64,000 bases of DNA from an uncultured Neomegalonema sp. (GTDB lineage: Bacteria > Pseudomonadota > Alphaproteobacteria > Rhodobacterales > Rhodobacteraceae). Of this stretch, positions 1 through 64,000 are shown piece after piece. Each line of letters opens with the position of its first letter. The stretch's first letter is position 1. The stretch lies in assembly GCA_937911325.1 (NCBI GenBank), contig CALDSD010000015.1, forward strand, positions 1 through 64,000. Reading direction: 5' to 3'. A program made the translations under genes and the position numbers. Under the pieces are notes generated by a model. It searched no databases. It was not told the DNA's origin and saw only the letters and a program-made list of their open reading frames with translations.

Positions 1-45
1 GCATACGAGATCACTGTGTGACTGGAGTTCAGACGTGTGCTCTTC
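1..45. other. Illumina index adapter remnant (contamination)
   Basis: Bases 1-11 match the end of the Illumina P7 primer, bases 12-17 read CACTGT in the six-base index slot, and bases 18-45 match the read-2 adapter through CTCTTC. The expected CGATCT is then replaced by genomic-looking sequence. Translation from the GTG at 18 starts MTGVQTCALL, the familiar adapter-derived peptide seen in assemblies. This is artefact, not biology, and it marks a true contig end. Confidence 0.97.
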
Positions 46-515
46 TGCTTGTCTTCTTCGATTTTGACGGTGTCTTTACGGACAATCGTGTCGCCGTTGA
101 TCAGAATGGAGTTGAGCAGGTCTTCTGCTGCAGGAGCGATGGTCTTGGACTTAGCAAGCTCCGCCGTTTAGGCGTCGACGCCATGATCGTATCGACTGAG
201 CGAAATCCTGTAGTAGGCGTCCGCGCGCAAAAGCTTGCGATGGATTGTGTGCAGGGTGTTGAGGACAAAGCTGAGACCATTGGCCGATTGGCGTTTCAGC
301 GGGGTGTATCACTGGAACGGACTTGCTTTGTCGGTAACGACGTGAACGACGTGGCGGCAATGGCGCTTTGCTGTCTTGCGATCACCGTCGCCGATGCATG
401 GCCTGAAGCGTATGCGGCAGCTCATCTGGTGACAACGCGCCGGGGTGGAGAAGGCGCTGTTCGCGAGATCTGTGACGTTCTAGTCGCCGCGCGAGGGCAG
501 GGTTTATCAAAATGA
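46..515 (+). CDS. HAD-family sugar phosphatase, 5'-truncated (KdsC / NeuA C-terminal type)
   Basis: This is a partial gene whose 5' end is replaced by adapter sequence, so the real start is lost. The visible ~155 residues hold all HAD motifs: DFDGVFTDN near the junction (motif I), the VSTERN region (motif II), a Lys in GVEDKAE (motif III) and GNDVND (motif IV). The type matches KdsC phosphatases and the HAD domain fused to some CMP-sialate synthetases. Such enzymes dephosphorylate an 8- or 9-phosphorylated ulosonic acid. It overlaps the next gene by ATGA, which implies translational coupling. The missing N-terminus may hold a cytidylyltransferase domain; this cannot be seen here. Confidence 0.85.
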
Positions 516-1336
516 CAAACCATCTCGAAGATGCGGTTTTGCTCGATCAACTGTTCGGTCTGAACGGGCGTGTCGTCGTCGTGACCGGCGCCTACGGTCA
601 ACTGGGACGGCGATACTGCCGCGCGCTGACGGCGGTCGGCGCCAAAGTCGCGGCTCTCGACCGGCCTTCCGTCGTTTCGGAACAGGAGGCCCCCGAAGAC
701 ACGTTTGGCGTCGGCGCCGACGTTACAGACCGTGCCGCGCTGGTCGACGCGTTGAACGCTGTCCGTGCGAACCTTGGCGCTCCGACAGGTCTCGTGAATA
801 ACGCCGCGATCGACGCCCCCCCTGATGCGTCAGCAGACGAGAACGGCCCCTTTGAGTCTTTCCCCGAGAAGTCGTTCGACCGCGTAATGGAGGTCAACGT
901 GAAAGGTGTCATGATGTGCTGCCAAGTATTTGGTGGTGATATGGCGTCTAATTCCGGCGGTTCAATTGTGAATATTGGATCGATCTACGGCTCTGTTTCG
1001 CCCGACCAGTCGATCTATGAGTACCGACGCAAAGCTGGTGAGGAGTTTTTCAAGCCGGTTTCTTACTCGGTCTCGAAGTCAGCAATTTATAATTTGACGC
1101 GCTATCTGGCAACTTATTGGTCGACGTCGCAAGTGCGGGTGAATACCCTGACGCTCGCGGGTGTCTATAATGGGCAAGATCCGAGCTTTCTCGACGCCTA
1201 TCTTCAGAAATGCCCGATCGGACGAATGGCGACTCCGGACGACTATGTCGGACCGCTGGTCTACCTGCTTTCAGATTCGTCTCGATACATGACAGGCGCC
1301 GACTTAGTCGTTGATGGAGGATGGACGGCGTGGTGA
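512..1336 (+). CDS. SDR-family oxidoreductase, PtmA-like (nonulosonic acid locus)
   Basis: A 274-residue short-chain dehydrogenase with an N-terminal Rossmann motif TGAYGQLG (~residues 26-33), an NNAA motif and the catalytic YSVSK pair. The C-terminal segment GVYNGQDPSF followed by GRMATPDD and DLVVDGGW is the pattern of PtmA-like SDRs, which sit in legionaminic/pseudaminic acid clusters. It would use NAD(P)H on a sugar or ulosonate intermediate in the cytoplasm; the substrate is unknown. The start ATG overlaps the previous stop by four bases, with GAGGGCAGGG upstream. It is the second gene of the glycan operon. Confidence 0.9.
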   Translation: MTNHLEDAVLLDQLFGLNGRVVVVTGAYGQLGRRYCRALTAVGAKVAALDRPSVVSEQEAPEDTFGVGADVTDRAALVDALNAVRANLGAPTGLVNNAAIDAPPDASADENGPFESFPEKSFDRVMEVNVKGVMMCCQVFGGDMASNSGGSIVNIGSIYGSVSPDQSIYEYRRKAGEEFFKPVSYSVSKSAIYNLTRYLATYWSTSQVRVNTLTLAGVYNGQDPSFLDAYLQKCPIGRMATPDDYVGPLVYLLSDSSRYMTGADLVVDGGWTAW

Positions 1337-2769
1337 CTCCGCTTATAGCAAACAGAATAGCTGGAGTGTCCGCTCCGGCGATCGCCCACGAGACGTTTGA
1401 GAATATCAATCCTGCGACGGAACAGTCTATTGGCGAGGTCGCACGCTCACGCGCCGGAGACGTTGACGCAGCGGTCGCGGCTGCCCGGTCGGCGCAACCA
1501 GGGTGGGCGGCGACCTCGCCAGTTGAGCGTGGCGCCATTTTGCACGCAGTCGCAAACCTCATCGAGCAGCGGGCCGAAAAGATCGCGTCGGTCGCTGCAC
1601 GTGAGAGCGGCAAGATCCATGCGCACGCCCTTGGCGAGGTTGGCGCGGCTGTTCTTCAGGCTCGCTACTGGGCGGGTGAGGGTCAACGCCTTGCGGGGCA
1701 GACGTTGGCAAGCGCCGACCCCTCGCGTCGGTTGGCGACAGTTCGACGTCCGGTGGGAGTCGCCGGGTTGATCCTCGCGTCGAACACACCGATCGCAAAC
1801 GTGGCTTGGAAGATGTTCCCGGCATTGATCTGTGGCAACGGGATCGTTCTTAAGGCGTCAGAGGACTCGCCGGAAACTGCGGACATATTGGTGAAGGTTG
1901 CGGAGGAGGCGGGACTACCGCCTGGCGTAGCGAACGTTATTCAGGGTTACGGTTCGGAAGCCGGCGCGCCTTTGGTTGATCACAAAGACGTCGCCGTTAT
2001 CAGTTTTACGGGATCGTCCTCAACTGGCGCACGTATCGCCGAGGCCGCTGGCCGCCGGATGGCCCGCGTATCGCTAGAGTGCGGCGGTAAGAACCCGATG
2101 CTGATCTTCGATGACGCCGATCTGGACCGTGCTGTATTTTGGGCTGCCTCCTCGGCGTTCAGCAATGCCGGTCAGCGCTGTTCCAGCGCGTCACGCCTGA
2201 TTGTACTCAGCGAAATCTACGATGAGTTCAAAGAAAGGTTGGTGCGAGCAGCAGATGCTCTCCGGTTAGGAGTAGGCTCGGACGACGATGTGGGGCCCGT
2301 GATTGCAAAGGTGGCGTTAGACCGAATGGTGGCTGCTTGTGTCGAGGTTGAGAGCCAGGGGGGCAGCACGCTTACGGGCGGTGTTCGCGCACGTCGGGAG
2401 GGCTTCTATATGACGCCGACAGTGGTTGAGGGGCTCCCTGCAGACGCGAGTATGAGCCGCAATGAGTTGTTCGGACCAATCACGCAACTCTTCCGTGCTT
2501 CAAGCGAGGCAGAGGCGTTGGATCTGGCCAATAATAGTCCGTACGGACTGACAGCTGCGATCCATACAAAGGATGTGGATCGTGCGTTGCGGCTTGCGGA
2601 TAGGGTCGAGGCTGGGGTGGTCTCCATAAATGCTGGAACACACGGGGCCGAGCCTCACATGCCGTTTGGCGGGGTCAAGAATTCCGGCAACGGAACGCGA
2701 GAACCGGGAGCCGAGGCGGTTGACATCTACACCGATCTAAAGAACGTCCTGTTCACTTTCCACGAATGA
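1330..2769 (+). CDS. NAD(P)-dependent aldehyde dehydrogenase
   Basis: About 480 residues, normal for the ALDH superfamily. The catalytic Glu lies in LECGGKNPM (~residue 250) and the nucleophilic Cys in GQRCSSAS (~residue 284). PFGGVKNSG near the C-terminus is also family-typical. An ATG at 1321 lies directly against the GGAGG box at 1316-1320; the in-frame GTG at 1330 has proper spacing, so I prefer it. The gene overlaps the SDR end. Together with the SDR and the downstream lyase it may oxidise an aldehyde sugar intermediate, which is inference. An amino-acid semialdehyde substrate is also possible. Confidence 0.9.
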   Translation: MVTPLIANRIAGVSAPAIAHETFENINPATEQSIGEVARSRAGDVDAAVAAARSAQPGWAATSPVERGAILHAVANLIEQRAEKIASVAARESGKIHAHALGEVGAAVLQARYWAGEGQRLAGQTLASADPSRRLATVRRPVGVAGLILASNTPIANVAWKMFPALICGNGIVLKASEDSPETADILVKVAEEAGLPPGVANVIQGYGSEAGAPLVDHKDVAVISFTGSSSTGARIAEAAGRRMARVSLECGGKNPMLIFDDADLDRAVFWAASSAFSNAGQRCSSASRLIVLSEIYDEFKERLVRAADALRLGVGSDDDVGPVIAKVALDRMVAACVEVESQGGSTLTGGVRARREGFYMTPTVVEGLPADASMSRNELFGPITQLFRASSEAEALDLANNSPYGLTAAIHTKDVDRALRLADRVEAGVVSINAGTHGAEPHMPFGGVKNSGNGTREPGAEAVDIYTDLKNVLFTFHE

Positions 2770-2804
2770 AGTGCAGTGCACTACTCGTTTAACGGGAACA
2801 TACC

Positions 2805-3716
2805 ATGATCGAGACACGGCCGCTTGTTGGCGTTATTCCTGTCGTTCAAACGCCTTTGACGGTCGATCGAGACATCGACATCCAAGCCATTCATCGACAC
2901 ATCGATTTTCTCGAGGCTCGAAAGGTCGGCGGTTACTGGGCGCTTGGCACCGGTAGCGAAGACATGAACCTCACATTCGCTGAGCGCCTGACTGCAGCGA
3001 GAGCGCTTTGTGAAGCGAATAATGGGCGTCTGCCATTGATCCTGGGAGCTGGCTTCTACTGCTACAAAGACAGCGTCGCGTTCATGCAGGAGACACGTGC
3101 TCTCGAGTTCGACGCTTATCATGTGATGCCGTATCACCCGCTACTGAGCATGGGGCAGCTTGACACGTACTACCGAATGTTGGCTGACGCGGCTCCGAAG
3201 CCTCTATGGCTCTACACGAGTGCGAACTGGGCGCAGCCTTTAAAGCCGGACTTCATCGAGAAGCTCGTCGAGCATCCGAACATCGCGGGCGTAAAGTACT
3301 CCACGCAGCGAACAACGGACATGCTGAAGACGCTTACGTTTGTTAGCCCGCAGTTTCAGATGATCACCGCCGTCGCTGCACAATGGGCCGTTACGCTCGC
3401 AATGGGTGTCAAAGCAGGTACGACGAGCCTCGCCGGCGCGCTGCCCGAGATGCTTCTGGAGATCTACGATCATCACCAGGCCGGGCGCCGAGAAGAGGCT
3501 ATGGCTGCTCAACATCGTATGAACGCGTTTACAGCAGCTTGGCCAAAGGTGAAAGCGGACAACTTCCTGACCGGGGCCGAAGAGAAGTACATCTTGAGCC
3601 GTCGCGGGATCATGCAGCCTTTCATGACATCTTATTACCGTCAGCTGTCCGCTGAGGAGATCACACAAATGGACAATGCTCTGAACGATTATGGTTGGGC
3701 GAACTTGCCAAACTAA
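2805..3716 (+). CDS. Dihydrodipicolinate synthase / N-acetylneuraminate lyase family protein
   Basis: A 303-residue class I aldolase of the DapA/NAL family, a (beta/alpha)8 barrel. The Schiff-base Lys is in IAGVKYST (~residue 164) and a Tyr-bearing loop VMPYHPL lies at ~residues 107-113. The usual GTTGE motif is replaced by GTGSED, so it is not a standard DapA. Relatives cleave or make 2-keto-3-deoxy sugar acids from pyruvate and an aldehyde. Its place between an aldehyde dehydrogenase and a CMP-sugar synthetase suggests work on an ulosonic or keto-deoxy acid. ACGGGAA lies upstream of the ATG. The substrate is unknown. Confidence 0.88.
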   Translation: MIETRPLVGVIPVVQTPLTVDRDIDIQAIHRHIDFLEARKVGGYWALGTGSEDMNLTFAERLTAARALCEANNGRLPLILGAGFYCYKDSVAFMQETRALEFDAYHVMPYHPLLSMGQLDTYYRMLADAAPKPLWLYTSANWAQPLKPDFIEKLVEHPNIAGVKYSTQRTTDMLKTLTFVSPQFQMITAVAAQWAVTLAMGVKAGTTSLAGALPEMLLEIYDHHQAGRREEAMAAQHRMNAFTAAWPKVKADNFLTGAEEKYILSRRGIMQPFMTSYYRQLSAEEITQMDNALNDYGWANLPN

Positions 3717-3738
3717 ATTAATCAAAAAAAATAGAAAA

Positions 3739-5127
3739 ATGCCATTGGAGCAAAGCGAAACTGATCAAGAACCTTCTAAAGAATTAGTGGTTGTTGTTGG
3801 TCAGCCTGCCGACGTCATTCGACTTGAAAAAATCGGCCAGGATCTTGCGTCGACTTTCATAAGTATAAGAGTGTTTTCAACCTTTGCTAGATCTCCCGAC
3901 TTTGTAAGAATTGGAGATGTGCAAATCAATGTGGTGCGGATTGATGAGGGATTGCAGTATCGTAGGGCTGTCAATCGCTACGTGAATCGATTCCGGTTGG
4001 CTGACCTCTGGATTATTAGTCAAATTACTATCGATCGTCGCTTCTTCAGGAAGTGGCGCCGAGCGCTGAACTGGGCAGCTAGACGCAAGTGCCTAGCGGA
4101 TGCAGTTGTCGCTGTCGCTGGAAAGTCCAGTACCGTTTTGATGTTTCAGGTCTCTTCTCTCAATTGGACAGGACTCGTTACAGAGCGACTTGGTAACAGA
4201 GCAGTGGCCTTCACCGAGGTTTGGCAGATGCCAAATAAACTTCGGATGGAAATCATTAGACGGCTCGGCGGCGTGCCTCTAACGCTAAATCAGGTTGTGT
4301 CGACTGGTAAAGAAAGGCCGCTTTGGCGTGCGGAGGATCCACAGGTTCCTTTAACCGACACCGCTTTGGCAGCCTTTTACTTTGCTGAAGCTGATGGAGG
4401 TTTCAGAGGCAACCCATTTCTTGTAAATACCTTTGGTAGAATACTGTACGCCGAACCTTTTCTCGCGCGAGAATATAGTGGATTTGGGATCTCATTAGAC
4501 GGTTTTGAGCCTGTAAAAACAACAAATGGTAAAAAACTCAGTAAATATAAAAAAAGCATAGACAATATAGTCATAAATCCGCCTAAAAACTACTTTAGGA
4601 ACGGGTATTATGCATGGGGATTTAGAACGTATAATGAATTTGTAAAAGAATGGATTGAATTAGTTGTTGGCAATACAGATGGACATCATATTTTGTCACT
4701 TCATCCGGCGCTCTTGGATGAAGAGAAGAAAGCATGCTATTCAGCTTGTAGTTTTGTTGATAGCCGACCTATTGATGAGCTTGTTGCAGAGGCTCGTCTT
4801 TATGTTACCTATACTTCAACTACGGCTCGACTTGCGGCGAAGTTCGGCACTGAATTAATCTTTTCCGACTGCTTCATCTTTATGATCGGTATTTGGCCAG
4901 AGATCCCAGTCGCGCGGTTGTCTGAGTCGCTTTCGAGCTTTCGTGAGGCCTTGAGGAGTGTTGAAGTGCGACAACAGAAGTGGAATGCGTTTTCAGTTCC
5001 GAGACTTGAAAGTCCTGAGGCTGTCGATCTAGCCTCGGCGATTTCGGTTCCTATCGACAACAGTGTTCGATCGCAAAAAGCCGCTGATCCACACAAGCGC
5101 GGCGAGGTCCAAACAAATGATGAATGA
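3739..5127 (+). CDS. Unknown protein of glycan locus, possible GT-B-like C-terminus
   Basis: I do not recognise this ~462-residue protein. It has no signal peptide or membrane segment. Near residue 345 the segment HILSLHP, followed by VTYTSTTARLAAKFGTELIF, resembles the donor-binding half of GT-B transferases and UDP-sugar epimerases, so a surface-glycan transferase is plausible but unproven. The start is uncertain: the ATG at 3739 and the in-frame ATG at 3691 both lack a clear ribosome site. The middle of the gene (about 4370-4790) is strikingly AT-rich compared with its flanks, a sign of transfer or mosaic origin. Its end overlaps the next gene. Confidence 0.75.
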   Translation: MPLEQSETDQEPSKELVVVVGQPADVIRLEKIGQDLASTFISIRVFSTFARSPDFVRIGDVQINVVRIDEGLQYRRAVNRYVNRFRLADLWIISQITIDRRFFRKWRRALNWAARRKCLADAVVAVAGKSSTVLMFQVSSLNWTGLVTERLGNRAVAFTEVWQMPNKLRMEIIRRLGGVPLTLNQVVSTGKERPLWRAEDPQVPLTDTALAAFYFAEADGGFRGNPFLVNTFGRILYAEPFLAREYSGFGISLDGFEPVKTTNGKKLSKYKKSIDNIVINPPKNYFRNGYYAWGFRTYNEFVKEWIELVVGNTDGHHILSLHPALLDEEKKACYSACSFVDSRPIDELVAEARLYVTYTSTTARLAAKFGTELIFSDCFIFMIGIWPEIPVARLSESLSSFREALRSVEVRQQKWNAFSVPRLESPEAVDLASAISVPIDNSVRSQKAADPHKRGEVQTNDE

Positions 5128-5842
5128 CTTGTATGTTCTGGGCGTCACACCGGCCCGCGCAGGATCTAAGCGCGTTCCGCGGAAGAATGGGCGGTTGCTT
5201 GCGGGGCGCCCATTGCTGACCTATTCGATAGAAGCTCTCTGTGCGTCAAAGCACGTCGATGCGGTCATCTTGTCGACCGACGACGAAGAGTTCGCAGCGA
5301 AAGGCGCTGAGTATGGCGCGAAGACCTTGGCGCTGCGCCCGTCCGAACTTTCAAACGACCGCGCCCGTTTGTTCGAAGTCCTCGCTCACGAGCTGAATTC
5401 TTATGAAGCGTACATCGGTCGAAAAGTGGACATCGTCGTGTCGGCGCAGGCATCAGCGCCTCTGGTAAGGCCGGAAACAATCGATGCGGTCGTGGAGTTG
5501 TGCGCGAACGACGGTGTTGAGGCGGTGGGAACCACGTCGGTCATCGTCCACGGACACCCCTATCTTGCGCGACGGCGCAGAAGGGACGGATCGCTTGAAG
5601 AGGCGTTTGCCTTAGGAGACGATGTCGCCCGGTATCCAAGCCAGGTCCGGCCAGAGTTTGAGTACTTCGACGGTTGTGTGTTTGCTCGTCGTCGCTCCAT
5701 GCTCGCTCCGCCGGATCCTCAGACCAATGCACTTGGAAATAAACCGCATGGAGTACGCTCAAAAGAAGATGAGAGTATAAATATTGATACTGAGTTTGAT
5801 TTTAAGTTGGCTGAGTTTTTTATGTCTGGGAGGGCGAGTTGA
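5117..5842 (+). CDS. Acylneuraminate (nonulosonate) cytidylyltransferase family protein
   Basis: A 241-residue CMP-sugar synthetase of the NeuA/PseF/LegF type, which activates an ulosonic acid with CTP. The N-terminal nucleotide loop reads PARAGSKRVPRKN (about residues 11-23), and YSIEAL and STDDEE follow as expected. The ATG ATG start at 5117/5120 follows GCGAGG and overlaps the upstream stop at 5127. The last ~30 codons, from about 5755, switch abruptly to AT-rich sequence, like the next gene. The product is CMP-activated sugar for a surface glycan. The exact nonulosonic acid cannot be told from sequence alone. Confidence 0.9.
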   Translation: MMNDLYVLGVTPARAGSKRVPRKNGRLLAGRPLLTYSIEALCASKHVDAVILSTDDEEFAAKGAEYGAKTLALRPSELSNDRARLFEVLAHELNSYEAYIGRKVDIVVSAQASAPLVRPETIDAVVELCANDGVEAVGTTSVIVHGHPYLARRRRRDGSLEEAFALGDDVARYPSQVRPEFEYFDGCVFARRRSMLAPPDPQTNALGNKPHGVRSKEDESINIDTEFDFKLAEFFMSGRAS

Positions 5843-6609
5843 TGGGTTACTTTCCGATAAAAGACTGGGAGTTTAATACGCTCAACATATATAATTACAA
5901 AAAGCATGGAAAGCTTGCCAGTGTTTTTGATTGGATGCTGGGTGAGGGTCGTGGCGTCGAAGGTGATATATTAGAGGCAGGGTGTTTTAGAGGTAAAACA
6001 CTTCTAGCTTTCGGTCTTTTTGTGCTGGAGCATGGTCTCAACAGAAAAGTCTACGGGTATGACACGTTTTCTGGCTTCCCCGCAGTGTACCATGAAAACG
6101 ATGATTTTGGTATGTTCGACAGTCTGGCCTCTAGTGGTCGCCTCACGCCAGAGCATTTCAGTATGATTAAGCAAAATGAAAAAATAAAATCGGCAATGCG
6201 GCGATCTGTTGAGGCAAATTCGATATCAACATCTGGCGACTTTTCAAATGTAGACCTTGAAGAACTAAAAATGAAAATAGAATTTCTTGATTTGACCGAG
6301 ATTGTTCATCTCGTTAAAGGAGATTTCTCGGAAACGATGAGCTCTGGTGCTGCGTTTGGGCCGGATAGGGTCGCGGTTGCGAGTCTCGATTGTGATTTGT
6401 ACTCAAGTTACATGACTGCCTTGCCTTTTGTGTGGGCGAGTGCGGCGCCCGGCTCGCTTGTATACCTTGACGAGTACTTTTCTTTGAAATTTCCAGGTGC
6501 CCGTATCGCAACCGATGAGTTTTCAGAGACTCAAGGTGTGAAGCCAAAGCTGTTGAAGCGAGAGGATGATGGCTTTGAGCGATGGGCGCTGCGGAAGCCT
6601 GCCGAGTAG
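5842..6609 (+). CDS. TylF/MycF-family SAM-dependent O-methyltransferase
   Basis: About 255 residues with the class I SAM motif ILEAGCFRGKT (~45-55), VYGYDTFSGFP, a metal-site DCDLYSSY and LVYLDEYF, the series seen in macrocin O-methyltransferase relatives. It probably methylates a sugar hydroxyl on the glycan made by this locus. The start ATG at 5842 shares bases with the TGA of the previous gene, preceded by GGGAGGGCGAG. An in-frame TTG at 5839 is a poorer choice. Base composition is AT-rich through the first two thirds, unlike the 5' half of its neighbour. It is convergent with the following glycosyltransferase. Confidence 0.88.
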   Translation: MGYFPIKDWEFNTLNIYNYKKHGKLASVFDWMLGEGRGVEGDILEAGCFRGKTLLAFGLFVLEHGLNRKVYGYDTFSGFPAVYHENDDFGMFDSLASSGRLTPEHFSMIKQNEKIKSAMRRSVEANSISTSGDFSNVDLEELKMKIEFLDLTEIVHLVKGDFSETMSSGAAFGPDRVAVASLDCDLYSSYMTALPFVWASAAPGSLVYLDEYFSLKFPGARIATDEFSETQGVKPKLLKREDDGFERWALRKPAE

Positions 6610-6652
6610 GTGAGCAAGCAACTACGTTAAGATCATCACTGCGGCGACTGTT

Positions 6653-7489
6653 TTACGGCGGGATCTCCGAGGATTTCTTTTCGGCCAAGTGTTCAAGTTT
6701 GGCGAAATCATGCGATCGCATGTTCAACACGCGGACGCCATATCGATAAAGCAAAACGATCTGGTTTGACGCTTTTGTCCACCAGCGCCCGAACTTCCAT
6801 CGAAGTCGTGCGCTGAGAGTTTGTCGGCTTAAGCTCTTGCGTGCGTGTGCTCGGCCAGTGGCGATATCGCTTGCTTCCCTGTATTGCCACGCGACTGAGG
6901 GGCATAGTTCAAATGTGAGCACGCCCGTACGGGCGAAGTGGCGCATGGTTTCATCGTTCGGCGCCGACATGACCGAGGTTGTTTGAAGAAGTTTCTCAGC
7001 TCCGCGTTCTGTGACCAGATAAGCCCCACGGCCTGCGCGCGGAAAGGCGGATAGAACAATTGAGAGTTCGCCAACTCGATCGATAGGAATGGCCCATCCT
7101 CGATCGCCTTTGCGCGCGAGAGCCTCGAGCTTGAGCAGGTCGACGGAATTCGGTAGTGCAAAGTCTGGATCAACACATTCCTTAAACTGACGACTCAGCT
7201 CCAAGTCATCCTCAAGTATACACCACCGCTTCCAGCCGCGCTCCAAACCCAGGCGCAGGCAAGTTAGGTTGCTATTATAGACACCTAACTGAGAGTCTGC
7301 CAAATAGCGGTGACCAAACCAGTAACGATTTGGGCAAAGGGCCGCCTTCTCGGCCTCAGTCATAAGCATGCCGTCTGTTGCCGGAACTCGCTCGAACGAT
7401 AGTGAGAGGCGGTCAAGTTGCTCTGTAATTTTTGCAAGCCGATCAGTTCGTCGTTTCAGATTTATTATAAGTATTGGGATCTGACTCAT
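6653..7489 (-). CDS. Glycosyltransferase family 25 protein (LPS/capsule type)
   Basis: A 278-residue GT25 transferase. The N-terminus IPILIINLKRRTDRL, the FERVPATDG segment and the acidic CILEDDLEL motif (~residues 85-93) are all characteristic. YLVTERGAEKLLQ matches the family's C-terminal half. Relatives such as LgtB/LgtE add galactose to LPS cores. I take the ATG at 7489 because the conserved domain starts right after it; an upstream GTG at 7552 would add 21 unmatched residues. No strong Shine-Dalgarno sequence precedes either. Donor and acceptor are unknown. Confidence 0.88.
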   Translation of the reverse strand: MSQIPILIINLKRRTDRLAKITEQLDRLSLSFERVPATDGMLMTEAEKAALCPNRYWFGHRYLADSQLGVYNSNLTCLRLGLERGWKRWCILEDDLELSRQFKECVDPDFALPNSVDLLKLEALARKGDRGWAIPIDRVGELSIVLSAFPRAGRGAYLVTERGAEKLLQTTSVMSAPNDETMRHFARTGVLTFELCPSVAWQYREASDIATGRAHARKSLSRQTLSARLRWKFGRWWTKASNQIVLLYRYGVRVLNMRSHDFAKLEHLAEKKSSEIPP

Positions 7490-7647
7490 GGTTTCATTTG
7501 GTTTTGATTTATCTACGCTTTGTGGCTTCAGCTGTGTTTCGATGAAATGCACAGCAACTTGTGCGGGAGACTAGGAAAAGCGCTAAAGGAGCGGACTAGG
7601 TCGTATTTGAGGGATGGTCACGTCACATCGTTTTTTGTGTTCGTCTT

Positions 7648-8574
7648 CTACTCGGGGGGTCTCAAACTTCTTGCCTTCACTCCGCCTTCCAGCGTCGCGA
7701 TGTCGTAGGTCTCCCACTTGGAGCGGTCGACGAGGTGCATGATCCCGATCGGATGGTGCGGGAGATAGGGTTCTACGAACAAGCCGCTTTCTTCATCGAA
7801 TGCAGGCCGGGCGGCGGAGCACAACCAATTGCACCAGGATGGCAGCAGTTCGACAGGCAAATCACGGGTCAGAACCGCATGGTTCAGCGCAATCTGGTCC
7901 GACAAGTCTCGGGGACGGCGGAAGCGCGCCGCGCGCAGACTATCGCGCCAGGCCTGCCAATGCGGACACTCAGCGGGCAGCGCCCAGACACCGGCGTTGA
8001 GCGACGGTGTGAAAAACGTCTGATTGGCCAGCTGCCGAGAGTAATACTGCGTGAGTTTGCCATTCAGCCATGTGCGTGTCGCGCGCCGACGGCCGCTCAA
8101 GAATGGAACGCCTTTCCACAATTTCACGCGCCCGCCTGACAGCGGACTTGGATAGGCGCGGTCGTTCCACTGGCAGATCGCGAGACGGCCTTTCTGAGCG
8201 CCGGCGATCAGCAGATCCAGCGCCTCAGCTGTTTGCACCCAGGCGTCCGCATCGATCCAGACATAGGTTTCATGACCCGGAAAATGCTCAGCCGCGAAAG
8301 GCGAAGCGGTGACGTATTTCTTGTAGGAAGGCGGGTCTGACTTGAAGCCGTAGTCGATGTCCCAACCAGGGTCCTTGATCTCGTCGATCAAAGGCGCGAG
8401 CTCGCTCTTTTGAGCGTCCGTCAGCCCAAAGTCGAAGAGGCAGATGCGTAGGTCGTCTCGTGTCGCGACCCGGCGGACGGATCGAACCGTGTCGAGTAGG
8501 AACGGATAGAACTTGGCGTTTGCGCCGGTTAGAATTGCATGCGTCATCGCCAGCGTTCCATGAGGGATCGGCAT
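7648..8574 (-). CDS. Putative GT-A-fold glycosyltransferase with DxD motif
   Basis: About 308 residues. HAILTGANAKFYPFLLDTV near the N-terminus, the metal-binding YVWIDADAWVQ (~residue 98) and SLNAGVWALP resemble GT8-like nucleotide-sugar transferases. No membrane segment is evident. The ATG at 8574 (MPIPHG) or 8547 (MTHAIL) could start the protein; neither has a strong ribosome site. It is divergent from the FkbM methyltransferase gene, with about 155 bases between. It probably extends a surface glycan. The donor sugar is unknown, and the family assignment is from motifs only. Confidence 0.78.
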   Translation of the reverse strand: MPIPHGTLAMTHAILTGANAKFYPFLLDTVRSVRRVATRDDLRICLFDFGLTDAQKSELAPLIDEIKDPGWDIDYGFKSDPPSYKKYVTASPFAAEHFPGHETYVWIDADAWVQTAEALDLLIAGAQKGRLAICQWNDRAYPSPLSGGRVKLWKGVPFLSGRRRATRTWLNGKLTQYYSRQLANQTFFTPSLNAGVWALPAECPHWQAWRDSLRAARFRRPRDLSDQIALNHAVLTRDLPVELLPSWCNWLCSAARPAFDEESGLFVEPYLPHHPIGIMHLVDRSKWETYDIATLEGGVKARSLRPPE

Positions 8575-8729
8575 CTTTTCACAACGACTTGCCGTTGAAC
8601 GCCATCTGTACCGCAGAGGATCGTTTCGCACACGAGGAACTGTGGCCTTGGATCGACAGTGCATTGGTTTTATCAGTCGAAGATGGATCAGCGGGCGCGA
8701 TTGCCGCACCGCCAACCGGGAGGTGGTCT

Positions 8730-9455
8730 GTGTCTGAGTTTGCCCGCCGGATTCGCGCCCGATACCGCAAGATCACGAAGCCCAGGCAGGTGACCCTGCA
8801 TGGTTTGAAGGTCTTGGTAGACGATCCGGTTGTCGCAGCGAACGCCAAGTCATTTTACAAAGAAACCTACGAGCGCGCTGAGATCGAGCTCTTGCGCGCG
8901 ACGCTCAGGCCTGGAGATCGCGTTATCGAAATCGGCGCGGGGGTCGGGCTGACGGCAATGGTGGCCGCCAAGATCGTAGGGGTCGAGAATGTGCTCGCCT
9001 TTGAGGCGAACCCGGCGGTGATGGAGGTTGCGCGAAAGAACGCCTCCCTCAATGAAATGCCCATCGATTTTCGGAACGAGATCCTCGTTTCCGGTGAGCA
9101 ACCGCCGGCCACTGTTCCGTTTCACATCAACAAGAACTTCATCAGCTCCACCACTGTCGGGGGGCGGGATGGCGAGGCGGACGTCGTCGAAGTTAAGGCG
9201 GGCAGTCTCGAGCGCCTTCTGGAAGATTGGAAACCCACCGTGCTCAGTCTCGACATCGAGGGGTTCGAGATTGAGCTCTTGGGCCGTTTGCAAGGCTATG
9301 GCGGCGTTCGCGCCATCGTTATGGAGCTGCACGATCATGTCGTCGGGAAAACCAAGGCCGATGCTTTGCTCGATCAGTTGGGTCAGCACGGGTTCCAGCA
9401 AAACCCAGCTCTCGTTGTTGACAAGACGCTCGTACTCGAACGCGCGCTCGGGTAG
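8730..9455 (+). CDS. FkbM-family methyltransferase
   Basis: A 241-residue SAM-dependent methyltransferase of the FkbM family. The SAM loop is VIEIGAGVGLTAM and the hallmark motif is LSLDIEGFEIELLG. It likely O-methylates a glycan sugar. The frame is open from 8460, but the GTG at 8730 follows a strong GGGAGG box (8718-8723) at good spacing and starts just before the conserved domain, which decides the start. The region before it, which overlaps the divergent glycosyltransferase gene, looks non-coding in this frame. Confidence 0.85.
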   Translation: MSEFARRIRARYRKITKPRQVTLHGLKVLVDDPVVAANAKSFYKETYERAEIELLRATLRPGDRVIEIGAGVGLTAMVAAKIVGVENVLAFEANPAVMEVARKNASLNEMPIDFRNEILVSGEQPPATVPFHINKNFISSTTVGGRDGEADVVEVKAGSLERLLEDWKPTVLSLDIEGFEIELLGRLQGYGGVRAIVMELHDHVVGKTKADALLDQLGQHGFQQNPALVVDKTLVLERALG

Positions 9456-9655
9456 TCAGCGGTCTCTCGATCGCCGACGTCCTTGAACGTCCTGGTCTGT
9501 TTGGTGCGTTTTGAGCACGGGCGGCAGGGCAAAATCTCCGCGCCCATTGGGTCTGTATGGCCGGGACTGACAGGGCGCCTTAACGCTGCCTCGTGATTTC
9601 TGCGTTCGCCACACTCGTTGCTGTCAGCGCGGCATCGTGGTCAAGAGGTCTCGCC

Positions 9656-10771
9656 ATGAACGATACAGCACGATCCAACGCGCTCACCGCTTATCGGGAA
9701 AGCTTGCTCAGGTTGCTACCATGGCTGATCGTCGCATTGGCTCTGGTTCAAGGGCTGTTGCAGACGGCCTTCTTCGGACCACCGACGAAAGACGAAGACG
9801 AACTGCTGCGATGGGCCGCCGAACTCCGTTGGGGGGCGGGGGACCATCCCACTCTGCCTTCCAACATCGGTTGGCTTCTGAACCAACTCGGCGTTGAGCC
9901 GGTCGAGTATCTGAGGTTTTCACGACAGCTCTTGATCGCCGGCGCGGTACTTCTTGTGCGAGCGGCGCTGTTTCGCTGGACACAGGACGAAGTGACCGCA
10001 TGGGTGGGCGCGTTGTCGCTAGCTCTTGTCGACAACATTCGCGGCAAAACGCTGGTGGCCTACTTTCACATGCCGTTCGTTATCTTCGCGATGGCGTTGC
10101 TTCTCTATGTTGTCGCACGATTGAGCGCCAAGAAGAGTATGGGTGGCTACGTTGCGCTTGGTCTGACCATAGCTCTGATTTTTAACAGTAAATACAACGG
10201 CATCCTGATGCCGGCTGTCATTGGTGTAATGGCGGCCTTCGACGCGGTCGCTCGGAAAATTGTCCTGGACACGCGGATATTGATTTCTCTTGCTGTCGCC
10301 GCGGCTCTGTGCGCGCCAGCCTTGATTTGGAATTACTTTAACCGACAGGTCGTTGAAAACTCGTTTGGCAAATATCGTTTTGGTGCTGACAGCAGTACTT
10401 CAATAATTGAGCTTTTGGATGCGTATCGAACCGACCTTGACATAGGTTTTATCCTTCTTGTGGTGGTCTTTGGATACTGGCTGTTAGCGGGCCGGGAGCA
10501 ACGCGCGCCGTTTGCTGCGTCGCCAGAGATGCGTTTCCTGGTCAACTACGCTTTGGTGTTTTTCGCACTTGCCGTCACGATTGTCCTGGTTGCGCAAGCG
10601 GGACGCGTCAACGAGCGTTGGATCATCCCGGGAACGATGTTCCTTGCCGTGCTGATTGGAGTGGCGTGCGCAGCATTGTTGAGGCCGGGAGAACGGCTTT
10701 TACTACTAAGCGCCTTTGTTGTTTATTGGACGGCGAACCAAGGTTGGGTCTTCGTTCGAGACGTTGAGTGA
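9656..10771 (+). CDS. Multi-pass membrane glycosyltransferase, GT-C / PMT-2-like
   Basis: About 371 residues with roughly nine hydrophobic segments. The first periplasmic loop holds an acidic cluster KDEDELLRW and GAGDHP, which recalls the D-E and DHPP signatures of ArnT/PMT-like lipid-linked sugar transferases. It is shorter than ArnT and lacks a large C-terminal periplasmic domain. It would move a sugar from a polyprenyl phosphate to an envelope acceptor. The ATG at 9656 is preceded by AAGAGG at a good distance; an upstream in-frame GTG/ATG at 9593 has none. The family call is moderate and the substrate unknown. Confidence 0.75.
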   Translation: MNDTARSNALTAYRESLLRLLPWLIVALALVQGLLQTAFFGPPTKDEDELLRWAAELRWGAGDHPTLPSNIGWLLNQLGVEPVEYLRFSRQLLIAGAVLLVRAALFRWTQDEVTAWVGALSLALVDNIRGKTLVAYFHMPFVIFAMALLLYVVARLSAKKSMGGYVALGLTIALIFNSKYNGILMPAVIGVMAAFDAVARKIVLDTRILISLAVAAALCAPALIWNYFNRQVVENSFGKYRFGADSSTSIIELLDAYRTDLDIGFILLVVVFGYWLLAGREQRAPFAASPEMRFLVNYALVFFALAVTIVLVAQAGRVNERWIIPGTMFLAVLIGVACAALLRPGERLLLLSAFVVYWTANQGWVFVRDVE

Positions 10772-10866
10772 GTTTCTGTCTAGATGCTGTTCAGTTGCTA
10801 GCAGATCCGGAACGGAGCTGTATTGATAAAGCCTAATCAGGCAGTGAGATGTGAGACACCATCTAA

Positions 10867-11643
10867 TCAGAGACCAGCCATGTCGAAAGCACGATCAAAA
10901 TCGAGTGCTTTTGTGTAAGTAAATGCCGCCGTAGTTCCTGGTTCGTCGACGCCTAAATCAACTTGTGAAAAGTGATCAGAATTAGCTTCTATGAATCGTT
11001 CTTGGCAAGCAAATGACTCATTTCCACACATTTTATGGTAATGATAATCCATTAAAACGACGAGTGTTTCCTCTGGTATCCAAGACGGTCCAAATGTTCG
11101 GATCATATTCACGAACTGACGAGGGCCTTTAGCTGCATCGAGAATGAATGCGCCAACAGGGCCGTGTGTCCACTCTAAGAAGTCGAGATCGCCTTTATGG
11201 AAATAGACTTCAGCTCCAAAAGGCCGCAGGGCGTCTATCACCCATGGTAGAGTGTCGTCCCCTTTCGTAAGTCTGACGTCGGCGATTGCAGCCTTAGCCA
11301 CCTCTGTTCGAGACGCACTCCATCGGTCATAGCAGTGGATAGACGGTGTTTCTTCTCCTCGGGAGCGGCGCTCTGCGACCCCGTGACAAAGTTGAGCGGT
11401 GCCGGCGCCAAGCCAAACGCCGACTTCGACCACTGCGCTCGATGCCGGAACTGAACGACCAATTTGCTGCAGGAAGGGCCCGATTTCCATGCCGCCCATT
11501 GAAGGGAACTTTTCTACCCGCGTAGCGAGGCTATCCAGAGGCTCAGGTTTGCCCGGAGGAAGGTGGGTCGTGCGCAGTCGCCCGAGTCCAGTTTGGGCTA
11601 GTACTTGTGTCGCGGCGCGCCTAATTCTCTTTGGTAATCGCAT
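10867..11643 (-). CDS. Class I SAM-dependent methyltransferase family protein
   Basis: About 258 residues. VVEVGVWLGAGTAQL (~residues 75-90) is a SAM-binding glycine loop, and GAFILDAAKGP and VVLMDYHYHK fit the Methyltransf_24/TylF-like fold. The function is probably sugar or small-molecule methylation in this glycan region, which is an inference from neighbours. I chose the ATG at 11643; an in-frame TTG at 11676 would extend it by 11 residues. A hairpin with a T run lies upstream, so it seems separated from the tRNA-Glu transcript. Confidence 0.75.
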   Translation of the reverse strand: MRLPKRIRRAATQVLAQTGLGRLRTTHLPPGKPEPLDSLATRVEKFPSMGGMEIGPFLQQIGRSVPASSAVVEVGVWLGAGTAQLCHGVAERRSRGEETPSIHCYDRWSASRTEVAKAAIADVRLTKGDDTLPWVIDALRPFGAEVYFHKGDLDFLEWTHGPVGAFILDAAKGPRQFVNMIRTFGPSWIPEETLVVLMDYHYHKMCGNESFACQERFIEANSDHFSQVDLGVDEPGTTAAFTYTKALDFDRAFDMAGL

Positions 11644-11691
11644 CCTACCCGCTCGCTCCCGTACAACTCCACTCAAGTAACATGGTAGAAA

Positions 11692-11718
11692 AAAAACGCG
11701 GAGGCTCTAAGCGTTTTT
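11692..11718 (-). terminator. Intrinsic terminator after tRNA-Glu
   Basis: AAAAACGC and GCGTTTTT form an 8-bp inverted repeat around an 11-base loop. Read on the minus strand the second arm runs into a long T tract. It lies downstream of tRNA-Glu and before the methyltransferase gene, so it probably ends the tRNA transcript. Confidence 0.65.
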
Positions 11719-11799
11719 ATCGCACTTCAATGCTGAACTGCGATCGATGAGAGGGAGTGAGGTATCGCCGTCCCGTCACCAGTTCTGAGAAACGGTTTT

Positions 11800-11874
11800 T
11801 GGCGCTCCGTACGGGACTCGAACCCGTGTTTCCGCCTTGAGAGGGCAGCGTCCTGACCGCTAGACGAACGGAGC
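11800..11874 (-). tRNA. tRNA-Glu (anticodon CTC)
   Basis: A 75-base cloverleaf. The acceptor stem GCTCCGT pairs perfectly with ACGGAGC, the discriminator is G and CCA is encoded. The anticodon arm CTGCC/GGCGG carries loop CTCTCAA with anticodon CTC at 11839-11841. The T arm holds the expected GTTCGAGTC. This is an ordinary, functional-looking tRNA, a useful contrast with the odd array at 32829-33248. Confidence 0.96.
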
Positions 11875-11956
11875 CAAGCGGGTGGCGGAAATGGGATAGA
11901 CCGCGCCCGTCTTCAAGATCAGCGTCGTCATATGAGCTCCGACTTCAGAGGCGGTG

Positions 11957-12775
11957 ATGTCTGAACTGAACAAAGGCGAGGCTGGCGTTCACGCCATCAT
12001 CGACACGGATCGCTATCCGCTGGAGCGTCTTGAAAGCTCTCGGAGCATCGCGCTACTCGAAGACTGCCGCCAGAAGCTGGCGACAGACGGGATGTTCAAC
12101 CTCGACGGGTTTTTGCGACCCGGCGTTGCGGAACAAGCGGCGTCGGAGATTGCGCCTCTGTTTCCCGATCACGCCTTCACCCACGCGCGCCGTCACAACA
12201 TCTACTTTCAAAAAGGGGCGTCCGAGCTGCCGGCGGATCATCCTGCATTGGTCGAGTACGAAACGGTCAATCACACGATCTGCGCGGATCAGATCCCTGG
12301 TTCGATCGTCATGAAGATCTACGAGTGGCCACCCTTGGCCGCGTTTTTGGCGAGGGTGATGGGAAAGTCGGCGCTTCATCCGATGGCGGATCCACTCGCG
12401 CGCGCCAACGTCATGAGCTACGGAGCCGGCGAGGCGTTGAATTGGCACTTCGACCGATCGGAGTTCACGACGACGCTCTTGCTGCAAGCACCGCGGGCGG
12501 GCGGAGTTTTCGAGTACCGCACGGACCTTCGGACTCCCGACGATCCGAATTTCGAAGGAGTGGCGGCGCTGCTCGAAGATCGCGACCCCCTCAAACGCAG
12601 TCTCACGCCAAAGGCCGGCGCGCTGAATGTGTTCAAAGGCAAGAATACGCCCCATCGGGTCACGCCGATTGAGGGCGAGCGAGACCGGATCATCGGAGTT
12701 TTCTCGTATTTTGAGCGGGACGGGGTGATGTTCACCGACGAAGAGCGGATTGGATTCTACGGCCGCGCCGGCTAG
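11957..12775 (+). CDS. 2OG-Fe(II) oxygenase-like protein
   Basis: A 272-residue protein with a probable iron triad: HFD in NWHFDRSEF (~residue 165) and a distal His in NTPHRVTPI, followed by an Arg that would bind 2-oxoglutarate. The arrangement is that of 2-oxoglutarate/Fe(II) dioxygenases that hydroxylate small molecules. The substrate is unknown. The ATG at 11957 follows CAGAGGCGG. It stands alone, divergent from tRNA-Glu, and ends before the convergent sugar dehydrogenase gene. Confidence 0.75.
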   Translation: MSELNKGEAGVHAIIDTDRYPLERLESSRSIALLEDCRQKLATDGMFNLDGFLRPGVAEQAASEIAPLFPDHAFTHARRHNIYFQKGASELPADHPALVEYETVNHTICADQIPGSIVMKIYEWPPLAAFLARVMGKSALHPMADPLARANVMSYGAGEALNWHFDRSEFTTTLLLQAPRAGGVFEYRTDLRTPDDPNFEGVAALLEDRDPLKRSLTPKAGALNVFKGKNTPHRVTPIEGERDRIIGVFSYFERDGVMFTDEERIGFYGRAG

Positions 12776-12854
12776 TCAGCGGCGCAAGCGCTGCCCCCTG
12801 TGTATTGAGAGCGGCGTTTTGATTTGCTCAGACGGACGCGGGTAGAAAGCTCTT

Positions 12855-14174
12855 TTAAGCGCGCACAACAGTTTCGAGCGAGATCGGCAGACGCCCACGG
12901 GTGTCGATAATCAGGCCTGCGTGTTCGACGACCAGGTCGTAATCGATCGCTGTGTGGTCCGTGATGACGATCGCCAAATCGGTTGCAGCGAGCGCTTCCG
13001 CAGTCAGTGGCGTTGATCGTCTGCCAGCCAGGTTCCTGTGTTGCCGCGTCATCGGGATCTCAGATACGTGTGGGTCGTGGAAAGCCACGTCGGCGCCGCG
13101 CACATCGAGAAGATCCATGATCTGCAGCGCTGGGCTTTCGCGCACATCGTCGACATCTCGCTTGTAAGCGACGCCGAGCACCAACACTTTAGCCCCTCGC
13201 AACCCTTTTCCACGCCGAGCATCGAGAGCCTGCGCGGCTCGTTCGATCACGTGCGCGGGCATCCGCGTATTGATCTCGCCTGCTAGTTCGATAAAGCGCG
13301 TCGAGAAACCGTACTCGCGCGCCTTCCAGGTCAGATAGAAGGGATCGATCGGGATGCAGTGACCGCCAAGACCGGGCCCTGGATAAAAGGGCATGAAACC
13401 GAAGGGTTTCGTCTTGGCCGCGTCGATCACCTCGAAGATGTCGATGCCCATGGGTTCGAAAGCGAGCTTAAGTTCGTTCACCAGCGCGATATTCACGGCC
13501 CGGAACACATTCTCGGTGATCTTCACCGCCTCCGCAGTCTCGGCCGAGGAGACTGGCACGATCTCGTGCACAAACGAGCCGTAAAGCGCACAAGCGAGCT
13601 CGAGCGCAATCGGGGCGCCGCCCACGACTTTGGGTATGCGTGTCGTCGAGAAGTCGATGTTTCCAGGGTCTTCTCGCTCGGGGCTATAGGCGACGAAGAG
13701 TGTGTCTTCCGACTTCAGGCCGCCGCTTTCCAGGATTGGCGTCAGCACGTCTCGGGTGGTTCCGGGAAACGTTGTGGATTCAAGGGCGACCAACTGACCG
13801 GGCCGCATGTGCGGCAGGATCGTTTCAGCGGTCGTTGTGATGAAGGAAAGATCCGGCTCGCGGTGGGGGCCAAGCGGCGTCGGCACACAGATCAGAATCG
13901 CGTCAGTCTCTGAGATGCGGGAAAAGTCGCCCGTCGCTTCGAAAAGGCCCGAGGCTCGCGCCGCTCCGACGGCAGTGTCGCCAACATGTTGAAGCGGGCT
14001 TTTGCCAGCATTCAGGCCCGCCACTTTCGGCGCGTCGATGTCAAAGCCGATCACATGAAACCCTGCGCCGGTCGCCGCTAGCATGAGCGGCAAACCAACG
14101 TAGCCCATGCCAATCACACCGATCACGATCGACCGATCTTCCACCTTAGCCTTGAACACAGTGTGATCGACCAT
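12855..14174 (-). CDS. Nucleotide sugar dehydrogenase, WbpA / UDP-N-acetylglucosamine 6-dehydrogenase type
   Basis: A 439-residue UDP-sugar dehydrogenase that oxidises C6 of a UDP-hexosamine to a uronic acid in two NAD steps. It shows the Rossmann loop GVIGMGYVGLPL, ALESTTFPGTT, SPEREDPGN and the catalytic Cys in GGHCIPIDPF (~residue 263). The C-terminal domain has VLGVAYKRDVDDVRESP. The SPERxDPGN and HCIPIDP forms point to the WbpA/WecC branch rather than UDP-glucose dehydrogenase. It supplies a uronic acid donor to the glycan locus. It is transcribed alone. Confidence 0.9.
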   Translation of the reverse strand: MVDHTVFKAKVEDRSIVIGVIGMGYVGLPLMLAATGAGFHVIGFDIDAPKVAGLNAGKSPLQHVGDTAVGAARASGLFEATGDFSRISETDAILICVPTPLGPHREPDLSFITTTAETILPHMRPGQLVALESTTFPGTTRDVLTPILESGGLKSEDTLFVAYSPEREDPGNIDFSTTRIPKVVGGAPIALELACALYGSFVHEIVPVSSAETAEAVKITENVFRAVNIALVNELKLAFEPMGIDIFEVIDAAKTKPFGFMPFYPGPGLGGHCIPIDPFYLTWKAREYGFSTRFIELAGEINTRMPAHVIERAAQALDARRGKGLRGAKVLVLGVAYKRDVDDVRESPALQIMDLLDVRGADVAFHDPHVSEIPMTRQHRNLAGRRSTPLTAEALAATDLAIVITDHTAIDYDLVVEHAGLIIDTRGRLPISLETVVRA

Positions 14175-14278
14175 GGGTCTTCCTTCTTCGAAGCGAGCGC
14201 TTTGCCACTGACCTCATTTGGGAGGTCAACTCCCCACGACGAGTTTGAGTGCCGCAACTCATTGTGAGCCTCAGAAAC

Positions 14279-14614
14279 TCACTCCTGCGGCGCGTCTACC
14301 TCTCCCACCGGCAGAAACGTTGCGCCGTCGAGTTCCACCACACGCTCGGCGCCGGTCTCGCGGTCGCGCAGAACCAACGTGATCCTTTCGGGCAGAGCCT
14401 GGGCGGCCACGAGCGCTTCGGTGGATGATACGCCAGTCACGCTGGCGGGCGTCGTTTGCTTGAGTTTCCAGAGCAGTCCGAGCACGATGGCCATCACGCC
14501 GACGATCAGCACGATCAGCAACATGTTCACCAGCCGGCGCATCACGCGGAAGCGGGGATCCTCCGGCGGCAGATCGTCGTCGTCGTACGGATCTCGTGAC
14601 AAGGAAGTCGACAT
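14279..14614 (-). CDS. Small single-pass membrane protein (DUF6476-like)
   Basis: A 111-residue protein with an acidic N-terminus (PYDDDDLPPEDP), one membrane helix at about residues 26-47 and a periplasmic tail. It resembles the small DUF6476-type proteins found beside rluD in alphaproteobacteria; its role is unknown. Its ATG (14614 down to 14612) overlaps the ATG of the divergent pseudouridine synthase by two bases. Each gene's ribosome site therefore lies inside the other's coding sequence. The frame is open further upstream, but that part is antisense to rluD and not credible. Confidence 0.75.
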   Translation of the reverse strand: MSTSLSRDPYDDDDLPPEDPRFRVMRRLVNMLLIVLIVGVMAIVLGLLWKLKQTTPASVTGVSSTEALVAAQALPERITLVLRDRETGAERVVELDGATFLPVGEVDAPQE

Positions 14615-15677
14615 GGACGCGGCGGCTCCGGACAAGGTCGAGTTGGACATTACGCCCGAACAGGCGGGCGCGCGACTGGACAAAGCGTTGGCTGAAGGCG
14701 TCGACCCCGCGCTTGGGCTGAGCCGTTCGCGTCTCAGGACGCTGATAGAGGGCGGACACGTCACGCGGACGGGACCCGCTCAGGACGGCGAGACCGTTCT
14801 CGACCCCTCCCGCAAAGTCAAGGCGGGAGAGCGTTTCGAGGTGACGCCGCCCCCGCCGACGCCGGCGCGTCCGCAGCCCGAGGCGATCCCGTTGACGGTC
14901 GTTTTCGAGGATCCGCATCTCATCGTCGTCGAAAAGCCCTCGGGCATGGCCGCGCATCCCGCGCCAGGGTCTGAAACGGGCACTCTGGTCAACGCGCTCC
15001 TGTCGCATTGCGGAGACACCCTGTCGGGCGTCGGCGGCGAAGCGCGCCCCGGCATCGTGCACCGCATCGACAAAGAAACATCGGGTCTGCTGGTGGTCGC
15101 GAAGACCGACCCTGCCCATCAGGGCCTCGCGGCTCAATTCGCCGAGCACAGCGTCGATAGAACATATCAGGCGATCTGTTGGGGCGCTCCCGACCGGGGC
15201 GACCCCAGGCTTGCCGGAACCCCCGGCGTCAGCTTCGAGGGCGCCTGGATCCGCATCGACGCGGCTCTGGCGCGCCATCGTCATGATCGCAAGCGCATGG
15301 CGGTCTCAAAAGCGTCGGCGGCGCGCCATGCCGTGACGCATTTGCGCGTGGCGGAGCGGTTTGGAGCTCCGTCACGGTCGATCGCAGCACTGGTGACCTG
15401 CCGCCTCGAGACCGGTCGCACGCATCAGATACGCGTTCACATGAAACATATCGGGCACCCGCTGATCGGCGACCCCGTCTACGGGCGAAATCGTCCGAGC
15501 CTCTCGCCAGAGATTTCGCAAGAGACGCGAGACACGCTGCTCGAGTTTCCACGGCAAGCGTTGCATGCGGCTACTTTGGGTTTTGTTCACCCCGTGACCG
15601 GCGAGCGCCTCGAATTCTCATCTCGGCCGCCTAACGACTTTGCGATATGTCTTGATGTGCTTCGACACCCCCCTTGA
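14613..15677 (+). CDS. rluD: 23S rRNA pseudouridine synthase, RluD/RluA family
   Basis: A 354-residue RluA-family enzyme. An N-terminal S4 RNA-binding domain (ARLDKALAE, ~residues 18-90) precedes the synthase domain with the catalytic Asp in HRIDKETSGL (~residue 152) and GRTHQIRVH. It isomerises uridines of 23S rRNA; RluD is the likeliest member, but RluC cannot be excluded by eye. The ATG at 14613 follows AAGGA at 14601-14605. An rluD gene directly before rpoH is a common alphaproteobacterial order. Confidence 0.88.
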   Translation: MDAAAPDKVELDITPEQAGARLDKALAEGVDPALGLSRSRLRTLIEGGHVTRTGPAQDGETVLDPSRKVKAGERFEVTPPPPTPARPQPEAIPLTVVFEDPHLIVVEKPSGMAAHPAPGSETGTLVNALLSHCGDTLSGVGGEARPGIVHRIDKETSGLLVVAKTDPAHQGLAAQFAEHSVDRTYQAICWGAPDRGDPRLAGTPGVSFEGAWIRIDAALARHRHDRKRMAVSKASAARHAVTHLRVAERFGAPSRSIAALVTCRLETGRTHQIRVHMKHIGHPLIGDPVYGRNRPSLSPEISQETRDTLLEFPRQALHAATLGFVHPVTGERLEFSSRPPNDFAICLDVLRHPP

Positions 15678-15745
15678 CGTAGTTTCACCTTTATCTAAAT
15701 GCACACACCCGGGGTTGAGGGGTAACTGCAGGGAAAGGGAGAATC

Positions 15746-16645
15746 ATGGCGACAGGAAACTTGCCGACGCTCGCGTCCGAGAACGGTCTGAGCACGTACC
15801 TTTCCGAGATCCGTAAGTTCCCGATGCTCGAGCAGCAGGAGGAGTACACGCTCGCCAAGCGCTGGGTTGAGGAAGAGGATCGCGAGTCAGCTCACAAACT
15901 CGTCACGTCGCATCTGCGTCTCGCGGCGAAGATCGCCATGGGCTATCGCGGGTACGGTCTTCCGATCTCCGAGGTGGTCGCCGAGGCCAATGTCGGCCTG
16001 ATGCAGGCGGTGAAGCGTTTTGACCCGGAGAAGGGCTTCCGTTTGGCGACCTACGCGATGTGGTGGATCCGCGCCTCGATCCAGGAGTACATCTTGCGGT
16101 CCTGGAGCCTGGTGAAGATGGGCACCACGGCCGCGCAGAAGAAGCTGTTCTTCAATCTGCGACGCCTGAAGGGCAAGATCGGCGCGCTGGAAGAGGGCGA
16201 CTTGAGCCCGGAAAACCGGGAAGCGATCGCGACAAAGCTCGGCGTGACCGAGGCTGAAGTCGACATGATGAATCGGCGTCTGTCTGGCGGCGGCGACGCC
16301 TCGTTGAACGCACCGCTGAAAACGGACGGCGACGGATCAGCCGAGTGGCAGGACTGGCTGGCGGACGATGATGCGGACCAGGCGGCCGAGTACGCGGAGC
16401 GTCAGGAACTCGACGAACGCCGCGAATTGCTCATGGCGGCGATGGAGACGCTGAATGAGCGCGAACGACATATCCTGACGGAGCGCCGGCTCACGGAAGA
16501 ACCGCAGACGCTCGAAGAGTTGTCGAAGGTCTATGACGTCAGCCGAGAACGGATTCGTCAGATCGAAGTGCGCGCGTTTGAGAAGCTGCAACAGAAGATG
16601 CGCGAGCTTGCCGCTGAGCGTGGGTTGATCCGGTCTCTCGGCTAG
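15746..16645 (+). CDS. rpoH: RNA polymerase sigma-32 factor (heat shock)
   Basis: A 299-residue group 3 sigma factor. Region 2 reads FDPEKGFRLATYAMWWIRA, and the diagnostic RpoH box QKKLFFNLR lies at ~residues 131-139. The C-terminal region 4 helix-turn-helix is VSRERIRQIEVRA. It directs transcription of chaperone and protease genes. A strong AAGGGAG ribosome site precedes the ATG. CTTGAC at 15673-15678 overlaps the rluD stop and could be a -35 element, but no well-spaced -10 follows, so I do not call a promoter. A terminator follows the gene. Confidence 0.96.
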   Translation: MATGNLPTLASENGLSTYLSEIRKFPMLEQQEEYTLAKRWVEEEDRESAHKLVTSHLRLAAKIAMGYRGYGLPISEVVAEANVGLMQAVKRFDPEKGFRLATYAMWWIRASIQEYILRSWSLVKMGTTAAQKKLFFNLRRLKGKIGALEEGDLSPENREAIATKLGVTEAEVDMMNRRLSGGGDASLNAPLKTDGDGSAEWQDWLADDDADQAAEYAERQELDERRELLMAAMETLNERERHILTERRLTEEPQTLEELSKVYDVSRERIRQIEVRAFEKLQQKMRELAAERGLIRSLG

Positions 16646-16670
16646 ATCGAGCCAACGAAGGTAAAAGACG

Positions 16671-16704
16671 GGCGCGTCGGTCAAGTTCGATCGACGCGCC
16701 TTTT
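16671..16704 (+). terminator. Intrinsic terminator after rpoH
   Basis: GGCGCGTCG (16671-16679) pairs with CGACGCGCC (16692-16700) in a 9-bp stem, followed at once by TTTT. It lies about 25 bases past the rpoH stop. Confidence 0.85.
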
Positions 16705-16752
16705 CATTCGGTCTAGGCTCGGGTCACGGTCGCCTCGTCTGGACACCCCCGT

Positions 16753-18210
16753 GTGAGACGCCCGAAAGACGCGTCCACTGGGGTGATTGGGGACCTGGTG
16801 AGCGGTCAGGCTAAATTTCTCTCCGGCGATTTGATGCGCCACGTCGTTTCGATGTCGGCGGCGGCCAGCGTCGGGCTGATGGCGATCTTTCTCGTCGATC
16901 TTGCAGACTTGTACTTCATCTCGTTGCTGGGCGAGGCGGAGCTGGCGGCGTCTGTCGGCTACGCGTCGGCCATTCTGTTCTTCACGACGTCGGTTGGGAT
17001 CGGCTTGGCGATCGCAATGGGGGCGCTGGTCGCCCGCAGCCTTGGGGCTGGCGACAAGGAGAGAGCACGCGAATACAGCACCACGGTGTTGGCGTTTTCA
17101 TTGGCGCTGTCGGTTCCGGTCACAGGGTTGGTGTGGGCGTTCTTGCCCGAGCTTGTCGCTCTCGTCGGCGCGCGGGGACGAACCGCCGAGCTCGCTGTGA
17201 GCTATTTGAGCATTGTCGTCCCGAGCGTGCCTGCGATGTTCTGCCTGATGTCCGGCGGCGCAATCCTTCGCGCGCATGGCGATGCGCGACGGGCGATGAT
17301 GGCGACGATCTTCGCGGGCGTCACCAACGGCATCCTGGATCCCATCCTGATCTTTGGCTTGGGTCCCATCCCCGGTTATGGGCTTGAAGGCGCGGCGATG
17401 GCGTCTGTCGCGGCGCGCTTTGTCGGCGCTGCGGTGGCGATCGCGCCGATCGTTTATCGCTATGGCGGGTTTGCGCCGCTGAGGTTGGAGAGCGTGTTCG
17501 CCGACCTGCCGTCGATTTCAAAGCTGGCGTTTCCAGCCATGCTCACCAATGTCGCGACACCCATCGGGTCCGCCTATGTTACGCGACTGATCGCCGAGTT
17601 CGGCGACAGCGCGGTCGCGGGTTACGCCATTGTCGGCCGGTTGACCCCGGTGGCGTTCGGCCTCGTCTTCGCGATTTCGGGGGCGATCGGACCCATCGTC
17701 GGACAGAACTTCGGGGCGAGAGACTTCAACCGCGTTCGCGGAGCCCTGACGGCCGCACTCAAGTTTCTGGGGGTCTATGTGCTGGCGGCGTCGGCCATCC
17801 TGTTCTTGGGACGCCATTTGATCGCCGATGCTTTTGGAGCGGAGGGAGATGCTCGCGAACTGGTGCTGCTGTTTTGCGGTCCGCTTGCGCTCGCCTTCTT
17901 TTTCAACGGCGTTTTGTTTGTCTCCAACGCCTCGTTCAACAATCTGGAACGACCTTTGACCTCGACGCTGTTGAACTGGGGGCGCCATACCATCGGCACG
18001 ATCCCCCTGGCGATGGCCGGCGCCGCGCTCTTTGGCGCGCCAGGCGTGTTGATCGGGCAGGCGTTGGGCGGGTTGATTTTCGCGGGGCTGGCGATCTGGC
18101 AGGCTTACGCGCTGGTCGACCATCATGAGCGTTTAAAGGACCATCCGGAACGCACGCCGAAGCTGGGCTTGCGCCTGCCGCAATGGCCGTTTTCCAGCCC
18201 GCGCGGGTGA
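16753..18210 (+). CDS. MATE-family efflux transporter
   Basis: A 485-residue inner-membrane protein with about twelve hydrophobic segments in two similar halves, typical of MATE multidrug/toxin exporters driven by H+ or Na+. Recognisable segments are VDLADLYFISLLGEAELAA near the N-terminus and GPIVGQNFGARDFNRV at the start of the second half. The GTG at 16753 has no clear ribosome site; the GTG at 16798 (after GGGGACCTG) is an alternative start that keeps all membrane segments. Its stop lies one base from that of the convergent isomerase gene. Confidence 0.9.
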   Translation: MRRPKDASTGVIGDLVSGQAKFLSGDLMRHVVSMSAAASVGLMAIFLVDLADLYFISLLGEAELAASVGYASAILFFTTSVGIGLAIAMGALVARSLGAGDKERAREYSTTVLAFSLALSVPVTGLVWAFLPELVALVGARGRTAELAVSYLSIVVPSVPAMFCLMSGGAILRAHGDARRAMMATIFAGVTNGILDPILIFGLGPIPGYGLEGAAMASVAARFVGAAVAIAPIVYRYGGFAPLRLESVFADLPSISKLAFPAMLTNVATPIGSAYVTRLIAEFGDSAVAGYAIVGRLTPVAFGLVFAISGAIGPIVGQNFGARDFNRVRGALTAALKFLGVYVLAASAILFLGRHLIADAFGAEGDARELVLLFCGPLALAFFFNGVLFVSNASFNNLERPLTSTLLNWGRHTIGTIPLAMAGAALFGAPGVLIGQALGGLIFAGLAIWQAYALVDHHERLKDHPERTPKLGLRLPQWPFSSPRG

Positions 18211-18211
18211 A

Positions 18212-19105
18212 CTAGGCGGCGTTGGCCGCCTGGCTGATCTCGATCATTCGCCGCACGAGCGCAATGCTTTCGTCCAGCGCATCCTCAAAACGGGTCGAAA
18301 GCTCGAGGTTCGCAACAACGTTCCGGCGGTAGTCGAGGGCGGCGATCGCTTCCCAGTCGATCGCGCCCCAGCCGGGCGGCAGGTGAATGTCGCCCATGCC
18401 GAACATCACGTTCTCGCCGTATGTGTAGGGCGTCCAGCTCATCGGCTTGCCGAAACTGTCGTGGATATGGAGATGCCCTGCGACCGGAGCCATCGCCGCC
18501 AGGCTCCCCATGAGGTCGAACCCGCGTTGACCAGCATTGATCGCCGCATGGCTGAAGTCGATCGTGCCTTGAATGAACGGATGTCCGACGGCTTGGATCT
18601 GTTGGGCGAGCTCTGCCGGAGACGCGAACCACGTCTGGTCATCGCCGAAGATGTTCTCGACGCAGAGCGGGACGCCACAGGCCTCCGCGTGCGGCGCGAT
18701 CTCGCGCAGAGCGTCTCGCTCCATCGCCATGACATTTGCGCGCTCGGCCGCGTCGCTGTGCGGCGAGCCGCCCGAATGGTGGACCTGAGCGGTGGCGCCG
18801 AGTTCTCCGGAGACCTCAAGAACGGCGCGGCAGACGTCAACCTGCGACTGCAGCTGCCGACGATCTGTAAACCGCGATGCGACAGGTCCATGGACCGTGT
18901 AGGTGAACGGACGGTCGGCGCAGATCCGTTTCAGCTCCGCAAGTCGAAAGGGGGCCACGTTTGCGTTCAGAATGATGTCGAACGCGCCAATCGACAACTC
19001 GACGCTGTCGACGCCCAGTTTTTCGAAACGATCGAGGCATCCTGGTAGATCGGTGAGGCGATTGGCGAAGTCTGCGGTTGTCAGACCAACGGCGGTTATG
19101 GGCAT
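18212..19105 (-). CDS. Sugar phosphate isomerase/epimerase family TIM-barrel protein
   Basis: A 297-residue xylose-isomerase-like barrel (AP_endonuc_2 family). It shows VDSVELSIG, TYTVHGPV, QVHHSGGSPH, CVENIFGDDQ, GTIDFSHA and HLHIHDSFG, which carry the metal-binding Glu, Asp and His residues spread along the barrel. The reaction is unknown; relatives isomerise ketoses, epimerise sugars or cut abasic DNA. It is transcribed alone, after a ~190-base spacer containing a strong hairpin. Confidence 0.85.
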   Translation of the reverse strand: MPITAVGLTTADFANRLTDLPGCLDRFEKLGVDSVELSIGAFDIILNANVAPFRLAELKRICADRPFTYTVHGPVASRFTDRRQLQSQVDVCRAVLEVSGELGATAQVHHSGGSPHSDAAERANVMAMERDALREIAPHAEACGVPLCVENIFGDDQTWFASPAELAQQIQAVGHPFIQGTIDFSHAAINAGQRGFDLMGSLAAMAPVAGHLHIHDSFGKPMSWTPYTYGENVMFGMGDIHLPPGWGAIDWEAIAALDYRRNVVANLELSTRFEDALDESIALVRRMIEISQAANAA

Positions 19106-19247
19106 CGGCGGCTCCTATTCTTATTTGGGTCGCCGAGCCTGGTTCCTTTCCGAGCGCGTCGCCGCAATATTGATCGCAACGTAACGCTCGGCTGGTCCAC
19201 ACGTCGATTCGAACGGTCGCAAAAACAGTGGACATATCGACATCTTG

Positions 19248-19272
19248 GCGGCGCCTGTCACGTAGGCGCCGC
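19248..19272 (-). other. GC-rich stem-loop, possible terminator
   Basis: GCGGCGCCT pairs with AGGCGCCGC around a 7-base loop. It lies just past the end of the DUF1963 gene. No T run follows on either strand, so terminator activity is uncertain. Confidence 0.4.
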
Positions 19273-19297
19273 AGGGTAAGGCGATAGTGGTAAGCGC

Positions 19298-20752
19298 TTA
19301 GCCGCCTTCCAGCGTGACGAGCACGTTGTCAAAGCGTCGGTTCGCGAGATCCGAGGTCTCGATCCAGAACTGAAGCACGCCGCAATCCGCCCACATCCAC
19401 AGCATGTCGTAATCGGTTGTCAGCTGTAGCAGCATCACTTTATCAGCATTGTCCGCGCCCGCGTTCTGGACGTTCTCCCCATAGCCGAACACTTGGTGTG
19501 CGTCAGCCGGTCCACGTGTGTAATACGGTTTGAAATGAGGCATCATCTCCTGCGTGAGCGCGCGGCGATCGGGCTGATCTGCGCTCTGACAAAGCGAAAG
19601 CGCGTCAAGCGTTGAAGACTTAAGGTACCGAAGCTCGCTCCATATTGCGTAGTGCGTTTGCTTTGTTGCGTTATCCTTCAGCAAACCATCATGGACGGCT
19701 GTTTGCGTTTCCGCCAATGGCTTGGGTTTTGGTCCAAAAAGCCGTTCGCGGACTGACGCGCGTCTTTGTGGTCTGGCGGGTGCGGCTTCGGGGGACGGCT
19801 GATTGCGCCAAGCATGGTAGTGTCTCTGAAAGCGGTCTTGGACCCATTGCCGGTATGCCGACTTCTCCCAGACCGACAAGGGGGCAAAAGGCGGCTTATC
19901 CTTAAAGCGCTTCACCCAATCATGAACTTCGTCGAGAAAAGGTTGCCTGATCGCTTGGTCGGTCGCCTGGCGCCAACGGGAGTCTTTGTCATAGCAGAAC
20001 GGTGCGAGATGGAGGCCGACTGTTAGCCAGCAATGCGGCCAATTCTGGTAAAGAGGTCCTATTTCAGACGGTTCGCTCGTATACCAGGCGATGTCACAGA
20101 TGTTGCCCGGGTCCAGAATGGGCCTGTAACCATCGGTTGCCGCGTCGGCGCTTTCGCGTACTTCGGCGCCATAGGCTTGCACAAGCGCTTCCTCGATTAT
20201 CTGAGACCGTTTGAGCTGTAGATCGTCGTCAGGGTCGAAGTCGAGGCTGCCCCATTCTTCGCAAGCAGGGGCGCGCAGCGTTTCGCATGAGACAAAGTCG
20301 AACTCCGATTTCGGAAAACTCTGTATTGGGAAGATCCGCCCGGCCTCGCTTTCATATCCATAAGCATGACCACCATAGACGTGTTCACCGCCGATTGTTG
20401 GAGCGTCCGGGGGCGGATCCAAAGGTGTGAGCGTGCTGAGCTGATGCGCGGGAGTGTAGAGGACGGACGTCCGCACATTCCCTTCGTAATCGCATCTGGG
20501 ATCAAAGAAAAAGTGGAGAACGCCATCTTTGGGCGCCACGGACGAAACGCTTTGCGGAGCGACGCCCAGATCGATCTGGGCGAGAAACGGCATCGCCAAG
20601 CCGTCGGGGTTTCGGGGCCAGGGTGTTCCCGGCGGCAGCATTGGCCGTCCGCCGAGATAGCTCAGTCGATCATCAAAGGTCGGCGCGCGCCTCTGCAACA
20701 GCAGCCCTGGGCGGGTATTTGCAGCTACGTAGTCGTCAAGGCTGATTTTCAT
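19298..20752 (-). CDS. DUF1963 (YwqG-like) protein
   Basis: A 484-residue cytoplasmic protein. The N-terminal segment DRLSYLGGRPMLPPGTPWP (~residues 23-41), followed by MPFLAQIDL and LHFFFDP, is the DUF1963/YwqG signature, and QLTTDYDMLWMWADCGVLQF near the C-terminus completes the domain. A basic insert rich in Arg and Pro lies in the middle (~320-350), making it longer than YwqG. Its molecular function is not established. The ATG at 20752 is preferred over a TTG at 20770. Confidence 0.85.
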   Translation of the reverse strand: MKISLDDYVAANTRPGLLLQRRAPTFDDRLSYLGGRPMLPPGTPWPRNPDGLAMPFLAQIDLGVAPQSVSSVAPKDGVLHFFFDPRCDYEGNVRTSVLYTPAHQLSTLTPLDPPPDAPTIGGEHVYGGHAYGYESEAGRIFPIQSFPKSEFDFVSCETLRAPACEEWGSLDFDPDDDLQLKRSQIIEEALVQAYGAEVRESADAATDGYRPILDPGNICDIAWYTSEPSEIGPLYQNWPHCWLTVGLHLAPFCYDKDSRWRQATDQAIRQPFLDEVHDWVKRFKDKPPFAPLSVWEKSAYRQWVQDRFQRHYHAWRNQPSPEAAPARPQRRASVRERLFGPKPKPLAETQTAVHDGLLKDNATKQTHYAIWSELRYLKSSTLDALSLCQSADQPDRRALTQEMMPHFKPYYTRGPADAHQVFGYGENVQNAGADNADKVMLLQLTTDYDMLWMWADCGVLQFWIETSDLANRRFDNVLVTLEGG

Positions 20753-20845
20753 GATAGTCCCAATACTCAAACATATCGGGACTTATACCGTTTCAAGGTT
20801 GACCAACGCTAAACAGCGAAGATCAGCAGACATATTTGTTCGGCG

Positions 20846-22711
20846 TCACGCGTCCATCGCTTCCAACTCGTCGATCATGCCTTCGATGACCGCAAGGCCT
20901 TTGCCCCAGAAAGCGGGGTCGGAGGCGTCTAGGCCGAACGGCGCGAGAAGCTCCTTGTGCTTTTGAGTGCCGCCGGCGGCGAGCATCTCAAAGTACTTCG
21001 CTTCAAACTCGGCGACCGACCCTTCCTCGTAAACGCCGTAGAGAGCGTTCACCAGACCATCGCCAAACGCGTAGGCGTAGACATAAAACGGCGAGTGGAT
21101 GAAGTGCGGAATGTAGCACCAGAAGGTTTCATAGCCCGGCATGGCCTCAAACGCGGGTCCGAGGCTCTCGCCCTGCACCGCCATCCAGACTTCACCGAGC
21201 TGCTCGGCGGTGAGCTCCCCTTCGCGGCGCGCCGCGTGAACCCGGCTCTCGAAGTCGTAGAAGGCGATCTGACGGACGACCGTATTGATCATGTCCTCGA
21301 CCTTCTTAGCGAGCAGCGCTTTGCGTTTTTGTGGATCGGTCTCGGCTGCGAGCAAGCGTTTGAACGTGAGCATCTCGCCGAACACAGAGGCCGTTTCCGC
21401 CAAGGTCAGGGGCGTGCGCGAGAGAAACTCGCCCTGACGACCCGCCAGGACTTGGTGCACCCCATGGCCCAACTCGTGGGCGAGGGTCATCACGTCGCGG
21501 GTCTTGCCCAGATAGTTCAGCATCACGAATGGATGGGCGGTGGTGACGGTCGGATGCGCGAAGGCTCCGGACGACTTGCCTTCAACCGCTGGCGCGTCGA
21601 TCCATCCTTTGTCGAAGAACGGCTCGGCGATCTCCGCCATCTTGGGCGCGAACTCGCCATACGCAGACATGACGATGTCTTTGGCCTCGCTCCATGCAAT
21701 CCGGCGGTCGTCATCGTCAGGAAGCGGCGCGTTGCGATCCCACGGACGGAGCTTGTCGAGCCCCATCCATTTCGCCTTCATTGCGTAATACCGATGTGAG
21801 ATCCTCGGGTAGGCGGCGACGACCGCGTCCCGCAACGCCTGAACCACTTCGCCTTCGACCTGATTGGCCAGGTGCCGTGACGACTGCGGCGTTTGGAAGT
21901 TCCGCCAACGGTCTCGGATCTCTTTGTCTTTCGCCAAAGTGTTGGTGATCAGCGTGAACAGGCCGACCTTCTCCTGAAAGACCTTTGCCAGCGTTTCCGC
22001 CGCCACTTGTCGTTTGGCGCGGTCAGCGTCGCTGAGCAGGTTGAGCGTCTTCTCCAGGTTCAACGGCCCGTCCTCGCCGGGCACGTCAAAGCTCAGCGCC
22101 GCCATGGTGTCGTCGAAGAGCCGGTTCCAGGCCGTCGCGCCGACGACGGACTGATCGTGCAGGAACTTCTCGAGCTCATCGGACAGCTGATGAGGTCGAT
22201 CTGCTCTGACGAGATCGAGCCATGGTTTGTATTTTTGCAGCGCCGCGCTCTCGGCGATCAAAGCTTCAAGCGCGTCGTCTTCGAAGCGGTTGAGCTCCAG
22301 TTCGAAAAAGACCATCGGCGCCGTCAGATCCGCCATTCGCGCCTGGGAATCGCCGAGCCGTTTGGCCCTGGCCGGATCTGTGACTTGCTGCGCGTAGTTG
22401 AGATAGACAAAGGAGCCAATGCGGCCGAGCTTCTCAGAAATCGCCTCGGCTTCTGCGATCGCCGCAGCGATCTGATCGCCCGACATTCCCAAGAGGTTGC
22501 TCTCGTAACGCTCGGCGAACGTCTTGGCGGCTTGTTCGGCCCAGACGAAGTCAGCCTCGATCGCTTCATCAACCGGTTCCGCATAGAGCGCCGTGAAATC
22601 CCATCTCGGCAACCGACCGAGCGTTGGATCGTCATCTTGCGCAGTCTCGCGGGCGTCGCGGACCAGGGACGTGGCAGGGGAAAAGGACGCGAATTGCGTG
22701 AGGCGGGTCAT
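20846..22711 (-). CDS. pepF: Oligoendopeptidase F family M3 metallopeptidase
   Basis: A 621-residue zinc peptidase of family M3. The zinc motif HELGHG (~residue 411) has its third ligand in the ETASVFGEM segment downstream. IPHFIHSPFYVYAYAFGD is the conserved C-terminal segment. It trims short peptides in the cytoplasm. The start ATG at 22711 follows CGGAGCC. A long antisense open frame covers this gene but has no domain sense. Confidence 0.95.
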   Translation of the reverse strand: MTRLTQFASFSPATSLVRDARETAQDDDPTLGRLPRWDFTALYAEPVDEAIEADFVWAEQAAKTFAERYESNLLGMSGDQIAAAIAEAEAISEKLGRIGSFVYLNYAQQVTDPARAKRLGDSQARMADLTAPMVFFELELNRFEDDALEALIAESAALQKYKPWLDLVRADRPHQLSDELEKFLHDQSVVGATAWNRLFDDTMAALSFDVPGEDGPLNLEKTLNLLSDADRAKRQVAAETLAKVFQEKVGLFTLITNTLAKDKEIRDRWRNFQTPQSSRHLANQVEGEVVQALRDAVVAAYPRISHRYYAMKAKWMGLDKLRPWDRNAPLPDDDDRRIAWSEAKDIVMSAYGEFAPKMAEIAEPFFDKGWIDAPAVEGKSSGAFAHPTVTTAHPFVMLNYLGKTRDVMTLAHELGHGVHQVLAGRQGEFLSRTPLTLAETASVFGEMLTFKRLLAAETDPQKRKALLAKKVEDMINTVVRQIAFYDFESRVHAARREGELTAEQLGEVWMAVQGESLGPAFEAMPGYETFWCYIPHFIHSPFYVYAYAFGDGLVNALYGVYEEGSVAEFEAKYFEMLAAGGTQKHKELLAPFGLDASDPAFWGKGLAVIEGMIDELEAMDA

Positions 22712-22774
22712 CTTGGCTCCGATCGTCAGTCGATTGGAGCGACAGATAATCCTCTGGCGACAGGGTTGCGAGAC

Positions 22775-23173
22775 CTAAGTGTCCGTCTCGGTCTCCTCTG
22801 CCGGCTTTTTGAACGGATCTTCGTGGCGCCGCCGAATGATGATGTCGCCGTTCGGAAGAACTTCAGGGGGGTCGTACCGTGGAAGATCGGCGAGCAGCTC
22901 GCTGAAACTTTGCAGCAGCGGCCCGATCATCTCGACGAACTTCTTCGCAGCTTCTTCGGCTTCGCGGGACAGCTCTTCGAAGTCTTCGTCCGAGAAAGGC
23001 GTCGAATCCCCGTCCTGAACGGGAACGACCAACGGCGCCACCGGAGGTGGAGCGATCGATTCTTGCGTCTGCGCGACACTAGGCGCGAGACCCATTGCTC
23101 CAAGCGCGATCAGCATCGCAGCGATCGTCGTGAAGGGGCGTCCAATCATCGGAGTGCGCGCAGACTTTTCCAT
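22775..23173 (-). CDS. Small secreted protein of unknown function
   Basis: A 132-residue protein with an N-terminal signal peptide (hydrophobic run to about residue 35, ending SVAQT). The mature part is acidic, with FSDEDFEELSREAEEAAKKF likely forming a helix, a YDPPEVLPNGDIIIRRR segment and a charged tail. Proteins of this size and layout recur in marine alphaproteobacteria, but I cannot name a family or role. It lies between pepF and the OmpA-family lipoprotein gene on the same strand. Confidence 0.75.
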   Translation of the reverse strand: MEKSARTPMIGRPFTTIAAMLIALGAMGLAPSVAQTQESIAPPPVAPLVVPVQDGDSTPFSDEDFEELSREAEEAAKKFVEMIGPLLQSFSELLADLPRYDPPEVLPNGDIIIRRRHEDPFKKPAEETETDT

Positions 23174-23263
23174 GGCCGAAAGACTGATCCGATTAATCCG
23201 GCGGCATCATGTCAAAGTTTCGGTGTTGATGAGATCGCGCCCTAATCAGCGGCCGCAACACAG

Positions 23264-23290
23264 AAAAGGCCGCCCCGAGGGACGGCCTTT
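23264..23290 (-). terminator. Intrinsic terminator after OmpA-family gene
   Basis: AAAGGCCG (23265-23272) and CGGCCTTT (23283-23290) form a stem; on the minus strand the second arm ends in TTTTCTG. It sits about 25 bases beyond the stop of the OmpA-family gene. Confidence 0.85.
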
Positions 23291-23314
23291 CGAAGTTTTC
23301 TTGTAAGCGTTCGC

Positions 23315-24154
23315 TTACTGACCGGACGCGGTGATCTCAACGCGACGGTTCAGCGGCTCTTTGACGCCGTCGCCGGTCGGCACAGCGAGTTCGAGTTCCG
23401 AACGGCCTGCGGTGGTCATTGCGTCACCCGGGATGCCTTTAGCTTCCAGAGCTTCGTAGACGGTCGCTGCGCGACGCTCCGACAGACGCTGGTTGTAAGC
23501 TTTCGAGCCGACGGTGTCGGTGTGGCCGACAATCGACAGCAGCGGCGAGCTGTAGCCCTGAACAGCCGAGACGACTTCGTCGATCACGCCACGCGCTTCC
23601 GAGGTCAGGTCGAAACGGTCGAAGCCGAAGTACACGATCCAGCGCGGGCCTGCGCCAGCGAAGCCTGGGCCACACTCGGCGAATGCTTTCGCGTACTGCT
23701 CCTGAACGACGCCAGGATCGGTGCACGAGTGATCACCCTCACGCAGCTGCTCGATCCAGTAGTCATAGCGGGCGACCATGCGCGCGCAGGCTTCCGGGCG
23801 AACGTCTTTGTTCGCGGCCAGAACCGGCAGCATCTGCTGATACGCCTGGACCGGTGCGCCGGTAAGGCCAAACGTCGCCGGATCCCACGGCTGAACTTCT
23901 TCGCCAGCCGCAGCAGCTTCGCCTTTGCGGTAGAATGCAGTCGCATCGTACCAGTTGACGTCGTTACGAGCTTCGTCAGCTGCGACGTCCTGATAGGCTT
24001 TGGCTAGCTCTGCGGTGTACGAGCCGCCCTGCAGGTCCTCATTGAGGAACCCCTCGACAGAAAAAGTGTCGCCCAGGTTTGCGCCTGGGAGGCTGGTACA
24101 GCCGGCGACGGCAAGGCCGGCGCCCGCGATCATCATGCGGAAATACGCTTTCAT
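23315..24154 (-). CDS. OmpA-family outer-membrane lipoprotein
   Basis: A 279-residue lipoprotein. The signal peptide ends in the lipobox LAVAGC (Cys ~19). The C-terminal ~110 residues form an OmpA peptidoglycan-binding domain, with VYFGFDRFDLT, SIVGHTDTVGSKAYNQRLS and a closing NRRVEI. The middle section is unassigned; it contains three Cys that may pair in the periplasm. It would tether the outer membrane to the wall. GGAGTGAGGG precedes the ATG, and a clear terminator follows the gene. Confidence 0.92.
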   Translation of the reverse strand: MKAYFRMMIAGAGLAVAGCTSLPGANLGDTFSVEGFLNEDLQGGSYTAELAKAYQDVAADEARNDVNWYDATAFYRKGEAAAAGEEVQPWDPATFGLTGAPVQAYQQMLPVLAANKDVRPEACARMVARYDYWIEQLREGDHSCTDPGVVQEQYAKAFAECGPGFAGAGPRWIVYFGFDRFDLTSEARGVIDEVVSAVQGYSSPLLSIVGHTDTVGSKAYNQRLSERRAATVYEALEAKGIPGDAMTTAGRSELELAVPTGDGVKEPLNRRVEITASGQ

Positions 24155-24507
24155 CCCTCACTCCATTCATCGTTGCGCAGCTCGCAAGGGCTGCGCTTCG
24201 GAAAGCTTACGCTGTCGTGCCGTTCGTCGGAACGCGCCGCGCGACATCAGCTTTTTGGCACGAGGCACGCGATATTGGCAATGTGAAAGCCCCTCGAATT
24301 TCCCCGCCACCGGAACTTTAGTTCGCCCGTCACCTTCAGACAACAGTTGTAACGCCGCAAATTGGAATTTGTCCGATGTGATTAACCAAACGTAAGCAAT
24401 GTTCGGAGTTGTATCAAAATGAGAGTAAAAAGCGACGACAGCGTTACAATTTTGGGTGAAAATCGAACGGGATCGCCGCTATTCTATCTGAGGAGAGAGG
24501 ATAGAGA
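24155..24507. other. Intergenic region between divergent genes
   Basis: This 353-base spacer separates the OmpA-family gene from the divergent sigma-54 regulator. It becomes AT-rich from about 24340. It holds two sigma-54-like elements (separate entry) and a TTAACC half-site at 24381, but no credible gene. GAGAGGA precedes the regulator's ATG. Confidence 0.6.
24256..24290 (+). promoter_or_regulatory. Two tandem sigma-54-like GG-N10-GC elements
   Basis: TGGCACGAGGCACGC (24256-24270) has the -24 TGGCAC and a GC at -12, with exactly ten bases between GG and GC. A second copy, TTGGCAATGTGAAAGC (24275-24290), has the same spacing. The -12 boxes read ACGC and AAGC rather than TTGC, so both are imperfect. 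They point towards the sigma-54 regulator gene, whose ATG lies about 215 bases further on. Confidence 0.3.
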
Positions 24508-25959
24508 ATGGCACAAACTGTATTGATCGTAGACGACGATCCGGCTCAACGGCGATTGCTTCAGTCTGTCGTCGGCGCGCAAGGCTATGCGGCGTTGACG
24601 GCTCAGGACGGGGTCGAAGCCGTTGACATTCTGAGCGGATCGAAAGGTCGGAGCGTCGACGTCGTCCTCCTTGATCTGGTCATGCCGAGCAAGACCGGCA
24701 TCGAGGTCATGGCTGAGATTCGCCCGGAAAGGCCGACTTTGCCTTTCATCGTTCTAACGGCGAACGGCTCGGTGACGACGGTCGTTCAGGCGATGCAGGC
24801 GGGCGCATGCGATTTCATCGTGAAGCCCGCGAGCCCCGAGCGCCTGCAGGTGTCGATCACCAATGCGTTGAAGCTGAACGCGTTGAGCGATCAGGTGTCG
24901 CGGCTTCAGCGAAAAGCCGACGGCAAGTTCGATTTCAAAGACCTCATCGCCAAGAGCCTGGTGATGCGGCAAGCCGTGATGCTGGCGGAGCGTTCCGCGC
25001 AGTCGAACATTCCGATCCTGATCGAAGGCGAGTCCGGCGTCGGAAAAGAGGTCATGGCCCGCGCGATTCAGGGAGCATCCGATCGTCGCGGCAAACCGTT
25101 TATCGCGGTGAATTGCGGCGCGATTCCCGAAAACCTCGTCGAATCAATCCTGTTCGGCCACGAGAAAGGTGCCTTCACAGGCGCCACTGAAAAGCGCCTG
25201 GGCAAGTTCCAGGAGGCCAACGGCGGAACGCTCTTTCTCGACGAGATCGGCGAACTGCCCCTCGACATGCAGGTGAAGCTGCTCCGCGCGATCCAGGAGG
25301 GCGAAGTCGACGCGGTCGGCGCCAAGAAGCCCGTGAAAGTTGATATCCGGCTGATTTCAGCCACCAATCGCGACCTGCATGAGCAGGTGGCCGAGGGGCG
25401 CTTCAGAGAAGATCTGTATTACCGGCTGAACGTGTTCCCGCTGGCGCTGCCGCCATTGCGCGAGCGGCGCGAGGACATCCCTGATCTCATCGAGCACTTC
25501 ATCGAAAAGTTCTCGGCGGAAGAGGGGCGCAACATTCGCGGCATCGAAGAATCCGCGTTGGCTCTTTTGTGCGAGTACAACTGGCCCGGCAATGTTCGGC
25601 AGCTTGAAAACACCGTCTACCGAGCCGTCGTGCTCTCGGATCGTGAGTTGCTGACGCTGCACGACTTTCCGCAGTTGGTTGCGTCGGTCGGACGGTCTGA
25701 CGAGGTCGAACCGCCAGCGTCGCCCACGCTCGACGGCGAAGGTCTGCACCCGCGTCCGCCGATCGCCGAGGGCTTCTCGCCTTACGATCAGGACGGCAAC
25801 CTGCGCACTCTGGCGGAAGTCGAAGGCGAGATGATCGAACTCGCGATCCGAAAGTACGACGGACGCATGTCCGAAGTGGCGCGCAGGCTCGGAATCGGCC
25901 GCTCGACGCTTTATCGCAAAGTGCGGGAACTGGGACTGGAGTTGCGCGAAAGCGCTTGA
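24508..25959 (+). CDS. Sigma-54-dependent response regulator (NtrC family, TacA-like)
   Basis: A 483-residue activator with three domains. The receiver (1-120) has VDDDP and the phospho-acceptor Asp in VVLLDLVMP (~residue 56). The AAA+ domain (~150-380) has Walker A GESGVGKE, the sigma-54 contact loop GAFTGA and Walker B LFLDEIGE. The C-terminal Fis-type helix-turn-helix is VARRLGIGRSTLYRKV. It would bind enhancer sites and open sigma-54 promoters on phosphorylation. Domain order and length match Caulobacter TacA, but FlbD or other NtrC relatives cannot be excluded by eye. No partner kinase gene lies nearby. Confidence 0.92.
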   Translation: MAQTVLIVDDDPAQRRLLQSVVGAQGYAALTAQDGVEAVDILSGSKGRSVDVVLLDLVMPSKTGIEVMAEIRPERPTLPFIVLTANGSVTTVVQAMQAGACDFIVKPASPERLQVSITNALKLNALSDQVSRLQRKADGKFDFKDLIAKSLVMRQAVMLAERSAQSNIPILIEGESGVGKEVMARAIQGASDRRGKPFIAVNCGAIPENLVESILFGHEKGAFTGATEKRLGKFQEANGGTLFLDEIGELPLDMQVKLLRAIQEGEVDAVGAKKPVKVDIRLISATNRDLHEQVAEGRFREDLYYRLNVFPLALPPLRERREDIPDLIEHFIEKFSAEEGRNIRGIEESALALLCEYNWPGNVRQLENTVYRAVVLSDRELLTLHDFPQLVASVGRSDEVEPPASPTLDGEGLHPRPPIAEGFSPYDQDGNLRTLAEVEGEMIELAIRKYDGRMSEVARRLGIGRSTLYRKVRELGLELRESA

Positions 25960-25970
25960 AAGTCAGAAGG

Positions 25971-27122
25971 CTAGCGTCGATCCCTCGGCCAGGTCAGGTC
26001 GACGCTGACTGGAAAGTGATCGCTTGCGGTTTCCAGCGCCTGGGAAAGCTCGGCGCTCAGTCGGCGGGTCGGATCGTCGGGCCGCCACGTGCGCCACTCA
26101 GGGTCGGTGCAGTCGGCGATCCCGGCGGAGAGGAGAATGTGGTCGATCGCGGCCTCGGCGTAAGCGCGCACATCCTGCCGCCAGTAACGCGTGGTCGGCC
26201 GAGCTGGCCCCGGCGCGACAGCAAGCCGATGCGCGTTGTCCGCGTCGTCGCCGATGATGAGATCAAGGCCTGACTGACCGAGCTGCCGCTCGAAATCATC
26301 AAGGCCTGGGCCATCGTTGAAGTCGCCGAGGGCCACAACGTCGTCTCCGGCGGCGAGATGTTCCGCGATTCGAGCGCGAAGCCAGATGCTCTGCCCGAGA
26401 TGTTTGCGTCGGATCGCGAGCGCCGCGCTGTCGTCTTCGGCCGCTTCGTCGGCTTGTTCTTCGTTGTCTCGCTTGGGTTTGCCGTTCTTCGACTTCATGT
26501 GAACGCCAATCAGCCGGAACGAGCGGGCCGCGTCGAGATCGGTGACGATCGCCTCAAGCGGCGGCTTCGAGAAGACATTGATCTCGCGCTGCGGCGGCGA
26601 TCCCGCCGTCGGCTTGTCGATGTCCCATGGAAACACGCCGTCAAACCTCGGCGCTCCGGGAAAAACCTGTCCCCGTACAGCTGCGTCAGAGCGATGAAAC
26701 GGCTCGACGCGATCGGCCGCCTCCGCGCTGACGAACTCGCCAATCGGGTCATGCCGCGCGGCAATCCGATCGGGATCGAAGAGCAATGCGATCTCTTGAA
26801 AGGTCGGCGAGGGGAAGCCGATCAGCGCAGCGCGCTGACGCAGCCGGTACACACCCGCGAAATGCGTCAGCGCCTGCACCGTCGACCGCTTTGACTTCAC
26901 GCCGTCGTTCGGCGCCTCGGTGATCAAGAAAAGATCGGCGTCGACCGCCTTCAGGACCTGTGCGATCGCGTCCGCCTGCTGTGCGCGCGTGACGTTGTAT
27001 CGAGCCGACCACTTGTCGTCGTACTTCAGTCGGTCATTGCGATCGAACAGGTGGGTGAACCACTCCACGTTGTAGGTGGCCAAGCGCAACGGTCGCGCGA
27101 CGCTATCGAGAGTCGACGTCAT
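25971..27122 (-). CDS. Endonuclease/exonuclease/phosphatase (EEP) family protein
   Basis: A 383-residue DNase I-like fold protein. RLATYNVEWF (~residue 13) and LITEAP give the first catalytic residues, GVHMKSK supplies a His, DVVALGDFNDGPG carries the D-x-N motif, and SDHFPV closes the domain with the catalytic Asp-His. The family cuts phosphodiester or phosphate bonds in nucleic acids or lipids. There is no signal peptide, so it is probably cytoplasmic. The target is unknown. It is convergent with the sigma-54 regulator gene. Confidence 0.88.
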   Translation of the reverse strand: MTSTLDSVARPLRLATYNVEWFTHLFDRNDRLKYDDKWSARYNVTRAQQADAIAQVLKAVDADLFLITEAPNDGVKSKRSTVQALTHFAGVYRLRQRAALIGFPSPTFQEIALLFDPDRIAARHDPIGEFVSAEAADRVEPFHRSDAAVRGQVFPGAPRFDGVFPWDIDKPTAGSPPQREINVFSKPPLEAIVTDLDAARSFRLIGVHMKSKNGKPKRDNEEQADEAAEDDSAALAIRRKHLGQSIWLRARIAEHLAAGDDVVALGDFNDGPGLDDFERQLGQSGLDLIIGDDADNAHRLAVAPGPARPTTRYWRQDVRAYAEAAIDHILLSAGIADCTDPEWRTWRPDDPTRRLSAELSQALETASDHFPVSVDLTWPRDRR

Positions 27123-27185
27123 CCGAAAGCGATCTCACGCCGCTGGTGGAGACTGCAAGCGTTTCGGCGCGAGATCCGGTTTGGG

Positions 27186-27473
27186 TCAGCCTGGCAGCAT
27201 TCCCATGGCGTTGAGGTAGAGGTCCAACATCGCCTCTTCCTCGGAACGCTCTTCCGGCGCCTTTTTCCGCAGGGCGATGACTTTCCGGATGGTCTTGGTG
27301 TCGAAGCCGTTCGCCTTGGCTTCCGCGTAGACCTCCTTAATCTGGTCCGCGATTTCCTTTTTCTCTTCCTCGAGCCGCTCAACGCGTTCGATCACCGAAC
27401 GCAGCTGGCCCGCCGAAACGGTTACAGATGACGGCGAATCCTCGCCGCTGAAGTCGTTTTGCGCATCGAGCAT
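27186..27473 (-). CDS. gapR: GapR nucleoid-associated protein (DUF2312)
   Basis: A 95-residue protein of the DUF2312 family. [21 protein letters not shown] and [14 protein letters not shown] match GapR, a coiled-coil DNA clamp that binds overtwisted AT-rich DNA ahead of replication and transcription forks and is conserved in alphaproteobacteria. The start ATG at 27473 follows a strong GGGGAGGG; a TTG upstream is not needed. In Caulobacter it is essential and stimulates gyrase and topoisomerase IV. Confidence 0.93.
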
Positions 27474-27594
27474 GATGCCCTCCCCTGCCTCAATCAAAGC
27501 CGACTCGGCTCACGCAGAGATTCTATATCTTGTGTCTTGCTGACGCAAGTGCGCTAGATATGTGGGTAAGTCTGGGGAGAACCTGTGCGATCAG

Positions 27595-27903
27595 CTAGTG
27601 AGCAGGCTTGTTCTTCTCAAACGCAGCCTGCTGTTCGGCCGTGGCTTCGGTTTGGTGTTTGGCCTTCCACTCGTCGTAGGGCATTCCATAGACGACTTCG
27701 CGCGCGCCGGCCTTGTCGAGGTTGATCCCGCGCTCTTGCGCGGCATCCATGTACCAGTTCGACAGGCAATTCCGGCAGAACCCTGCGAGGTTCATCATGT
27801 CGATGTTTTGCACGTCCGTCCGCCCGCGAAAGTGGCTGACAAGTCGGCGGAAAGCGGCCGCTTCCAACTCAAGGCGGGTCTGCTCGTCAATCTGATCAGT
27901 CAT
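27595..27903 (-). CDS. DUF1244 family protein
   Basis: A 102-residue cytoplasmic protein. FRRLVSHFRGRTDVQNIDMM, GFCRNCLSNW and GMPYDEWKAKHQ are the conserved blocks of DUF1244, including the CxxC pair that may bind metal. The family is common in proteobacteria and has no firmly established role. It shares orientation with gapR but lies 121 bases upstream of it. Confidence 0.9.
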   Translation of the reverse strand: MTDQIDEQTRLELEAAAFRRLVSHFRGRTDVQNIDMMNLAGFCRNCLSNWYMDAAQERGINLDKAGAREVVYGMPYDEWKAKHQTEATAEQQAAFEKNKPAH

Positions 27904-27954
27904 GGGCTTCTCCGAATTAGCTGCCTTCGGAGGTAGCGAGTCGTTCCCTCAGGC

Positions 27955-29169
27955 TCAACTTCCAGGCGCCAGTTTTTCGGTAAGCTCCTGAAATTCCCGG
28001 CGCAGTTCCTCATTGCGGAACACGCGATCAAAGCCCGGACTTTCGAGCGACTGCAGCGCTTCAAAGCTTGAGGCCGCATTCTCCATGACTTGTCGCAGCT
28101 GAAAGCTCGCGTTGACGGTGCGCAACGTATTGTCGGCGACGCGAAGCTCTTTGACGGTGCGTTCCCGAGCTTCGGCGACCTGTTGGCGCTGCCCCATCAG
28201 GTATTCCCGGTAGAGCCGCAGCGCCTCCTTGGCGATTCGTTGGCTTTCCTTGTTGGCTTTCAGCGCGCGGTACTGTGCGTCGGTTGGATCATCGGCCAGA
28301 AGCCGGTCGGTCTGACGTTCGGTATCGAGGATGTCGCGCTCGATCGCTTTGAGTTTCGGCAGATAGTCGTCGTCGATCTGATCGAGGAACTGGGTCTGCG
28401 CTTCGACGAGCAAAGCGATCAGAGCCGTGTGCATCCCGTAGTACCGGCGCGCGAAGACAAGGTCTTCTCCGCTGTCCTCCATCAACTGGCGCAGCTGCTT
28501 TGAGATGCCGCGCGTGGCCTCGTAGGCCGCCGCCAATTCGATCAGATCGCCGCCGGTGACGCTTTCGAGCAGCAGGTCGACTTGATCCGCAGGCAGCGGC
28601 GCGCCCGCCTCGCTCATCGCGGTGGCGAAGTCTTCCTTGGCGCCCTCGATCCGCTCCTCTGCGCCAGCGATGCGCTCTTCAAGGGTGCGGATTGCGCTAT
28701 CGATCGTCGCCTGGTCCTCGGCAAGACCGACCCAGCCTTCCCAGCCGGCGCTTTCCGGCGCCGAAACCCGGCGCTCTTTCAGCTCGGCGATCTGTTCCTG
28801 CATCGTGGCGATGTCGGCGCGAGACTTTGCGATCCTCTCCTGGATGGCGACCACAGGCGTGTCTGTGATCATTTCAAAGGCCGACCCCAGAAGCTGCTGC
28901 GCGCGGGTCTGTCGATCCATGCCTACCTGGCGCTTGAGGAAGTCGACGACCGGCCCATCCGGATCAATTTGCTGGCCGAGCCGCATCCGCGCGGCATTGT
29001 CGAGTATCTCGCGCACAATCCCGAACAGGCGCTGGGCCCGCTCATAGGACGGATCTCCAACCCGCGGATCCACTTCTTCGGTGGTGGACTGCGCCGCGAC
29101 GGGCGTGGCGAACGCCGCTGCGCCGGTCAGCAACGCGATCGCGACAAAAGCGGATAGGCTGCGGTGCAT
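27955..29169 (-). CDS. Secreted coiled-coil protein of unknown function
   Basis: About 404 residues. A signal peptide (LSAFVAIALLTGAAAFATPVAAQ) is followed by a mature protein rich in Glu, Arg, Ala and Leu. It has long predicted helices, for example QERIAKSRADIATMQEQIAE and IRTLEERIAGAEERIEGAKE, so an extended periplasmic coiled coil is likely. No enzyme motif is seen. The ATG at 29169 follows GAGGAAAT; the longer upstream frame adds residues before the signal peptide and is rejected. It may be an envelope scaffold, but that is only an inference. Confidence 0.8.
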   Translation of the reverse strand: MHRSLSAFVAIALLTGAAAFATPVAAQSTTEEVDPRVGDPSYERAQRLFGIVREILDNAARMRLGQQIDPDGPVVDFLKRQVGMDRQTRAQQLLGSAFEMITDTPVVAIQERIAKSRADIATMQEQIAELKERRVSAPESAGWEGWVGLAEDQATIDSAIRTLEERIAGAEERIEGAKEDFATAMSEAGAPLPADQVDLLLESVTGGDLIELAAAYEATRGISKQLRQLMEDSGEDLVFARRYYGMHTALIALLVEAQTQFLDQIDDDYLPKLKAIERDILDTERQTDRLLADDPTDAQYRALKANKESQRIAKEALRLYREYLMGQRQQVAEARERTVKELRVADNTLRTVNASFQLRQVMENAASSFEALQSLESPGFDRVFRNEELRREFQELTEKLAPGS

Positions 29170-29245
29170 GAGGATTTCCTCGAGCTCTTGATCCCAAATC
29201 ACCGGTGTTTCCGGCGACCTTATACTATATTTAGTGGGCGAGCAG

Positions 29246-30043
29246 TTAATCGCGACCCCGTTTAGGGGATGCTGCAGCTTCAAGGAGCTTCTCAAGCATC
29301 GGAGCGAGTCGGTTCGCCCAGGCCCACTGTTGATCTTCTTCTCGGATCAGATCATGGCGAATTTCGATCAACGCGTGGGGCAAGTTGCGGCTATTGCCGT
29401 GCCGCCACATCGTATCGCCCTCAAGCGAGCCTCGGTAGGGTTCGTTGTCCCCTACGCAAAGATCTCCTTCCGCGTTGAGAAGGTGCAAGAGAGCGCGCGC
29501 TGTCGCTTCGTCCTGATCCCAGAGCACGCCCGCGTGCCAGGGCCGGATTTCTCTGCCGCGCAGCTGCGGCGTAAAGCTGTGGACCGAGACGAGAAGGGGG
29601 CGCGCGCCCGCCTCCATCGCGCCGTCGATCGCTCCGCTGACGGCGTTGTGGTAGGGGCGGTGATACGTCTCCAGACGCCGCTCGCGCTCGGCGGCGTCGG
29701 CCTGTGCGTTTCCGGGAATGATCGAGCGATCGTAGAGACGCATCAAGATCGTGGGGTCCGTCTCGCCTCGGTTCGGGTCTATCACCAGTCGCGAGAATGT
29801 CGACAGGACAGCCGGGGCGTCGAGGAGGTCCGATAGCGCCAGGACGACGCCGCGCACGCCGATGTCGTAGGCGATATGGCGCTCGCGGTCCTCGGCGCTG
29901 AGGCCCAGGTCGCCCAGTTCGCTTGGGACGGCGTTTGTCGCGTGATCGCAGATCAGCAGTATTTCAGGGCGGCTGTCTGCGCGGACCCGCTCGAACGCCG
30001 CTTCAGGCGGTGGGCTGATTGGGAAAGCTGTCGGCTTGGACAT
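29246..30043 (-). CDS. N-formylglutamate amidohydrolase family protein
   Basis: A 265-residue member of the FGase family, which hydrolyses N-formyl-L-glutamate in histidine catabolism or acts on related amides. LLICDHATNAVP, GVRGVVLALSDLL, LVIDPNRGETD, LLVSVHSFTP and NEPYRG are typical blocks with metal-binding residues. The frame runs on upstream for over 400 codons antisense to the kinase gene, but conservation begins only here. The ATG at 30043 or at 30064 may be the start. It is divergent from glycerate kinase. Confidence 0.88.
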   Translation of the reverse strand: MSKPTAFPISPPPEAAFERVRADSRPEILLICDHATNAVPSELGDLGLSAEDRERHIAYDIGVRGVVLALSDLLDAPAVLSTFSRLVIDPNRGETDPTILMRLYDRSIIPGNAQADAAERERRLETYHRPYHNAVSGAIDGAMEAGARPLLVSVHSFTPQLRGREIRPWHAGVLWDQDEATARALLHLLNAEGDLCVGDNEPYRGSLEGDTMWRHGNSRNLPHALIEIRHDLIREEDQQWAWANRLAPMLEKLLEAAASPKRGRD

Positions 30044-30190
30044 CGTGAGGTCTGCGGCGGCCATTCGGTCTCGCGTCAGGTTGAAAAACGTGTCGCCGGC
30101 GGTTTGGTTTGGCGACCGCGGCCTCCTATGCCAGATAGCATGCTTGTGCGAAAGCATCGCGCCGGAAGATTTAGCGCGGGGAGATCGGCG

Positions 30191-31594
30191 ATGAATGGAC
30201 ATAGCAAGGCGCGCGGGGCGCAGCTGATTGAAATCGCGACACGCGCGATCGCCGCCGCCGACCCTGGCTTGGCGGTTCGAAAGGCTCTGCCCGAACCGCC
30301 CGCCGCCGGGCGGGTCGTGGTTTTCGCCTTCGGCAAAGCCGCTGTTCCCATGGCGGCGGCGGTCGAGGATGCCTGGAGCGACCTGAACGGCCGCCTTTCC
30401 GGGCTCGCCGTCGCCCCCGGGGAGCCGGCGTCTCTGAACGTCATCGAGACGATCGCTGCTGCGCATCCCGAACCAGATGAACGATCGGAGGCCGCCGCGC
30501 GGCGGATGCTGGATCTCGCCAATGGGCTGTCTCAGGACGATTTCGCGCTTGTTCTGGTTTCGGGAGGCGGTTCGGCGCTGCTGTGTGCGCCGATCGCCGA
30601 TCTGGGCTTGCCGCAGAAGAAACGGATCACCGCCGACCTGCTGGCGTCGGGCGCGACGATCCACGAGATCAATACAGTCCGAAAGCACATCTCGGCCTTG
30701 AAAGGCGGTCGCCTGGCCGCCGCGATCCACCCAGCGCAGAGCTTGACGCTCGCAATCTCGGACGTGCCTGGCGATGATCCAGCGGTCATCGCCTCGGGTC
30801 CGACCGTGCCAGATCCGACCACCTTGCACGACGCGGTGATGGTGCTCGAAAAATACCGGATCGAACGTGCGCATCCCCCGGCGCTTACCTTGCCCGATCG
30901 CGGCTCGGAGAGCGTCGCACGCGCCGCACGGGCGGAGCGTGTGAACCTTCGCGGTCTCGAGAAAGGACAAGAGACCTTCCGCTACGTCGATACCGGCGCC
31001 TTGTGGATCAGCGAGCTGCCGGAGACGCCGAAACCTGGCGACCCGGTTTTCGAGACGGCTCAATACCAGTTGATCGGAGCGCCGCGCCTTGCTCTGGACG
31101 TCGCGATCGACACCGCCAAAGCGCAGGGTTTTGAGCCGGTCGTGTTGGGATACGAGATCGAGGGAGAGGCGAGAGAGCTTGGCGCCGCCCACGCGCAAGA
31201 AGCGTTGTCGCGGCTGCAGACCGACGGGCCGCTCGCCTTGATCTCCGGCGGTGAACTGACGGTGACCTTGTCGGGGCAGGGCCGGGGCGGTCCCAATCGG
31301 GAATACGCGCTGGCCTTGGCTCTGGGCCTTGCCGGCTCTGCGCGGGTGCACGCGCTTGCGGTGGATACCGACGGCGCCGACGGCGCGCCGACCGAGGATG
31401 GTTCGCCGGTCGCCGGCGCGACGGTGTTTCCCGACACGCTCGACCGGGCAGGCGCTCTCGGCCTCGATGCCGCCGCCTCTCTTGCGGACAACGACGCGGG
31501 CGGGTTCTTCTCCGCGCTCGGCGACGATTTGCGACCGGGATTGACCGGCACCAACGTGAACGACCTGCGCGTGATCCTGATCGATCCGAGCTAG
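30191..31594 (+). CDS. Glycerate 2-kinase, MOFRL family
   Basis: A 467-residue GckA/TtuD-type kinase that phosphorylates D-glycerate to 2-phosphoglycerate with ATP. VVFAFGKAAVPMA, LVLVSGGGSALLCAP, INTVRKHISALKGGRLA and DVPGDDPAVIASGPTVPD lie in the N-terminal domain. The MOFRL C-terminal domain has SGGELTVTL, GRGGPNREYALALAL, DTDGADGAPTEDGSPVAGA and TGTNVNDL. The ATG at 30191 follows GGGGAG (30178-30183), which decides the start. It would feed glycerate from sugar-acid or serine-glyoxylate pathways into lower glycolysis; pyk is in this window but not linked. Confidence 0.92.
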   Translation: MNGHSKARGAQLIEIATRAIAAADPGLAVRKALPEPPAAGRVVVFAFGKAAVPMAAAVEDAWSDLNGRLSGLAVAPGEPASLNVIETIAAAHPEPDERSEAAARRMLDLANGLSQDDFALVLVSGGGSALLCAPIADLGLPQKKRITADLLASGATIHEINTVRKHISALKGGRLAAAIHPAQSLTLAISDVPGDDPAVIASGPTVPDPTTLHDAVMVLEKYRIERAHPPALTLPDRGSESVARAARAERVNLRGLEKGQETFRYVDTGALWISELPETPKPGDPVFETAQYQLIGAPRLALDVAIDTAKAQGFEPVVLGYEIEGEARELGAAHAQEALSRLQTDGPLALISGGELTVTLSGQGRGGPNREYALALALGLAGSARVHALAVDTDGADGAPTEDGSPVAGATVFPDTLDRAGALGLDAAASLADNDAGGFFSALGDDLRPGLTGTNVNDLRVILIDPS

Positions 31595-31603
31595 ATCGCA
31601 CGG

Positions 31604-32584
31604 CTACTCGCCGGTCATGAACCCGCTCAGGTTGGCGCTCAACCCCGGCATGCCGATCGCAGCCAGGAACCCGCCGTCGTCGACCTTGGTGCAGGAGGCG
31701 CGGTACGTGCTCTCCGAGACCCGTGGGAGACGCGGGCGAATGATCCGACCGGAGTCGTCACGGGTGATCTCCATGCCGCATTTCTCCAGGACAGACTGGT
31801 AGGTGGACTCGATCACCCAGACTTGTCCGCCGTCCTCGGTGTCTTTGGGGCGCCATGTGCCGGCCTTGCCGCAGTGGATGTCCTTCATGACGTAATGGTT
31901 GAGGACCTCGTAGATCTGATCGCGGCAGAGGCGCAGGCGACTTGAGATCTCGCGCGCCTCGTCGCGTCCGCCGCTGGGCTCCACGCCGCGCCTTTGCAGG
32001 CACTCGTTCAGAGCCGCATATCCCTCTTCGGTCTGATTGGTCACGACCGCGTCATACGCTTCCGTCAGGCAGTGATCGTAGATGTTGAAGATCTGCCCAA
32101 GGCTTTGATCGATCGCGTATTCGGCGAAGGTGCGAACCGTGTAGCCGAAGGCTTCGCGGAAGTAGAGGTAGTTGCGCTGAAGGTTGGCGTTCCATTCCAC
32201 ATAGCTGTCGTCATAAAGCTGCTTGCGTTTCGACAGCACGGCTTTGGACGCGTCTCTACTCAAGGCGGAGGTCAGGAGCGTCATTCTCTCGGTCCGCTCC
32301 GAAGCTGTGCGCGAGAAATCGCGAACGGCCTCTAACGCTTCGCGTCGAAGCTGGTCCTTCTCCTGACGCTCGGCCAAGTTCGAGGTGATCGCGCTGCCGA
32401 TGACGAATGTCAGGAGGAACCCGAAGATCGTGACGATGATCGGATGTCGAAGAACGGATCGCCGCTCCAACGCTGCGCGCACCTCCGAACGCGCGATCTC
32501 GTCGCGCATCATGCGTTGGATTTCAGCCCGGCCGATCCCGGTCGACGGCTCTTCTTCGCCCGCCGGCGTTTTGTCGTCGCTCAC
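31604..32584 (-). CDS. Single-pass membrane protein with Cys-containing periplasmic domain, unknown
   Basis: I do not recognise this 326-residue protein. It starts at a GTG at 32584, which follows a strong AGGAGGGGG; the open frame upstream of this is not credible. About 60 cytoplasmic residues precede one membrane helix (HPIIVTIFGFLLTFVIGSAI). The large outer part has several well-spaced Cys, for example LRLCRDQ, DIHCGKAG, LEKCGMEI and YRASCTKV, which suggests disulfides. It lies convergent with the glycerate kinase gene and immediately left of the tRNA-like array on the opposite strand. No function is proposed. Confidence 0.75.
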   Translation of the reverse strand: MSDDKTPAGEEEPSTGIGRAEIQRMMRDEIARSEVRAALERRSVLRHPIIVTIFGFLLTFVIGSAITSNLAERQEKDQLRREALEAVRDFSRTASERTERMTLLTSALSRDASKAVLSKRKQLYDDSYVEWNANLQRNYLYFREAFGYTVRTFAEYAIDQSLGQIFNIYDHCLTEAYDAVVTNQTEEGYAALNECLQRRGVEPSGGRDEAREISSRLRLCRDQIYEVLNHYVMKDIHCGKAGTWRPKDTEDGGQVWVIESTYQSVLEKCGMEITRDDSGRIIRPRLPRVSESTYRASCTKVDDGGFLAAIGMPGLSANLSGFMTGE

Positions 32585-32828
32585 GTCCGCCCCCTCCTGT
32601 CGCCCCTCCAGCGCAATGATGAGGACGCTAGACGATTCGAGCGACAGCGGTGAGACGATAACTTTCGCAGCGCCACTTGACGGAGGACTGTGGCGCCCCC
32701 ATCTGCGAGCGCTCGAACGAAACGCCGGACAGGAGGGCGGCATATGCGACTAAAACGTTTTGACGACGCTCTTCTAAGAGCGGTGCTCGCGGCCTAGCGC
32801 AACGCTCGGTCCGCGACGCGATTGCGCC

Positions 32829-32903
32829 GGATCGGTAGCTCAGAGGCAGAGCAGCGGTCTCTTAAACCGCAGGTCGAGATTTCGAAATTCTCCCGATCCT
32901 CCA
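32829..32903 (+). tRNA. tRNA-like gene, anticodon CTT (Lys), T-stem defect
   Basis: A 75-base cloverleaf. The acceptor GGATCGG pairs fully with CCGATCC, the D arm is GCTC/GAGC, and stem GCGGT/ACCGC carries loop CTCTTAA, the normal Lys loop. Two features are odd. The nearly universal G53-C61 pair of the T arm is T-T. The discriminator base is T, not the A usual for Lys. CCA is encoded. It is the first element of a tight plus-strand array. Confidence 0.8.
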
Positions 32904-32948
32904 GCGCGTTCAACGATCGCAGCATGATCTGTGTCTGGATCGTCTGTT

Positions 32949-33023
32949 TCCTGGGTAGCTCAGTGGTAGAGCGGCCGTTTGAAGGGCGGCGCGGCGGTGG
33001 TTCGAGCCCATCCCCAGGAGCCA
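32949..33023 (+). tRNA. tRNA-like gene, anticodon GAA (Phe), atypical
   Basis: A 75-base cloverleaf. The acceptor TCCTGGG pairs fully with CCCAGGA, the D arm is GCTC/GAGC, the T arm GGTGG/CCATC has one G-T pair, and CCA is encoded. The anticodon loop TTGAAGG reads GAA but has G at positions 37 and 38, where Phe tRNAs have A37. U1-A72 and discriminator G73 also differ from bacterial tRNA-Phe. It folds well, but its identity is doubtful. Confidence 0.8.
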
Positions 33024-33032
33024 AATTTCTAC

Positions 33033-33107
33033 GGACGTGCCCCCGTCTGGCGACGGGACCCGGTTGTCGACCGGTTGAGGCGAGTTCGATTCTCGTCACG
33101 TCCGCCA
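33033..33107 (+). tRNA. tRNA-like gene, anticodon GTC (Asp), unusual D arm
   Basis: A 75-base element with a perfect 7-bp acceptor GGACGTG/CACGTCC, discriminator G and encoded CCA. The T arm GCGAG/CTCGT holds TTCGATT. The anticodon loop TTGTCGA lies on a stem with four good pairs. Position 8, almost always T, is C, and the D region forms a shifted 5-bp stem (CCCGT/ACGGG) with a 6-base loop. The 3' half looks like a real tRNA and the D side does not. Confidence 0.7.
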
Positions 33108-33108
33108 A

Positions 33109-33155
33109 CCTTCCGTAAGCCTGCGACCGGAGTTCGAGACTCTGAGGGAGGTCCA
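33109..33155 (+). other. Shrunken tRNA-like element: acceptor stem plus T arm only
   Basis: CCTTCC (33109-33114) pairs with GGGAGG (33146-33151), followed by T and CCA at 33153-33155. A T arm CGGAG/CTCTG with loop TTCGAGA lies at 33128-33144. Only twelve bases (33116-33127) stand where D and anticodon arms should be. It follows the previous CCA by one base. It looks like a tRNA that lost both arms, or a minihelix. Confidence 0.5.
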
Positions 33156-33171
33156 GCATCGCTGAACATGT

Positions 33172-33248
33172 GCGCCTGTGGCCCAACTGGCAGAGGCGGC
33201 CGCCTCAGAAGCGGCAGGTTGGAGGTTCGACTCCTCCCAGGCGCACCA
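33172..33248 (+). tRNA. tRNA-like gene, anticodon CAG (Leu), short variable loop
   Basis: A 77-base cloverleaf with a perfect acceptor GCGCCTG/CAGGCGC, discriminator A, encoded CCA, anticodon stem GCCGC/GCGGC with loop CTCAGAA and T arm GGAGG/CCTCC. The anticodon CAG means Leu. However, the variable region is only five bases, while bacterial tRNA-Leu is class II with a long arm, and position 37 is A rather than G. It ends the array. Confidence 0.82.
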
Positions 33249-33383
33249 CAAGCTCTGGCGGAGCAATCGCCACGCCTCACCGCCAAAGAAGACCGCACAC
33301 TGCGGCGCAGAGTGAGCGCATGGCGGCTGTTCCGACCTGAACGATCGCCGTGCAGCCGCATTTCGCAGCGACATGTACGTTCT

Positions 33384-33932
33384 CTAGCGAGTGGCCGAAC
33401 CTGTCGTTGGCACGACGGTGGGAAGCACAAAACTTGGCTGAGGCGCGACCGTCGCCGTGCCCTCGACAGTGCTGGTCGAACCGACGTCCCGCACCACAGA
33501 CAGCGTCTCGCGATAAAGGCTGAGGTACTCTTCTTTGTTCAGTTTGTAGTTGAAGGCGGCTTCACAAAGCCGAAACATCAGCTCGCGGGTGATCAGCACA
33601 GACGGCGCGCGCCCTCCAAGCGGGCTTTCTTGCGCGCCGACGCCTGCGGCGGCGCCCGTGCTAACATTCACGAGTCCGATATCGAGCGCGATTTCACGAA
33701 CCTCGTCGTATGTCGCGTCGGGTTCTGGACCCGTGCACATGATGATTTGATCCGAAGTGTCGCGTTCGAGGAAGTTGACCGCATAAAGAGCGGCCGTGCT
33801 GACGCCAACGGTGCCCACAGGTGATTCAATCAGCTGTGGGTTGGGAATCTGACCGGTCGCACAGCCGCTCGACAGCATTGCGACCAAGACAACTACGGAT
33901 ATCTTGGCGCGCCCGCGTCGATGGTCGGCCAT
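33384..33932 (-). CDS. Putative lipoprotein of unknown function
   Basis: A 182-residue protein starting at the ATG at 33932, after AGGGGTGAG. The signal peptide ends in the lipobox MLSSGC. The mature part contains IMCTGPEPDA and, about 45 residues on, LMFRLCEAAFNYKLNKEEY. The same spacing of these two Cys-bearing blocks recurs in the lipoprotein at 62215-63174 (VCAEPSPDA and [14 protein letters not shown]), so they look like one family. The tail is rich in Thr, Val and Pro. It lies opposite to and right of the tRNA-like array. The function is unknown. Confidence 0.8.
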   Translation of the reverse strand: MADHRRGRAKISVVVLVAMLSSGCATGQIPNPQLIESPVGTVGVSTAALYAVNFLERDTSDQIIMCTGPEPDATYDEVREIALDIGLVNVSTGAAAGVGAQESPLGGRAPSVLITRELMFRLCEAAFNYKLNKEEYLSLYRETLSVVRDVGSTSTVEGTATVAPQPSFVLPTVVPTTGSATR

Positions 33933-34290
33933 CTCACCCCTTTGAACGGCGCGACGCCGATACTGCGACCAATGAAACATCTCCACCCCTTCGAGAAGGC
34001 GTCCGCTTGGTCTTCCTTGGGCGCAGCATCCTGCCCAGTTCCAACCGAGCGGACCCGGTACATGATTTTTGCAAGCAAATCCGGGCCAAGTCCCGTATTT
34101 TATCTGAACTGGCTTTGACTCTGTCGCCTTAAGCCGCCTCGGCCTCTCAAGACGCTACCAGCCTATTCCCAATATATAAACGAGTTGTGAAGACCGAATA
34201 TTGATGGCAATGAGGTTGAACGCGTCCTTTTATTTTGAAGCTGCATGATGTCGCTCAAGTGCTGCGCTTGCCTGGCGGTTCTAAGGCGCG

Positions 34291-34389
34291 ATCCCGTTTT
34301 TGCAGCCACACGCAAGAACACGGGATACATTCACGAAGTTTGCTGCGCGGGCGCTCTGTGATGCGGGTCCGCTGCAGGCAGCGTTTTTA
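34291..34389 (+). ncRNA. Candidate small RNA with 3' terminator
   Basis: ATCCCGT...TTGC (34291-34303) pairs with GCAA...ACGGGAT (34312-34326) in a bulged stem. About 45 bases later a CGCTG/CAGCG stem runs into TTTTT. No reading frame on the plus strand ends here, so the terminator needs some transcript to end. The 5' end is unknown and may lie as far up as ~34190. No Rfam family is recognised. Confidence 0.3.
34370..34388 (+). terminator. Short intrinsic terminator without an obvious gene
   Basis: CGCTG (34370-34374), loop CAGG, CAGCG (34379-34383), then five T. The stem is short but GC-rich. It faces the plus strand, and no protein gene lies upstream on that strand. Confidence 0.45.
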
Positions 34390-34650
34390 TCCCCCATCCC
34401 TCTGAGAGATCATTGAGTTGGTCTTGACTTTTGCGGCGCCGAGAGCGATGTCCCGCACATGCGAACGGCAGCTTCCGCGTGAGAAGCCGCCGGCGCCGCG
34501 AACAGCGTCTGCCCTCAATAGGGTAGGGATCGCGGGTTTCACCAGGCGCTTGTCGAGCGCCTTGCTCATTTCCAGGGTTCCCATTTCACGCGGGGTTCCA
34601 ACGGTCTTCCTTCCCACAGGGAGTGTTGAGATCGCAACCGCACCATCTCT

Positions 34651-34670
34651 CTTCGCTGAGGTCAGCGAAG
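34651..34670. repeat. 20-base palindrome upstream of rhlE
   Basis: CTTCGCTGA and TCAGCGAAG form a perfect 9-bp inverted repeat around GG. It ends one base before an in-frame ATG (34672) and 76 bases before the preferred TTG start of the helicase gene. It could be an operator or a leader hairpin. Confidence 0.6.
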
Positions 34671-34746
34671 CATGAGGTCCATTTGCTTTCCGGATGACGG
34701 CCTGGGCGCTGCACGCGCTGGCTGGTCCGAAAACGAGGATGTTTAC

Positions 34747-36162
34747 TTGACTGCTATTCCATCTCAGTTCGATGCGCTCGGACTGTCGAAACCGCTTCTG
34801 AAATCGATCGCTAAACTCGGTTTTGACGAACCCACGCCGATCCAGACCCAGGCGATCCCGTTTGTGCTCGAAGGACGCGATCTGCTGGGGCTCGCGCAGA
34901 CCGGCACCGGCAAGACGGCGGCGTTTGGCTTGCCATTGCTGCAACATCTGATGGCCGACCCGGAAAGGCTCGCGCCAAAGTGCGTCCGGGCTCTGATCCT
35001 GTCGCCGACCCGCGAACTGGTGAACCAGATCGCCGACAACATTCGCAGCTATACGGGGGGCGCGCCTCTCCGCATCGCGCGCGTCGTTGGCGGCGCGTCG
35101 ATCAACCTCCAATCCCAAAAACTCGCCAAGGGCGTCGACGTTCTCGTCGCAACTCCAGGACGATTGCTGGACCTCGTGGAGCGTCGCGCGGTGTTCCTCG
35201 ATACTGCAAAGTTCCTGATCCTGGACGAAGCCGACCAGATGCTTGATCTCGGCTTCATTCACGCATTGCGCAAGATTGAAAAACTGGTTGGACAGCCGCG
35301 CCAGACGCTATTGTTCTCTGCGACGATGCCGACAAAGATCGAAGCGCTGGGGCGTGAGTATCTGAACAATCCCGCGCGTGTCGAAGTCGCTCCGGCTGGA
35401 AAAGCGGCCGACAAGGTTCGTCAAACGGTCCACTTTGTCGAACAGTCCGAGAAGGCCGATCTGCTCAAGCAGTGCCTGGCCGAGCGCCCGGATGATCTGT
35501 CACTTGTCTTCGCCCGCACCAAGCATGGCGCGGAGAAGCTGATGAAGGGCCTGGTCAAAGCCGGGTTCAAAGCTGCGTCGATCCACGGCAACAAGAGCCA
35601 GGGTCAGCGCGAGCGGGCGATCAAGGCGTTTCGCCAGGGCGAGATCCGGGTTTTGGTCGCAACAGACGTCGCGGCGCGCGGCATCGATATCCCGGGGGTC
35701 AGCCATGTCTACAACTATGAGCTGCCGGAGGTGGCCGAAAGCTACGTGCATCGGATTGGGCGTACGGCGCGCGCCGGCGCAGACGGCGAAGCCGTCGCGT
35801 TCTGTGCGCCGGTCGAACAAAAGCTGCTGCGCGACATCCAGAAGCTGATGGGGATTAAGGTCGAGGTGGCCAGCGGCGAACCCGCGGCCGTCGAGCCGGC
35901 GCCGCCCAAGCGAGGCGGCGGCGGGGGGCGCCATGGCCGCAATCAAGGCGGCAGGGATGATGGGGCCCGAAAGCATGGACGCGGAGGTCAGGCGGCGCGC
36001 AATCCGGGCGGCCGCAAGCCTGCGCCGAAACCGAACTCAGCGCGCCCTGAGAGTGCTCAACGCAAAGCTGCGCACGCAGAGCATCCCGGCGGCGGGCGAC
36101 CAAAGCACGGGCGTCCAGGCAAGTGGCGCCGCGCTCGCAAAGCCAAGGCGGTGAACGCCTAA
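34747..36162 (+). CDS. rhlE: DEAD-box ATP-dependent RNA helicase, RhlE type
   Basis: A ~471-residue helicase. Motifs in order: Q motif PTPIQTQAIP, Walker A AQTGTGKT, PTREL, TPGR, DEAD in DEADQML, SAT, then ARGIDIPG and HRIGRTARAG in the second RecA domain. The C-terminus (from ~400) is rich in Gly, Arg and Lys, as in RhlE proteins that act on RNA duplexes and ribosomes. The TTG at 34747 follows GAGGA at ideal spacing and starts right at the conserved domain; an ATG at 34672 would add 25 residues of no clear sense. A long untranslated leader is therefore likely. Confidence 0.92.
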   Translation: MTAIPSQFDALGLSKPLLKSIAKLGFDEPTPIQTQAIPFVLEGRDLLGLAQTGTGKTAAFGLPLLQHLMADPERLAPKCVRALILSPTRELVNQIADNIRSYTGGAPLRIARVVGGASINLQSQKLAKGVDVLVATPGRLLDLVERRAVFLDTAKFLILDEADQMLDLGFIHALRKIEKLVGQPRQTLLFSATMPTKIEALGREYLNNPARVEVAPAGKAADKVRQTVHFVEQSEKADLLKQCLAERPDDLSLVFARTKHGAEKLMKGLVKAGFKAASIHGNKSQGQRERAIKAFRQGEIRVLVATDVAARGIDIPGVSHVYNYELPEVAESYVHRIGRTARAGADGEAVAFCAPVEQKLLRDIQKLMGIKVEVASGEPAAVEPAPPKRGGGGGRHGRNQGGRDDGARKHGRGGQAARNPGGRKPAPKPNSARPESAQRKAAHAEHPGGGRPKHGRPGKWRRARKAKAVNA

Positions 36163-36180
36163 GACGCGGCGGGACGCTCG

Positions 36181-37062
36181 CTAATCGCCCCGAGAGCCCT
36201 TGCGGCCATGCTCGGGGCGTTCATCCTCGACGGCGCTGGGATCGGCGTCGTAGATCAGCCGATCCTCCCCGGCGAGGCAGACGAAGCGTTTGCCGCGCAT
36301 GCGCCCGATCAGCGTCAAACCGACCTGGCGAGCGATCTCGACGCCGCTTGCGGTGAACCCTGAGCGCGAGGCGAGCACCGGCACGCCCATCATCGCGGTC
36401 TTCATCACCATTTCCGACGTCAGCCGACCGGTTGTGTAAAACAGCTTGTCGTCTGCGTTCTCACCGCTGGCGAACATCCAGCCGGCGATCTTGTCGACCG
36501 CATTATGTCGGCCGACATCCTCCATGTAGACCAGCGGCTGGTCCTCGCGGCACAAGACGCAGCCGTGGATCGCCCCCGCCTCCAGGTACAAGGACGGGTG
36601 GGTGTTGATCTTCTTGGCGAGGGCGTAAAGCCAGCTCGCACGAACCTGCGAGCCGTCCGCGGCTTTGGGCAACACGATCTGGTCGATCGCCTCCATCACG
36701 TCGCCATAAACTGTGCCGACGGCGCAGCCTGAGGTTCGGACCTTCTTCTGCAGCTTCGCCTCATAGTCGGTCTCGCGCTCGGTTCGCACGACGACGACCT
36801 CTAAATCGTCGTCATACTCGACTGCGGTCACGACATCGTCCCGTTGCAGCATGTTCTGGTTGAGCAGATACCCCACCGCCAGATGCTCCGGGTGATCTCC
36901 AATCGTCATCGCCGTGACGATCTCCTGTCGGTTCAGGTAGATCGTGAGCGGGCGTTCCTCGACGACGCGGATCTGAACCTCGCGTCCCTCGTGGTCTCGG
37001 CCAGTGACGGGCCGGGTGAGGGCCGGGTCGTGTGGGTCGGGGGCTATCAAAAACTCTGACAT
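36181..37062 (-). CDS. fdhD: Formate dehydrogenase accessory sulfurtransferase
   Basis: A 293-residue FdhD protein, which passes sulfur from a cysteine desulfurase to the molybdenum cofactor of formate dehydrogenase. The catalytic CxxC is GCVLCRED. DVGRHNAVDKIAG and TTGRLTSEMVMK are family signatures. The ATG at 37062 (MSEFLIAP) is preferred over a start 12 codons earlier. No formate dehydrogenase gene is in the window, but mobA, mobB and moeA at 49399-51795 show that Mo cofactor is made. It is divergent from azlC. Confidence 0.93.
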   Translation of the reverse strand: MSEFLIAPDPHDPALTRPVTGRDHEGREVQIRVVEERPLTIYLNRQEIVTAMTIGDHPEHLAVGYLLNQNMLQRDDVVTAVEYDDDLEVVVVRTERETDYEAKLQKKVRTSGCAVGTVYGDVMEAIDQIVLPKAADGSQVRASWLYALAKKINTHPSLYLEAGAIHGCVLCREDQPLVYMEDVGRHNAVDKIAGWMFASGENADDKLFYTTGRLTSEMVMKTAMMGVPVLASRSGFTASGVEIARQVGLTLIGRMRGKRFVCLAGEDRLIYDADPSAVEDERPEHGRKGSRGD

Positions 37063-37146
37063 GAGATCGCACGAAACCGCATTGGCGCGGCCGGTCAAGC
37101 TCGGATAGGCAGAGGGTCAGGCAAGTCGGGTCGCGAGAGGTCGCTG

Positions 37147-37854
37147 GTGAGCGGGTCCAGTCGAGGGTTTTGGGACGGTGTCGTCGCGTCGCTGCCGGTG
37201 ATGTTGGCGGTCGGCCCGTTTGGCATGATCTTCGGGGTGATCGCCACGGAGGCCGGGCTGAACCTGCTGGAGACGATGGCGATGACGACGATTGTGATCG
37301 CCGGCGCGTCGCAACTCGCGGCGCTTCAGCTGATGACCGACAACGCGCCGGTCGCCCTGGCGATCCTCACCGGAGCTGTCGTGAATCTTCGAATGGCGAT
37401 GTATTCCGCCGCCATCGCCTCGCAGTGGCGCGGGGCGCCCCTTTGGGCGAGAGCATTCGCCGCGTACTTTCTGCACGATCAGTCCTTCGCTCTGTCGATG
37501 CGCCGCTATGCGGAACAACCGGCCGAACCGCAACCCGGCAAGATCGCCTTCTTCTTCGGTGTTGGAGTGACCACGGTCATCGTCTGGGTTGGGGCCTCTT
37601 ATGTCGGCGCTTTGGCGGGGTCGATGGCGCCGCCGGAGTGGCGGCTCGACTTCGCTGTGCCGGTCACCTTCATCGCGGCTGTGGCTCCATTGCTGCGCTC
37701 CGCGCCTCAGTTGGCGGCGGCGATGACAGCCATCGTCGCGTCGTTGGTTCTGGCGCCCCTCCCGTTCAATCTCGGGTTGATCGTCGCCTCGGCGCTCGGG
37801 ATCGCCGCGGGCGCGACTTTGGAGACGATCATGGCGCGAAGGGCCGCCGCATGA
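37147..37854 (+). CDS. azlC: AzlC-family branched-chain amino acid exporter subunit
   Basis: A 235-residue inner-membrane protein with about six hydrophobic segments. FWDGVVASLPVMLAVGPFG, IVIAGASQLAAL and VVNLRMAMYSA are typical of AzlC, the large subunit of the AzlCD exporter for branched-chain amino acids. The GTG at 37147 follows GAGAGG. The gene overlaps azlD by ATGA, so the two are translationally coupled. The real substrate here is unknown. Confidence 0.9.
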   Translation: MSGSSRGFWDGVVASLPVMLAVGPFGMIFGVIATEAGLNLLETMAMTTIVIAGASQLAALQLMTDNAPVALAILTGAVVNLRMAMYSAAIASQWRGAPLWARAFAAYFLHDQSFALSMRRYAEQPAEPQPGKIAFFFGVGVTTVIVWVGASYVGALAGSMAPPEWRLDFAVPVTFIAAVAPLLRSAPQLAAAMTAIVASLVLAPLPFNLGLIVASALGIAAGATLETIMARRAAA

Positions 37855-38192
37855 GCGCGTCAACCGAGCTGACATCGGCAGAAATCTGGATTGTTATCAT
37901 AGGCTTAGGTCTTGCGACTTACCTGATCCGCTTTTCCTTCCTCGGGTTGATGGGCGGTCGAGCGCCGTCGCCCTTCGTCGAGAAGCTGCTGCGCTATGTG
38001 CCGGCCGCCGTCTTGCCGGCGTTGATCGCGCCGATGGTTGCGATTGACCGCGAGACCGGCGGGGTGGCTGCGCCTGAACAAATCATCGCGGCATGCGTTG
38101 CTGTCGGCGTGGGGGTTCTCAGTCGAAACGTTCTGGCGACGATCGCCGCCGGGATGGGAACGCTTTGGGCTTTGACGGCGCTGGGTCTCTAG
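37851..38192 (+). CDS. azlD: AzlD-family transporter small subunit
   Basis: A 113-residue membrane protein with three to four hydrophobic segments, such as IWIVIIGLGLATYLIRFSF and LRYVPAAVLPALIAPM. This is the usual small partner of AzlC. Its ATG at 37851 overlaps the azlC stop. Its TAG overlaps the stop of the convergent Lrp-family gene by three bases. Confidence 0.9.
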   Translation: MSASTELTSAEIWIVIIGLGLATYLIRFSFLGLMGGRAPSPFVEKLLRYVPAAVLPALIAPMVAIDRETGGVAAPEQIIAACVAVGVGVLSRNVLATIAAGMGTLWALTALGL

Positions 38193-38656
38193 AGCGGCAT
38201 CGCGGCGTCGGCGACGATGGTGCGCAGGGCGAAGCTCGTGTGCAGCTGTCGAACGCCGGGCAGGCGCGCTAGGCTTTCGCGATGGATCCGCGCGAAGTCG
38301 GCTGTATCGGCGACCGCCACCTTGAGCAGATAGTCGGCTTGGCCGGCCATCAGATGGCACTCGAGGATCTCCGGGCAGGCTCGAACGCCGGCCTCGAAGG
38401 CGTCGAGCGCGTCTTCCGCCTGGCTCTGCAGCGAGATCTCCACGAAGACCATCGTCGGACGCCCGATCGCGGCCCGGCTCAAACGAGCGCTGTACCCTTC
38501 GATGACGCCAATGTCTTCAAGCCGCTGGACGCGGCGAAGGCATGCCGAGGCGGAGAGGTTCACCCGCTCTGAAAGCTCTGTATTGGTGATGCGTCCGTCC
38601 GCCTGCAGCAGACTGAGAATCTTACGGTCTGTTGCATCCAGTTCAATCGTCAGCAT
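38189..38656 (-). CDS. Lrp/AsnC-family transcriptional regulator
   Basis: A 155-residue regulator. The N-terminal helix-turn-helix (LDATDRKILSLLQADGRITN, then LSERVNLSASACLRRVQRLE) is followed by the RAM ligand-binding domain with GQADYLLKVAVAD. Such proteins form octamers that wrap DNA and sense amino acids. It is divergent from alanine dehydrogenase, the usual place for an AldR/BkdR-like activator of ald, so alanine is the likely effector. A symmetric candidate operator lies between the two genes. Confidence 0.92.
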   Translation of the reverse strand: MLTIELDATDRKILSLLQADGRITNTELSERVNLSASACLRRVQRLEDIGVIEGYSARLSRAAIGRPTMVFVEISLQSQAEDALDAFEAGVRACPEILECHLMAGQADYLLKVAVADTADFARIHRESLARLPGVRQLHTSFALRTIVADAAMPL

Positions 38657-38681
38657 TTAATTTTGTGTTTCATCAAAACGA

Positions 38682-38741
38682 CCGCAGAATATTGCTTAGT
38701 ATGGCGATTAATCGCCCTCTCTTTGCAAGGACATTCTGCGG
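38682..38741. promoter_or_regulatory. Candidate Lrp-type operator between regulator and ald
   Basis: A perfect 14-bp palindrome GGCGATTAATCGCC (38703-38716) is flanked by a 9-bp inverted repeat, CCGCAGAAT (38682-38690) and ATTCTGCGG (38733-38741). The two symmetry centres differ by only two bases. The outer arms are about 51 bp apart, close to five helical turns. It lies in the divergent promoter region. Confidence 0.6.
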
Positions 38742-38784
38742 GAAAAACGGCATCCTCAGAAAAACAGAATAGTGGGAGGTCGCG

Positions 38785-39900
38785 ATGCGGATTGGATGTC
38801 CAAAAGAAATCAAGGTTCAAGAACACCGGGTTGGAATGACCCCAGCCGCTGCGCGAGAGGCCGTCGCCCACGGTCATGAGGTCTGGATTGAGACCGGCGC
38901 AGGCGTGGGCGCGGGGTTTTCGGACGACGCGTACGAGGCGGTGGGCGCGAAGATGATCTCTTCGGCCGCGGAGATCTTCGCGAACGCCGATATGATCGTG
39001 AAAGTGAAGGAACCGCAGGCGGTTGAGCGGAAGATGCTGCGCGAGGGGCAGGTCCTTTACACATATCTCCACCTGGCGCCTGATCTCGACCAGACCAAAG
39101 ACCTCATCGACAGCGGCGCGGTGTGTATCGCTTACGAGACCGTAACGGATGCGCGCGGCGGACTTCCGCTGCTGGCCCCGATGTCGGAGGTGGCTGGTCG
39201 ACTGGCGCCGCAGGTCGGCGCGTGGGCGCTGCAAAAGCCCAATGGCGGCCGTGGTGTTCTGATGGGCGGCGTGCCCGGCGTTGGTCCGGCGAAAGTGACA
39301 GTGATCGGCGGTGGCATGGTCGGCACAAACGCCGCGCGCGTGGCCGCTGGAATGGGCGCGGAGGTGACGGTGCTCGACCGTTCCTTGCCGCGGCTGACCT
39401 ATCTCGACGACGTCTATCGCGGCGTGTTCCGCAACCGGTTCGCGTCGAAGGACAACACCGAAGAGTTGGTCCTGGAGTCGGATCTGGTCGTCGGCGCCGT
39501 GCTCGTTCCGGGCGCTGAAGCGCCAAAGCTCATCGCGCGCGGGCAATTGGGCCAGATGAAGCCCGGAGCGGTGCTGGTCGACGTCGCGATCGACCAGGGC
39601 GGATGTTTCGAAACGTCCCGCCCAACCACGCATGACGACCCGATCTACGAGGTCGACGGGATCATCCACTATTGCGTCGCCAACATGCCGGGCGCTGTGG
39701 CGCGCACCTCGACGATCGCTCTTGGAAACGCAACGATGCCGCAGATGATCGCTCTAGCCGACAAGGGCTGGAAGCAGGCGTGCGCGGACGACCCGCACCT
39801 CGCCAACGGCCTCAACGTCGTGCACGGCCAGGTGACCCATGCGGCGGTCGGCGTCGCGCATGGCATGCAAGCGGTCTCGCCGCAGTCGGTTCTGGAATAG
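38785..39900 (+). CDS. ald: Alanine dehydrogenase
   Basis: A 371-residue NAD-dependent enzyme that interconverts L-alanine and pyruvate plus ammonia. The N-terminus MRIGCPKEIKVQEHRVGMTP carries the substrate-binding Arg, YTYLHLAPD holds the catalytic His, the nucleotide loop is VIGGGMVGTNAAR (~172-184), and a catalytic Asp lies in VDVAIDQGG. Length is normal. GGGAGG precedes the ATG at good spacing. It is probably controlled by the divergent Lrp-family protein. A strong stem-loop follows. Confidence 0.96.
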   Translation: MRIGCPKEIKVQEHRVGMTPAAAREAVAHGHEVWIETGAGVGAGFSDDAYEAVGAKMISSAAEIFANADMIVKVKEPQAVERKMLREGQVLYTYLHLAPDLDQTKDLIDSGAVCIAYETVTDARGGLPLLAPMSEVAGRLAPQVGAWALQKPNGGRGVLMGGVPGVGPAKVTVIGGGMVGTNAARVAAGMGAEVTVLDRSLPRLTYLDDVYRGVFRNRFASKDNTEELVLESDLVVGAVLVPGAEAPKLIARGQLGQMKPGAVLVDVAIDQGGCFETSRPTTHDDPIYEVDGIIHYCVANMPGAVARTSTIALGNATMPQMIALADKGWKQACADDPHLANGLNVVHGQVTHAAVGVAHGMQAVSPQSVLE

Positions 39901-39902
39901 AC

Positions 39903-39922
39903 GAGGGGCGGTGTCGCCCCTC
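39903..39922. terminator. Stem-loop between ald and mscL ends
   Basis: GAGGGGCG and CGCCCCTC form an 8-bp stem with loop GTGT between two convergent genes. Neither strand shows a proper T run afterwards, so it is a probable rather than a certain bidirectional terminator. Confidence 0.5.
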
Positions 39923-39940
39923 ATTCGATCGACTCTAGAC

Positions 39941-40363
39941 CTACTGTTTCGCCAGAAGATCGCGGATCTCGGTGAGAAGCTTCTCCTCGGCGCTGGGCGC
40001 AGGCGGCGCGGCCGGAGCCTCCTCTTCCTTCTTCTTGAGCTCGTTGCCCGCCTTGATCACCAGGAACAGGATCCAAGCGACGATCATGAACGAGATGATC
40101 GCGTTGATGAAAAGGCCGTAGTTGATCGTCGCAGCGCCTGCATCCTGAGCGGCCTTGAGCGACTCGTACTCGCCGCCGCTGAGATTGACGAACAGGTTTG
40201 AAAAGTCGACGCCGCCGGTGATCACGCCAATGATCGGATTGACGACATCTTTGACAAAGCTGGTGACGATCGATGTGAAGGCTGCGCCGATAACAATGCC
40301 GACGCCCATGTCGACGACATTGCCTTTGACGGCGAAATCCTTGAACTCCTGCATCATGCCCAT
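39941..40363 (-). CDS. mscL: Large-conductance mechanosensitive channel
   Basis: A 140-residue channel that opens under osmotic downshock. The N-terminal amphipathic helix [15 protein letters not shown] leads into TM1 ([17 protein letters not shown]); TM2 is [19 protein letters not shown], and the C-terminal bundle ends [11 protein letters not shown]. The periplasmic loop is normal, with a Pro/Ala-rich linker before the last helix. The protein assembles as a homopentamer in the inner membrane. Confidence 0.96.
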
Positions 40364-40463
40364 AGTCTCAACTCCCTAGGTTTGCGCCCCTACAATCCCG
40401 GAGACGCCGCCTAGCACGTCGTCAAGACAAAGCAACCGATTTCCGTAGCGTCAGCTTGATAAC

Positions 40464-42905
40464 TCAGCTTCGAAGTGTGGCGCCGGCGGCCTTTTGCACC
40501 GACGCCACGATCTTCTGCGCGACGGCTTCGATTTCGTCGTCGGTCAGTGTCTTGGTCTTTGGCTGAAGACGAACCGAGATCGCGATCGACTTCTTCCCGT
40601 CGCCAAGCTGTTGCGCGGCCTTGGGGCCATCGAAGACGTCGAAGACATGGGCTCCGTCGATCAGCTTCTTCTCGGCCGAGCGGGCCGCGCGAAGAACCGT
40701 CTCCGCTTCAATCTGAGCGTCGACGACAAAGGCGAAATCGCGCTCAACGGCTTGAAGATCATGTAACTCAAGCGCCGGGCGCGCCTTCGACTTCGCTTTT
40801 GGGAACGGCGCGGCCTCCAGATACACCGTGAAGGCCACGGCCGGCCCTTTGACGTCCAGGCCCTTGAGCGCCTTTGGGTGCAGCTCGCCGAACTCCGCCA
40901 GCACGGTCTTGGGGCCCAGCTTCAGACGCGCCGAGCGCCCAGGGTGGAAATGGGCTGGCGTCTCGCGATCAAGCATCAGCTTGTCGACCGGCGCCCCGAT
41001 CGCGGCGAGCAGCGCCTCGGCGTCGGCTTTCGCGTCGTAGAGATCGACTGGGCGACGCAGCCCGGACCAGTCGCGCGGCGCTGCATGGCCGGCGCGCACG
41101 CCGGCGGCCACATCGCGTTGCTCGCCGGGTTCAGAGCCGGTGAACTCGGCGCCCACTTCAAACAGCCCCACATCGCCAAAGCCACGCGCCTGGTTTCGCG
41201 CGACCGCCTCCAGCAGAGCCGGCAGCACCGAGGGGCGCATGTCGGACATGTCCGACGAGATCGGATTGTCGAGTTTCCGCGCGGCCTCGCCGCCGCCGAA
41301 GAGTTTCGCCGCCTCCTCGGAAATGAAAACGTAGGACACGGTTTCGTTCAGGCCTGCCGCCGCCAAGGCGCGACGGGCGACGGAGACGCGCTTTTGCATC
41401 GGCGTCAGCACGGGTCGGGCGACACCGACATGGATCCGGGTCATCGGTTGCGCCTCGAGCTTGGTGAGCGAGGCGATACGGGCGATCTCCTCCACCAGAT
41501 CGGCCTCGCCTTTGACATCCGGACGCCAGGGCGGCGGCGAGACGGTGATCTTCCCACCGCGCCCCGCGACCTTGAACCCGAGCGCCTTAAGCGTTGCGAC
41601 CTGCGTCTCTCGGGGGATCTCCATGCCGACCAGGCTCTGCACGCGATCGGTGTTCAACGGGTAGGCGCGGGCGGTCTTCGGCGGTTTGCCGGCCACGACC
41701 AGTTTGGACGGTTCGCCGCCACAGATGTCCAGGATGAGCTTGGTTGCGAGCTCCATGCCCTCTTCGGCGAACTCCGGGTCGACGCCGCGCTCGAACCGGT
41801 ACCGCGCATCTGAATTGATCTTCAGTTTGCGACCGGTCGTGGCGGTGCGGATCGGATCGAAATACGCGGCTTCGATGAAAACGTCCGTCGTCTCCTCGGT
41901 ACAGCCGGAGTCCTCGCCGCCCATGACGCCGCCGATGGCTTCAGGCCGGGCGCCGTCCTGATCACAGATCAGGGTCATCGTGTCGTCGAACTCATAGGTC
42001 TTGCCGTCGAGCGCCAGCAGGCTTTCTCCAGCCTTTGAAAGCCGGACCCTAATGTCGCCTTCGACCTTGCCCGCATCGAAGACGTGCAGTGGCCGGGCGC
42101 GGTCGTAGGTCATGAAGTTGGTGACGTCGACCAGCGCGTTGATCGGGCGCAAACCGATCGCTCGCAGCCGCGCCTGCAGCCATTTCGGGGACGGGCCGTT
42201 CTTTACGCCGCGGATCAGCCGTCCAACAAACAGCGGACAGGCTTCGTCTTTGACGTCCGCATCGAGGCTGACCTTGATCGGGCTTTTGAACGTCCCGGCG
42301 ACAGGCTTGATCGGCGCAGTCTTGAGCTTGCCGATCCCGCGCGCGGCAAGGTCGCGGGCGACGCCATAGACGCCGAGCGCATCTGGGCGGTTGGGGGTGA
42401 TCGCAATTTCGATCACCGGATCGTTGGCCCCGGCGTAATCGATGTACTTTTCACCGAGAGGCGCATCCTCGGGCAGGTCGATGATGCCCTCGTGGTCATC
42501 GGAGAGCAGCATTTCGCGCTCCGAACACAGCATGCCATTCGACTCGACGCCTCGGATCTCGCCCGGTTTGAGCAGAAGGTCGGTGCCGGGAACGTAGGTC
42601 CCTGGCGCTGCGAAGACGCCGACGAGGCCCGTGCGCGCGTTCGGCGCGCCGCAAACCACCTGCACTTCTTCGGACTTTCCGTCCGGACCGTTCGGCCAGG
42701 TTTCGACCCGGCAAAGTCGGAGACGGTCGGCGTTCGGATGCTGCTTGGCCTCGATCACGCGACAGATACGGAAAGCGCCGAGCACGTCGTCAGGGTTCTC
42801 GACGCCTTCCAGCTCCAGACCCAGATCGGTAAGCGCATCGGTGATCTCGTCGAGCGTGGCCTCGGTGTCGAGATGGTCCTTCAACCAGGACAAAGTGAAT
42901 TTCAT
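40464..42905 (-). CDS. pheT: Phenylalanine--tRNA ligase, beta subunit
   Basis: An 813-residue PheT. The N-terminus MKFTLSWLKDHL is followed by a tRNA-binding EMAP-like domain (~40-150, with HPNADRLRLCRV), the B3/4 editing domain, the B5 domain, the catalytic-like core and a C-terminal ferredoxin-fold anticodon-binding domain with VERDFAFVVD. It forms an alpha2-beta2 enzyme with PheS. The ATG at 42905 starts the conserved sequence. Unlike the usual adjacent pheS-pheT pair, three genes on the same strand lie between them here. Confidence 0.97.
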   Translation of the reverse strand: MKFTLSWLKDHLDTEATLDEITDALTDLGLELEGVENPDDVLGAFRICRVIEAKQHPNADRLRLCRVETWPNGPDGKSEEVQVVCGAPNARTGLVGVFAAPGTYVPGTDLLLKPGEIRGVESNGMLCSEREMLLSDDHEGIIDLPEDAPLGEKYIDYAGANDPVIEIAITPNRPDALGVYGVARDLAARGIGKLKTAPIKPVAGTFKSPIKVSLDADVKDEACPLFVGRLIRGVKNGPSPKWLQARLRAIGLRPINALVDVTNFMTYDRARPLHVFDAGKVEGDIRVRLSKAGESLLALDGKTYEFDDTMTLICDQDGARPEAIGGVMGGEDSGCTEETTDVFIEAAYFDPIRTATTGRKLKINSDARYRFERGVDPEFAEEGMELATKLILDICGGEPSKLVVAGKPPKTARAYPLNTDRVQSLVGMEIPRETQVATLKALGFKVAGRGGKITVSPPPWRPDVKGEADLVEEIARIASLTKLEAQPMTRIHVGVARPVLTPMQKRVSVARRALAAAGLNETVSYVFISEEAAKLFGGGEAARKLDNPISSDMSDMRPSVLPALLEAVARNQARGFGDVGLFEVGAEFTGSEPGEQRDVAAGVRAGHAAPRDWSGLRRPVDLYDAKADAEALLAAIGAPVDKLMLDRETPAHFHPGRSARLKLGPKTVLAEFGELHPKALKGLDVKGPAVAFTVYLEAAPFPKAKSKARPALELHDLQAVERDFAFVVDAQIEAETVLRAARSAEKKLIDGAHVFDVFDGPKAAQQLGDGKKSIAISVRLQPKTKTLTDDEIEAVAQKIVASVQKAAGATLRS

Positions 42906-43068
42906 GTGTTCGCCGCTTTCGGGGAAATCGATCTGCACAGGCGTTTAGCGAATTCCGCCGCGGCGTCCAAGGGGTGTGGACGCGATCAGGAGCGATGACG
43001 CATGTGCGCAGAAATGGCCTTCAGTTCAGAAAGGCGAGCATGCGAGCGACGAGCCTTGCGTCCAGCAG

Positions 43069-43452
43069 CTATTCGTCGATCCCGCGATAGGTCTCGATCT
43101 GCTCTCGCAGGAACCCGCCCCAGTCGACGGTTTCGGTCCAGTGTAGCCAGCCGACGCCGAAGGCCGCCGCGGCGAGCAGGAGAAAGGCCAACGCCTTTTG
43201 CCCGCTCTCTGCGCGGACGCGGTTGGCGCTGCGGAGGCTCCAGAGCCCGATGAGCCCCCAGGCAATGCCGCCGAAAGTCGCGCCGGAGGCAAACCACAGG
43301 TATGTCGAGGCGGTATCGAGCAGCGTTGCGATCGAGGCGAAAACCGCACCTCGGGAGGTGAGCCACCAGATCCAACGGCCCAACGTCCAGGTTTTGCCAG
43401 CGGACGATTTCTCCTGGAATTTCTGGGCTTCATCCGAAATCGGGTCGGTCAT
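43069..43452 (-). CDS. Small membrane protein of unknown function
   Basis: A 127-residue protein with three hydrophobic segments (around residues 31-50, 55-70 and 85-101) and a soluble N-terminus MTDPISDEAQKFQEK. WTLGRWIWWLTSRGAVFA marks the first. I do not know a family for it. It lies between a LysE-type exporter gene and pheT, all on the minus strand, so it may be part of the pheS-pheT transcript. Confidence 0.7.
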   Translation of the reverse strand: MTDPISDEAQKFQEKSSAGKTWTLGRWIWWLTSRGAVFASIATLLDTASTYLWFASGATFGGIAWGLIGLWSLRSANRVRAESGQKALAFLLLAAAAFGVGWLHWTETVDWGGFLREQIETYRGIDE

Positions 43453-43472
43453 GTCGTCCCCCTAATCGCGGT

Positions 43473-44108
43473 TCAGCGTTCGACGGATTTCAAACCCAGC
43501 AAGACCGCAGCGCCGATCAGGAACCCGCCGGCCGCACGTTCGGCCCAGAGCCTCGCCTCGCCCGAGAACCGCTTTGCGAACCAGTCGGCGCTGAGCCCGT
43601 AGGCGGTCAAAAACGCGCCGTCAAAGGCGAGATACGTGATCCCAAGAATGAAGAGCTGCGGCGCGAGCGGCAGACTCGGATCCATGAATTGCGGCATCAG
43701 CGCCGCGAAGAAGACGACAGCCTTGGGGTTTGCCGCCGAGGTCAGGAACCCCTGCAACCACAGCGCTCGCAGGCTCTTTCGCGGCCCATCGCCAAGGCCC
43801 AAGCGATGACCTGACGCACGCAGGATCTGTTTGACCCCGAGCCAGATCAAATAGGCGACGCCGGCCCATTTCACGACGAGAAAGGCCGTTTGCGAAGCCA
43901 TGACCACGGCTGCGAGCCCGAGACCGGCGGCCAGAATCTGCAACGAGTTCGCGGTCAGATCACCGGCCATGGTCGCCCATGCGCGGTCAACGCCATGCGC
44001 CATAGAGTTTGACAGCATAAGAAGCTGGCTGGGGCCGGGCGTGCACATGAAAATCAGGATCGTCGCCACATAGGCGAGCCAAACGTCGAACGGCACTGAA
44101 GCCTCCAC
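43473..44108 (-). CDS. LysE/RhtB-family amino acid exporter
   Basis: A 211-residue inner-membrane protein with about six hydrophobic segments. ILIFMCTPGPSQLLMLSNSM and the following MAGDLTANSLQILAAGLGL are the LysE/RhtB family signature, and AGVAYLIWLGVKQIL follows. It would export amino acids or related metabolites. It ends 20 bases before the small membrane protein gene and lies 11 bases after the amidotransferase gene, so the three are likely co-transcribed. Confidence 0.9.
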   Translation of the reverse strand: MEASVPFDVWLAYVATILIFMCTPGPSQLLMLSNSMAHGVDRAWATMAGDLTANSLQILAAGLGLAAVVMASQTAFLVVKWAGVAYLIWLGVKQILRASGHRLGLGDGPRKSLRALWLQGFLTSAANPKAVVFFAALMPQFMDPSLPLAPQLFILGITYLAFDGAFLTAYGLSADWFAKRFSGEARLWAERAAGGFLIGAAVLLGLKSVER

Positions 44109-44119
44109 CCGCTGAGTCT

Positions 44120-44875
44120 CTAATGACAGCGAGCCTTCACCATCGCGACCCAGTTACGCAACTCCGTCATTCTTGCGGCGGGCTGCAGGTCGGACGGCGA
44201 AGCGCCCAACCTCTTCGCGGCCTGAGGATCCGTCTCGGCGGCGCGTAGGTCTGCAAGAAACGCGGCGTCCGCACCGCCGCGGCGCTCGACGGCGTCTGCC
44301 GTAAAGGAGAGCGTATACTCAGGGTGGTACTGTGTTCCCCAGAATGACGCGCCGTTCTCCTCGTATGCGACTGCCTGTACGGCGGAGTGGGCGTTCCGAG
44401 CGAGGACGGTCATGCCGTCGGGCACGCGATGAACGTCGTGGGAATGCGTGCAAGGCGCTGCGAACCCGTCTGCGCGTCCCGCCATCATGGGATGGGTCTT
44501 GCCGGGGTCGGTCAGGGTGATCCCAAGCGCGAGACCACCCTCGTAACCGTTTTCACAGTCTCCTGAGCTGCCGCCAAGCAGGCTCGCGGCGACGTTCATG
44601 CCGCAGCAGGATCCGAAGCACGGCAATCCAGCGTCAAAAGCCAGTTTCATCGTGTCGCGCAGGGGCGCCGCTTCTGGGCCATCCGTCGACCAGCTGGCGC
44701 CCGAGCCGGTGAATGCGACGCCGTCGACGCCCTCAAGATCTTGCGCGCTGATGGGCGACACAAACGGCGCTACGGCTCTTGTTTCCACGCCGAGGAGCTC
44801 CAGCGCAGTCGCATAAGTCGGGGTTTGGCCTGTGAAGCCCGGCGGATCGCTTTCAATTATCAAGATAGTCGTCAT
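44120..44875 (-). CDS. Class I glutamine amidotransferase-like protein
   Basis: A 251-residue GMP-synthase-type glutaminase-fold protein without a synthase domain. The nucleophile lies in CFGSCCGMNVAA, and the His-Glu pair in GTQYHPEYT. It resembles stand-alone GATase1 proteins such as YfeJ-like and glutamine-hydrolysing enzymes of unknown acceptor. The ATG at 44875 is preferred over one four codons earlier. It lies between pheS and the LysE gene. The substrate is unknown. Confidence 0.85.
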   Translation of the reverse strand: MTTILIIESDPPGFTGQTPTYATALELLGVETRAVAPFVSPISAQDLEGVDGVAFTGSGASWSTDGPEAAPLRDTMKLAFDAGLPCFGSCCGMNVAASLLGGSSGDCENGYEGGLALGITLTDPGKTHPMMAGRADGFAAPCTHSHDVHRVPDGMTVLARNAHSAVQAVAYEENGASFWGTQYHPEYTLSFTADAVERRGGADAAFLADLRAAETDPQAAKRLGASPSDLQPAARMTELRNWVAMVKARCH

Positions 44876-45092
44876 GACCGCTCGCAACCTTTTTCGCGAA
44901 TCTGCTTCAAGTGATCGCCGGAAAGAAGCTGTATCTGACGGAGCTTTTAAAGAGCGGGCGCCCGTGGTTGTTTCGACACGTTATAAGAATTCTGGTGAGT
45001 TAGGCTCAGAAAAATCTATGCCACATGGGTGGCTCGGCCGAGCGCAGCAGTGCTGCGGCGCCGCGCTCTTGCTGAATTCAAGTCGTGTGGTT

Positions 45093-46199
45093 TCAGGCGC
45101 TCAAGCCCGCGGCAATCGTCGGCTTATCGAGCACCGAGAAGCCGTAATGCCGCAGCCAGCGCAGATCGCTGTCAAAAAAGCTGCGCAGATCCGGAATGCC
45201 GTATTTGAGCATGGCGATGCGGTCGATGCCGATACCGAACGCGAAGCCCTGCCAGATCTCTGGGTCGATGCCGCCTGCGGCCAGCACTTTCGGGTGCACC
45301 ATGCCCGAGCCCAGGATCTCCAGCCAGTCGTCGCCTTCGCCGACCTTCAGCTGGCCGTCTTTCCAGGAGCACCGGATGTCGACCTCGGCCGAAGGCTCGG
45401 TGAACGGAAAGTGCGACGCACGGAACCGCAGCTCGGCGTGCTCGACCTCGAAGAAGGCGCCGCAGAACTCCTCCAGCACCCATTTCAAATTGGCCATCGA
45501 GATATCCTTGTCGATGGCCATGCCTTCGACTTGGTGGAACATCGGCGTGTGGGTCTGGTCGTAGTCAGAACGGAAAACCCGCCCCGGCGCGATAAAGCGG
45601 GTCGGCGCGCCTTCGGCTTCAAGCGTACGGATCTGCACAGGCGAGGTATGCGTGCGCAGCACCGACGGCGCGCGCGCGTCGCCTTCGGCCCGCGACATGT
45701 AGAACGTGTCGTGCTCCTGTCGCGCGGGATGCTCCGGCGGAATATTGAGCGCGTCGAAATTGTAGTAGTCCGTTTCGATCTGCGGACCTTCCTTCACGGC
45801 AAAGCCGAGATCCGCAAAAATCGCGACGACTTCCTCGGAGACCTGGCTGATCGGGTGGATCGTCCCCTGACCCGCCGGGGGTTGGATGCTGCGGGGCTGC
45901 AGGGTGACATCCATCCATTCCGCTTTCAGACGCTCGTTCAACGCAGCGTCGGCGATGCCCTCTTTCTTGATCAAGAGCGCGCCGTGGATGTCGTCTTTCA
46001 GAGCGTTGAGCGCTGGGCCCGCGGTCTTGCGTTCTTCAGGGCTCATCTTGCCCAGCTCGCGCATTTTCAGGCTGATTTCACCCCGTTTGCCGAGCGCCGC
46101 CACGCGGATCTCTTCAATCGCCGCCTCGTCCTTGGCTGCATCGATCTGGCTGAGATAACGGGACTTGATCTCGTCGAGCCCTGAAGCCGCGCCATCCAT
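45093..46199 (-). CDS. pheS: Phenylalanine--tRNA ligase, alpha subunit
   Basis: A 368-residue catalytic subunit. The N-terminal ~95 residues are a coiled-coil tRNA-binding domain ([14 protein letters not shown]). The class II core has motif 2 [32 protein letters not shown]-type [18 protein letters not shown], and motif 3 [18 protein letters not shown] near the end. It follows rplT after a 110-base spacer with a hairpin. It partners PheT at 40464-42905. Confidence 0.97.
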
Positions 46200-46248
46200 G
46201 TGTCGTCTCCGGAGTTTTCTTCAAAGCGCGCGTAGCATTTTGGTCGCG

Positions 46249-46285
46249 CAAAGCAAAGAGGCGCGCAGTTCTGACCGCGCGCCTC
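46249..46285 (-). terminator. Terminator-like hairpin between rplT and pheS
   Basis: GAGGCGCGC (46258-46266) pairs with GCGCGCCTC (46277-46285). On the minus strand the stem is followed by TTTGCTTTG, a broken T tract. It could end the rpmI-rplT transcript or attenuate read-through into pheS. Confidence 0.55.
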
Positions 46286-46310
46286 TCGAATGGTCTTCGT
46301 CTCAGATGAC

Positions 46311-46697
46311 TTAGGCTGCTTTCGCGGCTGCCGCCTGATCGAGCGCGGATTTCGCTGCTGTGACGATCGCGGCGAAAGCCTCTGGTTCATGGATCGCAAG
46401 ATCCGAGAGAACTTTGCGGTCGACCTCGACGCCGGACTTGTGCACGCCGTCGATAAAGCGCGAATAGGTCAGCTCAGGATCGATCTCCCGAACCGCGGCG
46501 TTGCTCCGCTGGATCCACAGCGAGCGGAAATTCCGCTTGCGCGTCTTCCGATCGCGGGTCTGATACTGCAGGGCTTTCTCAACCGCCTGATTGGCGACGC
46601 GGAAGACGTTCTTACGCCGACCGTAGTAGCCTTTCGCTTTGGCGAGAACACGTTTGTGGCGTGCCTTCTGGACGACGCCGCGTTTCACTCGTGACAT
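46311..46697 (-). CDS. rplT: 50S ribosomal protein L20
   Basis: A 128-residue, strongly basic protein. [40 protein letters not shown] and [17 protein letters not shown] are classic L20. It binds 23S rRNA early in 50S assembly and in many bacteria autoregulates rpmI-rplT. It lies 12 bases after rpmI. infC is not beside them here. The Ala-rich tail is normal for alphaproteobacteria. Confidence 0.98.
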
Positions 46698-46709
46698 GCT
46701 GGCGCCTCC

Positions 46710-46907
46710 TTAATCGTAGGGCAGAAACTGTTTGACGATCCGCTCGTCCGGCTTCGACAGCACGGTGGTGCCGCGTGCGTTCCGAATGAATTTCTTCGTC
46801 CGTTTGATCATGCCGTGGCGCTTCCCGGCCTGCTGGACCTTGATGCGCCCGTTGGCGGTGACCTTGAAGCGCTTCTTCGCGCCCGACTTGGTCTTCATCT
46901 TGGGCAT
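46710..46907 (-). CDS. rpmI: 50S ribosomal protein L35
   Basis: A 65-residue basic protein. [20 protein letters not shown] at the N-terminus and [17 protein letters not shown] match L35. The ATG at 46907 follows GAGAGGAG; the longer open frame upstream is not conserved. It starts the rpmI-rplT pair. Confidence 0.98.
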
Positions 46908-47155
46908 TTTCGTCTCCTCTCGTGCGAGATCACAGACACGCCGCCCCGGCAGCCCAAACTGGCCGGGCGACGTCGAAAGCGCGCATATAACGGTCTTACC
47001 CAGGATGAGCAAGGGGCATCCGGGCTGGCGTCGTTTTTGCTTTCCATCGAGCGCAATTTTGGACTTGAAAAAGTCTCTGATTTAACCAAAGTTGGGCTTG
47101 ATTACATCTCGCTGTGTGATATTTGAACACTCAGCATGGATATTGGGGGTTGTAG

Positions 47156-47767
47156 ATGTTTCGCTTTGCGTTCGCTTTGGCATTTGCGCTTGGAATTGTT
47201 TCGACAGCGGCAAACGCCAGCTCGATCCGCGTCGATGGCGACTACGCCGTTTCGGGTCCGGCGCTGCACGGTTGGGGTCTGAATGTGGAGGCGTGGGACC
47301 GCACGCCACATTTCGATTTTCATCTGGACGCCCACGAGCACAAGACGGTCAAGCTGTTCAAGATCTGGACGAACGAATGGTACGTGAACTACGACGACAA
47401 GCATTGGGAATCTCTGAACGTACACTTCTCGTTCGATAGCCTCGATACTTCGGGCACCGTGGAAGGCTATTCGAGGGGCTTTAAGAACCACTACGGCCAG
47501 TACGGGTACGTTGGTTGGGACAACCCACTCGAAATCGCGTTAGAACACGGCGGTATGCTGCTCGTCTCCCTCACGCACGAGGTTTTCAACTGGGGCAAGC
47601 ATCACCTGAATGCAGGCTATCACTATGGCTCATATGTGTACGCCAATTTCAAATATAAGCCGGGCGACAAGGTGGAGCCGGTTCCCCTCCCGGCGGCTCT
47701 TCCGCTGATGGCGGCGGCGCTTGGTCTCTTTGGCGTCGCAGCATGGCGGCGTCGCAAGACGGCTTAA
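47156..47767 (+). CDS. VPLPA-CTERM sorting-domain secreted protein
   Basis: A 203-residue exported protein. A signal peptide (FAFALAFALGIVSTAANA) is followed by an aromatic- and His-rich mature domain (HFDFHLDAHEHK, NAGYHYGSYVYANFKY), probably all beta. The C-terminus has a tripartite sorting signal: PVPLPAALPL, a hydrophobic stretch and RRRK. This matches the VPLPA-CTERM family handled by an exosortase in alphaproteobacteria, which would anchor it at the surface. No exosortase gene is in the window. A strong terminator follows. Confidence 0.85.
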   Translation: MFRFAFALAFALGIVSTAANASSIRVDGDYAVSGPALHGWGLNVEAWDRTPHFDFHLDAHEHKTVKLFKIWTNEWYVNYDDKHWESLNVHFSFDSLDTSGTVEGYSRGFKNHYGQYGYVGWDNPLEIALEHGGMLLVSLTHEVFNWGKHHLNAGYHYGSYVYANFKYKPGDKVEPVPLPAALPLMAAALGLFGVAAWRRRKTA

Positions 47768-47790
47768 CAAAGCTTCAAACCTGTTTTGGA

Positions 47791-47821
47791 AACCGCCGGC
47801 GTCCGTCGGCGGTTTTTTTTT
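47791..47821 (+). terminator. Intrinsic terminator after VPLPA-CTERM gene
   Basis: CCGCCG and CGGCGG, extended by flanking AA and TT, form a stem around GCGTCCGT and run into nine T. It lies between this gene and the convergent pyk gene. Confidence 0.93.
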
Positions 47822-47837
47822 GATCTGTCTCGTGAGG

Positions 47838-49289
47838 CTAGGCGCCCGGATCGGTCATTGGCTCCGGCGTTTCGCCGACTTCCGCAATCCGCAGAATGTT
47901 TGTTGTTCCGGGAACGTTGAACGGCACACCGGCTGTGATCGCCAAGCGGTCTCCGGTGGTGGCGAAGCCGTTCACGGCGCTCTCCTCGATCGCGACGACG
48001 ACGGCCTGTCGAAACATATCGACGTTCTTCGTCACGACGCAGTGCGCGCCCCAGAGCAGCGCCATCTTCCGGGCTGTCTTCATGATTGGCGTAAGCACCA
48101 TGATTGGCACCAGAGGGCGCTCTCGCGCCATTCGCCGCGCCGTCGTCCCGGAATGCGTGAAACAACAGATCGCCTTCACTTCAAGCGTCTCCGCGACTTC
48201 GCGCGCCGCGGCGGTGATCGCATCCGAGGGTGTCGGACGCGCCTTTGTGCGCGAGTTCATGATCGTGCTGCGGTAATCCTCGTCCTGCTCCATCGAGCGG
48301 GCGATGTGATCCATCATTTCGACCGCCTCAGGCCCATAAGAGCCGACCGCTGACTCTGCCGACAGCATCACCGCGTCCGCGCCCTCATAGATCGCGTTGG
48401 CGACGTCGGTCACTTCGGCTCGAGTGGGCATCGGGTTATCGATCATGCTCTCCAGCATCTGGGTGGCGACGATCACCGGTTTCCCGCGATCACGCGACAT
48501 GCTGATCAGTCGCTTCTGGATCGGGGGGATCTCGGCGATCGGCAGCTCAACGCCCAAATCGCCGCGCGCAACCATGATGCCGTCGCAAACCTCCATGATC
48601 CCGCCGATCCGTTCAACCGCCGCAGGTTTCTCGACCTTCACCATCACCAACGCGCGGCCGCGCACCAGATCATTCGCCTCGATGACGTCTTCGGGCCTCT
48701 GCACGAACGAGAGTGCGATCCAGTCGACGCCAAGTTTGCAGACGAACTCGAGATCGTCTTTGTCCTTTTCAGACAGAGCGGCAAGCGGCAGTTCAATGTC
48801 CGGGACGTTGACGCCTTTGCGTTCCGAGATCTGACCGCCGATCTCAACCACGGTTGTCAAAAAATCGGCGCCGACCTCCTTGACCTTCAATCTGATCTTG
48901 CCGTCGTTGACCAAAAGCGTGGCGCCCACGTGCGCCGCTTTGATGATCTCGGGGTGAGGGAGCTGAACACGTGTGGCGTCGCCAGGCGTCGGGTCCAGAT
49001 CGAAGCGAAACGTCTGCCCTTGTTCGAGATCAGGCTTGGCGCCCTCTGCGAACACGCCGACGCGCAACTTGGGGCCTTGCAAGTCGCCAAGGATCGCGAT
49101 GGGTCGCCCCACCTCCTCTTCGACTTGGCGGATCGCGTTGTAGCGAGCCGTATGGTCCTCGTGGTCGCCATGGCTCATATTCATTCGGAACACGTCGACC
49201 CCTGCGTCGAAGAGGCGGCGGATCTGGTCTGGCTTTGAGGAGGCGGGTCCAAGAGTGGCGACCACTTTGACATTGCGATGACGGCGCAT
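47838..49289 (-). CDS. pyk: Pyruvate kinase
   Basis: A 483-residue enzyme that makes pyruvate and ATP from phosphoenolpyruvate and ADP. KVVATLGPASSKPDQIRRLF at the N-terminus, DLQGPKLRVG, SFVQRPEDV, MVKVEKPAAVERI (catalytic Lys), ARGDLGVELP (metal site) and ATQMLESMI are all in order. The C-terminal allosteric domain has FTHSGTTARRMARERP. The length is normal. It appears to be monocistronic, divergent from mobA. Confidence 0.97.
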   Translation of the reverse strand: MRRHRNVKVVATLGPASSKPDQIRRLFDAGVDVFRMNMSHGDHEDHTARYNAIRQVEEEVGRPIAILGDLQGPKLRVGVFAEGAKPDLEQGQTFRFDLDPTPGDATRVQLPHPEIIKAAHVGATLLVNDGKIRLKVKEVGADFLTTVVEIGGQISERKGVNVPDIELPLAALSEKDKDDLEFVCKLGVDWIALSFVQRPEDVIEANDLVRGRALVMVKVEKPAAVERIGGIMEVCDGIMVARGDLGVELPIAEIPPIQKRLISMSRDRGKPVIVATQMLESMIDNPMPTRAEVTDVANAIYEGADAVMLSAESAVGSYGPEAVEMMDHIARSMEQDEDYRSTIMNSRTKARPTPSDAITAAAREVAETLEVKAICCFTHSGTTARRMARERPLVPIMVLTPIMKTARKMALLWGAHCVVTKNVDMFRQAVVVAIEESAVNGFATTGDRLAITAGVPFNVPGTTNILRIAEVGETPEPMTDPGA

Positions 49290-49398
49290 ATGAACTCCTC
49301 CGAATCAACTTTAATATGTCTTTCGGACGATATAGCCCGGCAACCTCGTGCGGAAAACGCAAGATATTGTGCCACTTTACCTTTGAAGGCCGACAAGC

Positions 49399-50031
49399 AT
49401 GAAAAAAACCGCAGGTGTCATCCTCGCCGGAGGGCTGTCGCGCAGGATGGGGGGCGGTGACAAATCGTTATTGGATTTGGGCGGCGCCACGATCCTGTCG
49501 CGGGTCCGGCGGCGGCTGTCTGAGCAAGTCGAGGACCTCGCGCTCAACGCTAATGGCGATCCCAGCCGGTTCCGTGCGCTCGAACTGCCCGTCGTTCCGG
49601 ATACGATAGACGGGTTTGCCGGGCCCCTGGCCGGGGTGCTGGCGGGGCTCGATTGGGCGGCCGAGGCCGGGTATGACAAGATCGTCACCGTCGCGGCGGA
49701 TACCCCGTTCTTCCCCTCCGATCTGGTCGAGCGGCTGACTGCGGCCGCGGAGGCTGAGAACGACGCGCCTCTGGCTTGTGCGCAAACGCAAGGGCGCGAT
49801 CACCCGACGTTCGGTCTATGGTCGGTTGCGCTACGGGAGGACCTGAGGACCGCCCTCGCGGAGGAGGGTTTGCGCAAGGTTGTGCTCTGGACCGAGCGGC
49901 ATGGGTGCGCGCGCGCCGAGTTTCCCATGGTCGAAACAACGCGCGGCCCCCTCGATCCGTTCTTCAACGTCAACACGCCCGATGATATGGCCGAGGCGCT
50001 AACGTGGCTTGACGCCCAACAAGAGGACTAA
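49399..50031 (+). CDS. mobA: Molybdenum cofactor guanylyltransferase
   Basis: A 210-residue nucleotidyltransferase that joins GMP to molybdopterin to give MGD. The N-terminal loop ILAGGLSRRMGGGDKSLLDL is diagnostic. VTVAADTPFFP holds the metal Asp, and FFNVNTPDDMAEA closes the protein. It is the first gene of a mobA-mobB-moeA operon. The product supports DMSO-reductase-type enzymes such as formate dehydrogenase, which fits the fdhD gene at 36181. Confidence 0.95.
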   Translation: MKKTAGVILAGGLSRRMGGGDKSLLDLGGATILSRVRRRLSEQVEDLALNANGDPSRFRALELPVVPDTIDGFAGPLAGVLAGLDWAAEAGYDKIVTVAADTPFFPSDLVERLTAAAEAENDAPLACAQTQGRDHPTFGLWSVALREDLRTALAEEGLRKVVLWTERHGCARAEFPMVETTRGPLDPFFNVNTPDDMAEALTWLDAQQED

Positions 50032-50035
50032 ACGC

Positions 50036-50533
50036 GTGAAGATTTATGGCGTGGTCGGGTGGCGGAACTCAGGCAAGACGACACTGATGGAAAAGCTTGT
50101 CGCAGAGATCACCTCGCGGGGCGTTTCGGTCTCCAGCGTCAAGCACGCGCATCACGCCTTTGACATCGACCACGAGGGCAAGGACAGCTGGCGTCACCGA
50201 CAGGCCGGGGCCCGCGAGGTGTTGGTTTGCTCCGGCGCGCGTTGGGCGCTCATGCACGAATTGCGTGGCGCGGAGGAGCCGCCGCTCGCGGTGTTGCTTG
50301 AGAAACTGTCCGCCGTCGATCTTGTGCTGGTGGAAGGCTACAAGCGCGACGGCCATCCGAAAGTTGAAGCTTTCCGGTCGGCGACCGGCAACTCCTTGAT
50401 CGCCTTGGAAGAGGCGACGATCCGGGCCGTCGCGTCCGATCAGCCGATCGACGGGCTTGATCGACCGAACTTTGATCTCAACGACGTTCGCGGGATCGCG
50501 GACTTCATTCTGACAGAAACGGGGCTGGCGTGA
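50036..50533 (+). CDS. mobB: Molybdopterin-guanine dinucleotide biosynthesis adapter MobB
   Basis: A 165-residue GTP-binding P-loop protein. The Walker A is GWRNSGKTTL, followed by SVKHAHHAFDIDHEGKDSWR and VLVEGYKRD. It is thought to assist MobA. The GTG at 50036 follows AAGAGG (50021-50026) at good spacing and starts directly at the conserved IYGVVG strand, so it is preferred to a TTG at 50009. It overlaps moeA by GTGA. Confidence 0.94.
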   Translation: MKIYGVVGWRNSGKTTLMEKLVAEITSRGVSVSSVKHAHHAFDIDHEGKDSWRHRQAGAREVLVCSGARWALMHELRGAEEPPLAVLLEKLSAVDLVLVEGYKRDGHPKVEAFRSATGNSLIALEEATIRAVASDQPIDGLDRPNFDLNDVRGIADFILTETGLA

Positions 50534-51795
50534 GCCGTCTTCCAAACGACTGTTTCGCATTGCCTCCTGGCGTCCATTGGACGCCGGTCGACGAAGCGCT
50601 TGCGGCCCTGCGCGAGCGACTAAGCCCGGTTGTGGGAACAGAGCAGGTCGCGCTTGCGCGGGCGGACGGGCGCATTCTGGCCGAGGATGCGATCGCGCGG
50701 CGCAGCCACCCGGCGACCGACAACGCAGCGGTCGACGGTTACGCTTTCGCCCATCCCGGCGTGGCGTCGAGCGAGGTCGCTTTGACGCTGCGAGACGGGC
50801 GCTCGGCGGCGGGCGCGCCCTGGAGCGGCGTTCTCACGCCTGGCGAAGCCGTTCGCATCTTCACGGGCGCCGCCATGCCCGCAGGCGCCGATACGGTGGT
50901 GCTGCAGGAAGACGTCGAACTGCAAGGGGCTTCGATCCGCTTTCCTGCGCCCCGGAAAGCGGGGGCGAACCGCCGTAAAGCGGGCGAGAATGTCAGCCGC
51001 GGCGGCGTCGCTCTGTCGGCGGGCGCAGTCGTTACGCCTCAAGCTCTGGCGCATGCGGCGGCCGCGGGTCTGGCCGCCTTGTCGGTGCATGAAAGGCTCC
51101 GGGTCGCGGTTTTTTCGACAGGCGATGAGGTGGTCGACGATCCCGGCGCTGCGGTTCGGGGGGACGAGGTCGTCGACTCGAACCGTCCGATGTTGCTGTC
51201 GATGATCGGACGTCTGGGCTTCGAAGCTGTTGATCTTGGCGTGATCCCGGACAAGCGCGCGGCGGTGGAGGCGGCGCTTGATCGCGGCGCGGAGCAAGCT
51301 CATGCGATCATCGCGTCCGGCGGCGCGTCGGGCGGCGACGAGGATCATATGTCGCGGGCGCTGTCCGAAGCGGCGGACAGCGCGTTTCATCTCTGGCGCA
51401 TCGCGGTGAAACCGGGACGCCCGTTGGCGATGGGGCTTCGCTCGGGGCGGCCGGTGTTTGGCTTGCCGGGCAATCCGATCGCAGCATTCGTGTGCTTTGC
51501 GATCTTCGCGCGGCCGGCGCTGCTGCGTCTGGCCGGAGCGCCGTGGTCCGAGCCGGCGCGGCTGATGCTTCCCAGTGGGTTCGACTACAACAAGAAGATC
51601 GGCCGACGAGAGTTTCTCCGTGTCCGTATGGGAGCGAACGGACGGCTTGAGAAGTATCGGTCGGAAGGGTCGGGACTGATCGAAGGGTTGGTCTGGGCGG
51701 ATGGTCTTGCCGACATCGCGCAGGAGGCGGGGCCGTTCAAAGCCGGGGATCCCATCGCCTACATTCCGTTCAGCGCGCTGGGTGTCGCCGGGTGA
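50530..51795 (+). CDS. moeA: Molybdopterin molybdenumtransferase
   Basis: A 421-residue MoeA that inserts molybdate into adenylated molybdopterin. DNAAVDGYAF, EAVRIFTGAAMPAGADTVV, FSTGDEVVD, DSNRPML, IIASGGASGGDEDHM and FGLPGNPIAAFVCF are the family blocks across its domains. The GTG start at 50530 overlaps the mobB stop. Family proteins usually read SGGVSVGD; here it is SGGASGGD, a mild departure that keeps the Asp. The start is coupled to mobB, and the stop overlaps the transporter gene. Confidence 0.95.
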   Translation: MSRLPNDCFALPPGVHWTPVDEALAALRERLSPVVGTEQVALARADGRILAEDAIARRSHPATDNAAVDGYAFAHPGVASSEVALTLRDGRSAAGAPWSGVLTPGEAVRIFTGAAMPAGADTVVLQEDVELQGASIRFPAPRKAGANRRKAGENVSRGGVALSAGAVVTPQALAHAAAAGLAALSVHERLRVAVFSTGDEVVDDPGAAVRGDEVVDSNRPMLLSMIGRLGFEAVDLGVIPDKRAAVEAALDRGAEQAHAIIASGGASGGDEDHMSRALSEAADSAFHLWRIAVKPGRPLAMGLRSGRPVFGLPGNPIAAFVCFAIFARPALLRLAGAPWSEPARLMLPSGFDYNKKIGRREFLRVRMGANGRLEKYRSEGSGLIEGLVWADGLADIAQEAGPFKAGDPIAYIPFSALGVAG

Positions 51796-52958
51796 GGGTG
51801 TCGACGGCGACTTCGGCCGAAATTCGTTTCTCGCTCGTTTATTCGGGGCTGTTTCTGGCGCTTGGCGCGCATCTCGCCTTTGGCCAGCTCTGGTACGAGG
51901 ACTGGGGGCTCGACCCGGCGGAGATCGGCTGGTTGAGCGCATTCGCAATCGCTGTGCGCATCGTCGCCGGCGTTGCGTTGCCGGCGCTCTCGGATTGGAT
52001 TGGAAAGCCGCGACGGTTCCTCGCCGTCTTGTCGCTGATCGGGGCGATGGCCGGCGTCGCGCATCTGGGCGTTGAGACGCGCACGGGGCTATACCTGCTG
52101 ACGGCTGTGCTGGCCTGCGCCTTTGCTGGGATGATCCCGTTGACCGACGCGCACGGTTACGCGGCGGCTGACCGCATGAAGTTCTCGTATCGACGCGCGC
52201 GCAGCGTCGGCTCGTTCGCCTTCCTGGCGGCGACGTTCTGTGTCGGGGCGATCGCCGAGCGGTTTGGCAATGACGTTGTGATGATTTGGATCGGCGCGTC
52301 GTTGGCGCTGGGCGCTTGGGCGGCTTTGGCTGCGCCGATGCACGGTCAGAAGACGCCGGGCCCTGTCTGGCGCGGATTGGGCGAGGTGCTGGCGCGTCCC
52401 GGCATCCCGATGTTCCTTTTGTGCGTGGCGTTTCTGAACGCGAGTCATGCTGTCTACTACGCGTACGGTTCGATCCACTGGCGCGCGATCGGCTACTCGG
52501 AGACGCTGATCGGCGGGCTTTGGGCATGGGGCGTTCTGGCGGAGATCGCGCTCTTCCTCGTCGGCAGGTCGGTGATCGAGCATCTTGGCCCCACCAGAGG
52601 TCTGGCGCTCGCCGGGCTCGCCGGAGCTGTGAGGTGGGGCGCGATGACGTTCGATCCAGGCATCGCCGCGCTTTTCGCCTTGCAGACTCTGCATGCGGCG
52701 ACGTTTGGCCTGATGCACCTGTCTGCGCTTGAGTTCATCGCCCGGACTGTTCCGGAAGCTCGACGCGCGACCGCGCAGGGTCTGATGTCGGCGATGGCCG
52801 GCGGGTTGGCGATGGTCGCCGCGACGGTTTTGGCGGCCTGGGCCTATCCGCTTTATGACGCCGCCGCTTACCTGATCGGCGCCTTCGCAGGTCTGGGCGG
52901 CGCGGTGGCGGCGGTCGTTCTGGCTCGGGCGCTCCGCGTTCAGCCCCACAAAACTTGA
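51792..52958 (+). CDS. MFS-family transporter (MFS_1-like)
   Basis: A 388-residue inner-membrane protein with about twelve hydrophobic segments. LFLALGAHLAFGQLWYEDWG and LSAFAIAVRIVAGVALPALS resemble the HcaT/phenylpropionate-type MFS_1-like group. LTDAHGYAAADRMKFSYRRA lies after the fourth helix. The substrate is unknown. The GTG at 51792 overlaps the moeA stop by four bases, so it may be translated from the moeA message. Its end overlaps the convergent epimerase gene by 19 bases. Confidence 0.85.
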   Translation: MRVSTATSAEIRFSLVYSGLFLALGAHLAFGQLWYEDWGLDPAEIGWLSAFAIAVRIVAGVALPALSDWIGKPRRFLAVLSLIGAMAGVAHLGVETRTGLYLLTAVLACAFAGMIPLTDAHGYAAADRMKFSYRRARSVGSFAFLAATFCVGAIAERFGNDVVMIWIGASLALGAWAALAAPMHGQKTPGPVWRGLGEVLARPGIPMFLLCVAFLNASHAVYYAYGSIHWRAIGYSETLIGGLWAWGVLAEIALFLVGRSVIEHLGPTRGLALAGLAGAVRWGAMTFDPGIAALFALQTLHAATFGLMHLSALEFIARTVPEARRATAQGLMSAMAGGLAMVAATVLAAWAYPLYDAAAYLIGAFAGLGGAVAAVVLARALRVQPHKT

Positions 52959-53932
52959 GGCGGCGTCGACATGGTGGCGCCGTCGAACCGGATGCCGGGC
53001 TGGCGATCCTCGGCGAGCAGCAGGGGGCCGTCGAGATCCACCGCCAGCGCGCCCTCTGACAGAAGATAGGCCGGCGCCATCGCGAGCGAGCCCGCCACCA
53101 TACACCCGATCATGATCTCAAAACCCTGCGCCGTCGCCGCGCTGCGCAACTCGATCGCAGCGGTAAGGCCCCCGGTCTTGTCGAGCTTGATGTTTGCGAC
53201 CTCGTACTTGCCGTGGAGATGCTCGAGATCATGGATCACGTGGCAGGATTCGTCGGCGCAGATGCGCGTCTTCAAGCCCATGCCCTTGATCACGTCGTCT
53301 TCGCTCGCAGGCAGGGGCTGCTCGATGAACAACGCATCGATCTCGCTGCAAACCGGATCCATGGCGGCGAGCGTTTCAGCGTCCCACCCCTCGTTGGCGT
53401 CTACAATCAGCTTCGCCGCCGGAGCCGCCTTGGCGATCGCTCTTAGTCGCGCGGCTTCGAGATCGATGTCGCGTTCGCCGAGCTTGACTTTGAGCACAGG
53501 GCGCTGGGCCTCGGCGGCGGCTTTGGCCATCGCCTCCGGCGTGTCGAGGCTGAGCGTATATGCGGTGACGGCGGAGGCTGGCGGGGACAGGCCTGCCAGC
53601 TCTGCGACGGGTTTACCGGTTCGCTTGGCCTCCAAGTCCCAGATCGCGCAATCGACGGCGTTGCGCGCGGCGCCCGGCGCAAGTGTTTGCTGCAGCTCGG
53701 TTCGATCCCGGACTGGATCCATTGTTTCGATCCGTTCCAACACGCCGTCCGGCGTTTCGCCGTACCGCGCATAAGGCGTGCATTCGCCGCGACCGGTATG
53801 AGCGCCGTCCGACGCCTCCACGACCACTGTCACGGCCTCGGTTTTCACGCCCCGCGCGATCTTGAAAGGCTTGGCCAGTGGCCATCGCTCGATGCGAGCC
53901 CGAACGGTCAGCGGTTTTGCGGTCGTTCTCAT
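52940..53932 (-). CDS. Dipeptide epimerase, enolase superfamily (L-Ala-D/L-Glu epimerase type)
   Basis: A 330-residue enolase-superfamily enzyme. The catalytic KxK is LKVKLGE, metal ligands lie in VDANEGWD, FIEQPLP and CADES, and the second Lys is in IKLDKTGG. This set is typical of muconate-lactonizing-subgroup dipeptide epimerases such as YcjG, which epimerise the Glu of L-Ala-D-Glu during murein peptide recycling. Exact dipeptide specificity cannot be told. It lies 22 bases after the cyclase gene on the same strand. Confidence 0.92.
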   Translation of the reverse strand: MRTTAKPLTVRARIERWPLAKPFKIARGVKTEAVTVVVEASDGAHTGRGECTPYARYGETPDGVLERIETMDPVRDRTELQQTLAPGAARNAVDCAIWDLEAKRTGKPVAELAGLSPPASAVTAYTLSLDTPEAMAKAAAEAQRPVLKVKLGERDIDLEAARLRAIAKAAPAAKLIVDANEGWDAETLAAMDPVCSEIDALFIEQPLPASEDDVIKGMGLKTRICADESCHVIHDLEHLHGKYEVANIKLDKTGGLTAAIELRSAATAQGFEIMIGCMVAGSLAMAPAYLLSEGALAVDLDGPLLLAEDRQPGIRFDGATMSTPPQVLWG

Positions 53933-53954
53933 GTTGGGGATCCTGTGCTGGCGA

Positions 53955-55928
53955 TCAGGCCAGTTGATAGATCGGCACCTGCTCCGTCCAGCCTTTCGGC
54001 GTCATGGAGCCGGTTTCAGCCAGACCCAGATTATCGTTCGAAAGCGCTTTTGCGCCAGGTCCGACGAGGACGTCGACGCCGCGCCTCGCGGCTTCGGCCT
54101 GCAGCCGCGCCGCCAAAGTCGCCGCCGCGCCGATCGCTGTGTAATCGAAGCGCTCCTCGGTGCCCATGTTGCCGACGACGCAGACGCCGCTTTCAATGCC
54201 GATCGACATCGCCAGCGGCGGCAGACCCTGCTTGGCCAACTCCTTGTTCAGGCGCTTCAACGCCTTGCGCATGTTGCGCGCCGCCGTGCAGGCGAGGTCT
54301 GCGTGATCTTCACGCGGGACCGGCGCATTCCAGAGCGCCATCACGCAATCGCCCATGAACTTGTCGATGGCGCCGCCCTGGAGTTTGATCTCGCGCCCCA
54401 TTGCGGCAAGGAAGGCGGTCAACAGACGCGAGAGACCTTTGGGATCGTCTCGAAAGTTCGCAGTCAGATGCCCGAACTCTCGGATGTCGCAATACATGAC
54501 CGTAATCTCTTGCTCTTCGGCTTGACCGAGCGAGAGCTTTTCAGGGGTGTCCTCGATCTGGCGAATGAACTCCGGGTCGAGATACCGCTCGAACGCCGCG
54601 CGGATCCTGGCGCGCCCTTCTTCTTCGACGACGCTGCGCGAGGCGGCGCCGACGGCGAAAACAAGAAAGGCCGCAGTGACGGGCAGCACAGGATCGATCA
54701 GAAGGCGCGCGCTCTCGAAGATCGCCCACGAGCCCAAGACGGCGAGCCCTGCGGCGCTGAGCCCGATCAATCCTTGCCAACGCGTCGCCCAACGTCCGGC
54801 GCTGATCACCAGGAGCCCGAGAAGCGCCGCAAGCATCATCTCGGCGCCCAACGCCCAGTCGGGGCGCCGTAGAAAGCCGCCGCCTTCCGTGCGCGGCAAG
54901 AGCGCTTGCTCGAGCGCTTCAACATGCAAGAGAGCGGCGTCGATCGTCTCGATTGGGGTCGCCCGGGCTTCGCTCAAACCCTCGGCCATCGCTCCGACCA
55001 CCAGGATCTTGCCTTGAAGGTCCGTCGCCGAGCCGTCGAGCACCTCAGCCGCCGAAATGACGCGTTCAGGGGCCGGAGGCGTGAAGTGCAGCAGCGCAGC
55101 GCCCGTCGCATCTGTGAAGAAGGCTTGTTCGCCCACCTTGGCGGCGACGAGCCTGCCTTCGCCGAACGGGTCGAGTTCGTTGGCTCCGCCTGCGACGCGG
55201 AGCTGAACCGTCGAAATCGCATCGACGGCTCGAAGCGTTTCAACAAAGAGGCTCGGATGCAGAACAGGTTCCGCGTCTTCGAGGTTTCGAGGCGGTTGTG
55301 CGATTTGCACGGTTGGCGCGCGTCGGGTCACGCCGTCATCGTCCGCCGGCAAAGTGATCGAGCCCAATCCTGCCGCGCCATCCAACAGGCCGGTATCGGG
55401 CGCTGTCGCGCTGAGATAGTCGGGGATCATGATCGCGCCGTCCGCCGACAGCGGGCCGGAGAACGCAAAGGTCGCTTTTGCGCCCGGCGCGTCGTCGCGC
55501 GGCGTGTCCGCCATCACCAGGCTGAGCACAACCGGAATGCGCGCCGCCGCGTCTGCAAGACGCGCGTCCGCTTCGAAGTCGTCGCCTTCCGCAAACAGAA
55601 TCGCAAAAGCGATCGCGAGGGCCCCGGCGTCGGCGGCCCGATCGACCAGCTCGGCGATGCGATCACGCGGCCAGGGCCACCTGCCATACGCGTCCAGGCT
55701 GGGCTCGTCGATTGCGATCAAGCGGACGTTCGCGTCGATCCACTCGCGCGGGGCCACACGCTGAAAACTGTCGAAAGTCCGTTCGCGCAGGCTTGTCATC
55801 AGCCCGCTCGGGTCAGTTTGCGCCCACGCCAACAAGCCCACAAGCGCGAGCGCCGGCGGGCCAAACGCGAAAAAACGGCGTCGGATTCGCCGCCAACCGC
55901 TCGAAATGACAGTGCGCAATCGGGTCAC
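53955..55928 (-). CDS. Adenylate/guanylate cyclase with CHASE2 sensor domain
   Basis: A 657-residue class III nucleotide cyclase. After an N-terminal helix comes a periplasmic CHASE2 domain (~40-330, with AIDEPSLDAYGRWPWPRDRI), three membrane helices (~355-425) and a cytoplasmic cyclase domain (~460-655). The metal-binding Asp residues lie in MYCDIREFG and KFMGDCVMALWNAP. It would make cAMP or cGMP in response to an unknown outside signal. No effector gene is near; the downstream gene is a dipeptide epimerase, a possible link to murein peptides. Confidence 0.92.
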   Translation of the reverse strand: MTRLRTVISSGWRRIRRRFFAFGPPALALVGLLAWAQTDPSGLMTSLRERTFDSFQRVAPREWIDANVRLIAIDEPSLDAYGRWPWPRDRIAELVDRAADAGALAIAFAILFAEGDDFEADARLADAAARIPVVLSLVMADTPRDDAPGAKATFAFSGPLSADGAIMIPDYLSATAPDTGLLDGAAGLGSITLPADDDGVTRRAPTVQIAQPPRNLEDAEPVLHPSLFVETLRAVDAISTVQLRVAGGANELDPFGEGRLVAAKVGEQAFFTDATGAALLHFTPPAPERVISAAEVLDGSATDLQGKILVVGAMAEGLSEARATPIETIDAALLHVEALEQALLPRTEGGGFLRRPDWALGAEMMLAALLGLLVISAGRWATRWQGLIGLSAAGLAVLGSWAIFESARLLIDPVLPVTAAFLVFAVGAASRSVVEEEGRARIRAAFERYLDPEFIRQIEDTPEKLSLGQAEEQEITVMYCDIREFGHLTANFRDDPKGLSRLLTAFLAAMGREIKLQGGAIDKFMGDCVMALWNAPVPREDHADLACTAARNMRKALKRLNKELAKQGLPPLAMSIGIESGVCVVGNMGTEERFDYTAIGAAATLAARLQAEAARRGVDVLVGPGAKALSNDNLGLAETGSMTPKGWTEQVPIYQLA

Positions 55929-56051
55929 CGGGTTAGTCGCCGCTCTTCGCAGCCAGGCGACTCTAACCTTTGGAAAAGCAGTTGGAAACGATGCGCGGAG
56001 GTCTGCGGCGCAGACGCCGGCGCGCGTCGGATGCGGCGGCGTCGGACGTCG

Positions 56052-57803
56052 TCAACCGAAGCGACCGGAGGCGCGGCCCAACAACATGAAGGCGCGACCC
56101 GTTCGCGTGTCGGCCAATTCGACGACCAAAGACGGATCCGCCGCCTCCACCATCAGGCGCGAGGCCATGCTCTCGTAACGATCCAGGAACCTCTCCGCCG
56201 TCTCGTTGAAGCCCGACCGATCTTCAAACGCGGTGATCGTGTCTTCGATCGCATCGGCGTTTCGGATGCCCCCCAGGTCGATCGCGTTGGTCCGGTTCTT
56301 GTCCATCAAGTAGGACCGCCACGCAGCCGCGTCGGCATGATGCGGCTTGAGGTCCTCCATAAAGAGGCCGATGTCGGCCAGTCCGGAGAGCGCGTCTTCA
56401 GCGGTTTGCAGCAGGTTGGCGGCGTCCCGATCCGACAAGACAGCGTATAGGGCGTCGAGAGTGTCGCGATCTTCTTCACTGTCTGGAAAGTTCGCAGCGC
56501 GGATGAACTGCGTCCAATCCAGCCCCGACGACCCGCGCTTGGCTGGCGAGACGAGATCCGCTTCATCCGCCGAGACCTGCGCCTGCACGTCGCGCGCAGG
56601 CGTGCGGGCGGGGGTTTTTGCAGCCACGCTCTCATTGCCGGCCATGCCGACATCCGCCTGATTGTCGCGGCTCCGAGCGGTTTGAGTGCGCAGTCGGTCA
56701 AGCTGACGCTTGAGTTCCTCGATCTGACCAGGGCTCTGGTCTTCGTCCGATGCAGAATCGACGGTGGCCGCGGCGCGGGCCTCCGCTTGCGAGAGGGGCG
56801 CATGCGCCGCCGCCTTCTCCCTGGCTGTCGGACCTTCGCCGCTTCTCGTCGCTGAATTCGCGCCGCTCGACAGCTCGGTCAGTCGCGCCGCCGCTCGCTC
56901 CAACGACAAGAGCGTGTCCGACATACGCGCGGTCATCTCCCCGCCGCCTTGCCCGCCGGTGAGGGCGTTGAGCGGTCCGGCTTCCGCGCGGATCTCCTCA
57001 AGCAGACTCTGTAACGCGACGCGCTGCGATTCCAGGCGGGAAGCAGTTTCGGCGACGCCGCGCTCCGTCTCGGAAATGGCGAGCTGAAGATCGCTCACCG
57101 AACGGGTCGCGCGGTCAATCTCCGCCTGGATGGATGAAGGATCCAGACCCGACGCCGCGGCGCTCAAGCCGTGCGCTCCGCGCGACATGTGGCCGCCGCC
57201 CAATCCGGCGAGCGCGCTTGTCTCGGTCAGCTGGGCGGTCAACTCGGCGAGTCGGCGAGCCTCGATCCGCAGATCTCTTGCGCGCCGCGCCTGAAGCGCC
57301 GTCATCCACAAAAACGCCAGCGGGCCGATCGCCAGCGCTCCAATAACGGTCAAAGACGAGGCCGGCAGCGTTTCAAACGCATCAAGCAACGCCGCTGGCG
57401 TGTTGGCCGGAAGCTGGTGGTAGCCGATGGCGAAGGCGCAGACGGCGCTGACCCAGACCAAAGACAGAAAACTAGCCCAAACCCATATCCCGGCGCCGCC
57501 AGAGGTCTGCTCGCGCGGCGTCGCGACCTTGGCGATGGGAGCGGTTTTCTCGACCGGGAGGGGCTTTTTCGCGCTCGTCGCCCGTCGCGCAGAGGTCGCC
57601 GCCGGCGGCGGATCCTGGAAGCTGTCGCTGAAGCCTGCGTCTGACAGCGGGTCGTCCGATTGTGGAAACTCGAACGCTCCATCGTAGCTGTCGTCGACAA
57701 TGACCGAGCGCCGGCTCCGTGGCGCTTCGTCGGACATGCTTGCGAAGCCGGGTTCAGGACGACCGCGACCGCGGGACGAGGAGTCGTCGGAAAGGCTCAT
57801 CAT
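56052..57803 (-). CDS. Membrane-anchored coiled-coil protein, unknown
   Basis: A ~583-residue protein I cannot assign. The first ~100 residues are disordered and rich in Ser, Pro, Asp and Lys. Two membrane helices follow (IWVWASFLSLVWVSAVCAF and SLTVIGALAIGPLAFLWM). Next come ~150 residues of coiled coil, a low-complexity linker and a helical C-terminal domain. The ATG at 57803 has GAAGGAACCG upstream. The layout recalls polar scaffold proteins of stalked bacteria such as TipN, but I see no alignable motif. It lies upstream of the cyclase gene on the same strand. Confidence 0.75.
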   Translation of the reverse strand: MMSLSDDSSSRGRGRPEPGFASMSDEAPRSRRSVIVDDSYDGAFEFPQSDDPLSDAGFSDSFQDPPPAATSARRATSAKKPLPVEKTAPIAKVATPREQTSGGAGIWVWASFLSLVWVSAVCAFAIGYHQLPANTPAALLDAFETLPASSLTVIGALAIGPLAFLWMTALQARRARDLRIEARRLAELTAQLTETSALAGLGGGHMSRGAHGLSAAASGLDPSSIQAEIDRATRSVSDLQLAISETERGVAETASRLESQRVALQSLLEEIRAEAGPLNALTGGQGGGEMTARMSDTLLSLERAAARLTELSSGANSATRSGEGPTAREKAAAHAPLSQAEARAAATVDSASDEDQSPGQIEELKRQLDRLRTQTARSRDNQADVGMAGNESVAAKTPARTPARDVQAQVSADEADLVSPAKRGSSGLDWTQFIRAANFPDSEEDRDTLDALYAVLSDRDAANLLQTAEDALSGLADIGLFMEDLKPHHADAAAWRSYLMDKNRTNAIDLGGIRNADAIEDTITAFEDRSGFNETAERFLDRYESMASRLMVEAADPSLVVELADTRTGRAFMLLGRASGRFG

Positions 57804-58033
57804 CGGTTCCTTCGTGGCCAGTCCCTTATGCAAGACGAGGGATAACGCATTTGGCTGGCGACTGCTCGACCCATCACGTCGTCGCGCAATTCTTGATCAA
57901 GCCCATCCACGTCCATCGCGACTTCAGGACTTCGAAACAAGCCTGATTAGTCGCAATGGATGCGGCCATCACAAGGCAGCCTGGCGACAACCTCTCGTTT
58001 TCATGCAAGGAGAACACCAGGCACGACCTGTCG

Positions 58034-58507
58034 TCAGACGAACTTGACGGCGGTGATCTCGTAAGAACGGCCGCCGCCCGGCGTCATCACTTCAACGCTA
58101 TCGCCTTCTTCCTTGCCGATCAGCGCGCGGGCGAGAGGCGAGTTAACATTCAAGCGGCCAGCTTCGATGTCTGCTTCGACTTCGCCGACGATCTGATACG
58201 TCTTTTCCTCTTCCGTATCTTCGTCGACGAGATCGACCGTCGCGCCGAATTTGATGGTGTCGCCGCCGACTTTGCGCGGATCAATGATATCAGCCCGTGA
58301 GATCATGCCTTCGAGCTCTAAGATCCGGCCTTCTATGAAGCTCTGCTTTTCGCGCGCCGAGTGGTATTCGGCGTTCTCCGAGAGGTCGCCGTGCTCGCGC
58401 GCCTCTGCGATCGCCTTGATGATGTTCGGGCGCTCTTCAGACTTTAGCTGCTTCAACTCCACCTGCAGCTTTTCGTAGCCTGCGGCGGTCATTGGGATCT
58501 TGTCCAT
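58034..58507 (-). CDS. greA: Transcription elongation factor GreA
   Basis: A 157-residue GreA, which rescues backtracked RNA polymerase by stimulating transcript cleavage. The N-terminal coiled coil has [18 protein letters not shown] and the tip [18 protein letters not shown] with the catalytic Asp-Glu pair. The C-terminal FKBP-like domain follows, with [14 protein letters not shown]. It lies about 100 bases after carB, a frequent alphaproteobacterial order, separated by a GC-rich hairpin. Confidence 0.97.
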
Positions 58508-58566
58508 TCCTACTCCTCCGCGAGACGCCCTCCCAATCCAGGAGCGGGCGCCGCGAGATACAGAAA

Positions 58567-58590
58567 CCGCGCCGGATGGATCCGGCGCGG
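58567..58590 (-). terminator. GC-rich hairpin between carB and greA
   Basis: CCGCGCCGGAT and ATCCGGCGCGG form an 11-bp inverted repeat with a two-base centre. On the minus strand it is followed by TTTCTGTAT. It probably ends or attenuates carB transcription before greA. Confidence 0.6.
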
Positions 58591-58604
58591 CGTCGGTCGC
58601 TTAG

Positions 58605-61600
58605 TTAAGCGGCTGGGAAGTAGGATTGCAATGGGGCTACGTCTAGCCCCCCCGATGTCGCTTCGTCACGTAAGTTCTCAATTGCGCGCACCGCGGCCGC
58701 GGCGCCGGCGGCCGTCGTATAGTACGGCATCTTCCGGTTGAGCGCGGTCGCCCGAATGTCGAAGCTATCTCGCAACGATTGAGCGCCTTCGGTGGTGTTG
58801 AAAACCAGAGAAATCTCGCCGTTCTTCATGAGATCGACGATATGTGGTCTGCCTTCGAAGACCTTGTTGACCCGCTTGGTCTCCACGCCGTTTTCAATCA
58901 GAAAGGACGCTGTGCCATCCGTTGCAACGATGGAAAACCCGAGTTGTTTCAGTCGTTTGGCCGAGTCCAGTATGGTGGTCTTGTCGCTGTCTTTCACCGA
59001 GATGAAGACAGCGCCGTCATTCGGCAATGTCACGCCGGCGCCCAGTTGGCTCTTTAGAAACGCGCGGTTGAAGCCTCGGTCGAGCCCCATAACCTCGCCG
59101 GTCGAGCGCATTTCGGGTCCAAGGATCGTATCGACGCCGGGGAAACGCGCGAATGGAAGCACCGCTTCCTTAACGGCGACATGGTCTTTGGGCGCCGGAA
59201 TGGGCGCAAAGTCTGAAAGCGATTCGCCAGCCATGATCCGTGCGGCGATCTTGGCGATCGGCCGTCCCACAGCTTTCGCGACGAACGGCACCGTGCGAGA
59301 GGCCCGCGGATTCGCTTCGAGAACGAAAATCTCGCCATCCTTCACAGCGAACTGAATGTTGATAAGTCCGCGGACGTCCAACCCTTCGGCCAGAGCCACG
59401 CTTTGCGCTTCGATCTCTGCGATCGTCGCATCGGGCAGGGAAAAGGGCGGCAGCGAGCAGGCGCTGTCGCCAGAATGCACGCCGGCCTCTTCGATATGCT
59501 CCATAACGCCCGCCACGCGAACGGTTTCGCCATCCGAGAGCGCGTCGACATCGATCTCGATTGCTCCGGACAGATAACTGTCGAGCAGCACCGGGCTCGC
59601 TCCGGAGACTTCAACGGCCTCGTTGATGTAGCGCTCGAGGCCGTCGCGGTCGCGCACGATCTCCATACCGCGCCCCCCTAGCACGAAGGAGGGGCGGATC
59701 ACCAATGGATAGCCGATCTTCTCAGCGACGGCGTGCGCTTCCGCAGGCGAGCGCGCGGTGCCGTTGAGGGGTTGCTGCAACCGCAGTCGCGCCAAGAGCT
59801 CCTGGAACTGTTCGCGGTCCTCAGCGAGGTCGATCGAATCGGGCTGGGTGCCAAGAATTGGGATGCCCGCGGCCTCCAGGGCTCGCGCAAGCTTCAGAGG
59901 CGTCTGTCCCCCGAACTGCACGATGACCCCGTGGAGGGTCCCGTTGGAGCGCTCTTTTTCAATGATCTCGACGACGTCTTCCGGGGTCAGCGGTTCAAAG
60001 TAGAGGCGGTCTGACGTGTCGTAATCGGTGGAGACCGTCTCGGGGTTGCAATTGACCATCACCGTTTCGTAGCCGGCGTCCGACAGTGCAAAACATGCGT
60101 GGCAGCAGCAGTAGTCGAACTCAATGCCCTGACCGATCCGGTTCGGACCGCCGCCGAGGATAACGACTTTCTTGCGGTCGCTCGGCCGGGCCTCGCACTC
60201 TGTGCCCCCCATGTGCCCGACTTCGTATGTCGAGTACATATACGGGGTCTGTGCTTCGAACTCGGCGGCGCAGGTGTCGATCCGTTTGTAAACCGGACGC
60301 ACGTCGAGCGCCTTGCGCACATCGCGGACGGCGATCTCGGGCATGTTGGCGAGCTTGGCCAGACGCGCGTCCGAGAAACCCATCTGCTTGAGCAGATGGA
60401 GGCGCGGCGCCTCGTCGGGCAGACCGTTTTCAATGACCGATGCTTCGGCCGAAACGATCTCGTCAATCCGCTCGAGGAACCAAGGATCAAACTTTGTCGC
60501 CCGGTGAACAGCTTCAACGGTCATGCCCTCGCGCAGAGCCTGCGCCGCGGCGCGAAGCCGGTCCGGGGTTTGCTCGGAGAGTTTGCGGACCACGGCTTCT
60601 CGCCGGTCTTCCGGCGACATCTCGACATTCTCTGGCGCGATCTCGATCTCATCGAGGCCTGTGAGGCCGGTTTCCATCGACCTCAGCGCCTTCTGCAGGC
60701 TTTCATGGAAACTGCGGCCGATCGCCATGACCTCGCAGACCGCCTTCATCGCGGTGGTCAGTTCGGGCTTGGCCCCGGGAAACTTCTCGAACGCGAAGCG
60801 CGGGATTTTCGTCACCACGTAGTCGATGCTCGGCTCAAAGCTCGCCGGCGTGACCTTGGTGATGTCGTTGTCGAGTTCGTCGAGGGTGTAGCCGACCGCA
60901 AGCTTCGCGGCGATCTTTGCGATCGGGAAGCCCGTCGCCTTTGACGCCAGGGCCGACGAGCGCGAAACGCGCGGGTTCATCTCGATCACGACCATCCGGC
61001 CGTCGGCGGGGTTGACCGCCCACTGCACGTTCGAGCCGCCGGTCTCAACCCCGATCTTGCGCAGAACGGCGATCGAGGCGTTGCGCATCATCTGGTATTC
61101 TTTGTCGGTCAGCGTCAGCGCGGGCGCGACGGTGATCGAGTCGCCCGTATGCACGCCCATCGGGTCGACGTTCTCGATGGAACATACGATGATCGCATTG
61201 TCCGCCTTGTCGCGGACGACCTCCATCTCGAATTCCTTCCACCCCAACAGGCTTTCGTCGATCAGGATCTGAGCAACCGGCGAGGCCTCCAATCCGCTGC
61301 GGCAGATGGTTTCGAAATCCTCGCGGTTGTAGGCGACGCCGCCGCCGGTGCCGCCCAGAGTGAAGGCGGGGCGGATGATCGCCGGCAGCCCGATGTCTTC
61401 GAGAGTGTTCAGCGCCGTCGACATGCCCGCGGCGTAATCGAACGAGCCGTCTTCTTTCTTCGGCGCGGTGACGATCGAGGCGCGGGGGTTCTCCAACCCG
61501 ATCTCGTCCATCGCCTTTCGGAACTTGTCGCGATCTTCGGCCTTCTCGATCGCCTCGCGGTCCGCGCCGATCAACTCGACTCCGAATTTCTCGAGCACGC

Positions 61601-61916
61601 CCATGTCGGCCAGCGACATCGCGGTGTTGAGCCCTGTCTGTCCGCCCATCGTCGGAAGAATCGCGTCCGGCCGCTCCTTCTCGATGATCTTCGCGACGAT
61701 CTCTGGAGTGATCGGCTCGATGTATGTGGCGTCCGCAAGCTCCGGATCGGTCATGATCGTGGCCGGGTTGGAGTTCACCAATACGACCCGGTAGCCCTCT
61801 TCCTTGAGGGCTTTCACCGCCTGTGCGCCCGAGTAGTCGAACTCGCACGCCTGTCCGATCACGATAGGACCGGCGCCGATGATCATGATGGAAGAGAGGT
61901 CTTCACGTCTGGGCAT
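58605..61916 (-). CDS. carB: Carbamoyl-phosphate synthase, large subunit
   Basis: A 1103-residue synthetase that makes carbamoyl phosphate for arginine and pyrimidines, using ammonia delivered by CarA. Two homologous ATP-grasp halves are visible: [20 protein letters not shown] and [11 protein letters not shown] in the first, [20 protein letters not shown] and [10 protein letters not shown] in the second. A C-terminal MGS-like regulatory domain (from ~residue 960) has [10 protein letters not shown]. The ATG at 61916 begins the conserved MPRREDL; the long upstream frame is not conserved. carA is not adjacent. The gene is divergent from a lipoprotein gene. Confidence 0.97.
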
Positions 61917-62214
61917 TTGGGTCCTCGAAACCGTCGTGTCGCCTGAAACTGCTCGCGCGCTCGTCGTCGCGTCCACGTTCAAGGGGGCGCGCAAGGAGCA
62001 CGGGGTCTGGGCAAAATTGCGAGGGTTATACGCGCCGCGCGCGCGGACGCAAGGACGGCGTCGCGGTCGGTGGTCGTCAGACGACTGTCGCGATTTCGCC
62101 GCACCCGATCGCCGCTGCGCCGTCTTTGTCGAAATTTCATCGGCCTCGATGCCGAAAGTGGTTAATTCTTTTGCATCGCGCGGGGAGGCGCAGATCAAAA
62201 TGCTGGGGGACCCT
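61917..62214. other. Divergent intergenic region, carB / lipoprotein
   Basis: This 298-base spacer separates carB from the divergent lipoprotein gene and must hold both promoters. Open frames cross it from both sides but show no conserved domain or signal peptide. GGGGAGG (62182-62188) and GGGGGA (62204-62209) are ribosome-site candidates for the lipoprotein. Confidence 0.5.
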
Positions 62215-63174
62215 ATGTCCAGAATGCGCGTCTTAGGACGGTCGCGAGTCGCCGTCACTTTCGCAGCCGGCCTCGTCGCCTTGACTGGGTGCGCATCCAC
62301 GGAAGACACATTCTTTCTCGAGACGATCGAGCTTCAGGGCGGCGAACTGTTTTTGAAGAAAGACGATGAGGCGGGCGAACCCTCGCCGCAGCTCAAAGGG
62401 GTTTCGGTCGACGCGAAGCAGCGTTTCGTCTGGTCGCCCGAGGTCCCGATCCGTCAACCCGTCGCAGTCTCTCAGGGCGGTTACTCGGAATATGAAGTGA
62501 AACCGCGCTCGATCGTTTGCGCAGAACCGTCGCCGGACGCGGCGTCGGCGATCGCAGCCGAGATCGGCGCTGCGGTGAAAGCGAAAGCGGGACAGGCGCT
62601 CCCGGGCGCTGCGGTGGACGCCAGCTTTGAGCAGAACCTCACAGAGAGCGTTCAAAACATCAGCCAGCGGACTCAAACCATCCAGCTCATGCGCGACACG
62701 CTCTACCGAGCTTGCGAAGCATATGCGAATGGCGCGCTCGACTCGTTCGGCTACGCCATGATCCTGAGCCAGTTTGACGTGTTCATGGTGCAGCTCCTGG
62801 GCATCGATGCGCTTGGAAACGGAACGAAGCGCCGCGGACCCGGAGGGCCAGGCGGCCATGGCGGCGGCGGCCGCGGAGCGGCGTACGACGGGATCAACAA
62901 CATCGTGCAGTCCTCGATGCTGGGCACAACGAACCCGGCGCCGGGGCGCGTGACGCGAACAGCTTGTCTGATGTGGTTCGCGCAACATCCGCAGATCAAG
63001 ATCCGCCGCGTCGGCGGCGTCGCTGAAATCGTCGGCCAGGATGTGCCGGTGATCGCCGATCTGTGCCTGCGCGTGGTGGAAAGCGCGATCAACGTCGAGA
63101 GGGTGCAGCAGGCCCGCCAGGCCGGCGCCACGCCGCAACAGGTGCAAGACCTGTACGACGCGCTGGCTCAGTAG
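62215..63174 (+). CDS. Putative lipoprotein with Cys-bounded module
   Basis: A 319-residue protein. The signal peptide ends in the lipobox [16 protein letters not shown] (~residue 100), followed ~60 residues later by [18 protein letters not shown], matches the paired blocks of the lipoprotein at 33384-33932 in order and residue type. A Gly-rich linker ([14 protein letters not shown]) separates this from a C-terminal domain with two more Cys. The ATG at 62215 follows GGGGGA; an ATG at 62200 would extend it by five residues. The function is unknown. It is probably anchored in the envelope. Confidence 0.82.
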
Positions 63175-63177
63175 GCC

Positions 63178-64000
63178 TTACAGGGCGAGGCCGCCCGTCG
63201 CGCGCAGGAGCAGCAGGACGCCCAGCACCACCAACGCGACGCCGAACAGGTCGCGAGCGCTTGGGCGCTCCCGGAACACGAACGCCGAGACAAGGACCGT
63301 GAACAGGATCTCCACCTGACCCAGCGCGCGAACATGCGCGACAGGCTCCAGCGTCATTGCGGTGAACCATCCGGCCGAGGCCGCGGCCCCGCAGAATCCT
63401 ACGAGCAAACCGGGCCGCCATGCGGCGCCGACCGCTCGGAGTTCTTTGGGCGCGCGCCACGCCATCCAAGCGCCCATCAAAACCGTCTGCACGGCGGTCG
63501 CGGCCGCCAGGGTCGTGGCGGCGCGGATCATCGCATCCCCTTCGGTGAGCGACAGCGAGGCGGCGCGATAAGCCGCGGCCGAGACGCCAAACAGCGCGGC
63601 CGAGCCCAACCCCAGAAGCGCTGCAGGGCCGAGATAGCGCCGAAGGCCGGAGCCGTCTCCGCCAGGTTTCCAGCTCATGAGCACGACGCCCGCGACGCCG
63701 ACCGCGATCGCCAAGGACGCCACCGCACTTGGCGCCTCTCCCAGCAGCACTGCGCCGAACACGGCGGCCTGAATCGGCTCCGTCTTCGAATAGGCCGTGC
63801 CGACCGCGAAGTTCTCGTGGGAAAAGCTGGCCAGCAACGCAGCCGTCGCCAGGATCTGCGCGATCGCGCCCAAGGTGAGGAACAGCGCCCATGGCGCCGT
63901 CGGGCCGGGGATCGCGCCTTGCCATGACCAAACCGCTGCGGCGTAGAGCGCTGCGAAGGGAAGGCCAAATCCAAACCGGACGAAGGTGGCGCCGGCGCCG
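63178..64000 (-). CDS. EamA/DMT-family transporter, 5' end beyond window
   Basis: A partial inner-membrane protein: about 274 residues are visible and the frame stays open to base 64000, so the start lies outside. About eight hydrophobic segments are seen. FAVGTAYSKTEPIQAAVFGAVLLGE ends the first EamA repeat and LGQVEILFTVLVSAFVFRE the second. It would export metabolites; the substrate is unknown. A TTG at 63873 looks like a start, but hydrophobic coding sequence continues before it. Its stop lies four bases from the lipoprotein stop. Confidence 0.87.
   Translation of the reverse strand, partial: GAGATFVRFGFGLPFAALYAAAVWSWQGAIPGPTAPWALFLTLGAIAQILATAALLASFSHENFAVGTAYSKTEPIQAAVFGAVLLGEAPSAVASLAIAVGVAGVVLMSWKPGGDGSGLRRYLGPAALLGLGSAALFGVSAAAYRAASLSLTEGDAMIRAATTLAAATAVQTVLMGAWMAWRAPKELRAVGAAWRPGLLVGFCGAAASAGWFTAMTLEPVAHVRALGQVEILFTVLVSAFVFRERPSARDLFGVALVVLGVLLLLRATGGLAL

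Follow-up and report, generated by a model that had tools for sequence, protein, structure and literature searches.

The cluster of tRNA genes at 32829-33248 of the 64,000-nucleotide stretch of Neomegalonema sp. DNA analysed here (the window) is probably, with a likelihood of roughly 70% judged from sequence, a small part of a mobile tRNA array such as large phages and large plasmids carry, placed between two orphan ORFs in an otherwise ordinary chromosome. It looks like a small transplanted array piece and not like broken host genes, since its oddities match those of phage and plasmid tRNA sets. The claim of transfer rests on tRNA similarity and orphan flanks, as the features tested beside the cluster included no integrase, no phage structural family and no clear boundary repeat. 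On this reading the cluster would have come in by horizontal transfer, while most of the source array either did not come along or has been lost. Codon supply has been the long-standing explanation of phage and plasmid tRNAs, and recent work points to escape from tRNA-cutting defences; the cluster indicates that altered tRNAs of the array type can come to lie in a cellular chromosome and are then reported by gene finders as ordinary tRNAs. It is already known that tRNAs form dense clusters on phages, plasmids and chromosomes, and the possibly new point is that mobile arrays often carry a tRNA-Leu without a variable arm.

Table 1. Coordinates of the cluster, its flanks and other tRNA features referred to in the text (window positions unless a locus is given).
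Feature	Position	Strand	Description and support
tRNA-Glu(CTC), standard	11800-11874		ARAGORN, same window
Orphan ORF, 379 aa	31604..32743	-	Left flank of cluster
tRNA-Lys(CTT)	32829..32903	+	Class I, U53-U61 mismatch, T73, encoded CCA; ARAGORN; Rfam 58.9 bits
tRNA-Phe(GAA)	32949..33023	+	U1-A72, G37, G38, G73, encoded CCA; ARAGORN; Rfam 54.0 bits
tRNA-Asp(GTC)	33033..33107	+	C8, displaced D stem, G73, encoded CCA; ARAGORN; Rfam 36.0 bits
Mini-tRNA	33109..33155	+	Acceptor stem 6/7 pairs and T arm, T73-CCA; stem scan
tRNA-Leu(CAG)	33172..33248	+	Class I, 77 nt, A37, A73, encoded CCA; ARAGORN; Rfam 59.8 bits
Orphan ORF, 200 aa	33384..33986	-	Right flank of cluster
Array tRNAs with ATCG T loop	L088:3815-3890, L089:3499-3727, L093:4626-4699

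ARAGORN, Rfam and a check of the stems agree on four plus-strand cloverleaves with perfect 7-bp acceptor stems and encoded CCA, as an earlier note made from the sequence alone had described them. An Infernal-type check, which that note had proposed, places all four above the 29-bit gathering cut-off of RF00005; the Lys, Phe and Leu scores come from a search of the window and the Asp-GTC score of 36.0 bits from a search of the whole genome, the Asp gene being absent from the hits of the search run on the window alone. Acceptor pairing is 7/7 in each gene, and the T stem has 5/5 pairs in the Phe, Asp and Leu genes and 4/5 in the Lys gene, where U53 faces U61; the discriminators are T, G, G and A in the order Lys, Phe, Asp and Leu. 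The departures from the usual pattern that had been pointed out are all present in the sequence, namely the missing G53-C61 and discriminator T of the CTT gene, the G37/G38, U1-A72 and G73 of the GAA gene, the C8 and shifted D stem of the GTC gene, and the class I form, with a 5-nt variable region, and A37 of the CAG gene. The spacers of 45, 9, 1 and 16 bases are also correct if the fifth element is taken as 33109-33155, and ARAGORN finds a Glu-CTC gene at the place given for a standard tRNA-Glu. Allo-tRNAs are tRNAs with an 8/4 or 9/3 acceptor/T-stem arrangement, and this class is ruled out by the 7-bp acceptor and 5-position T stem of all four genes (with one T-stem mismatch, in Lys). A tRNA array unit is defined, in the part of PMC5966550 available (citing Tran et al. 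2016), by at least 20 tRNA genes at a density of at least 2 tRNAs per kb. With 4 tRNAs in 420 bases the cluster has that density, but its 4 tRNAs and 47-nt fragment fall short of that number. The array units of Mycobacterium, which contain at least 20 tRNAs by definition, are likewise dense tRNA clusters found on chromosomes, phages and plasmids, according to the accessible parts of PMC5966550 and PMC12803027, and the array tRNAs of M. avium are described there as typically differing from the chromosomal copies in the D, anticodon and variable arms (PMC12803027).

DNA matches of the cluster lie in phage tRNA arrays of 93 records and in 5 plasmids, and none of the matches listed spans more than one tRNA. 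Six of the matched array stretches contain 32, 26, 23, 21, 32 and 27 tRNAs by ARAGORN, the first with a tmRNA-like call in addition. In an identity comparison set of 2263 tRNAs, the best identities within the own chromosome were 75% for Lys, 74% for Phe, 68% for Asp and 74% for Leu. The higher best identities to array tRNAs are partly expected, since the array set is far larger than the own set of about 40 host tRNAs, and for that reason more weight is given to shared features than to identities. On such features the pointer to mobile elements in the earlier note was well placed, as every oddity is also seen in tRNA arrays of phages or plasmids. Its statement that each gene breaks a near-universal rule is right when chromosomal tRNAs are the reference; among mobile arrays, class I Leu and G37 Phe are common and the Lys T arm is rare but recurrent.

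Two phages illustrate the likeness. Erythrobacter phage vB_EliS-L02 (OL955261.1) resembles the cluster in three genes: its Asp-GTC is 81% identical and shares the acceptor stem, its Lys-CTT carries T73, and its Leu-CAG is class I (79 nt) and has A37. Unlike the cluster it has a full-length array, on a phage, its Asp D arm differs in detail and its Lys gene lacks the U53-U61 T arm. ARAGORN gives 32 tRNAs and a tmRNA-like gene in this stretch (L088:528-7086), where the record annotates no RNA gene. Mesorhizobium phage Cp1R7A-A1 (MT188704.1) has class I Leu-CAG and Leu-CAA genes and an Asp gene with a CCC/GGG D arm similar to that of the cluster, but its 26 tRNAs extend across about 7 kb, and the D arm of its Leu-CAG gene looks like that of ordinary tRNA-Leu, unlike that of the cluster Leu gene. 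Several array tRNAs in two phages and one plasmid have T loops that begin with ATCG and not TTCG, as if the 54-58 pair were altered (Table 1).

The window Leu-CAG gene is 77 nt long and lacks the class II variable arm, whereas the host's five other A73 Leu genes measure 85-87 nt; it has the A73 by which bacterial tRNA-Leu is recognised. Its nearest tRNAs are a class I Leu-GAG (86%) and a class I Leu-CAG (85%), both of genome contigs, and its class I relatives lie at 82-86%. A pattern for class I Leu (CTCAGA...CCA with a variable region of 4-5 nt) matched 93 viral and 114 genome stretches. Class I Leu-CAG is defined here by ARAGORN length alone, as a CAG tRNA no longer than 80 nt. It was confirmed in 80 of the 93 viral stretches and in 84 of the 113 genome stretches examined (113 of 114), and a further tRNA was present in the same stretch in 80/80 of the viral and 79/84 of the genome cases. 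Among class I Leu genes with encoded CCA, A73 is retained in 122/122 viral and in 134/138 genome-contig genes. A73 is a Leu determinant, and its retention suggests that these genes are probably still leucine tRNAs. The pattern with A37 matched 93 viral stretches versus 9 for its G37 version, the 9 being pattern matches alone.

Since this first sample had been selected on class I Leu itself, a second viral sample was drawn on Asp-GTC (at least 120 stretches, 111 of 120 with tRNAs); the two viral samples have 1 of 949 distinct tRNAs in common. A Leu tRNA is present in 45 of the Asp-drawn stretches and a class I Leu in 13 of these 45, and class I makes up 15 of the 62 distinct Leu tRNAs of this sample, with no CAG anticodon among the 15. 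The form is sporadic within the family. A looser class I pattern applied to 198 family genomes, each of a different genus and with the own genome included, gave 10 places in 9 genomes; of these, ARAGORN backs three (one in the relative G004, the others in the own genome) and reads two further places as class II Leu and Tyr. By exact pattern the A73-type class I Leu-CAG occurs in 2/198 genomes, the own and one other, counted in this way because the second own place, on contig C92, has U73. No description of class I tRNA-Leu in arrays or phages was found in the literature covered, mostly non-subscription and including the accessible parts of PMC6409571 and PMC10264068. The step from class II to class I tRNA-Leu with A73 kept is a recurrent, easily scored mark with which the idea of escape from defences can be tested, and it raises the question of how LeuRS accepts such tRNAs.

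Closest to the Lys gene, at 83%, is a viral Val whose T arm is the same, followed by a phage Lys-CTT (81%). Besides one viral Val gene, the U53-U61 T arm is found again in Roseobacter phage DSS3P8 and in plasmids of Pseudarthrobacter and Variovorax. The tRNA-Lys genes of DSS3P8 and of the two plasmids have the GATTTCRAAATTC T arm with U53-U61 in common with the window gene, but carry discriminator A and diverged acceptor stems; the Pseudarthrobacter gene does not encode CCA, and the Variovorax gene is a Lys-TTT. This T arm is a rare array form, given that the Lys genes of the Leu-drawn samples (37 viral, 35 on genome contigs) all lack it, and a sequence pattern for it had no match in viral contigs. 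The Phe gene is closest to array-type Phe-GAA genes, one on a genome contig (L290, 84%) and one viral (L186, 82%) that also has G37. G37 was found in 17/31 Phe-GAA genes of the Asp-drawn viral sample, in 15/29 of the Leu-drawn viral sample and in 24/31 of genome stretches with at least 5 tRNAs, compared with 0/18 chromosomal Phe genes, all of which have A37 (one own gene and 17 from relatives, retrieved because they resemble the cluster). In third place for the GAA gene comes a chromosomal Asn from a relative of the same class (81%), and since this Asn also has U1-A72 and G73, the body of the gene could still be derived from Asn. For the Asp gene, the nearest are an Asp of genome contig L247 (83%) and that of phage vB_EliS-L02 (81%).

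The stems of the window genes differ from those of phage relatives by compensatory changes that keep the pairing. The Lys gene differs from its DSS3P8 counterpart at 16/75 positions, with compensatory pairs 4-68, 28-40, 30-38 and 49-63 and with pair 2-70 broken in the phage gene. Between the Asp gene and that of phage vB_EliS-L02, 14/75 positions differ, compensatory changes are found at 10-25 and 51-61, and pair 13-22 is broken in the phage gene. The oddities of the four genes do not appear to be simple decay, each of them recurring in phage or plasmid tRNA arrays.

A related reading, which is possible but doubtful, is that the piece of mobile array is a dead relic, unexpressed and drifting. 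It would account for the survival of four genes and one truncated fifth, for the lack of any promoter-like or plus-strand terminator-like site found in 32600-33450, and for the duplication by three of the four genes of isoacceptors that the host already has. It is opposed by the four perfect acceptor stems, by T stems that are intact save for a U-U that relatives have as well, and by the compensatory stem differences, though these possibly predate the transfer. The disrupted stems of a tRNA pseudogene are not seen in the four cloverleaves, and the fifth element alone lacks two arms; the suggestion that the genes are decaying copies therefore lacks support for the four and may fit the fifth.

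The fifth element consists of a 47-nt acceptor and T-arm minihelix from which the D and anticodon arms are absent. No 5' acceptor strand other than the 46/47-nt one was found for it at lengths up to 99 nt, and it is most simply an internal deletion product. An acceptor/T-arm scan of the arrays gave 226 hits, 207 overlapping ARAGORN genes and 19 not, versus 0 hits in one mononucleotide shuffle. Two places, L171:1038-1085 and L241:4979-5024, hold possible acceptor and T-arm mini-tRNAs of 46-48 nt with T73-CCA, built like 33109-33155. Among three of the 19, alternative forms exist: a 71-nt form with equal acceptor pairing in L171, a form of 46 or 60 nt in L241 and one of 42 nt in L235. Several of the remaining non-overlapping hits look by eye like pieces of missed full tRNAs. 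Given these alternative forms and likely missed tRNAs, a class of mini-tRNAs in arrays has too little support to be claimed.

The surroundings of the cluster look chromosomal, with a glycerate kinase, an RhlE-type helicase, FdhD and, at 40-46 kb, pheS/pheT domains; the neighbours tested are housekeeping genes and orphans. The left-flank ORF had no match in Pfam, PHROGs, NCBIfam, PADLOC or PDB, was found in 0/25 relatives, and was rejected as a phage protein for want of any relative in viral contigs or phages. Its two plasmid matches are weak and partial (29% over 39% and 33% over 23% of the query), and the Salipiger plasmid match sits among ordinary genes. The right-flank ORF had no match in Pfam, PHROGs, NCBIfam or PADLOC, in 25 relatives or in a plasmid search. 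An empty-site comparison through the glycerate kinase neighbour reached only 720 bases downstream in the best relative (G008) before the contig end, and the flanking proteins had no match in those 720 bases. A proposed search for the array in related genomes and phages succeeded tRNA by tRNA in phages and plasmids, but the set as a whole was not recovered in relatives. A conserved family gene set was rejected: a 551-base query for the cluster gave only single tRNA-sized pieces in 23/40 relatives, the best being 57 bases at 84% in G004.

The host assembly (3.87 Mb, 102 contigs, 98.4% complete) contains 49 RF00005 matches, and the anticodons of the other host tRNAs were read from 40 fetched stretches and three contig-end pieces. 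Further Phe-GAA, Asp-GTC and class II Leu-CAG genes are present elsewhere in the assembly, by which the possibility that the window genes are sole isoacceptors of the normal set was rejected for three of the four; no second Lys-CTT was found in the 98.4%-complete assembly. Extra decoding capacity for the cell, as a codon or stress reserve and notably for AAG through Lys-CTT, is an improbable purpose of the genes. Lys-TTT can read AAG by wobble, the remaining three anticodons duplicate ones already present, and relatives apparently manage without Lys-CTT: the exact pattern of standard Lys-CTT had no match in 23/24 same-family relatives (some incomplete), with G004 as the exception, and was matched in 13/16 other same-class relatives. 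The failure to find another Lys-CTT in the assembly, or by exact pattern in those 23 same-family relatives, can be cited in favour of such a reserve, as can the 26-gene tRNA operon of an Anabaena megaplasmid, which is repressed in standard culture and activated otherwise according to the portion of PMC10272220 at hand. As a separate observation, a 37-bit tRNA match in the own genome (C23:2395-2477, L040) is class II-like and without CCA, and is reported by neither ARAGORN nor cmscan.

The second place of the looser Leu pattern in the own genome belongs to a tRNA-like pair at C92:14429-14576 (L072:9929-10079), upstream of a Band_7 (SPFH) gene. Close Band_7 orthologues (E below 1e-120 among 100 family genomes) were found in 7 genera, own included, and an upstream tRNA-like element is scored by Rfam in 7/7 (own and L503-L508), RF00005 being the sole Rfam family above cut-off there. 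ARAGORN calls an abutting pair in 4/7 genera, one gene in 2 and none in 1. The anticodons or loop sizes mostly differ, with a TTT element common to two genera, and a conserved block with CTAGCGG and CGTATGCCAGGGCC precedes the elements in four genera (L504, L505, L506, L508). The C92 pair was rejected as a second array of the same kind, being syntenic with these changing elements and without array features; the Band_7-upstream elements are a phenomenon separate from the window cluster. It is very unlikely that the window genes are locally arisen chromosomal tRNA-like genes akin to this pair, with a non-decoding role. The presence of such elements in the same genome and in all seven genera is consistent with that origin, as is the resemblance of the GAA gene to a relative's chromosomal Asn. 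The window genes have array features, however (A73 class I Leu, U53-U61 Lys, G37 Phe and the Asp D arm), and in the Band_7 pair the CAG gene differs by carrying U73 and G37.

For the piece of mobile array as the preferred reading, resistance to tRNA-cutting defences is the leading candidate function. On a mobile element, spare and structurally altered tRNAs would sustain translation when host defences cut the standard tRNAs, and the lost Leu variable arm and the Phe G37 would be ways of hiding from tRNA-cutting nucleases. This account is put forward tentatively, at somewhat under even odds. A Leu without its variable arm would fit evasion of nucleases that read this arm; no nuclease that cuts the tRNA-Leu variable arm was found in the literature covered. 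The wider proposition, that arrays in many phyla carry A73 Leu without a variable arm, G37 Phe and the rarer U53-U61 Lys as disguises against nucleases and that this set is kept here, is rather unlikely as a whole. Such disguises against variable-arm or anticodon-loop nucleases may be convergent or shared. In the present host, the genes may be expressed as extra tRNAs, with Lys-CTT contributing an isoacceptor for which no other gene was found in the assembly, or they may be silent passengers.

Published work, as far as the accessible parts of the sources go, provides precedents. The target of both retron-Eco7 and Septu is tRNA-Tyr, with Septu acting at its variable loop, and phage tRNAs rescue the phages (PMC11555353, PMC13096335), the rescue being by phage tRNA-Tyr and tRNA-Lys (PMC11555353). 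The tRNA-Tyr of T5 is described as resistant to retron-Eco7 through a different variable loop (PMC13096335), and anticodon-loop mutations have been argued to evade tRNA-targeting defences (PMC10264068). The tRNA-Tyr of phage T6 is reported to be cut by Septu as well, and that of E. coli to rescue phages when a strong phage promoter drives its expression (PMC11555353, PMC13096335), so that supply alone may suffice without altered structure. For the M. avium array tRNAs, the choice between a translation and an antidefence role was left undecided by the authors in the part of PMC12803027 available.

Nuclease decoys and imported tRNAs, two roles that the earlier note had raised, are both possible. 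Its further suggestion that the genes supply aminoacyl donors to a non-ribosomal pathway has the general precedent raised there and nothing else in its favour; no tRNA-dependent ligase, Fem-type or cyclodipeptide synthase family was present among the neighbours tested, which makes the suggestion highly improbable.

Two further observations concern tRNA structure in arrays. At L073:9976-10187 (G004 C400), a class I Leu-CAG lies next to another class I tRNA, whose anticodon TCA reads UGA and which is listed as SeC; the pair is seen again in L271, probably the same contig. A tRNA-Tyr of at most 80 nt was found in viral arrays in 5/35 cases of the Leu-drawn and 2/32 of the Asp-drawn sample, which hints at an occasional loss of the Tyr variable arm.
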